Of a DNA stretch of 31,242 nucleotides, positions 1-31,242 are shown in pieces. The notes under the pieces were generated by a model. The model was given only the letters and a program-made list of their open reading frames with translations. It did no database searches and was not told the origin of the DNA. The stretch's first letter is position 1. Every line of letters starts with the position of its first letter. Both the position numbers and the translations under genes were made by a program. This DNA comes from a virus, in the IMG/VR virus record IMGVR_UViG_3300037189_010237, positions 1 to 31,242 of that record; one strand, 5' to 3'.

Positions 1-1
1 A

Positions 2-439
2 ACTGCTAACGCAGGCTCAGTAAATCCATTCGATATCGCTTCTGGCGTTATTCGTGGAGATGTTGCAGCTAACGATGGTGGTCCAGGAACTGTAACACCA
101 TTCGCATTTGGTATTCCAGTAATCAACGTTCCTTTGATGGACGAGACTCGTGCAGGAGATTATGCAGGCCAATCTGGTCTTCATGGTGACCTTCACTTGA
201 CTTTCCCTCAGAACTTCATTATTGGTATCAAGCGTGATGTTACTGTCTACCGTTTGTTCCAACCAAAGAAGGATACAATTGAGTACACTCTCTTTATCCG
301 TGTTGGTTGCCAGATGGAAAACTTCGATGCACACGTCATCGTAAAGAACATCAAGGTATCAGGTTCAACAGGTACATCATTCGGTTCTGTAACACACGGA
401 GCTAATGTAACTGGCGGAAACAGCACATACACATACTAA
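2..439 (+). CDS. Major capsid protein, HK97 fold (C-terminal part)
   Basis: The window opens inside this gene; the reading frame starts at base 2 and gives about 145 C-terminal residues ending in TAA. HK97-fold capsid proteins form the icosahedral shell, and the part seen matches the end of the A-domain and the following P-domain strands: a segment around FIIGIKRDVTVYRLFQP, then DTIEYTLFIRVGCQM, then a DAHVIVKNI strand before a glycine/threonine-rich tail. The alternating hydrophobic strands and the 'R-D-x-T-V ... R-V-G' layout are typical of siphovirus capsid proteins. Codons look optimised (many CGT, GTT, AAG, ATC), unlike the A/T-ending codons of the tail-tip genes, which fits a very abundant product. 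Neck genes follow, as expected. The N-terminal portion is outside the window. Confidence 0.85.
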   Translation, partial: TANAGSVNPFDIASGVIRGDVAANDGGPGTVTPFAFGIPVINVPLMDETRAGDYAGQSGLHGDLHLTFPQNFIIGIKRDVTVYRLFQPKKDTIEYTLFIRVGCQMENFDAHVIVKNIKVSGSTGTSFGSVTHGANVTGGNSTYTY

Positions 440-461
440 TATTTATTAGTTGCAAGATTGG

Positions 462-494
462 GGGAGTTACGAGAGTAGCTCCCTTAATCATTTT
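462..494 (+). terminator. Intrinsic terminator after the capsid gene
   Basis: The arms GGGAGTTAC (462-470) and GTAGCTCCC (475-483) pair over nine positions with one G-T wobble and a GAGA tetraloop. A T-rich stretch (TTAATCATTTT) follows. It sits 22 bases after the capsid stop and directly before a promoter, so it probably limits read-through of the very strong capsid transcript into the neck genes. Confidence 0.75.
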
Positions 495-495
495 C

Positions 496-504
496 TGATA
501 TAAT
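496..504 (+). promoter_or_regulatory. Extended -10 promoter (TGATATAAT) for the neck operon
   Basis: A perfect TATAAT at 499-504 is preceded by the TG of an extended -10 element (496-497). No recognisable -35 hexamer stands 16-18 bases upstream, as expected for extended -10 promoters. A transcript start near 511 would leave a 20-base leader with the GAGGAAG ribosome site of the next gene. The same TGN-TATAAT block recurs at 4499, 17908 and 29998. Confidence 0.6.
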
Positions 505-530
505 TAAATCACATTAACGAGAGGAAGATA

Positions 531-929
531 ATGTCATTTTCAGATTTAAAAATTAGCGAATTAAAAAAGGCAGCAGAGTCATTTGGAGTTGATCTTGATG
601 GGTCAAAGACAAAGACTGAAATTGTTGCTCTTCTTGAAGAAGAAGGTATTACATATCAAATGTATGATAAGTTTACTAATGTAGAAAAAGAAGAAATAGA
701 AATACCAGAAACAGAGAAAAAGCAGAGAGAGAAAAAAATAATGAAAACTGAAAACTCAGTATTAGTTAAAATGGAAAGAATGAATCATTCATATCAAGCA
801 ATGGGATATACCTTTACACAAGAGCATCCTTTTGTAGCCATGTCAGAGTCAGAAGCGCAAAACATTTTTGACACACAACCTGGCTTTCGTATTGCGACCC
901 CACGAGAGGCGCAAGATTTTTACGCATAA
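531..929 (+). CDS. Small head protein with N-terminal SAP/Rho-N-like domain
   Basis: A 132-residue protein directly after the capsid gene. Residues 1-40 (LKISELKKAAESFGVDLDG, then a helix with KTEIVALLEEEGI) look like the helix-extended-helix of SAP/Rho-N/LEM-type nucleic-acid-binding motifs. A charged linker rich in E and K (about residues 50-72) follows. The C-terminal 60 residues (SVLVKMERMNHSYQAMGYTF ... PREAQDFYA) form a compact domain of a kind often found next to capsid genes in actinophages. The start has a good GAGGAAG site 4 bases before ATG. It may be a head decoration or head-tail joining factor that touches packaged DNA; the exact role is inference from position. No catalytic motif is visible. 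Confidence 0.65.
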   Translation: MSFSDLKISELKKAAESFGVDLDGSKTKTEIVALLEEEGITYQMYDKFTNVEKEEIEIPETEKKQREKKIMKTENSVLVKMERMNHSYQAMGYTFTQEHPFVAMSESEAQNIFDTQPGFRIATPREAQDFYA

Positions 930-943
930 CAAGGAGTAAATAA

Positions 944-1891
944 ATGCAAGACATAGCCAGAGGTACTCAGGAAAAAATTCACTTACACGTTATAAGTGAC
1001 AATGTGATGGTTCAGGCAGATGCCGTTCCAACAGTAACAATTTATGATGCGGATAACGATACAGCCCCGCTATCTGGGTACTCTGGTCTTGCTACAGATG
1101 ACGATTTAGATGGTGCATATTCTTATATGCTTAGACCATCTTTGACAAATATTCAAAGAGTATTGAAGGTTGTCTGGCATTATTCTATAAATGGAGTTGT
1201 ATTTGATCAACAAGATTTTTATAGAGTAAGTTCGGTATACGCTACGGTAAGCGATATTATTGACTTTTTAGGTTATGGATCAACTCCTTCAGATTTAAAT
1301 TATATGCCACCAGAAAGAATTTCAGCTGCTGAAAAAGTAGCAAGAACAATTATTGAGGGGTATACAGGTCAGGCTTTTTATACATATTACGGGGCACAAG
1401 AACAATTTGGCGTAGGTTCAGATGCCATAGAGTGTGTGGAAAGAATGATTACCCTAGATAAGGTTTGGGAAAACGATCAACTAATGATTGATAATACTGT
1501 TAGTCCCGTATATAACAATTTTGGATTTGCATTAGAAATTAGCCCAACAGGTAAAGCTGTTAGAATTATAAACCAAGGCTGGGATGTAAGATACGACAAT
1601 CAGGTAGACCCTTCCGTTCTTTATTATGGACGCTTTAGAGATAAGTCAAGATATAAGTTCCAAGGACAATTAGGATACAAGTATGTGCCAGAAGATATTA
1701 AGCTTGCAGCAATGATGCTTGTTGGAGATATTCTTGCAAATGACTATAACTGGCGCAATAAGTACCTTAAGAAGGTTGACCTTTCAGAAATTTCATTTGA
1801 AATGGCGGGAGGAGCATTTAACGGTACGGGTAATGTGACAGTGGATAATATCCTTGATCAATACCGAAACGTTAATATCGTAATCATTTAA
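944..1891 (+). CDS. Head-tail adaptor / connector protein
   Basis: This 315-residue protein occupies the neck position between the capsid and the head closure gene. The N-terminal half (about 1-105) is beta-rich and sandwich-like. The C-terminal half starts at SDIIDFLGYG and continues with helices (SAAEKVARTIIEGYTGQAF, then PEDIKLAAMMLVGDILANDY), the usual layout of head-tail adaptors that dock under the portal. It has a clear AAGGAG ribosome site 7-8 bases before ATG. Its stop overlaps the next start by one base (TAATG), so the two are probably translationally coupled. At 315 residues it is longer than minimal adaptors of about 100-150 residues, because of the N-terminal beta domain. The function is inferred from synteny and helix pattern, not from a diagnostic motif. 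Confidence 0.65.
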   Translation: MQDIARGTQEKIHLHVISDNVMVQADAVPTVTIYDADNDTAPLSGYSGLATDDDLDGAYSYMLRPSLTNIQRVLKVVWHYSINGVVFDQQDFYRVSSVYATVSDIIDFLGYGSTPSDLNYMPPERISAAEKVARTIIEGYTGQAFYTYYGAQEQFGVGSDAIECVERMITLDKVWENDQLMIDNTVSPVYNNFGFALEISPTGKAVRIINQGWDVRYDNQVDPSVLYYGRFRDKSRYKFQGQLGYKYVPEDIKLAAMMLVGDILANDYNWRNKYLKKVDLSEISFEMAGGAFNGTGNVTVDNILDQYRNVNIVII

Positions 1892-2352
1892 TGTTTAATT
1901 CATCAATCATTGCATCAATTATGAACATGACCGCAGAAGTATATGGTCAGCAAAATATTCAAGACCCAGACACTGGAGCCATCTCTAGACAATGGGTATA
2001 TAAAAAAACAATTCAATGCAAAGTTGAACCAATTAAAACAAGAGGAACATCAACAAAGGGTGATGGTAAAAGCTTTGATACTTCTCAAAACGCACAGGCG
2101 GGATACCATGAAGGATTACAATTAAAAGTAAAAAGCCTAGAGCTTATGAGTAAGCGTTGGAGAGTTAGTGCAGTTAGAGCAAGTAATGGACAACAAGTAT
2201 TTGTTGAGATTGATAAGATTGATCAGCCAGATACTATATTTGAGGTTACAGCCTCACACGCAGTCCTAGATCCATTTGGAAGAGTTTCCTATTATGAAGC
2301 CACAATGCAAAGGGTAAACGTCCAAGATAATGATAAAACTATCAATAGATAA
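1891..2352 (+). CDS. Head closure (head-tail stopper) protein
   Basis: A 153-residue protein with the size, position and pattern of the SPP1 gp16/HK97-type stopper. An N-terminal short helix is followed by a beta barrel: the strand AEVYGQQNIQDPDTGAISRQ is like the 'x-x-D-x-x-G' hairpin of these proteins, and a later strand KRWRVSAVRASNGQQVF fits the 'w.V..i...' element. Stopper proteins plug the DNA exit channel until the tail docks. The ATG shares its A with the previous stop. The last 23 bases overlap the next gene. Assignment rests on gene order and secondary-structure pattern. Confidence 0.6.
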   Translation: MFNSSIIASIMNMTAEVYGQQNIQDPDTGAISRQWVYKKTIQCKVEPIKTRGTSTKGDGKSFDTSQNAQAGYHEGLQLKVKSLELMSKRWRVSAVRASNGQQVFVEIDKIDQPDTIFEVTASHAVLDPFGRVSYYEATMQRVNVQDNDKTINR

Positions 2353-3058
2353 AACAAGCCTTAGTAATTTAGATAGAGAAATTGCTCTTAAAGTAGAAGC
2401 AATTGGATATATGACTCAAGCACCATTTCTTGAAGAAGTTTCAAGAGCAGCATTTGTTATTCTGGGAGAACGCTTTATGTTTGCCACTGACAGATTTTCT
2501 GCAATGAATCCAAAAAGAATGCATCATATATATGAGTGGAATAAAGTTGGCAAACCAACAGCAAGACTTTTTGTGTTAGATAGAGTTACCATGCTTAATG
2601 GATCATTTATAACAGAAGCAAGATTCTTACCTTCAAAGACTCCCGTGCCCATCCCCATAGAATTATCTACAAGGGGTAAAGGTGGGGGGTATGTTTCAAA
2701 AAGAAATGTATTCAGAGACAAGGCTAGAATTATGGAAAAAGGCATAGAGATCAACTATGTTACTAAAAATGTACAAGTATTTTCAGATGGATTTGAACCA
2801 AGATTTGTAGCACCAGGAACAAGAATAAATATTAAAAACCCAGGTGGCAGATTTGTTAAAGATTCTTTGGCTATGTTTATGTCAGCCTGGTATCAAAAAA
2901 ATGCTCAAGTAGTTATGAATTCATCTGGATTGTATGAGAAAATAGCTCATGAGGCATCATTGGCTTTAACCAGAAAAAATGCTGGAATTGCAGATATGAG
3001 AAGAATTACCATGCAGGTTGTAGAATCAGTAGTAGCAGGACGGGAGATTATCAGATGA
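2330..3058 (+). CDS. Tail completion / neck protein (HK97 gp10-like position)
   Basis: A 242-residue protein lying between the stopper and the tail terminator, where HK97-gp10-like neck or tail-completion proteins are normally encoded. It has an N-terminal helical region (DREIALKVEAIGYMTQAPFL and following) and a basic central part rich in R/K (FRDKARIMEKGIEINYV). A long C-terminal helix (about 190-240) follows. It overlaps the gene before by 23 bases and the next by 4 (ATGA), so it is embedded in a coupled operon. It is larger than the usual 130-150-residue gp10 family, and no signature motif settles the family. Confidence 0.55.
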   Translation: MIKLSIDKTSLSNLDREIALKVEAIGYMTQAPFLEEVSRAAFVILGERFMFATDRFSAMNPKRMHHIYEWNKVGKPTARLFVLDRVTMLNGSFITEARFLPSKTPVPIPIELSTRGKGGGYVSKRNVFRDKARIMEKGIEINYVTKNVQVFSDGFEPRFVAPGTRINIKNPGGRFVKDSLAMFMSAWYQKNAQVVMNSSGLYEKIAHEASLALTRKNAGIADMRRITMQVVESVVAGREIIR

Positions 3059-3570
3059 CAGTTAATTATAAATATGTCGCATCGTATGATGTGCGTAAAG
3101 CCCTTTTACAGGAGCTACAAGGCAAGGGATTAATTGACCTTAATGATTACATAGCAGATGGCTTCAACGTCCCCCTAGAGCCCGTTATACCCGCACAACA
3201 GGTACCTGAATTCAACAACCTACTTCCAGGCAAAACATATATCATTTATGACATTATGCAGAGTAACATGGGTACTCAATGGTGGTTAAGCGAAGAAACA
3301 ATAACATTTGATGTGGTATCAAGAGATCAAGCTGAAATTCAAACAATCATAAACTTGGCTACAGACCTGTTTAGAAGATATGATTTAACAGCAAAAGACG
3401 TTAATCTGTCTTTGTCAGCAAACAGCCCATACGTCTATCATTATTTTAAGATTGATTCAGCAGATCCAGTTCAACCGTTTGCAAATGAAGGCGGGTTCAT
3501 GAATGGTCTGATTTCTATAACCTATTCATACACCCGTGAAGTAGACGTACTTACTGGTAGATATACCTAG
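3055..3570 (+). CDS. Tail terminator protein
   Basis: A 171-residue protein immediately upstream of the major tail protein unit, the standard place of the tail terminator (lambda gpU/SPP1 gp17 type), which caps the tail tube and joins it to the neck. Visible features are an N-terminal helix (YDVRKALLQELQGKGL), strands around TYIIYDIMQSNMGTQWWLSE, a helix after TFDVVSRDQAEIQTIINLAT, and a final strand FMNGLISITYSYTRE, an alpha/beta arrangement typical of this family. It starts with ATG inside the previous stop (ATGA). The call is by synteny and fold pattern. Confidence 0.65.
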   Translation: MTVNYKYVASYDVRKALLQELQGKGLIDLNDYIADGFNVPLEPVIPAQQVPEFNNLLPGKTYIIYDIMQSNMGTQWWLSEETITFDVVSRDQAEIQTIINLATDLFRRYDLTAKDVNLSLSANSPYVYHYFKIDSADPVQPFANEGGFMNGLISITYSYTREVDVLTGRYT

Positions 3571-3574
3571 AAAC

Positions 3575-3603
3575 TTTGATTTATTAAGCATTGCTGCTAT
3601 AGT
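3575..3603 (+). promoter_or_regulatory. Probable promoter of the major tail protein gene
   Basis: TATAGT at 3598-3603 is preceded by TGC (extended -10) and lies 17 bases after TTTGAT at 3575-3580, a partial match to TTGACA. It is in the only sizeable gap of the structural operon (107 bases) and points at the major tail protein, which must be made in hundreds of copies per virion. Confidence 0.45.
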
Positions 3604-3625
3604 TTTACTTGAGGAAGTAAATTGT

Positions 3626-3666
3626 CTTATTTTTAGGTTTTTTAATCTAAATAAAATAAGGTGGTG
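3626..3666 (+). promoter_or_regulatory. A/T-only leader hairpin abutting the ribosome site of the major tail gene
   Basis: The arms CTTATTTT (3626-3633) and AAAATAAG (3653-3660) are perfectly complementary over eight bases. TAG/CTA can extend the stem inward. The 3' arm shares its last three bases with the ribosome site AAGGTGGTG (3658-3666), 11 bases before ATG 3678. It could protect the mRNA 5' end or tune translation. No T-tract follows, so it is not a terminator. Confidence 0.4.
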
Positions 3667-3677
3667 AAATAAAAAAA

Positions 3678-4421
3678 ATGGCTAATAGTACAAAAAATAT
3701 TATTGTAGGTGCAGCGGATATCTTCATTTCAAACGTAAATGGTGATGCTCGTCCAGCAACAGATAACACAACTCTAGCAGGTATCCTACCAGCTTCAACT
3801 TCAGCTCGTACAGGTCTTCTGTCATCAGCAGACTATCGTGAAGTTGGTTATACAGCAACAGGATTTGAAGTTTCTTATGAGCCTTCATACGGTGAAGTTC
3901 AAGTTGATCAACTTCTTGATGCAGCTCGTTTATTCAAGCAAACACTTAAAGTTATGCTTAAGACAGAACTTACAGAAGGTACACTTGAGAATCTTACTCT
4001 TTCATGGGGTCAAATGGATTCTTACTATGTAAATACAACAGGTTCAACAATCAATGCAGTTCCTACATACTCTGCAGTTAAGGTTCAATCTACTGATCAA
4101 GCAGGTGCAACACTTAACCTTGCAGCAGGTGCTCTTGGAGATGCTCCAGTAGAGCGTACTCTAATTGCAGTTGGAAATGCTCCAGCTTACACACAAGGAA
4201 GCAAGTTTGGTTCAGCAGGTGCACAGGGTTCAATTCGTCAGAAGGAGCGTGTTTATGTAGCACGTCGTGTTGTATCAGTAGATACAACAATGCATGCTCT
4301 TAAGCGTGATTCAGCAACAGTGTTCCCAGTGAACTTCCGTTGCCTTCCAGATGATCGTTCAAATAGCTATGCAGGATCAGAATACGGTGTAGTAATTGAC
4401 CGTGTTTATGGAACTGTCTAA
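3678..4421 (+). CDS. Major tail (tube) protein
   Basis: A 247-residue, beta-rich protein between the tail terminator and the tail chaperones, which is the diagnostic place of the tail tube subunit. It has strands around GAADIFISNVNGD, a STSARTGLLSSADYREVGYT stretch resembling the 'G.t.dGv' region of tube proteins, and FEVSYEPSYGEVQVDQLLD, which fits the beta-hairpin plus helix of the polymerising tube domain. Codons are clearly optimised (CGT, CTT, GTT, ATC, AAG), as in the capsid gene, which implies very high expression. It stands alone between its own promoter and a strong terminator. ATG follows the AAGGTGGTG site by 11 bases; the A-run just before the ATG probably keeps the start open. 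Confidence 0.8.
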   Translation: MANSTKNIIVGAADIFISNVNGDARPATDNTTLAGILPASTSARTGLLSSADYREVGYTATGFEVSYEPSYGEVQVDQLLDAARLFKQTLKVMLKTELTEGTLENLTLSWGQMDSYYVNTTGSTINAVPTYSAVKVQSTDQAGATLNLAAGALGDAPVERTLIAVGNAPAYTQGSKFGSAGAQGSIRQKERVYVARRVVSVDTTMHALKRDSATVFPVNFRCLPDDRSNSYAGSEYGVVIDRVYGTV

Positions 4422-4450
4422 AACTAAATAACAATTTAATAATATTCAAG

Positions 4451-4475
4451 CCCCGTCAGAAATGACGGGGCCTCT
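4451..4475 (+). terminator. Terminator hairpin after the major tail gene
   Basis: The arms CCCCGTCA (4451-4458) and TGACGGGG (4463-4470) are perfectly complementary and are closed by a GAAA (GNRA-type) tetraloop. The following bases (CCTCTGAATTTGTG) contain only a weak T-run, so termination may be partial. The hairpin may also protect the 3' end of the major tail mRNA. Confidence 0.7.
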
Positions 4476-4498
4476 GAATTTGTGTCTACCCATTCTAT

Positions 4499-4507
4499 TG
4501 GTATAAT
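4499..4507 (+). promoter_or_regulatory. Extended -10 promoter (TGGTATAAT) for the chaperone/tape measure operon
   Basis: TATAAT at 4502-4507 is preceded by TGG. TTGTGT at 4480-4485 gives at best a weak -35 with a 16-base spacer. A start near 4514 leaves a short leader with the AAAGGAG ribosome site at 4517-4523, 7 bases before the TTG start at 4531. It lies just behind the terminator, so the downstream genes have their own promoter. Confidence 0.6.
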
Positions 4508-4530
4508 TTAACTAAACAAAGGAGCTACAA

Positions 4531-4866
4531 TTGGCAACAACAGTATATGATATTTTGGAAATTGAATTAAGTGATGGATCAACCATTGAGTTGAGACCTC
4601 TACCTATTAAGCAGCTTAGAAAGTTTATGGCTACTATTAAGCAGATGGAAGACACAGAAGATGGCAATGAAGATGCAGCAATGGATGTTTTCATTAAAGC
4701 AGCAATGATATGCCTAGAGGTATTTAAACCAGAACTATCAAAAGATACAGATAAGTTTGAAGAATTAGTTGAAATTCCTACAATGATGAAGATTTTAGAA
4801 ATTTGTGGCGGTTTGAAATTAACAGACCCAAACCTTCTGGGAGCAGCTCTAGTTGGGACGAACTAG
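4531..4866 (+). CDS. Tail assembly chaperone, short form (G-like)
   Basis: A 111-residue protein starting at TTG with a well placed AAAGGAG. By position (between the tube and tape measure genes) and by its overlap with a second frame it is the gpG-type chaperone, which coats the tape measure protein during tail assembly and is absent from the finished virion. It begins with a short strand (YDILEIELSDGSTIELRPLP) followed by helices (IKQLRKFMATIKQMED and DVFIKAAMICLEVF), the normal pattern for this family. Two acidic stretches (about 38-50 and 70-80) are seen. Normal termination occurs at TAG 4864-4866; a minority of ribosomes should shift at 4827-4833 into the longer form. Confidence 0.8.
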   Translation: MATTVYDILEIELSDGSTIELRPLPIKQLRKFMATIKQMEDTEDGNEDAAMDVFIKAAMICLEVFKPELSKDTDKFEELVEIPTMMKILEICGGLKLTDPNLLGAALVGTN

Positions 4867-5144
4867 ATCTACGCTCCCTGGAGTCCGAAGCTTTCTTACT
4901 TGGTCATTGGAAAAACTTTGACGAGTTAGAATCAACACTTTCTATCTTAGAGCTTAATGAAATATTAAATGCTATGAGAAAGAAAGAAGAGCGTAAAATG
5001 AAGTTCCAAGCAGCAATGAATGGAGTTGATCTTGATGAATCTTCTAGCGAAGAATCAGATATTACAGATCTCAATAATTCCAGAGTTGCTCAAGGCGAAG
5101 GGTTCGGAGTTGGCGAAGGACTCGGGTTCATGGAACTTGAATAA
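4531..5144 (+). CDS. Tail assembly chaperone, long form made by -1 frameshift (GT-like)
   Basis: Ribosomes reading CCA-AAC at 4828-4833 can slip back one base and continue from 4833 in the frame that is open to 5144, giving a fusion of about 204 residues: 101 from the first frame and 103 from the second. The junction reads KLTDPN then PSGSSSSWDELDLRS. The added domain has helices around FLLGHWKNFDELESTLSI and LNEILNAMRKKEERKMKFQA, and a Gly/acid-rich tail. In lambda and many siphoviruses the GT form links tape measure protein to tube subunits. The second frame has no credible start or ribosome site of its own: a TTG at 4803 lies well inside the overlap without a Shine-Dalgarno. This supports expression only as the fusion. 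Confidence 0.8.
4827..4878 (+). promoter_or_regulatory. -1 programmed frameshift signal: slippery CCCAAAC plus stem-loop
   Basis: The heptamer C-CCA-AAC at 4827-4833 is in the correct phase (X XXY YYZ) of the first chaperone frame and is the only such site in the 64-base overlap. After a 5-base spacer an elaborate hairpin begins. GGGAGC (4839-4844) pairs with GCTCCC (4873-4878). Beyond a 2-base bulge, AGCTCTAGTT (4845-4854) pairs with AACTAGATCT (4861-4870) with one mismatch, around the loop GGGACG. Spacer length and stem strength match known bacterial/phage stimulators. Confidence 0.8.
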
Positions 5145-5162
5145 AGGGGGTGACTGCAAAGT

Positions 5163-8100
5163 ATGGCACGTATAGAACTTAATATAGTTGCATTAGGTGA
5201 TTTTACATCAGTTAATGCACAAATTAAATCACTCCAAACGCAAATTGGTTTATTAAATAAAAGTGTTGCTGGTGTTGGATTAGGCTCAGCACTTGCTAAA
5301 GACCTAGCGGCAGCACAAGCAGCATTTAATTCGACAATGCTATCTACTGGTCAGTTTACTCAAACTACAGTAAAAATGACAGCAGAAACTGAAAAGTTTG
5401 GTGCTGCATTAATGTCTGGAAAGTTAAAACTTTCTGAATATTTTAATATAATTACTGGCAAAGCTGGACAATCTGCAGCAGCCATGAAAGCACTTGCAAT
5501 AGAGCAAGTAAAGCTGCAAGAATCAGTTGTTATGTCAGATCCGACAAAACGTGGAATTTTTTCTGTATATACGCCAACACAAATTAATGCTATTACTGCA
5601 TCTACAAAGCTTGCTACAATGCAACAAAATCTTTACAATTTAGCTCTTGAAAAATCATCCCTTGCACTTGTTACATGGGGTAAAAATACTCAGTGGGCAG
5701 GTCGTCAGTTGACTGTTGGTCTTACTATGCCTATGGTTATGTTTGGTGCAGTTGCTACTAAATCATTTAAAGATACAAATACAGAGCTTACAAGATTACA
5801 AAGATTATATGGAGTTGGGCTTGTAGCACCAAGTGCGGATCAAATTAATAAAATTTCTTCACAAGTAATTGATTTAGGTAAGAAGCTTGCAACAAGCATG
5901 GGAACAGCGCAAAAAGATACTGCAGCAACAGCAGCCGATTTTGCTGCTATTGGCAGAACTGGAGACGACTTACTTACTGCAACAGAACAAGCTATGAGAC
6001 TTTCTAAACTTGGCTCAATTGATGCACATCAAGCATTTACTGGGATTATGACTTTGCAAAATACTTTTAAAGTTGGATCTAAAGATCTTGCAGAAGGCGT
6101 AAACTTTATGACTGCAATTCAAAAGCAGACGGCTTTGAACTTGAATGATATTACTGATGCTTTTCCAAGAATTGGTCCTATTGTAAAACAACTCGGTGGA
6201 ACATATAAAGATACAGCAGTAATGATGCTTGCTATGAAAGAAGCGGGAGTACCAGCAGCACAAGCTGCTAACGCTATTAAATCAGCTATGGCATCACTTA
6301 TATCCCCAACAACTGCAGCAAAAGATATGTTTGCAAAGTTTAACATTAATTTAGGTCAGATTGCAACATCAACTGGTGGTAATCCAGTTAAAATGATTTT
6401 TGCTTTACAGCAAGCTTTGCAAGGTATTGCCCCGCTTGCCAGAGAACAACTTATTGAAAAGCTTTTTGGAAAATTCCAGTTTGCTCGTGTTACAGCACTC
6501 CTTGATAATTTAGGAAAGGCTGGATCTCAAACGCAGCTAGGATTTAAAATTGCTGGAGCTTCAGCAACAGAACTTGCAACACTTATTGATCAAGAAATGA
6601 AAATTGCTACAGAATCTGTTACTGGTAAATGGTCAAGAGCAATTGAAGGATTTAAAGCAACAATCTATCCAGTGGGCCAAAAGTTTCTTGAAATGGGAAC
6701 AATGATTCTTAATTTTGCTAACAAAATTGGAAAAGCTTTTTCAAGTCTGCCAAGTCCAATAAAAACAGTGCTTGGAATATTTGCGGGTGGAGCGGCACTT
6801 GCAGGACCAGTAATTATGTTAACTGGTCTTTTAGCTAATTTTGCGGGATATATACTTAAAGCTTTTATTAATTTAAAACAATTAATAACTGGCGGAAAAA
6901 CTTTTAAAGAGCTTTTAACACCAGAAATTATTGCATCACAAAATGCTGCACAATTATTTGGATCAGAAATAGCAAAAGATGTTGAAGCTGTTGATTTGCT
7001 TGCAGCAGCAATTGAAAAGTTAACAACATCTTTGACTGCAATGCAAGCAGGCCTTACTGCTTCAACTGCAGACGCAGCAACAGCAGCAGCATCAACGATG
7101 GCATTAGCAAATACAAACATGTCTTCTACAAGAGGAATTTATGGACAAATGACGGTTGCAGAAGCTCAAGCAAGAGCGGCAGCGGGAGACGCAGGATTTG
7201 CTGGAAGATACAAAACAGGAGCTGCAAGTCCAAACAATCTTCCATTTAAAACACTTGCTCAAGATGAAACAGTATTAAGTAAGCCAACAAGTGGAGTATT
7301 TGCCATACGTGGAATTAATGAAAAGCTTGCATCTGAAGAAGGTGTTGCAGTAGAAGAATACATAAAGGCAATGACAGACGCAACTGGCGAAACCGAAGCT
7401 TATGCTTTAAAGTTTAAGACAAGCTCAACACAGTTCCTAGAAGCATTGACAAAAATGGTTGATGATGAAGGTAGAATACTGTTAACTCAAGAAGACGCTC
7501 TTAAGATTAATGAACAAATTAATATAGAATACGAAAAAGAATTGCTTAAGATGAAAACTGTTAACGATGTTAACAATCCAATTGCATCAGTTTCAAGTAG
7601 AGTTATGGCTCAAAATTATGCTCTTTCAAGTAATCCAGCAGCAATGCAAAAATTTTGGAATCAATTTAATTTATCAAGCAGTAATGTATTTGATCAAAGA
7701 AACCGTGCTGGTGGAGCTGGTGCATGGATTGGTGGAGCAGAAGGATTTGCTCGTCAACAAGTAGCACTCACTGGAGCAGGAAATGTACAATTTGTTCATG
7801 CAATGAATGAAGAATTTAAAGCAAATGAAGCAAGAATTATTGAGAGTATGCGAGAAACCGCTAGAAATGCTGGAGTAGCATTTGACGAAACCCTGGTTCC
7901 ACAAATACAAGCAGGACTTGAAGCTCTTCCAAATGAAGTTAAAGCAATTATAAATGAATCATTTGCTGGACTTCCAGCACTTGTAGAAAAAGATGCAGTA
8001 ACAGTTGCAATGGCATGGGAAGAAGGAATGGTTGCAGCAATTGCAAAATCTGAAGTTCCAATTTCTGAAGCCGTAAGAGAAGAATTAATCGCACTAGCAA

Positions 8101-10508
8101 TTGCTGGTGCACCAGAAGCAGAGCTTGCAGGAATGACTTTGGGAGAAGCATTCATGGCTGGTCAAGCAAAAGCTATGGGTGTAGTTGGTCCACAAAGAGA
8201 GCTGCCAGGAATTTTACGTGGAAGAGCAGGCGGAACATCTGGAAGAATGGGTGGAATGGGAGTAGGAATGGTCGCCATGATGGGTGGCTCTATGCTTTCA
8301 GGTAAAGGCGGTATGGCTGGCACAGCAGGATCAGTTCTTTCAAATGTAGGTATGGCATCTATGATTGGAATGTTCTTACCAGAATCAATTCCACTTATGC
8401 CAATTTTGGCTGGAGTAGCAGCAGTAACACTTCTTTATAAAGCTGTTGAGCATCTTTCTGAAGTAGAAAAGAAACATAAGGCCGAAGCAGAAGCAGATTG
8501 GAAAATAAGTGCAGATGCAGCATCATTTTACGGAAATTCAATTGATGCAGCAACAAAAGCATTTGGACAATTTACATCCGTTGTTCAAGGTGCAGCTAGC
8601 GTAGTTTCTGCAAGCGATGTTCAGCTAGCAAACTTTGTAGATATGGTTAATAAACTACCTAAAGATAATCCTTTGTCTTTAGTGTTTCAACAACTTACAG
8701 ATGAAACTAATCCAGCAAAAATTAAAAAAATTATACAAGAATATGTAAATCTTCAAGTAGCAATGGGTGCAATTAAACCAGAGCAAGCACAAGGGTTTAT
8801 TGATCTTTTATTAAAAGCTACTGGTCATGGAACATCAATAGGAAACATTTTACCAGAAACAAAAACACAACTAGAAGCAGTTAGCGCAGCTTTGAAAGAA
8901 ACAAAAAATGATACGGAAAAATTCCAAAGCACATTTATGTCCTCCATGTCTTTAGTTGCTGGGGCATCAAGTCAAACAGAACTTGAATCTAGATTGCAGG
9001 CCGTAATAGCTGGTTTAGGTGATGCATCTCTTGGTGTTGATATGTTAAAGCAACATTTTATTTCTATGGGCAAAGAAGGAGCAGCACAACTACAAACACT
9101 TCAAGCATTGTTAGCATTGCATTTCTCTTCACAAGGTATTATGGAAATTATGGCTTTGCTTTCAGCGGGTGGTTCAGTAACAGCAACTGATCCTAAAACT
9201 GGTAAAGCAAAAACTGAACAACAAATGATAGCAGAGTTAGCTGCATCCGCATTTACCGCAAGTAATTCAACTAATGCAAAGACCAAAAGTTTGGATTCAG
9301 CTAATGCAAAAATTGGTTCACAAAATGATAAATATAAAGCTCAAATTGATCTTTTAACAAAACAAAAAAATAAACTTGATGATGCTTTAAAAACTCAACA
9401 AGCAATAACTGCTGAATTAAAAAGACAACAAGACTTTATGGTTTCTCAAGCAGATCTTGAAGGACAAATAAGAGTAGCAATTGCAAGTGGAGATTATCTA
9501 AAAGCAAATCTTTTACAAATGCAAAAAAATTCTGGTATTACAGATTATGCAAATCAAAATGCTACAAATGCATTACAAAATCAAATAGATGCCCTAGACA
9601 AACAAATTAAAAACTATCAACAAGCTATGACTGATAATCAAACAGCTATTGATAAAAATACTAAAGCTATTGATACTTTAAATAAAGATGGAGTAAAAGT
9701 TGGAAGCATAAATTGGGGAGATTTAGTAAAAGCTTTAGGAATTTTGCCTCAAACTGCTACCAAAGGACAAATAGCAAAATCAGTTGTTTCTAATGCACCA
9801 TCTGCATCAGGATTTTATAGAAACTATAGTGCCACTGGCAGCGGAGATACGTATACAGAGTTTGTTGATCCAGGATCTTCTGTTCCTACATCGTTAAGTG
9901 AACAAAAACAAAAAACAATAGCTTTAATGATGGCGCATGCAGATCAAGGAAAATTAAGTTGGCAAATGGGATCTGGTGGAGAAAGACAAGCAGTTAAAGC
10001 TTATGCAGCAGCAATGGGCTTTACTATGGATGATTCTAATCAAGGAATATTTGCTATACATGGAGCAAAGAAACAATATTTATTCCAAGTTGTTGATAAA
10101 GATGGAAATGTACACATGCTTGGTTCTGGAGGACCAAATCAAAGTTGGGATGGAAGTAAATTTAAAGCAACTGGCGGAGCAATCAGAAAATTTGCAACAG
10201 CAGGAATGATTACTGGTCCAGGTGGAGCAACATCAGACATGGTTCCAATTTGGGCATCTAATGGTGAATATATGCATAGAGCATCTGCAGTTGCTAAATA
10301 TGGAACATCATTTATGGATTCAGTTAATAATGGTTCATATGATCCACAAATGCCAAATGGCGTTGGTTCTGGTACAATTAGCAATAGTACATATAACATT
10401 AATGTTACTGTAAATAACGAAGATGCACAGGGTATAGCGAATACTGTTGTAACCGCTATTAAGAGATTGCCAGGAATGACTGAATCTAATAGAAGGGTAG
10501 TGGTCTAA
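5163..10508 (+). CDS. Tail length tape measure protein
   Basis: At 1781 residues this is one of the two longest genes of the window and sits directly after the tail chaperones. It sets tail length and probably helps DNA entry; by the usual ratio of about 0.15 nm per residue the tail would be roughly 270 nm long. A TP901-type core lies at about 175-380, with ADFAAIGRTGDDLLTATEQA near 258 and AVMMLAMKEAGVPAAQAANA near 353. Hydrophobic, membrane-like stretches are at about 536-565 and 1043-1099. A coiled-coil part (DLLTKQKNKLDDALKTQQ) is near 1395-1430 and again about 1480-1515. The C-terminal GGAIRKFATAGMITGPGG ... SNGEYMHRAS region is typical of actinophage and Gram-positive phage tape measures. 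No lysozyme or peptidase motif is recognised. The ribosome site AAAGGGGG is 12 bases upstream; the stop overlaps the next ATG. Confidence 0.93.
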   Translation: MARIELNIVALGDFTSVNAQIKSLQTQIGLLNKSVAGVGLGSALAKDLAAAQAAFNSTMLSTGQFTQTTVKMTAETEKFGAALMSGKLKLSEYFNIITGKAGQSAAAMKALAIEQVKLQESVVMSDPTKRGIFSVYTPTQINAITASTKLATMQQNLYNLALEKSSLALVTWGKNTQWAGRQLTVGLTMPMVMFGAVATKSFKDTNTELTRLQRLYGVGLVAPSADQINKISSQVIDLGKKLATSMGTAQKDTAATAADFAAIGRTGDDLLTATEQAMRLSKLGSIDAHQAFTGIMTLQNTFKVGSKDLAEGVNFMTAIQKQTALNLNDITDAFPRIGPIVKQLGGTYKDTAVMMLAMKEAGVPAAQAANAIKSAMASLISPTTAAKDMFAKFNINLGQIATSTGGNPVKMIFALQQALQGIAPLAREQLIEKLFGKFQFARVTALLDNLGKAGSQTQLGFKIAGASATELATLIDQEMKIATESVTGKWSRAIEGFKATIYPVGQKFLEMGTMILNFANKIGKAFSSLPSPIKTVLGIFAGGAALAGPVIMLTGLLANFAGYILKAFINLKQLITGGKTFKELLTPEIIASQNAAQLFGSEIAKDVEAVDLLAAAIEKLTTSLTAMQAGLTASTADAATAAASTMALANTNMSSTRGIYGQMTVAEAQARAAAGDAGFAGRYKTGAASPNNLPFKTLAQDETVLSKPTSGVFAIRGINEKLASEEGVAVEEYIKAMTDATGETEAYALKFKTSSTQFLEALTKMVDDEGRILLTQEDALKINEQINIEYEKELLKMKTVNDVNNPIASVSSRVMAQNYALSSNPAAMQKFWNQFNLSSSNVFDQRNRAGGAGAWIGGAEGFARQQVALTGAGNVQFVHAMNEEFKANEARIIESMRETARNAGVAFDETLVPQIQAGLEALPNEVKAIINESFAGLPALVEKDAVTVAMAWEEGMVAAIAKSEVPISEAVREELIALAIAGAPEAELAGMTLGEAFMAGQAKAMGVVGPQRELPGILRGRAGGTSGRMGGMGVGMVAMMGGSMLSGKGGMAGTAGSVLSNVGMASMIGMFLPESIPLMPILAGVAAVTLLYKAVEHLSEVEKKHKAEAEADWKISADAASFYGNSIDAATKAFGQFTSVVQGAASVVSASDVQLANFVDMVNKLPKDNPLSLVFQQLTDETNPAKIKKIIQEYVNLQVAMGAIKPEQAQGFIDLLLKATGHGTSIGNILPETKTQLEAVSAALKETKNDTEKFQSTFMSSMSLVAGASSQTELESRLQAVIAGLGDASLGVDMLKQHFISMGKEGAAQLQTLQALLALHFSSQGIMEIMALLSAGGSVTATDPKTGKAKTEQQMIAELAASAFTASNSTNAKTKSLDSANAKIGSQNDKYKAQIDLLTKQKNKLDDALKTQQAITAELKRQQDFMVSQADLEGQIRVAIASGDYLKANLLQMQKNSGITDYANQNATNALQNQIDALDKQIKNYQQAMTDNQTAIDKNTKAIDTLNKDGVKVGSINWGDLVKALGILPQTATKGQIAKSVVSNAPSASGFYRNYSATGSGDTYTEFVDPGSSVPTSLSEQKQKTIALMMAHADQGKLSWQMGSGGERQAVKAYAAAMGFTMDDSNQGIFAIHGAKKQYLFQVVDKDGNVHMLGSGGPNQSWDGSKFKATGGAIRKFATAGMITGPGGATSDMVPIWASNGEYMHRASAVAKYGTSFMDSVNNGSYDPQMPNGVGSGTISNSTYNINVTVNNEDAQGIANTVVTAIKRLPGMTESNRRVVV

Positions 10509-11920
10509 TGAGAATTCCAATAGGTGTACAGCTTGCATTACCATATGATCCCGCAATTACCCCGCATGGCTACCATCCAATAGATAACCCAAATGATCCC
10601 CTATCTTGGCATAAATTAACTGACCATAATCGTCAACCTATTGGAATCAGTTATGATTTAATTGAAAATACTCAAAGAATGGCTAACGGTATTCTTCGTA
10701 AATATGTGGTTGCAAGAAAATTTAAGATTACTACAGCTTGGCAAGATCTTCCAAGCCTAGATTCAAACTTAGTTGATTACTCATCTGGCGTAACTACTAC
10801 AACTGTAAGCACTACAACAAATCAAGTAGTTGCAGCTAACAGCGAAAACACCGTAACTGGAACATGGTCTAATATGATTTCAGATGCCGCTGGAAATGTA
10901 TTTTTTTATTCAGACACTCTTCCAGATAGAATAGGACGATCAGTAACAATTGCTGGTGTTTCACCCACAATTACAAATGATAGCAATCAACTAGGTAATG
11001 GAACTTATGTTGTTTCATCAATTCAATCCCCATTAAAAGCAAAAGCAACATCAACTGGTTCATCAACAGTAATTACATTAACTAATCAAACATATGTTAT
11101 TGGTTCATCTACAATAGGGCAAGGCATGGCCGTATCTGGATCTGGAATTCCCAGTGGAACTCAAGTTGTTTCTGTTTCAGTAAATGGAAATGTTGTTACA
11201 TTAAATCAAGCCGTAAATCTTGCAACCCCAACAGACCTAGTATTTGGAGGAATTTCACAAGGATATTTTTCTGTAAAGTCTGCAAAATCTGGAATATCTG
11301 GAATTACTGGAACTTATTCATATGTGCTCTCACATCCAATAGCTATGGGAGTTAGTTTAGATAAAACAGATTTAACAAAAATAACAATTGCTGTAAATAA
11401 CCAATTAGATATTCCTACGCAAGGTCAAACAATAACACTGTATAATACTTTAAATGCAAATTTAGATGGACAGCACGTTGTAGATTCCGTTAGTACCGCT
11501 CCAATGTCTTTTACAGTAATTATTCCAGGTGGTATAGGAACTTCGGGTACAGGATTAAATACTGGATATTGGTTGCCAGGTGTACAGACTCCACAATCAA
11601 CTCCAACAACTACAACTGTAATCAGTACAAATACAAACAATGCTCACGGCGGAGCTTGGATAAAAGCCTTCTATGAAGCTAATGCTTTTCAGCCAGTATA
11701 CGTAAAACTTATTTATGCACAAGATACAATTCCTGCAGAAGGAAGCGTACCAGATTCAGGTACATATAAAGATTCAAAGCAAACATCGGGACAAATTTTT
11801 GAATCATATATGAGTTCATTCAACTATGATATCAAGAAGAGAAGAGGGTATAACTCGGCTAATGCTCTAAATACAGGTTACGATTATGTGGATCTTAAAA
11901 TAGAATTTACGGAGATCTAA
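10508..11920 (+). CDS. Distal tail (Dit-like) protein with a central insertion
   Basis: A 470-residue protein right after the tape measure gene, the place of the distal tail protein that forms the ring between tube and tail tip. The ends look like one discontinuous domain: residues 1-95 (SYDLIENTQRMANGILRKYV, then FKITTAWQDLPSLDSN) and residues 380-470 (GGAWIKAFYEANAFQPVYVK, then a C-terminal strand YDYVDLKIEFTEI). Between them about 280 residues rich in T, S, G and N form beta modules with two related motifs, GNGTYVVSSI (near 165) and LDGQHVVDSV (near 320). These resemble small beta-sandwich modules inserted in other phage tail proteins. It is coupled on both sides by TAATG overlaps. The Dit assignment comes from synteny and the split domain pattern. 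Confidence 0.6.
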   Translation: MRIPIGVQLALPYDPAITPHGYHPIDNPNDPLSWHKLTDHNRQPIGISYDLIENTQRMANGILRKYVVARKFKITTAWQDLPSLDSNLVDYSSGVTTTTVSTTTNQVVAANSENTVTGTWSNMISDAAGNVFFYSDTLPDRIGRSVTIAGVSPTITNDSNQLGNGTYVVSSIQSPLKAKATSTGSSTVITLTNQTYVIGSSTIGQGMAVSGSGIPSGTQVVSVSVNGNVVTLNQAVNLATPTDLVFGGISQGYFSVKSAKSGISGITGTYSYVLSHPIAMGVSLDKTDLTKITIAVNNQLDIPTQGQTITLYNTLNANLDGQHVVDSVSTAPMSFTVIIPGGIGTSGTGLNTGYWLPGVQTPQSTPTTTTVISTNTNNAHGGAWIKAFYEANAFQPVYVKLIYAQDTIPAEGSVPDSGTYKDSKQTSGQIFESYMSSFNYDIKKRRGYNSANALNTGYDYVDLKIEFTEI

Positions 11921-14900
11921 TGCTAGGTACAGATAAGGTTAAGAAGTACTTTGATAATAGTGCAGCTACAGTATATCCTTTCATCTCCGCCGAATGGAAT
12001 TACAATTTAATTTATTATCCATTTGCTACATTTGCGGGTAATGGAATTAATGTTATTAATGATTTTCCAAGCACTGGATGGAATGTTACAAATGGTGGCA
12101 AGAACAATATTACTGCAACTGAAGTTCAAGATGCAAAGCTTACAGGAACATTTACCGATACTAAATCTGTTAAATTTACAGTAAAAGCAAGCAATGTAGT
12201 TGATGCATATAATTTTGAAGGAAAAGTTTCAATTAACTTTCCGTTAAAACAAAGCGGTGCAAAATGCTACAAGGTTGTATTTTATGCAAGATCTATTGAT
12301 AACAACATAGTCCACCTCTCAACAACGCTAGACAATAACACATCTGGACTACACTCTTCTAACGGATTTATGACTTTGGATAATTACACATGGCAAAAGG
12401 TAGAAATAGTTGCAGGTGTTAAGCCAAATGGAACAGAGTACAACAATTTTGACCTTACCCTTGATTTTGCAAATACAACACTTGATGCGGCGGGATTGTG
12501 GGGAATTGAAGTCTGTCACCTACAAGCATATGAGATAAGCTACTTTGATTACTGCTATGGATCTCTATGGTCTACAAATAGCATCTTTACATATTTTAGA
12601 CCAGGTGAAAGCTATGTAACATCTGGAAATGCAAGCATTCCTGATATTACAAGAACGGTTACAAAGGCAAATAGTAAATGGAATAATTCTATGCCATGCT
12701 CACCAGTTGTATATTCTCCAAAAACTTTATTCTCAGTAAACTCAAATTCAATATATAAGAATGGAAATCTTTCACCATTTTCACAATATAAGTATTTTGT
12801 ATCAGAGATTCCAAATCCTACAACTTCTGTTGGTGCTATATATGAGGAGTTGTTGCAGGTTAACAAGCTTGTATTAAAGTTTAATGTAAGTCAATCAAAG
12901 CCCTCCAACCTCCTAGTACAGTTATATAACACTGCTAAATCAACAGAGGTTGATTCTACAATTAATATTAAATCAGCAGATATTTCTGATGCTGGAGTTT
13001 GTGTTCTTTACTATCACCCTGAAATATCAGATGCTTCAAAAAGATGGAATACAACAAAATGGACTTGGGATGCCGCAACATCTGGATCAATGCCAACAAT
13101 CAATTCAAAGGGTCAAGTTACAAAGTCTACTAATATAAATAAGATTGTTTTAACTCAGATTTCTACAGATGTTGTTGCAGCTTATAAGACCAATTCTTAT
13201 AACAAGTCAGATGTTAATACAGTTGTTCAAGAATTTTCAAGATTGCAGGTAGTTGAAATTTCTCCAAGAATGGAACTTGATCTATCTTCGTTTGTAATAG
13301 ATTATTCAATTACAAAAGAACTTGATAGCAAATCAACGCCACTTCCTATATCTTCAATGTCAGCAAATGCTGCAACTATTGCTCTTTCAAACATCCCGCT
13401 GTCTGGAGATAAGAACATACCTCTGTCAGTATTTTCTACAAATGCAAATGACTCGACAGTATTTATATCTCCGCTTAAAAATTTACTTACAAAAAATGTA
13501 AAGTTTTACATGAACTATTACATCCCATCAACTTCTGTAGATACACAGGAAAATAGAATCATTCCTGGCGGAGTATTTTATTCAGATAGTTGGGATAATC
13601 AAGATATTAAAGTAGCTAAAGTTACTTGTTTTGATGCAATAAAATTTTTACAAACAGTTCCAGTTGCAGATTACGTATCACATAAACAAAGTTTAATTAA
13701 CATTTTTACTAATCTTATGGATTTTTCAGGGTTTACAGATTATAATTATGATGAGCTTTTGTCTGTACTAAAAGACAATAACCATTATCTTTCAGCTACA
13801 TATTTCTTTGCTGATTCAAAACAAAAAACAATTTATGATATTCTACGTGAGGCCTTCCTAGCTTATCAAATTGGATCCTACATAGATGAATATGGAGTAA
13901 TGCGATTTGCAAACTTAAATCAAATTATTTCTAATAACATTCCTACCTATACTGTAGATGATTCTAATCTTGTAATCAACAGCTATAACGAGAGTATTAG
14001 AGCTAAAACTGGTAAAGTTATTATGCGCTACAGAATGCCACAGATCAAAAGAGCATTACCTGGCACGGGAGCGGTTAATTCAAAACAAACAACAATTTTA
14101 AATCAAGCACCAGACATTATTTGGCAACAAGAAACCGAAGATGTTGTTCCATACAACCATTTATCAGAATCAATTTCATCAAACTCTCAGTCATACTATA
14201 GAGTCAACCCGTTAGAAAAAGCAGACTTATTCTATTCTTCAAATATTGAACACCATAGCTATGCGGTGGTAGAAGGAGAAATCATCTCTACTGGAGATCA
14301 AGAGATGCAATTCTCATCTGGAAGTAAAAGCATCTTTGTTCCAGTTACAGGACAAAACGATTTAGCTGAAGCCATAGCAGAATTTTCAAATAGCGTAGGT
14401 GTAGCATCAATATCATATGAACCTACAAGCAGATTTAGAAATGTAAAGCGTGGATTGTTTGGAACAAAACCAAGTACTCATACAGTAATGTCAGATAAAA
14501 ATGGACCAGGATTTGGTGATAAGCTGCAATACTGGTCTATTGCAAACGATTCATACACAATTACTCCAGGACAAAATTTAAGCATTGAAAATGAATTGAT
14601 AAAATGTCCGATTACTGGCCCAGCAAAAACTTTTTCTTTTGTTACTCCAAAATCAGAATTAGATCAAGGATACAATACCTATTCTGCAAAATTTAAATTT
14701 TATCCAAAAATTATGGGAGATCATAATGTTGGTGGAATTGTTTTTAATATAGATAATTCTTCGTCTATAAATAACAATGCTTTTTTTGCAATGATATCTG
14801 CTAAAACAAATCCAAAAAATTTAACTTTAAACAATTATGAATTAAATTATGGAAATTGGAACGGATCTCCATCAGTAGGAGGAGTTTTAGATGTAACAAA

Positions 14901-17900
14901 TGTAATAAATGCTTATATTTCAAACCAGCCAAAAACAGATAAGTTTGCACAAAAAGAACTTGGAATGATTAATTTAAAAGTTACTGTTAATTCTAAAACA
15001 TCAAAAATAGTTATTTATATAAATAATTATAGAATTCAAACAGATGTTGATGCAACATCTTTTGTTGCAAATAAAAATACAAGATTTGGATTTTATTGTC
15101 ATGGAGATAATGTTGCAACAAGTCAAGTTTATTTATCTGAATTGTATGCATGTGAAAGCGTTGTTGATGAAACAGTAAGTTATCATTTTCAAAAGAAGTC
15201 ATTTTTAAATGATCTTGTTGCTGATAAAAAACAACTTGAAAGATTCTTTTTTGTTCAATCCCAACCAGTTGTAATTGGTTTAAATATGTATGATGTTCAA
15301 AATGTAATTTCTCCTTCTATGGGTGCAGAGCCATTTAAAGTTATGTATAACCTTTACTATTCAAATAGTGTTTTAACAAATGCTCCAACTGATTGGATTT
15401 CTGTATATGAAAATAATTTATCATATTCTGATGTTATTAATAGCGGCTTTAGATCTAAATTTGCAATTGTAAATAATTCACCGTTCTCAATTTGGACTAA
15501 AACTGGTAGTGAATATAACAAGGCGGTTTCTGCACAGTTTATGGTGGGAACAAGAAGTCTTATTGTTTTAACAGAACAGCAGTCCTTAGAAAGAGTATTA
15601 AATCCACAAAATGTAAATGAGGTTGTAGAACTACAGTCAGATTGGGTTCAATCATTAAAGGCTGCCAACTCTATCTTAGGCGTAGTTGCTAAAGCATCAG
15701 ATGCTTTCAGTAAAAATATTTCCGTTGAAATATTTGGAAACCCATTAGTTCAAGTGGGAGATGTTGTTTCATTAACTCATACTTTAAAAAATATTTCAGG
15801 AATAACATTTTTTGTACAATCAGTTAGTCAAACATTTAATCAAGGTTTAAAAACTATGCTTGTGCTAAATGAAATTGGTTATTCTCCAGTTCCATCTAAA
15901 GTTGGTACTGCACCAACTCCACAAACAATATTAAATTCTGCAGGAACTGTTGTTATTGAATCGGTAAATGGAATTCCAGTTACTGCAAGTAATCCCGCAA
16001 AGGGATCAATAGAGGGTGGAGACACAGTTGTTTTAAGTGGTGGAGCGGGATTTGCAGCGGATGCATTGCCGTCAGTATTGTTTGGGAGCTCTGCTGCATA
16101 CAACGTAACATATATCAACTCTCCAACAAGAATACAAGTTTCATCTCCTGCACATGATGCAGGCTCAGTACCAATCTATATAACACTTGGAACAAGTTCT
16201 TATTCAACAAAAACATATGCAGCATTTACATATTCTGCCGCTGCCGCTACAGTTGTTGGGCCCATAACAGATTTAACAGTTTATTCTGATACATATAACT
16301 ATGCAACTAAAAAAGATGACATTACATTGTTGTGGACACAACCAACAAACTCAAGCTTGTTTGATTACCATATTTCTGGAGATCAAGAGCTATGGGGAAC
16401 AGACGTGGCATACCCAGCTGGCCAACCTTATAATTTAGCAATACCAAACCTAACTGCTGGTAAGATTTATACTATAACAGTAACCCCCAAGAGTAGTTCT
16501 GGGGCTTTAGGTGATTCAATGACAATTACACACAAGGCAGGAACTGCAACAGATTTGCCTGGAGTAATCATTAATGCAACACCAATATCATCCACTTCAT
16601 TTAAAATTAATTTTGGCGGGGTATCCAGTCTTTACAATGTTATTACAAAGCCTATAAAGTCATATGTAATCACGCTATCAGCTACTGGTAAGCCAGATCA
16701 AACATTTACTGTAACAACAGGAGAAAAAACATTTACAAACTTAACAGCTATTCCATATGACATTTTAATCAATGGATATCCAAATGCGGATGGAACAGGA
16801 GATATTCTTTGTCAAGGTGCTCTTTATAACTTTACTCCAGGCACCTCAACATCCATTATTACATATTCGGGTGTTTCACCAAGCACCCCAACAATAGATT
16901 TATCTTTATCTGATGGAACATCTACTGCATATAAGAATATTAATATTTTAATTGATCAAGATACGAGTAATAATACACCAGTGTCTTATGAAGTAACCTT
17001 ATCACCTGGAAGATCTGGTCAAGCTGATGAAATTATTACACCTAAAAGCGTAACTCAAATGCCACTAGCTAATGGTGTGTATACATTTACAATAACAAAT
17101 GTTCCAAAACGAGATGATGCCTCATATATTGTTTATGTAAAAGCAAAGAATCAAGAAGGAACTTTAAGTGGTGCGGCAAAGCAGGGTATACAGATTCCTA
17201 CAACATCTAAACCAGTTTCAATTCCAACAGCGACTGGAAATACATCAGTTTCTTGGACAGGAAATGCAGGCTATGATGCATATCACATCGTATATCAAGG
17301 TTTATCAGCAGAAGGCACTAATGAATATAAAATTGATTATGTGGCATCTTCACCTGATTGGAAGAATCCGTTAGATGTTTCTATATCTAATGATGGAATT
17401 AATTTTACAGATAGTTCATTTTCATGGTCTGAAGGTGGAAGCGTAGTAATAACCGTTACTGGTCAAACAAATAATGTTAATGGAGATAGTCAAACATACA
17501 CATACCCTATTCCAGTTTCAGTAGTACCTAAACCATTCTCAACTGGGCCAAAAGTTGTTGCAGAAAATTTCCATAGAAATGCAGATGGTAGCATCTATCA
17601 TGCTTCAGGAGGATGTTATAGTTGGTATAATCCAACAACACCATCTGCTCCAACGGGTGATTGGGTTTCATGGGGATGGGATTGGGAAATTTATTATAAT
17701 AAAACATCAGCATCTGGAACACCAGGTAATACAGGACACAAAGATCATTCATCACCAAACATAAACACAGGATCTTCATCTTACTTTTTGGTAAATACTG
17801 GATCAACTGGAAGCAGTTATTTTAGAGTTAGACAAACAGTTGTTGGTGCAAATGGAACAACTTATTATAGTCCTTGGGGTGGTATAAGTGGTAAGTTCAC

Positions 17901-17904
17901 CTAA
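11920..17904 (+). CDS. Giant tail hub / receptor-binding protein with CBM-, LamG-, IPT- and FN3-like domains
   Basis: This 1994-residue protein, the longest here, follows the Dit-like gene, where tail-associated (Tal/gp27-like hub) proteins occur. Approximate layout: 30-210, a jelly-roll carbohydrate-binding-like domain (WQKVEIVAGVKPNGTEYNNF); 450-700, the conserved hub region (IKVAKVTCFDAIKFLQ, TIYDILREAFLAYQIGSYID); 916-1080, a concanavalin/laminin-G-like sandwich (YNTYSAKFKFYPKIMGD); 1267-1320, the end of the hub (FGNPLVQVGDVVSLTHTLKN); 1347-1440, an IPT/TIG domain (GSIEGGDTVVLSGGAGFA); then about four FN3-like domains. A final Trp-rich segment (GDWVSWGWDWEIYYN near 1914) could bind sugars. 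It probably forms the tail tip and contacts cell-surface glycans. Domain names are from pattern, not from a search. Confidence 0.75.
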   Translation: MLGTDKVKKYFDNSAATVYPFISAEWNYNLIYYPFATFAGNGINVINDFPSTGWNVTNGGKNNITATEVQDAKLTGTFTDTKSVKFTVKASNVVDAYNFEGKVSINFPLKQSGAKCYKVVFYARSIDNNIVHLSTTLDNNTSGLHSSNGFMTLDNYTWQKVEIVAGVKPNGTEYNNFDLTLDFANTTLDAAGLWGIEVCHLQAYEISYFDYCYGSLWSTNSIFTYFRPGESYVTSGNASIPDITRTVTKANSKWNNSMPCSPVVYSPKTLFSVNSNSIYKNGNLSPFSQYKYFVSEIPNPTTSVGAIYEELLQVNKLVLKFNVSQSKPSNLLVQLYNTAKSTEVDSTINIKSADISDAGVCVLYYHPEISDASKRWNTTKWTWDAATSGSMPTINSKGQVTKSTNINKIVLTQISTDVVAAYKTNSYNKSDVNTVVQEFSRLQVVEISPRMELDLSSFVIDYSITKELDSKSTPLPISSMSANAATIALSNIPLSGDKNIPLSVFSTNANDSTVFISPLKNLLTKNVKFYMNYYIPSTSVDTQENRIIPGGVFYSDSWDNQDIKVAKVTCFDAIKFLQTVPVADYVSHKQSLINIFTNLMDFSGFTDYNYDELLSVLKDNNHYLSATYFFADSKQKTIYDILREAFLAYQIGSYIDEYGVMRFANLNQIISNNIPTYTVDDSNLVINSYNESIRAKTGKVIMRYRMPQIKRALPGTGAVNSKQTTILNQAPDIIWQQETEDVVPYNHLSESISSNSQSYYRVNPLEKADLFYSSNIEHHSYAVVEGEIISTGDQEMQFSSGSKSIFVPVTGQNDLAEAIAEFSNSVGVASISYEPTSRFRNVKRGLFGTKPSTHTVMSDKNGPGFGDKLQYWSIANDSYTITPGQNLSIENELIKCPITGPAKTFSFVTPKSELDQGYNTYSAKFKFYPKIMGDHNVGGIVFNIDNSSSINNNAFFAMISAKTNPKNLTLNNYELNYGNWNGSPSVGGVLDVTNVINAYISNQPKTDKFAQKELGMINLKVTVNSKTSKIVIYINNYRIQTDVDATSFVANKNTRFGFYCHGDNVATSQVYLSELYACESVVDETVSYHFQKKSFLNDLVADKKQLERFFFVQSQPVVIGLNMYDVQNVISPSMGAEPFKVMYNLYYSNSVLTNAPTDWISVYENNLSYSDVINSGFRSKFAIVNNSPFSIWTKTGSEYNKAVSAQFMVGTRSLIVLTEQQSLERVLNPQNVNEVVELQSDWVQSLKAANSILGVVAKASDAFSKNISVEIFGNPLVQVGDVVSLTHTLKNISGITFFVQSVSQTFNQGLKTMLVLNEIGYSPVPSKVGTAPTPQTILNSAGTVVIESVNGIPVTASNPAKGSIEGGDTVVLSGGAGFAADALPSVLFGSSAAYNVTYINSPTRIQVSSPAHDAGSVPIYITLGTSSYSTKTYAAFTYSAAAATVVGPITDLTVYSDTYNYATKKDDITLLWTQPTNSSLFDYHISGDQELWGTDVAYPAGQPYNLAIPNLTAGKIYTITVTPKSSSGALGDSMTITHKAGTATDLPGVIINATPISSTSFKINFGGVSSLYNVITKPIKSYVITLSATGKPDQTFTVTTGEKTFTNLTAIPYDILINGYPNADGTGDILCQGALYNFTPGTSTSIITYSGVSPSTPTIDLSLSDGTSTAYKNINILIDQDTSNNTPVSYEVTLSPGRSGQADEIITPKSVTQMPLANGVYTFTITNVPKRDDASYIVYVKAKNQEGTLSGAAKQGIQIPTTSKPVSIPTATGNTSVSWTGNAGYDAYHIVYQGLSAEGTNEYKIDYVASSPDWKNPLDVSISNDGINFTDSSFSWSEGGSVVITVTGQTNNVNGDSQTYTYPIPVSVVPKPFSTGPKVVAENFHRNADGSIYHASGGCYSWYNPTTPSAPTGDWVSWGWDWEIYYNKTSASGTPGNTGHKDHSSPNINTGSSSYFLVNTGSTGSSYFRVRQTVVGANGTTYYSPWGGISGKFT

Positions 17905-17907
17905 AAA

Positions 17908-17916
17908 TGATATAAT
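17908..17916 (+). promoter_or_regulatory. Extended -10 element (TGATATAAT) inside the tail-tip operon
   Basis: TGA-TATAAT begins 4 bases after the stop of the giant hub gene and lies 20 bases before the next ATG. A start near 17922-17924 would leave a leader of only about 14 bases that still contains GGGAAAGG. It matches the block at 496-504 over all nine bases. Confidence 0.5.
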
Positions 17917-17936
17917 TAAGGAGGGAAAGGGATAAA

Positions 17937-18656
17937 ATGTCAGATACAAGAACAGATAATAATAATTATATAAATCCCTTAGCACCCGCCCAGCGTGGTA
18001 AATTTTATATTGGTAAAAGCGATCCTAACAATACAGCTATCGGTTTAGCTAAATTAGGAGCACTTTTTGGTGCAGGCAACGTTATAGTTGTTGATGACCA
18101 AGAGTTGTTAAAGTATTTAAGTACTGATTTATTAAGTCTTTATAGCGCAGAAGGATTTGACCCACTAGCTTTATCATCTACAGATTCATCTACAAGTGGT
18201 ATTACAAATCAAATTTCAGGTACAGTTACACTTACCCCTCCAACAAATTTAAAAATAGGAACATCAAAGTTAAATACAGCATCGGGATCAAATACAATAT
18301 CAGTAACTGTTTTATTTAATCCCGTTCCTGGAGCAGATTTTTATGAGATTAAGTACGTGGCAAGTCAAGCTAAATCTACGCTTCCAGTAACTAACGTAGT
18401 TACTTCTGACTCAACATCTGGTAATATAGTAGTAGCATGGGATGCTATTGCTAATGCAACAAATTATGTTATGGCTGCTACAAACCAGTCTACAAATGCT
18501 TCAAGCTCTGAACTAATTGTTCCAACAAGTGGTGACACTAGGGTTAGTGGTTCATTTACAAATGTACCTCATGGAACTTATAAGGTTACTATTACTCCTT
18601 ATAATCAAGACGGTTTGGCTGGAGCAGTATTTACTACAGGGAATATTACGGTATAG
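17937..18656 (+). CDS. Tail protein with FN3-like domains
   Basis: A 239-residue protein in the tail-tip cluster. Residues 1-75 form a distinct N-terminal part (NPLAPAQRGKFYIGKSDPNN, then a helix LLKYLSTDLLSLYSAEGFD), perhaps a module that attaches to the virion. Residues 95-239 look like one complete and one partial FN3 sandwich: WDAIANATNYVMAATNQS carries the typical Trp and Tyr of the B and C strands, and VPHGTYKVTITPYNQDG the F-G strands. It follows the TGATATAAT element and has two overlapping purine-rich ribosome sites. A role in attachment or as a structural spacer of the tail tip is inferred from context. Confidence 0.6.
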   Translation: MSDTRTDNNNYINPLAPAQRGKFYIGKSDPNNTAIGLAKLGALFGAGNVIVVDDQELLKYLSTDLLSLYSAEGFDPLALSSTDSSTSGITNQISGTVTLTPPTNLKIGTSKLNTASGSNTISVTVLFNPVPGADFYEIKYVASQAKSTLPVTNVVTSDSTSGNIVVAWDAIANATNYVMAATNQSTNASSSELIVPTSGDTRVSGSFTNVPHGTYKVTITPYNQDGLAGAVFTTGNITV

Positions 18657-18664
18657 GGGGAGCT

Positions 18665-19561
18665 ATGTTAAAAGGCACATACGTATTTAAACAAAACGGG
18701 GTTGAAGTAGGACGCTCAGAAAACATTATTACTACAAATGGTAAGAATGCAATCTTGCAATATTTGAGCGGGTCAATTCAAGAATGGGCATCATCCATAG
18801 CCGTAGGTACAATTAATACTACTCCAACAGTAAATGATCTAACATTGGCATATGAGATTGCAAGAAGCCCAGTTACCCTTAAGTCATATAAAATTGGTAC
18901 ACCAAATCTATTAATAGTTAAAGGTACATTAGATGCTTCTATTGCTGCTAACATTTATGAAATAGGAGTATTTCCGATTACAACCTCAAAAGTATTTGGA
19001 AGAAGAGATACACTTATTATTACAGATTTTTCAACACCAACAGATTGGGTTTCATCTGCTGGAACATCAACAAGTGTTCCATACGCCGCACAAAGTAGCT
19101 TATCTCCAAGAGTTGGGCTTTACAGTTTAGATTTATCAAATGGTACAACAATTACAAATAGTAATTTTTATTTAGATCTATCATCATATTCTCAAGTTGA
19201 TACATTAGATGTTTTAGCAAACGTTCCATCTGGCACATCAGGATCAGTTCGTGTTACATTAACAGATCTGACTGGCGCATACACACAACTTAGCTACCCT
19301 TTTGATGCCTCAGTTAAATCTGGATATCAAGTATTGTCTAAAAACTTTACATCTGCAATACAAACTTTATCTACAATTTCTTCAATAAAGATTGAAACAA
19401 TAGGTTCTTCTTCTGAAATTATTGTTGATGCATTAAGAGTTTCATTGCTTGGGGAAGTTACAAACACTGCTGGATTAGTTAGCAGATCAGTTTTAACAAC
19501 TCCAATTGCAAAAGTCTATGGAGTGCCGTTGGATATAGAATACTATCTCCAACTAAGTTAG
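18665..19561 (+). CDS. Minor tail protein with jelly-roll-like C-terminal domain
   Basis: A 298-residue protein. The first 115 residues (GTYVFKQNGVEVGRSENIIT ... ANIYEIGVFP) resemble the N-terminal attachment part of phage fibre proteins, starting with a beta strand and containing a 'TTNGKNAILQYLSG' helix. Residues 125-290 look like a carbohydrate-binding-type jelly roll (LYSLDLSNGTTITNSNFYLD, SGSVRVTLTDLTGAY, and SSEIIVDALRVSLLG as the last strand). The ribosome site GGGGGAG overlaps the end of the preceding stop codon region and lies close to ATG, so translation is likely coupled. It is probably a receptor-binding or accessory tail fibre. Confidence 0.55.
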   Translation: MLKGTYVFKQNGVEVGRSENIITTNGKNAILQYLSGSIQEWASSIAVGTINTTPTVNDLTLAYEIARSPVTLKSYKIGTPNLLIVKGTLDASIAANIYEIGVFPITTSKVFGRRDTLIITDFSTPTDWVSSAGTSTSVPYAAQSSLSPRVGLYSLDLSNGTTITNSNFYLDLSSYSQVDTLDVLANVPSGTSGSVRVTLTDLTGAYTQLSYPFDASVKSGYQVLSKNFTSAIQTLSTISSIKIETIGSSSEIIVDALRVSLLGEVTNTAGLVSRSVLTTPIAKVYGVPLDIEYYLQLS

Positions 19562-19569
19562 GATAGAAT

Positions 19570-21138
19570 ATGGCTACAACAAGTACTACCGCCCAATGGA
19601 GTCCAGGTGCAACAACTCAAGCATCAGTGACTCAAGATGGCCTGCTTCCAGGAAGTAGCTATGTCTTGTTGGTTCGTGCCGTAAAAAAGAATGCGGACGG
19701 TACTTATGGAGTTTCAGACTACGCATCAATACCTTATACAGCATCAGCAAAGGGTGCAAGTGGACTTAATCAATTAGCAATCAATGATGGTACAGATATT
19801 CAATTAAATGGTGGAGCATTATATGCAACAACTACAGATGCACCATTTCCTCCAAACGTTGGATTGTTTAATGTAGTTACTGGAACGACAAAGGGTACTG
19901 GAGTTATTCTTAATAGTACTGGTATTGCTGGATTTAAAGCTGGAGTTAAAACATTTTATATTAATGCTGCAGATGGAACTGCAGTATTTGCTGGAAGCGT
20001 TGCATCAAATGCAACAATTAATGGTGTAACAGCTAGTGCTTTAACTACCAATGTAGCTGTAGCCATAACTAAAAATCAAACATTTGTTGGTACTACTGCA
20101 CCTACAGCAAACAATGTTGGTGATATGTGGTATGACTCAGCTCATGGATATAAAGCTTATAGATGGAGTGGAACTGCATGGATCAGTGTACAAGATACAG
20201 CAATTCAATCTGCAGCTCAAGCTGCATCTGATGCAAATAATGCAGCACTTGCAGCACAAAGCAGCGCAAGTGGAAAAAATACAATTATTTATGGAACAAA
20301 AGGTGATACAACTAATAATGGTTATGCTCCAAATGGTACAAAGCAAACAGTAACATCTTCAGCTACTGGAGGCACCCCAACAACAGATACTTTTGCAAAT
20401 ACATATTCAAATACAAGTAATAATATAGATGGGGATACTTGGTTTGTAAGGAATGTTGATGGAAGCATTATTGCACAGTACACAATTGTTTCAGGTACAT
20501 GGACAAGAACAACTGTGTCAAGCCAAGTAATTGGAAACTTAGATGCTGGAAAAATTACTGCTGGAACAATTAGTTCTATTGCTTATAACAATGGTAATGG
20601 AACTTTTTCAGTAGACACATATGGAAACCTTATTGCTACCTCAGCAAGTATTACTGGATCAATAACAGTAGCATCAGGAACTAATTATTGGGGTCCAACA
20701 GGAATGAGTGTAACAACTGCTATTGGAAATATTTCAATGTCAGCTACTTCAGGTACTGGATATATTAATCTAGCAGCTGGAAGCCCAACTTCTGGTATTG
20801 ATGACACAGCTACTTACAGTGGATCATCAGCAACCGCTTATAATAAAACTTCAAAAATTAAATTAAGTTCAGCGGGAACTTTTATTTATGGTATGCCAGT
20901 TCAAGGAAACTATACAGATTATCAATCAGTTGCGGGAGGTACAATAGCATATGTTATAACCGACCCCAATTCTGGAAACTTATCTTATGGTATCGGCGCA
21001 GGTGCAAGACAAAGAATGTTAATTGAAGATCCATATAGCGGACTTGTTAAATTAGGTATGGCAGTTTATTATGGCCAAAGGTCCAGTGCTCCAGGTGGCG
21101 GTACTGGATATGTTGGAGATCTTTGGGTTAGTTGGTAA
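19570..21138 (+). CDS. Tail fibre protein (host-specificity-like)
   Basis: A 522-residue protein. It begins with half an FN3-like unit (LLPGSSYVLLVRAVKKNADG), followed by beta-rich repeats (GVILNSTGIAGFKAGVKTFY, INAADGTAVFAGSVASNATI). An alanine-rich helical coiled coil lies at about 209-237 (IQSAAQAASDANNAALAAQS), then come modules ending in NLDAGKITAGTI, a motif well known from the C-terminal parts of phage host-specificity and central-fibre proteins. The C-terminus (YYGQRSSAPGGGTGYVGDLW) is like short fibre tips. The coiled coil suggests a trimer. The ribosome site is weak (GGATAG before ATG), but the gap to the gene before is only 8 bases. Confidence 0.65.
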   Translation: MATTSTTAQWSPGATTQASVTQDGLLPGSSYVLLVRAVKKNADGTYGVSDYASIPYTASAKGASGLNQLAINDGTDIQLNGGALYATTTDAPFPPNVGLFNVVTGTTKGTGVILNSTGIAGFKAGVKTFYINAADGTAVFAGSVASNATINGVTASALTTNVAVAITKNQTFVGTTAPTANNVGDMWYDSAHGYKAYRWSGTAWISVQDTAIQSAAQAASDANNAALAAQSSASGKNTIIYGTKGDTTNNGYAPNGTKQTVTSSATGGTPTTDTFANTYSNTSNNIDGDTWFVRNVDGSIIAQYTIVSGTWTRTTVSSQVIGNLDAGKITAGTISSIAYNNGNGTFSVDTYGNLIATSASITGSITVASGTNYWGPTGMSVTTAIGNISMSATSGTGYINLAAGSPTSGIDDTATYSGSSATAYNKTSKIKLSSAGTFIYGMPVQGNYTDYQSVAGGTIAYVITDPNSGNLSYGIGAGARQRMLIEDPYSGLVKLGMAVYYGQRSSAPGGGTGYVGDLWVSW

Positions 21139-21141
21139 TAA

Positions 21142-24100
21142 ATGGCAGCAAAAGTTTGGGTAAAAAATACACTTAGTACTTGGTCTGAAGCAAAAATATA
21201 TGTAAAAACCGCATTAGCAACATGGCAACCAATTACTAATTTGTGGGTAAAAGATACACTTTCAACTTGGCAATCAGCTTATTCTTCTACATTTCAAATT
21301 GAAAAAACTGTTGAAGCAAAAATTGATTTAAGTTCTGGCAGTGCAACATATAGCAATAATGACTTGGCAAAAGTATATGGAACTATGTATCACGTTAGTC
21401 CAACTCCAACATCAATATCTTATAATTTTAAATTATTAAATTCATATGGAACAACCTACACACTTGCCTCTGGAACAAGTCTTTCAAATCCTGCAACGGG
21501 TGCGTCATCAAGAGTACCAGCAGGTACAAATACATATGCTGCAACAATACCTCAAGCAGGAACAGCTGCTATGGGTCGTGGAGGAGATAATTTTATTACT
21601 TTTTCAATTACAGCAACAGATTCTAATGGTCAAAGTTATCAATCAACAGGGTCTTATACTTTAAGAACTCCAGCTAAACCAACAGTTACAATTGATACTA
21701 CATATCAAGTATCTAATTCTATAAGAATCAATTGGGCAGCTGCAAGTCAAGATGACTATTTTGCTACAGGCAGATATCTTGTTTATTATCAAGATTTAAA
21801 TACTGGAACATATACATATGGATCTTCCAGTAGCACCGATGGAACTGGTGGATATGTAGGTTCTTATTATGGCACAGCAACAATTACTGGATTAAATAAT
21901 AGTCATACATATAGTTTTTATGTAATTCCAATTACTGGATCACAAGGTTACAACCCAAATAATTATAGCGGATATTTAGGCGCAGCTGGTGGCGTAACCA
22001 CTGGAACTACTTTAGCACCACTTTCTGGAAGAACACCTCAACCAATGGGAGACACATTTCCTGGAGGAACCGTTTATATTGAAGAATATTCTGCCAACTG
22101 GTCTATTACTCCAACAAGCTATACATATCAATGGCAAAAATCAACAGATTATCAAACATATGTAAACATGCCTGGTTATACAACAAGATCAATTACTGTA
22201 CCAACAGATTTTATTACTAATGGAAACTATATTGCATTAAGATGTGTTGTTATTGCATACTATAATAGTATCCCAAGCGATCCTACAAATTCTTATCCAG
22301 TAACAATCCAATCTAGAACACTAGCAACACCAGTATTATCTGTTTACAATGTTGGTTTTTCAGTGTATCCTACAGGTTATGCAACAATACATATTGATAA
22401 TTATGATACAGCATATTCAAATACAGAATCTTGGACAGCATCAATTAGTCCAAATACTACTATAAGTAAAAATCAAGAATTTCCATATGAATGGATTGCA
22501 GATAATTTAACACCTGGTACTACATATACGGTAACAATATACGTTGCTAAAACTAATTTTACAACTGCTTCAGCATCAATTCAATTTACTGCACTTCCTA
22601 AATATGCTGGAGTTCCTCAATTTTCTACTTATTTTGGTTCCACATCTTCTCAAGGATTTATTGCTGTTTACTCTTCAGATGCTGCAAGAATAGATTGGCA
22701 AGTATGGAGAAGTGCAAATGGAACTGGAGTTAGTGGTCATGGAAATTCAAATACCTATACGTTATTTGATTCTGGAACGGCATACGGAACTGGTTATTTT
22801 TATTATGATCTTCCAAGAAATGGTTATTACTATATGACTGCTACAGGATACAATAGCAGCAATAACACCTTGGGCGGGGCAACTTCAAATAGTGGCGGAC
22901 AAACAGGTGTTGCACAGAATTGGTTTTACACTGGATCTCCCAATGCACCATCGGCGGGAACCGCAAGCGTATCTGGAACAGATGCATATTTAACTTGGAG
23001 CCCTTATGTAGATACATTTAATCAAACAATGGGTGCATCTATACTTAACAACGTACAGTCATATCAAATTTATTGGTTACCTACTTATTCACCACCAGCA
23101 AATACTGTTACTCCAGATTACACTGGATTGACTGGATCAAGTTATACTGCAACTATTGGTACACCCACAACAAGGCATTATTGGATTAGATCGTATACAA
23201 ATAGTGGAAATATAGCTGATACAAGCGCATGGGTATATTTAGGCTCTGTAACAATTGCTGCGGTTGCTCCCACTGCACCAACAAGCTTGACTGCTACAGG
23301 AACAGCAAACGGTGTTGATTTAAGTTGGTCAGGTGCTACTGGTACAATAACTAATTATGGAATATGGTATAGCGGTTCAGCAACTGGAAATCCATCAACT
23401 TCAAGTACTCCAGATTTTACTTCAACAACAACAACATACTCAGATACTGCAATAACACAAGGAAGCACAAGATATTATTGGGTTCGTGCTCAAGGACCAG
23501 GCGGTAATTCTGCATGGTACCCAGCAGGCAACGGAGTATCGGGAACAAGAGTTGCAAATGCAACTGCTCCAACATCTGTATCAGTATCTGTAAGTGGAAA
23601 TGTATTTACAGTTTCATGGTCGGGTGCAACTAATGCTACCCAGTATCATATTTATTGGCTTAGTTCTTCTGGCTCATCAACAACAACAAATCCAGCAACT
23701 GGTTATGATGCTGCTACAACTAATACATCGTATGATTTTACTTTATCTTACAGCAGTTCATATTATTTTTATGTATCAGCAGCAAATAGTAATAATGTGT
23801 GGACACCTTATAACTCTGCAAGAAGCGCATTAGCTTCATCTGGTGCACAAATTACAATTCCATCAACACCGACTGGAATATCTGCAACTACAACAAGAAC
23901 TGATGGAATCTATGTTTCTTGGAATGCATCAAGTGGTGCAACCTCATATGAAGTTTGGTGGGGTGGTCCACCTCTTGATTCATATACCCCAGATTTTTAT
24001 CCAGGAACTAATACCTATGTTTTAGACACTGGCATGGGTGCTGGTGGATCAAGAACTTATTATGTTCGTGCAAGAAATTCAGCTGGTGCTTCTTCATGGT

Positions 24101-24399
24101 CAGGAGGAGCTACTGGTACAAGAGCAAATGTTGTAGTTTCAGCACCAGGAACACCTTCAATTACATTGACATATTCAGCTGGGCCTTCATGGAGTGGATC
24201 TTGGTCAGCAACTGGTGCAACATCTTATACTTATGCATTTTATACGGCAACAAATAACTCTGGAGCAGGTGCCACATTGGTAAAAACAGGAACTGGAACC
24301 AGCATGTCGTATAGTGGCGGAACCAATATTTGGGGACAATTATCAGTAACAGCAACAAACAGTGGAGGTTCAACAAGTGCAACAAGTGCTTGGACATAA
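21142..24399 (+). CDS. Giant multi-FN3/Ig tail adhesin
   Basis: A 1085-residue protein very rich in T, S, G and Y. Residues 4-46 hold three WVK-type short repeats. Then come an Ig/FN3-like chain: a sandwich at about 50-175, FN3 at 178-290, an Ig-like module at 300-395 (YTYQWQKSTDYQTYVNMPGY), an FN3-like module at 396-490, one module at 492-605, FN3 at about 610-708, and four FN3 repeats at about 709-805, 809-905, 907-1000 and 1001-1085. Hallmarks are repeated V-x-L/V-S-W near each module start and YYWVRAQGPGG or YYVRARNSAG near each end. It starts only 3 bases after the previous stop without a visible ribosome site, so coupling is likely. It is probably an extended adhesin or decoration of the tail tip. 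Confidence 0.7.
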   Translation: MAAKVWVKNTLSTWSEAKIYVKTALATWQPITNLWVKDTLSTWQSAYSSTFQIEKTVEAKIDLSSGSATYSNNDLAKVYGTMYHVSPTPTSISYNFKLLNSYGTTYTLASGTSLSNPATGASSRVPAGTNTYAATIPQAGTAAMGRGGDNFITFSITATDSNGQSYQSTGSYTLRTPAKPTVTIDTTYQVSNSIRINWAAASQDDYFATGRYLVYYQDLNTGTYTYGSSSSTDGTGGYVGSYYGTATITGLNNSHTYSFYVIPITGSQGYNPNNYSGYLGAAGGVTTGTTLAPLSGRTPQPMGDTFPGGTVYIEEYSANWSITPTSYTYQWQKSTDYQTYVNMPGYTTRSITVPTDFITNGNYIALRCVVIAYYNSIPSDPTNSYPVTIQSRTLATPVLSVYNVGFSVYPTGYATIHIDNYDTAYSNTESWTASISPNTTISKNQEFPYEWIADNLTPGTTYTVTIYVAKTNFTTASASIQFTALPKYAGVPQFSTYFGSTSSQGFIAVYSSDAARIDWQVWRSANGTGVSGHGNSNTYTLFDSGTAYGTGYFYYDLPRNGYYYMTATGYNSSNNTLGGATSNSGGQTGVAQNWFYTGSPNAPSAGTASVSGTDAYLTWSPYVDTFNQTMGASILNNVQSYQIYWLPTYSPPANTVTPDYTGLTGSSYTATIGTPTTRHYWIRSYTNSGNIADTSAWVYLGSVTIAAVAPTAPTSLTATGTANGVDLSWSGATGTITNYGIWYSGSATGNPSTSSTPDFTSTTTTYSDTAITQGSTRYYWVRAQGPGGNSAWYPAGNGVSGTRVANATAPTSVSVSVSGNVFTVSWSGATNATQYHIYWLSSSGSSTTTNPATGYDAATTNTSYDFTLSYSSSYYFYVSAANSNNVWTPYNSARSALASSGAQITIPSTPTGISATTTRTDGIYVSWNASSGATSYEVWWGGPPLDSYTPDFYPGTNTYVLDTGMGAGGSRTYYVRARNSAGASSWSGGATGTRANVVVSAPGTPSITLTYSAGPSWSGSWSATGATSYTYAFYTATNNSGAGATLVKTGTGTSMSYSGGTNIWGQLSVTATNSGGSTSATSAWT
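21151..21279 (+). repeat. Three tandem WVK-x-TLSTW protein repeats at the adhesin N-terminus
   Basis: Residues 6-14 (WVKNTLSTW), 20-28 (YVKTALATW) and 35-43 (WVKDTLSTW) are spaced 14 and 15 residues apart. The same type of aromatic-V-K ... T-W repeat is known from N-termini of other phage fibre-like proteins and may anchor the adhesin. Confidence 0.65.
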
Positions 24400-24400
24400 T

Positions 24401-24601
24401 ATGTTAACAAATCAAGAAAAAATAATAGAAATTACAAACAGACTTAATAGTTTAAAGATACATATTCCTATTCTTGAGGAAAATATTAGGGATTATCCAG
24501 ATAAAGATCATCCAGATAAGCCCACAAGAAACTCAGTTTTACAAGACATTAAAGCCAAAGTCGGGGTTTTGCAAGAAGAACTAGACAAACTAACACCATA
24601 A
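24401..24601 (+). CDS. Small coiled-coil protein, copy 1
   Basis: A 66-residue protein from ATG 24401, one base after the adhesin stop. An upstream in-frame start at 24362 lies inside the adhesin gene and is not preferred. It is helical and charged: MLTNQEKIIEITNRLNSLKI, a Pro/Asp hinge (YPDKDHPDKP, about 33-42), and a second helix LQDIKAKVGVLQEELDKL. Its first 12 bases, ATGTTAACAAAT, are identical to those of the next gene. It may be a chaperone, scaffold or spanin-like accessory for the tail tip; no known family can be assigned. Confidence 0.6.
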   Translation: MLTNQEKIIEITNRLNSLKIHIPILEENIRDYPDKDHPDKPTRNSVLQDIKAKVGVLQEELDKLTP

Positions 24602-24602
24602 A

Positions 24603-24611
24603 TGGTATACT
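24603..24611 (+). promoter_or_regulatory. Possible extended -10 element (TGGTATACT)
   Basis: TGG-TATACT starts 2 bases after the previous stop and 20 bases before the ATG at 24631, the same geometry as the TGATATAAT element at 17908. One mismatch to TATAAT and no -35 make it weaker. Confidence 0.3.
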
Positions 24612-24630
24612 ATGAAAGGAGGAAATATAA

Positions 24631-24837
24631 ATGTTAACAAATGAAGACAAGATTGGTATTGCAAATCAGCATCTTAAGAATCTACAATTTAATAGATACA
24701 ACCTTGAGTTATCGCTTAAAGAGGAACAAGCTGTATCATCTCCAAATGATGCAGTAATTCAAGATCTTACAACTCAATGTATTACTATTGATTCAAAGGT
24801 TGCTGCTATCCAAGCAGAAATAGCCTCCCTATCATAA
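24631..24837 (+). CDS. Small coiled-coil protein, copy 2
   Basis: A 68-residue protein with a strong AAAGGAGG ribosome site about 8 bases before ATG. It begins MLTNEDKIGIANQHLKNL, closely parallel to the preceding MLTNQEKIIEITNRLNSL, and has the same two-helix layout with a central hinge (SSPNDA, about 37-42) and a C-terminal helix (IDSKVAAIQAEIASLS). The two genes look like an old tandem duplication. Function unknown. The position between the tail adhesins and the lysis region suggests a virion-assembly accessory. Confidence 0.65.
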   Translation: MLTNEDKIGIANQHLKNLQFNRYNLELSLKEEQAVSSPNDAVIQDLTTQCITIDSKVAAIQAEIASLS

Positions 24838-24849
24838 AGGAAAATACAA

Positions 24850-25029
24850 ATGGCAGATAAAGCGGAATTAGTAGTTACCGCTCTTCAACAACGTATCGGT
24901 GAACTAGTCTCAAATTACGAGACTCAAATTGCTATACTCAGAGCAGAAATTACACAACTAATAGACAAGCAGGAAGCTATCAATGAATATTCTCAAAGCC
25001 TTTCAGAAAAAACAAATCAAGCAGGTTAA
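24850..25029 (+). CDS. Small coiled-coil protein, third of the set (59 residues)
   Basis: ATG 24850 follows an AAAGGAAAA ribosome site; TAA at 25027-25029 ends a 59-residue protein, MADKAELVVTALQQRIGELV and onward, with heptad-like spacing in YETQIAILRAEITQLIDKQE. Very small proteins of this type (helical, beginning MADKAEL) are common beside tail genes in phages. Its helix LRAEITQL matches LQEELDKL and IQAEIASL of the two preceding genes in pattern. The last 47 bases overlap the next gene in another frame. The ribosome site, the operon position and the coherent heptads support that it is real. Confidence 0.65.
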   Translation: MADKAELVVTALQQRIGELVSNYETQIAILRAEITQLIDKQEAINEYSQSLSEKTNQAG

Positions 25030-25387
25030 AGACGCAACTTTTGTTCCCAGCGGCTTAGTAGGATTAAACGCTGGAAATTTTTACTATGTAAAAGGTAATA
25101 AAAGGTTTAAGTTTGTTTCTGAAAGAGCAATGCATTCATGGGCTTTGCCTGTGTTAAAAATTGATGCTACATTTTTAAATAAGCTTACATCTGGCGGGAC
25201 TCTGGGATTTAGAGATGGATCTTTGGTGCAGGACATATCAGATGGTAAAATATATCTTATAAGCGATTCAAAACGCAGACACGTTATAGATCCAAGTGTG
25301 CTAGAATGGTTTGATCGTGAAATTATTAAAGCGGGACAAAAAGAAATTCTTGTCCATGAAGAAGGAGAAACATTAAGTGACATTTGA
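24983..25387 (+). CDS. Conserved small probable virion-associated protein
   Basis: A 134-residue protein with ribosome site CAGGAAG 7 bases before ATG, starting inside the preceding mini-gene. It has a basic N-terminus (KAFQKKQIKQVKD), then a mixed beta region: NFYYVKGNKRFKFVSERAMH, and GFRDGSLVQDISDGKIYLIS followed by DSKRRHVIDPSVLEWFDRE. The latter looks like the short 'DGSLV-x-x-x-D-x-KIYLI-x-x-x-KRRHI' repeat known from bacterial surface and cell-wall-associated proteins. It could be a cell-surface-binding or tail accessory protein. The assignment is by pattern only; function unproven. Confidence 0.5.
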   Translation: MNILKAFQKKQIKQVKDATFVPSGLVGLNAGNFYYVKGNKRFKFVSERAMHSWALPVLKIDATFLNKLTSGGTLGFRDGSLVQDISDGKIYLISDSKRRHVIDPSVLEWFDREIIKAGQKEILVHEEGETLSDI

Positions 25388-25823
25388 TCCAACAGTAGAC
25401 AACACAGTAATTGACTATACAGCAATTTCATCAATGCTTCAATCAATCAAAAGCCATGATGACTTGTTCTTGCAACTTTCAAATGGATCTATGGGTTCAA
25501 TTACAAAAGTTGGTAAAGCAGGTACAGCAGGAGTTACAAGTACTATACCAGCTTCTCAATTTACAATTGCAAGTGTACAGCTAAGCGATACCTTGCAAAA
25601 AGGAACATGGACAGGCACAGTTAATTATGGTCAATCTTTTATTGATGTTCCTACTATTACAACAACTGTTTTTGTAAGTAACGCAACAGGTACAGCACCA
25701 GTTGCTTATCTATCTAAAGTTCCAGGCACAACTGAATGCACAGTAACAATCGTTGATGCAAAGGGAGCAAGTGTGCAACCATTTACTCTTCACCTACTAG
25801 CGTTTGGAAAGAAACCTCTTTAA
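25377..25823 (+). CDS. Possible lectin-like tail accessory protein
   Basis: A 148-residue protein starting with GTG and overlapping the gene before by 11 bases. After a helical N-terminus (YTAISSMLQSIKSHDDLFL) it becomes beta-rich: IPASQFTIASVQLSDTLQKG, then VNYGQSFIDVPTITTTVFVS and CTVTIVDAKGASVQPFTLHL. The combination of a 'G-x-x-F-x-x-x-P-x-I' strand with a C-terminal 'F-T-L-H-L-L-A' strand resembles H-type-lectin-like domains found in phage tail proteins. This would fit a receptor-binding accessory at the end of the tail module. I am moderately sure it is a structural protein and not sure of the lectin label. Its stop overlaps the HNH start by one base. Confidence 0.5.
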   Translation: MTFDPTVDNTVIDYTAISSMLQSIKSHDDLFLQLSNGSMGSITKVGKAGTAGVTSTIPASQFTIASVQLSDTLQKGTWTGTVNYGQSFIDVPTITTTVFVSNATGTAPVAYLSKVPGTTECTVTIVDAKGASVQPFTLHLLAFGKKPL

Positions 25824-26083
25824 TGTACTTTCCTATCAATGCTTGGACAAAGCGGGATAGGAGAATAAGCCGTGAAGGATATGTACTTATAAAAGTACCA
25901 GAACATCCAAAGGCTTTCAAAGGTTGGTATTATGAACACCGACTTATAATGGAAAAACAATTAAATAGAATTATAGAAGATTGGGAAACTATCCATCATA
26001 TTAATAATGATAAAAAGGATAATAGATTAATCAATCTTTTTATTTGTTCAAGAAAAGAACATAATAAAGCACACGCTGCTTGA
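25823..26083 (+). CDS. Free-standing HNH endonuclease
   Basis: An 86-residue protein with a clear HNH signature: EHRLIMEKQL (38-47), then the catalytic block IHHINNDKKDNRLINL (57-72) with H58-H59, N61 and D66-N67, and the closing EHNKAH (79-84). These form the beta-beta-alpha-metal site of HNH nickases/endonucleases related to homing enzymes. The very small size leaves no separate DNA-recognition domain. It starts with TAATG overlap after the lectin-like gene and ends at a TGA that overlaps the -35 of a promoter. Such genes often settle between phage modules without disturbing them. Possible roles are homing into related phages or helping DNA processing. Confidence 0.85.
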   Translation: MYFPINAWTKRDRRISREGYVLIKVPEHPKAFKGWYYEHRLIMEKQLNRIIEDWETIHHINNDKKDNRLINLFICSRKEHNKAHAA

Positions 26084-26109
26084 CAGAAAATAACAACATA
26101 CGATACAAT
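26080..26109 (+). promoter_or_regulatory. Consensus-like sigma70-type promoter (TTGACA-18-TACAAT)
   Basis: A perfect -35 TTGACA (26080-26085) lies 18 bases before TACAAT (26104-26109). The -35 overlaps the TGA stop of the HNH gene. It precedes the metallophosphoesterase at 26136 and is the only promoter of the window with a full -35, so it may belong to a different expression class than the TGN-TATAAT group. Confidence 0.7.
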
Positions 26110-26135
26110 AAACTAAACCCCCAGAAAGGGATTAC

Positions 26136-26939
26136 ATGAGTAATGATTTAAAGTGGATGCTTTCATCCGATCAGCAGTTCCCATATCAGGATGATAAGGC
26201 CATTGAATTATGGTTTAAAGTCATGAAGTGGTTTAAGCCAGACGTTGTAGATTATCTTGGCGATACAGATGATCAAGCATGCTACAGCAAGTATACAGAA
26301 GGTCGTTCTGCAGAATTTATGCAGTTACACAAAGATGACAGCAAAGATCTTATTGTCCCTATGATGCGACATGAAGCAAAGGGTGCACGAGATTTTTATG
26401 CTAAGACTCGTGAAATGCTTCCAGATGCACAATTGTTTTCAGCATTAGGAAATCACGATATCCGTATCTTTGATTACATTGATAAGAAGCTTCCAGATTA
26501 TGCCAAGGATGTAACACCAGAATCGCTCTGGTCCCTAGATTCTTTAGGCTATGAATACATTTATTATAACGAATTGCCTAAGCATCGTTTTGGTGACATT
26601 CACGTTCATCATGGTCTTTCAATTGCTGACACAGGTGCAGTACGAAAAGACATTGATGATCTACAGATTTCTTTGATTAGAGGTCACTCACATAGAATTG
26701 CATCACATTTCCAGACATACGAATTACCAGCAGCAACTGGTGGCAGAACAATTCGTGGATACGAGATTGGTCATATGTGTGATGAAAAGAGTTCTGGCAT
26801 GAAATACACCCAGAACCACAATTGGCAAAAAGGTTTTGCAATCGCACACATTGAGAATGGTGAACATCCTCATGTACAGATTGTAGAAATTTCCCCTGAC
26901 TACACTTGTTTTGTAGATGGGAAACTGTTTTCAGTATAG
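26136..26939 (+). CDS. Calcineurin-like metallophosphoesterase
   Basis: A 267-residue protein with the metal-binding motifs in order: D12-x-Q14 (SDQQFPYQD), G42-D43 (DYLGDTDDQ), GNHD at 105-108, H159 in HVHHG and GHSH at 183-186. These coordinate two metal ions for hydrolysis of phosphodiesters or phosphomonoesters. The first motif normally reads D-x-H; here Gln replaces His, which may alter metal 1 or substrate choice. It starts a new transcription unit behind a strong promoter, with a GAAAGGG ribosome site. Codon use is richer in CGT, CTT and ATT than the tail-tip genes, suggesting good expression. Phage members are thought to act on nucleic acids or nucleotides; the substrate is unknown. 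Confidence 0.88.
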   Translation: MSNDLKWMLSSDQQFPYQDDKAIELWFKVMKWFKPDVVDYLGDTDDQACYSKYTEGRSAEFMQLHKDDSKDLIVPMMRHEAKGARDFYAKTREMLPDAQLFSALGNHDIRIFDYIDKKLPDYAKDVTPESLWSLDSLGYEYIYYNELPKHRFGDIHVHHGLSIADTGAVRKDIDDLQISLIRGHSHRIASHFQTYELPAATGGRTIRGYEIGHMCDEKSSGMKYTQNHNWQKGFAIAHIENGEHPHVQIVEISPDYTCFVDGKLFSV

Positions 26940-26950
26940 AAAACAAATAC

Positions 26951-27011
26951 GTAGATGGAAAAATTTAATAAAACAAAGGTTTCAATCCCTGCTCTTTAGA
27001 GCAACATCTAC
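26951..27011. other. Structured intergenic element with nested dyads and a CRISPR-repeat-like core
   Basis: An outer pair GTAGATG (26951-26957) / CATCTAC (27005-27011) encloses an inner hairpin TGCTC-TTTA-GAGCA (26990-27003). No T-run follows, so it is not a normal terminator. GTTTCAATCCCT at 26979-26990 reads AGGGATTGAAAC on the other strand, the usual 3' end of many CRISPR repeats, and the inner hairpin precedes it on that strand as in real repeats. It exists as a single copy. It lies in the 97-base gap before the holin-like gene and could also be a leader structure. Confidence 0.35.
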
Positions 27012-27036
27012 ACTAACAAATAAGGAGAAATGAAAT

Positions 27037-27339
27037 ATGAAGATTAATCAGGCAATGATTGAATCTTATGTTCGTAACTTGATCGGTCAGATTATTGGAG
27101 CGGCAACAATTGTTGCAGCAACAACACATGTGGCTATCTCAAGCTTTGGCGGACACGAGTGGTTGCTAGTAGCAAACTCTCTATGGGCATCTCTTGTTCC
27201 AGTAGCACTACGCTATGTTAACAAGAAGGACCCTGCTTTCGGTATGGTTGCACAACTTGCAACAGCAACCGTTACAAAGAAGCTAGATGAGGCTGCAAAG
27301 CCTAAGAAGGCTCCTGCTAAGAAGCCAGCTTCTAAGTAG
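27037..27339 (+). CDS. Holin-like small membrane protein
   Basis: A 100-residue protein with two predicted membrane segments, about 15-36 (LIGQIIGAATIVAATTHVAI) and 41-61 (EWLLVANSLWASLVPVALRY), and a strongly basic end (KPKKAPAKKPASK, 89-100). This is the common plan of class II phage holins, which permeabilise the membrane at lysis. The loop NKKDPAFG after helix 2 resembles the same region of other short phage holin-like proteins. A strong AAGGAGA ribosome site precedes ATG, and codons look optimised. No endolysin is seen next to it, so a different membrane or virion role cannot be excluded. The upstream gap carries the structured element. Confidence 0.6.
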   Translation: MKINQAMIESYVRNLIGQIIGAATIVAATTHVAISSFGGHEWLLVANSLWASLVPVALRYVNKKDPAFGMVAQLATATVTKKLDEAAKPKKAPAKKPASK

Positions 27340-27358
27340 GCTAAAGAAAAACTAAATA

Positions 27359-27541
27359 ATGTATTGTAGAAAATGCAACGGCAGAATTTTTGTAGACAGG
27401 ATTTATTCCCAAAAAATCCGTGTTGAGCTGTATTGCGTTATGTGTGGGAACAGATGGATGATCAAGAGAGATTCAAGGTTCGGTATATGGCTGTCAAAAA
27501 ACGAGGAAAGACTTCAGAAAAGCTACGGTATTTCTATTTAA
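27359..27541 (+). CDS. Zinc-ribbon mini-protein
   Basis: A 60-residue protein with two CxxC knuckles: CRKC at 3-6 and CVMC at 26-29, separated by a basic beta hairpin (GRIFVDRIYSQKIRVELY). This is a classical zinc ribbon that could bind nucleic acid or a protein partner. There is no convincing ribosome site; the ATG follows the holin-like stop by 19 bases. Its last 55 bases overlap the start of the next gene in another frame. The intact cysteine pattern supports that it is real despite its size. Confidence 0.6.
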   Translation: MYCRKCNGRIFVDRIYSQKIRVELYCVMCGNRWMIKRDSRFGIWLSKNEERLQKSYGISI

Positions 27542-28002
27542 ATACTAAGCTTTATAAAGTCTTAAGACAATCAAGAGCAGAAGATCTAATGGTCGCCTGG
27601 GATTACGAGATGGGTAAGCGTGTAGCGTTTGTATTAACTGACGTTAAGAAGAATTTGCAAAACGCTTACCCTCTTTCCAAGGTATCTAAAATTATTGGAA
27701 GACATGAAGACACGATCAAAAGGCATTTATATGCGGGTAATATTAAAAAGCCACAACAAGTTTACTCTTTAAATGGTAAAAAAACTCCAGGCAAATACTA
27801 TTGGAGTGAAGATGATGTTAGAGAAATGCACGAATTTTTTAAGACTGTCCATAGAGGCAGACCTAGAAATGATGGAGAAGTCCATCCAGGAAATATGCCA
27901 AGCAGAGCGGAGATTGAAGCAATGATGAGACAGGAAAACATTTTATATGTTAAAAACAATGATGGGACATTTAGTCCAGTTTGGAAGCAACCAGAATGGT
28001 AG
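27487..28002 (+). CDS. Helix-turn-helix DNA-binding protein
   Basis: A 171-residue protein from ATG 27487. An in-frame TTG at 27433 would add 18 residues but lies deep in the zinc-ribbon gene. After a basic N-terminus, LSKVSKIIGRHEDTIKRHLY at about 58-77 is a MerR/excisionase-like helix-turn-helix, followed by a wing-like segment (NIKKPQQVYSLN, then GKYYWSEDDVREMHEF). HRGRPRND is an AT-hook-like basic turn. Similar proteins sit in the early or regulatory regions of actinophages. It probably regulates phage promoters or takes part in replication. Its stop overlaps the start of the next gene (ATGGTAG). Confidence 0.65.
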   Translation: MAVKKRGKTSEKLRYFYLNTKLYKVLRQSRAEDLMVAWDYEMGKRVAFVLTDVKKNLQNAYPLSKVSKIIGRHEDTIKRHLYAGNIKKPQQVYSLNGKKTPGKYYWSEDDVREMHEFFKTVHRGRPRNDGEVHPGNMPSRAEIEAMMRQENILYVKNNDGTFSPVWKQPEW

Positions 28003-28235
28003 ACAATAATAAATTAAGTAAAGAAGCTAAGCAAACGCTTGATGCTGCAATAAGAGTTCTTGAATATGCTATGGAGATAGCTGGACAGAAAGAGGACTTA
28101 GATGCTATGATAGCAATATCAGATCGCCTAATGATGCTTTATCAACACCTTGCAGATAAAGGTCAAAAGAAGTTTAAGCCAGGCTTTGCATTAATGGAAA
28201 AGGAAGAGGTTCAGAAAGATGACGAATCAGACTAA
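27996..28235 (+). CDS. Small helical phage protein, function unknown
   Basis: A 79-residue protein. I chose ATG 27996, with GGAAG about 9 bases upstream, over a TTG at 27981. It is almost entirely helical and charged: a long amphipathic helix TLDAAIRVLEYAMEIAGQKE, then DLDAMIAISDRLMMLYQHLA, and a basic and acidic end. It is coupled to both neighbours by overlaps. No family is recognised. The layout suggests a small dimer or a partner protein in the replication/regulation operon. Confidence 0.55.
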   Translation: MVDNNKLSKEAKQTLDAAIRVLEYAMEIAGQKEDLDAMIAISDRLMMLYQHLADKGQKKFKPGFALMEKEEVQKDDESD

Positions 28236-28431
28236 CGTTAAAGTTGATTTACAGTTTACCCGCAACCTAGGTAATTTTGAAAGCCTAAAGGTTGGCATTG
28301 GTATTGAAGATTATCAACGTCAAGGTGAGACTATTGACGAAGCCACAAATAGGGTGTATACTTTCGTAGAGAAAAAGCTAATGGAAAAAGTTGGCGAGAT
28401 AGAGGAAGAGTTAAAGGCAAATAAAAAATGA
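28219..28431 (+). CDS. Small conserved phage protein
   Basis: A 70-residue protein with a beta start (VKVDLQFTRNLGNFESLKVG) and a C-terminal helix (ATNRVYTFVEKKLMEKVGEI). The 'NFES-x-K/R-V-x-x-G' strand followed by 'G-E-T-x-D-x-A' and 'F-V-E' is typical of small unnamed proteins found near phage replication genes. It overlaps the previous gene by 17 bases and the next by 4 (ATGA). Function unknown. Confidence 0.6.
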   Translation: MTNQTNVKVDLQFTRNLGNFESLKVGIGIEDYQRQGETIDEATNRVYTFVEKKLMEKVGEIEEELKANKK

Positions 28432-28787
28432 CCAAAGATGAAGCAAAACTAGCCTACGGCTTAGTTGGCTTTTATTGTGCTTTATACAAGCAGGTCTATA
28501 AAAAAGCTCCAGTCGTAAATCGCTATCGTGAGAAGTGGGCAATGCAAGATGTTATTGACAGTATTGGGTATGACAGGGCAAAAGAGTTATTAGAATATTA
28601 TTTTAAAACTTCTCGTCCAGGCCATCCGCTACAATGGTTCTTTTACAATTTTGAAAAGATAGATTTAACACTTACTCAAATTGAGCAAGACAAATTACGT
28701 CGTGAGCTAATCAGAGCAAAAACGAAAACTATGGTTGAAGAAAGAGACAATGAATACAGAGTCAGCAGTAATCACAGCGATATGTGA
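28428..28787 (+). CDS. Putative replication accessory protein (helicase-adjacent)
   Basis: A 119-residue, mostly helical protein that overlaps the DnaB-like helicase gene by 38 bases. It includes YGLVGFYCALYKQVYKKAPV, a basic region VNRYREKWAMQDVIDSIGYD, and an aromatic segment LQWFFYNFEKIDL. Position and helical make-up would fit a helicase loader or other replication partner, but there is no Walker motif and I recognise no family. Role by context only. Confidence 0.5.
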   Translation: MTKDEAKLAYGLVGFYCALYKQVYKKAPVVNRYREKWAMQDVIDSIGYDRAKELLEYYFKTSRPGHPLQWFFYNFEKIDLTLTQIEQDKLRRELIRAKTKTMVEERDNEYRVSSNHSDM

Positions 28788-29976
28788 GAATAAAGATATT
28801 TCCGTAGTAATGTCTGGAAATATTGATGAGGTCTTTACTTCGCACAGAGATGTGTGGGAAGGGCTTAAGTCTTACTATTTAAAGTTTAAGGCTGTACCTG
28901 ATGTTTCCGTACTTACCGAAAGATTTAAAGACTTTGAACCTACAAAGGTTAAAGGCGAGACAGCCTATTACTTAGATCAACTTAAGAATGAATACCTTGC
29001 TTCTAGACTACGCAACTTGCTTTTATCTTCAGGTGCCAGTTTAAAGACTGAGGCTTCAGGTAGGGTTATTGCTCAGATGCAAGCGGAGCTTGCTACACTG
29101 GGTAAGCTTACTTCAAATGTCAGAGATGTTGACTTGACTGATTACAAGGAAGCAGAAAAGCATTTTCAAGCAATCAAAGACCGCTCAGATGCTATGGGTG
29201 GAAGTCCAGGTATCATGACAGGGTTTAAGGCTATTGACTACGCATACCCCACTGGGATGGCTCCAGGACACCTTATTGTGATGATTGGTTGGCCAGGTAA
29301 GGGTAAGACGTGGTTCTCCTCTTATTTGGCCTGCAAAGCTTGGGAACAGGGCTTTAAACCTATGATCGTGTCCCTTGAAATGACACCTGAAAATATGAGA
29401 GACCGTATTTATACTATGATGGGGTCGGGACTGTTTAAGGCTTCAGACTTTGCTAGAGGAGATATTAATATTGACCAGTTTGATGATTGGGGTTCAAAGA
29501 AGTTTGCTGACAAGAATCAGTTCATCCTAGTATCAAATGAAGGTATGGGAGAGGTAACCCCTAACGTTATCCAAGGAAAGATTGACCAGTATAAGCCTGA
29601 TATTGTTATTCTTGACTATCACCAGTTATTTGCTGATAACCAAAATTCTAAAGGCCCTACAGAACGTAATATGAATATTTCAAAATCTTTCAAGAAGTTG
29701 GCAATGTCTAATAACATTCCAATTATTGATATCACTGCTGCAACTGCAGAAGAAGTAGCAGATCATGATTCACCACCAATGCTAAGCCAAGTTGCTTGGT
29801 CAAAGGCAATTGAATATGATGCTGATATGGCTATGGCAATTCATAAAAATCCTGATAGTAATATCATGGAGATTGTAAGCCGTAAGAACCGTCACGGAAC
29901 TGAATTTGGAATGTATCTGGATTGGGACCTTAATCGGGGAATTGTTAAGGAAGTCTACGATATTCCTATTGGATAA
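28750..29976 (+). CDS. DnaB-type replicative helicase
   Basis: A 408-residue protein starting at ATG 28750 (GAAGAAAGAG upstream); an earlier TTG at 28735 is less likely. An N-terminal helical domain of about 130 residues is followed by a RecA-like core. Walker A is GWPGKGKT at 180-187, a SLEMTPENMRDR segment follows strand 2 as in DnaB proteins, Walker B is IVILDYHQL with D289, and AWSKAIEYDADMAMAIHKNP and VSRKNRHG complete the core. It unwinds DNA at the phage fork as a hexamer. The short N-terminal domain (DnaB itself has about 470 residues) is normal for phage versions. A primase follows two genes later. Confidence 0.88.
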   Translation: MNTESAVITAICENKDISVVMSGNIDEVFTSHRDVWEGLKSYYLKFKAVPDVSVLTERFKDFEPTKVKGETAYYLDQLKNEYLASRLRNLLLSSGASLKTEASGRVIAQMQAELATLGKLTSNVRDVDLTDYKEAEKHFQAIKDRSDAMGGSPGIMTGFKAIDYAYPTGMAPGHLIVMIGWPGKGKTWFSSYLACKAWEQGFKPMIVSLEMTPENMRDRIYTMMGSGLFKASDFARGDINIDQFDDWGSKKFADKNQFILVSNEGMGEVTPNVIQGKIDQYKPDIVILDYHQLFADNQNSKGPTERNMNISKSFKKLAMSNNIPIIDITAATAEEVADHDSPPMLSQVAWSKAIEYDADMAMAIHKNPDSNIMEIVSRKNRHGTEFGMYLDWDLNRGIVKEVYDIPIG

Positions 29977-29991
29977 ATATGTAATGTCTAG

Positions 29992-30021
29992 CTAACTTGG
30001 TATAATTATCAAGACAGTTAG
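29992..30021 (+). promoter_or_regulatory. Extended -10 promoter (TGGTATAAT) within an imperfect dyad
   Basis: TGG-TATAAT at 29998-30006 lies in the 51-base gap after the helicase gene. It is flanked by CTAACTTG (29992-29999) and CAAG plus AGTTAG (30010-30013, 30016-30021), which pair in two blocks with a small bulge around the -10. The symmetry suggests an operator overlapping the promoter. A start near 30013 leaves a 15-base leader before ATG 30028. Confidence 0.5.
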
Positions 30022-30027
30022 GCAGCC

Positions 30028-30309
30028 ATGTACCCAAGAAAAATACATGACTTTTGGATAAGCGGGACTATCGGAGACGATGCCAAGCTCCAAAGCTCTA
30101 GAGAGAACTATGAAAGGCTTTTAGTCCAGCAGATGCGGGACAAAGGTTATGTTCCCGTCCTTGACATACAACCACAATTTAATATAAAATATAACGAGGA
30201 GAAGGATCACTATACCTTCAACTTGGTTATGTATGGGATGTATCTTGGGAAAGCCAAAGCACTGAAGTATGAAGGTTTCTCAGGTCAGAGTTTAATACCT
30301 AAAGGATAA
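30028..30309 (+). CDS. Small hypothetical protein between helicase and primase
   Basis: A 93-residue protein: an N-terminal part MYPRKIHDFWISGTIGDDAK, a helix (SRENYERLLVQQMRDKGYV) and strands (PQFNIKYNEEKDHYTFNLVM). Its ribosome site is weak (no clear AGGAG between 30013 and 30027), and it stands directly behind the TGGTATAAT element. It is co-oriented with the primase 3 bases later. No family is recognised; a replication role is only suggested by context. Confidence 0.6.
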   Translation: MYPRKIHDFWISGTIGDDAKLQSSRENYERLLVQQMRDKGYVPVLDIQPQFNIKYNEEKDHYTFNLVMYGMYLGKAKALKYEGFSGQSLIPKG

Positions 30310-30312
30310 AAA

Positions 30313-31242
30313 ATGTTAGATGCATATAGCAAAGCGGATCTCCGCTCTATTCTGCGTTCTTGCAATATTGATATTGTTTCTGAAACTGGCACAGACTTTT
30401 TATGCCTATGCCCATTTCACCATAATGTTGACTCGCCAGCATTTGCGGTAAGTTATTCTAAGGGTCTTTACATTTGCTACAATCAAAACTGTGATTCATC
30501 TGGCACAGTTCTAGATCTTGTTAAACAACTTACTAACAGGAACGATTTTGAGGCATTGCGTTTTATATCTGCTAATAAGCAAACTGAAGCGGAAGCATTT
30601 GAAGATGGTTTAAAAGATTTGCTTGATGATAAGCCAGAGTTTACAGAATTCCCACAGGAAACTTTAGATAAGCTTTACTCTGATATGGCAAGCAACCCTA
30701 AAGCAGTAGAATACTTTGGTTCACGTCATATAGGTCTAGAAGCTATTAATCATTTTAAATTAGGTTATTCTGATAAGCAAGACATGGTTATAGTTCCCTT
30801 ACATTCACCCGATGGATTGCCAGTTGGAATTATTGGCAGATCAATTGAAGGAAAAGCTTTTAAGAACAGCCCTAATCTTCCACGTAATAAAACTATGTTT
30901 AATTTACATAGAGCAAAGCGTGAAGGCGGAACTATAATTGTTGTTGAGTCTAGCTTTGATGCTATTCGTTTATGGCAGGCGGGATATCCAAATGCTGTTG
31001 CTACATTAGGTGGTAGCATATCAGATGTTAACATTCAACACTTAAATAAGTATGCATCTACAATTATTATTATGACAGATGCAGATGCAGCAGGTAAAGC
31101 ATTAGGAATGACAATTGCTAATAAATTAAAGAGTAAAAATGTTTTGTGGGCTAAATATGACCACAATGTAATGTATCCTCATTCTGCAAAAGATGTAGGA
31201 GATATGACTGACGAAGAAATAAAACAATGTATTAAGAATGCA
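30313..31242 (+). CDS. DNA primase, CHC2 zinc finger plus TOPRIM (partial, runs off the edge)
   Basis: 310 residues are visible with no stop before the window ends. The N-terminal zinc finger uses C33-P-F-H36 and C55 ... C60 (CYNQNC), i.e. four residues between the last two Cys rather than the usual two. The TOPRIM catalytic core is clear: VVESSFDAI with E212, then MTDADAAGKAL with D256 and D258, and a later acidic KDVGD. It lays RNA primers for phage DNA replication with the helicase upstream. ATG 30313 follows AAAGGA; the 3-base gap to the preceding gene suggests co-translation. The C-terminal part lies outside the window. Confidence 0.9.
   Translation, partial: MLDAYSKADLRSILRSCNIDIVSETGTDFLCLCPFHHNVDSPAFAVSYSKGLYICYNQNCDSSGTVLDLVKQLTNRNDFEALRFISANKQTEAEAFEDGLKDLLDDKPEFTEFPQETLDKLYSDMASNPKAVEYFGSRHIGLEAINHFKLGYSDKQDMVIVPLHSPDGLPVGIIGRSIEGKAFKNSPNLPRNKTMFNLHRAKREGGTIIVVESSFDAIRLWQAGYPNAVATLGGSISDVNIQHLNKYASTIIIMTDADAAGKALGMTIANKLKSKNVLWAKYDHNVMYPHSAKDVGDMTDEEIKQCIKNA

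Follow-up and report, generated by a model that had tools for sequence, protein, structure and literature searches.

The slippery heptamer of the phage lambda G/GT frameshift is G_GGA_AAG. This -1 shift falls near the 3′ end of G and gives rise to a short and a long product with a common N-terminus (Levin 1993; Xu 2004, 2013, 2014, via PMC5009743), and chaperone shifting of the lambda type is a low-frequency event (G:GT about 30:1; PMC5009743). In the E. coli signals dnaX and IS911 a heptamer is followed, after a spacer of 5-8 nt, by a stem-loop (PMC4066793). According to the same paper, the A-site codons that slip best in E. coli are all-purine ones, AAG among them, with C_CC.A_AA.G reaching up to 54 % in the presence of the IS3 pseudoknot, while heptamers with AAC in the A site fall into a weak class and A_AA.A_AA.C and G_GG.A_AA.C are given as low-efficiency, though probably used. 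The locus described here lies in a virus record of 31,242 bases (hereafter the window; GC 34-38 %). It resembles lambda in its gene order, in a predicted -1 shift close to the 3′ end of a G-like gene and in the predicted pair of products, one short and one long, with the same N-terminus, but has C_CCA_AAC as its heptamer together with a strong conserved hairpin enclosing the 0-frame stop. Its cassette comprises an X_XXY_YYZ heptamer, a spacer within the 5-8 nt range and a stable downstream structure, as in dnaX and IS911, with AAC and not AAG as the A-site codon. Closer still are phages of the Stanwilliamsviridae (Annadreamy, Comrade, Karimac, Coruscant), which have homologous proteins in the same order and in most cases a GS-rich linker followed by SW[DE]ELDL. 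We propose, at a probability of about 0.93, that a programmed -1 frameshift at CCCAAAC, stimulated by the hairpin, allows a single message to yield two tail assembly chaperones.

The gene order along the window, all on the + strand, is major tail, G, T and tape measure. The upstream neighbour (3678-4421) matches PHROG 2175 (E 2.2e-32), labelled 'protein with Ig domain', the product annotated as major tail protein in Stanwilliamsviridae records, and PHROG 885, major tail protein, at E 0.015. The downstream neighbour (5163-10508) encodes a tape measure protein of 1781 aa with matches to PHROG 10030 (E 2e-101) and Pfam PhageMin_Tail (E 8.7e-26). Between them the 0 frame encodes, from a TTG start, a G-like tail assembly chaperone of 111 aa (4531-4866; PHROG 10504, E 2.4e-28) and the -1 frame a T-like extension of 103 aa (4833-5144; PHROG 10474, E 4.4e-14), both PHROGs being without assigned function. 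By tblastn the 111-aa protein shows 41-50 % identity over most of its length to Streptomyces phage (Stanwilliamsviridae) chaperones; none of our searches detected similarity to lambda G at the sequence level. An AlphaFold2 model of this first product, built on an alignment of viral-contig loci only, reached a pLDDT of 75 and matched a predicted 'Tail assembly chaperone' in BFVD (E 4.8e-7). Its best PDB match, the HK97 tail assembly chaperone 2ob9, is weak (E 0.45, TM 0.45), and a PDB sequence search with the chaperone profile returned nothing convincing. The putative assignment as a tail chaperone is carried by synteny and homology, the PDB fold match alone being too weak.

The heptamer (4827-4833) stands in phase with ORF 4531-4866, where the 0-frame codons read GAC|CCA|AAC, and is separated from the hairpin by a spacer of 5 nt (4834-4838); both the phase and the spacer length agree with the initial annotation of this DNA. 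Past the slip site the -1 frame reads CCT TCT GGG AGC and stays open to 5144, for a predicted fusion of 101 + 103 = 204 aa. In the proposed mechanism most ribosomes would translate 4531-4866 and terminate at the TAG (4864-4866) within the hairpin, releasing the 111-aa G-like protein. A minority would pause when CCA occupies the P site and AAC the A site, the base of the hairpin (4839) then lying at the mRNA entrance of the ribosome; both tRNAs would then slip one base back and re-pair on CCC and AAA, and translation in the -1 frame would run on to 5144 to give the 204-aa G-T-like fusion. If the lambda analogy holds, the partner bound by the G part would be the tape measure protein, and the major tail protein would be recruited by the T part. 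We infer both that the shift takes place in vivo and that the hairpin stimulates it.

Searches with tblastn returned 129 phage records, 127 from Streptomyces phages and two from Rhodococcus phages; those fetched were mostly Stanwilliamsviridae, and most carried the label 'tail assembly chaperone'. GTDB genome contigs yielded no relative. The comparative set, drawn from four viral-contig scans and the isolate records, comprised some 280 loci with 134 distinct sequences, in which the -1 frame runs on into a conserved domain. CCCAAA[CT] occurs at any distance from the stop in 111 of the 134, and an in-phase CCCAAAC (66 sequences) or CCCAAAT (13 sequences) lies exactly 37 nt before the stop in 79, which is more than chance; in relatives the slip site is invariant or nearly so. 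Other distances were 40 nt (13 sequences), 43 nt (18) and 67 nt (1), while CCCGGAA was present in 18 sequences and CTCAAAC in two. CTCAAAC replaces the heptamer in loci L034/L036 (also L195/L196), which are contigs of different metagenomes, with the hairpin and both frames persisting; the replacement should weaken re-pairing in the P site.

The -1-frame peptide after the heptamer, a GS-rich linker and then SW[DE]ELDL in most, is kept from the window's own group to the Streptomyces phages. Translation of this second frame independently of the first, from a start of its own or by reinitiation after the TAG, would accord with its annotation as a separate CDS in Coruscant, Annadreamy, Karimac, Circinus and others, as in many sister isolate records, and the window itself has a possible start, a TTG at 4803, in a -1 frame that is open from 4774. 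We regard it as very improbable, however: a -1-frame stop sits immediately 5′ of the slip site in 46 of the 134 distinct sequences and one codon further upstream in 14 more (60/134 in total), in 122/134 no ATG, GTG or TTG occurs from the upstream -1 stop as far as the conserved tryptophan, leaving no usable start ahead of SWDELDL, and closely related records annotate a join for the chaperone gene (Patelgo, Yaboi, TunaTartare, Phredrick and Francesca). Because of the upstream -1 stop and the lack of a start, ribosomes in these relatives have essentially one route to the conserved peptide, a change of frame made after that stop and before the one in the 0 frame. Gene order, homologues, conservation of the -1 frame and the lack of another start together strongly support the lambda G/GT-type shift that had been suggested for the window. 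The 64-base overlap of the two frames given in the initial annotation holds if counted from the TTG at 4803, but not for the -1 frame as a whole, which is already open from 4774. In loci L082, L083, L086, L093 and others the -1 part is annotated as a gene of its own with a start, often as a hypothetical protein. Such separate-gene annotation is probably mis-annotation, and the programmed shift would correct the many isolate records that split the chaperone gene into two CDS.

The proposed stimulatory hairpin (4839-4878) has the 6 + 2 + 7 base pairs, single bulge and single mismatch described for it initially. Its base stem pairs GGGAGC (4839-4844) with GCTCCC (4873-4878) and is followed by AG (4845-4846) with CT (4869-4870), the C4847.T4868 mismatch and an upper stem of TCTAGTT (4848-4854) with AACTAGA (4861-4867); the loop is GGGACG (4855-4860) and the bulge a 2-nt AC at 4871-4872. 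As had been noted, the hairpin spans the 0-frame stop, the TAG at 4864-4866 lying in the 3′ arm. It does not lie wholly inside the overlap as claimed, since the 3′ arm continues for 12 nt past the last base of the stop at 4866. Folded alone, the 40-nt hairpin has an energy of -19.2 kcal/mol (z -3.7), with 1/200 shuffles as good. The minimum-energy fold of the naked RNA gains four pairs, 4834-4837 with 4880-4883, which consume the spacer; these extra pairs would be melted by a ribosome sitting on the heptamer. At +17 from the stop (4881-4883 in the window), GAG is present in 49/49 distinct close relatives, whose Glu codons elsewhere are mixed; it may lengthen the lower stem through a C4834-G4883 pair, or have some other role.

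Among relatives with a stop distance of 37 nt, distinct sequences folded singly gave a mean z of -3.07 for 46 with CCCAAAC and -2.6 for 11 with CCCAAAT. As two proteins are encoded across the hairpin, we used a dual-coding null, in which random sequences keep both encoded peptides. Under this null the window gave z -3.19, with 0/300 randomisations as good, and all 59 distinct sequences fell below the null mean (mean z -1.76; p < 0.05 in 25/59), three of them, L201, L202 and L209, lying near the null. The mean dual-coding z was -0.19 in the distance-43 group and -0.74 in the distance-40 group; for the CCCGGAA group the null leaves almost no sequence freedom and has no power. The hairpin is more stable than two overlapping frames require.

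The covariation check proposed initially was negative by columns and positive when arms of diverged relatives were exchanged. Column by column with the structure of the window, the 59 distinct sequences held one double-sided pair change, which is not above shuffles, because close relatives hardly vary and distant ones change register. The RNAalifold consensus of the set was a different, weak structure, and Rfam 15 gave no family match above gathering score. When 3′ arms were swapped among relatives, however, natural pairs folded better, with 1/2000 permutations as good for the 59 sequences and 2/5000 for 14 diverged representatives (shared ancestry uncorrected in both). Base stems have been rebuilt as GGTGGC/GCCACC (L278), GGCAAG/CTTGCC (L279), GGGGGC/GCCTCC (L256) and GCGGCT/AGCCGC (L203). 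In the 3′ arm past the 0-frame stop, where a single frame is coding, Ser is TCC in 47/49 distinct sequences and the Arg/Ser codon preceding it ends in C in all 49, the set having been chosen without conditioning on stem sequence; codons outside the stem are mostly mixed, with GAG at +17 (49/49), GGT at +38 and TTT at +53 as exceptions.

These data bear on whether the frameshift is real but the hairpin a mere by-product of the overlapping frames, the 0 frame encoding GTN-stop and the -1 frame SWDELDL. The loop and upper stem do overlap, base for base, codons that are fully conserved in each of the two frames, column covariation is absent as described above, and related phages manage without a hairpin. 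We nevertheless consider a by-product unlikely, given that the natural fold is still exceptional under dual-coding randomisation, that the arm swap favours natural arm pairs and that synonymous third positions are frozen in the base stem past the 0-frame stop. A role for the hairpin as frameshift stimulator is well supported by these comparisons of sequence.

Two further readings concern the nature of the structure. Were the stimulator a pseudoknot, the loop GGAC would pair with a downstream GTC[CT], and in the window's own group both the loop GGGACG and GAGTC[CT] are conserved; sister groups, however, retain the loop but carry GAATCT, GAAGCT and similar sequences downstream, so that the pairing is lost, and the WDE codons account for the loop, which makes a pseudoknot rather improbable. 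That the stem-loop, GC-rich and situated in a tail operon, serves mainly to terminate transcription or to mark a site of mRNA processing is hardly credible, as no T tract follows it (CTGGAGTCCGAAG), a terminator scan did not list it on the + strand, and it lies inside coding sequence at the spacing of a frameshift stimulator.

The signal differs between the window's group and its sister lineages. In Loccivirinae (Streptomyces phages) the heptamer is CCCAAAT, placed 43 nt ahead of the stop, and a hairpin signal is lacking, the 17 sequences of this type at distance 43 giving a mean fold z of +0.29; because they use the heptamer in this way, the wider family can dispense with a structure. Boydwoodruffvirinae have CCCGGAA 52-61 nt before the stop and a small GCCGC/GCGGC hairpin. 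Annadreamy carries the hairpin-free CCCAAAT and Karimac the CCCGGAA site, and both infect laboratory strains. Loci L082, L085, L086, L087, L089, L094, L096, L098 and L100, which are Boydwoodruffvirinae and close relatives, are without a classical heptamer, and in loci of this type GACCCGGAA is invariant, the CCC being often preceded at once by a TGA in the -1 frame, and the GCCGC/GCGGC hairpin follows 6 nt on. C_CCG_GAA in these isolated phages is a candidate non-canonical -1 slip site.

The initial annotation had suggested that the heptamer with its long hairpin might give a high or tightly set shift ratio. A high ratio is unsupported, AAC-ending heptamers belonging to the weak E. coli class in the account cited above (PMC4066793). 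Given how weakly AAC slips in the E. coli A site, and with A-site AAG used by no member of the family, efficiency is probably low to moderate, and by the same analogy a weak slip site raised by the hairpin would be likelier than a high-efficiency signal.

Taken as a new example of the known lambda G/GT-type frameshift that carries a lineage-specific stimulator, the locus is well supported by the comparative evidence. The type of signal is familiar from tailed phages; the conserved hairpin is not shared by the better-studied Streptomyces-phage cousins. In a fuller account, for which the arguments seem to us evenly balanced, a weak C_CCA_AA[CU] site would have gained or retained a hairpin enclosing the 0-frame stop in one large, mostly uncultured phage group, the stem being rebuilt in shifted registers in different sublineages, and sister Streptomyces-phage lineages would shift on the same site with no hairpin or on the non-canonical CCCGGAA. 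If true, the family would be a natural series of ways of setting one protein ratio. Slip site, spacer and structure vary between sister lineages while the proteins remain homologous, and the setting of the short-to-long chaperone ratio is therefore directly testable.

A WhiB gene, an actinobacterial marker (PMC10202952), was found in 2/6 related contigs searched, and together with the affinity to Streptomyces phages this makes an actinobacterial host likely for the uncultured phage of the window. Upstream of the chaperone gene, an intergenic hairpin (4448-4473, + strand), GCCCCGTCA-GAAA-TGACGGGGC, is terminator- or processing-like; it is GC-rich, with a loop that is often GAAA or TTCG and no strong T tract, and its stem is re-formed by many different complementary base sequences across 70 distinct relatives. 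An extended -10 promoter-like TTGGTATAAT follows at 4498-4507 (+ strand), TATAAT being present in 70/70 distinct upstream regions of the group with a heptamer-to-stop distance of 37. The TATAAT found in all 70 and the rebuilt stem make it probable that a separate promoter, lying downstream of a terminator or processing hairpin, serves the chaperone and tape-measure genes. The TTG start at 4531 is likewise TTG in 82/133 distinct related upstream regions, and possibly limits translation of the chaperone.
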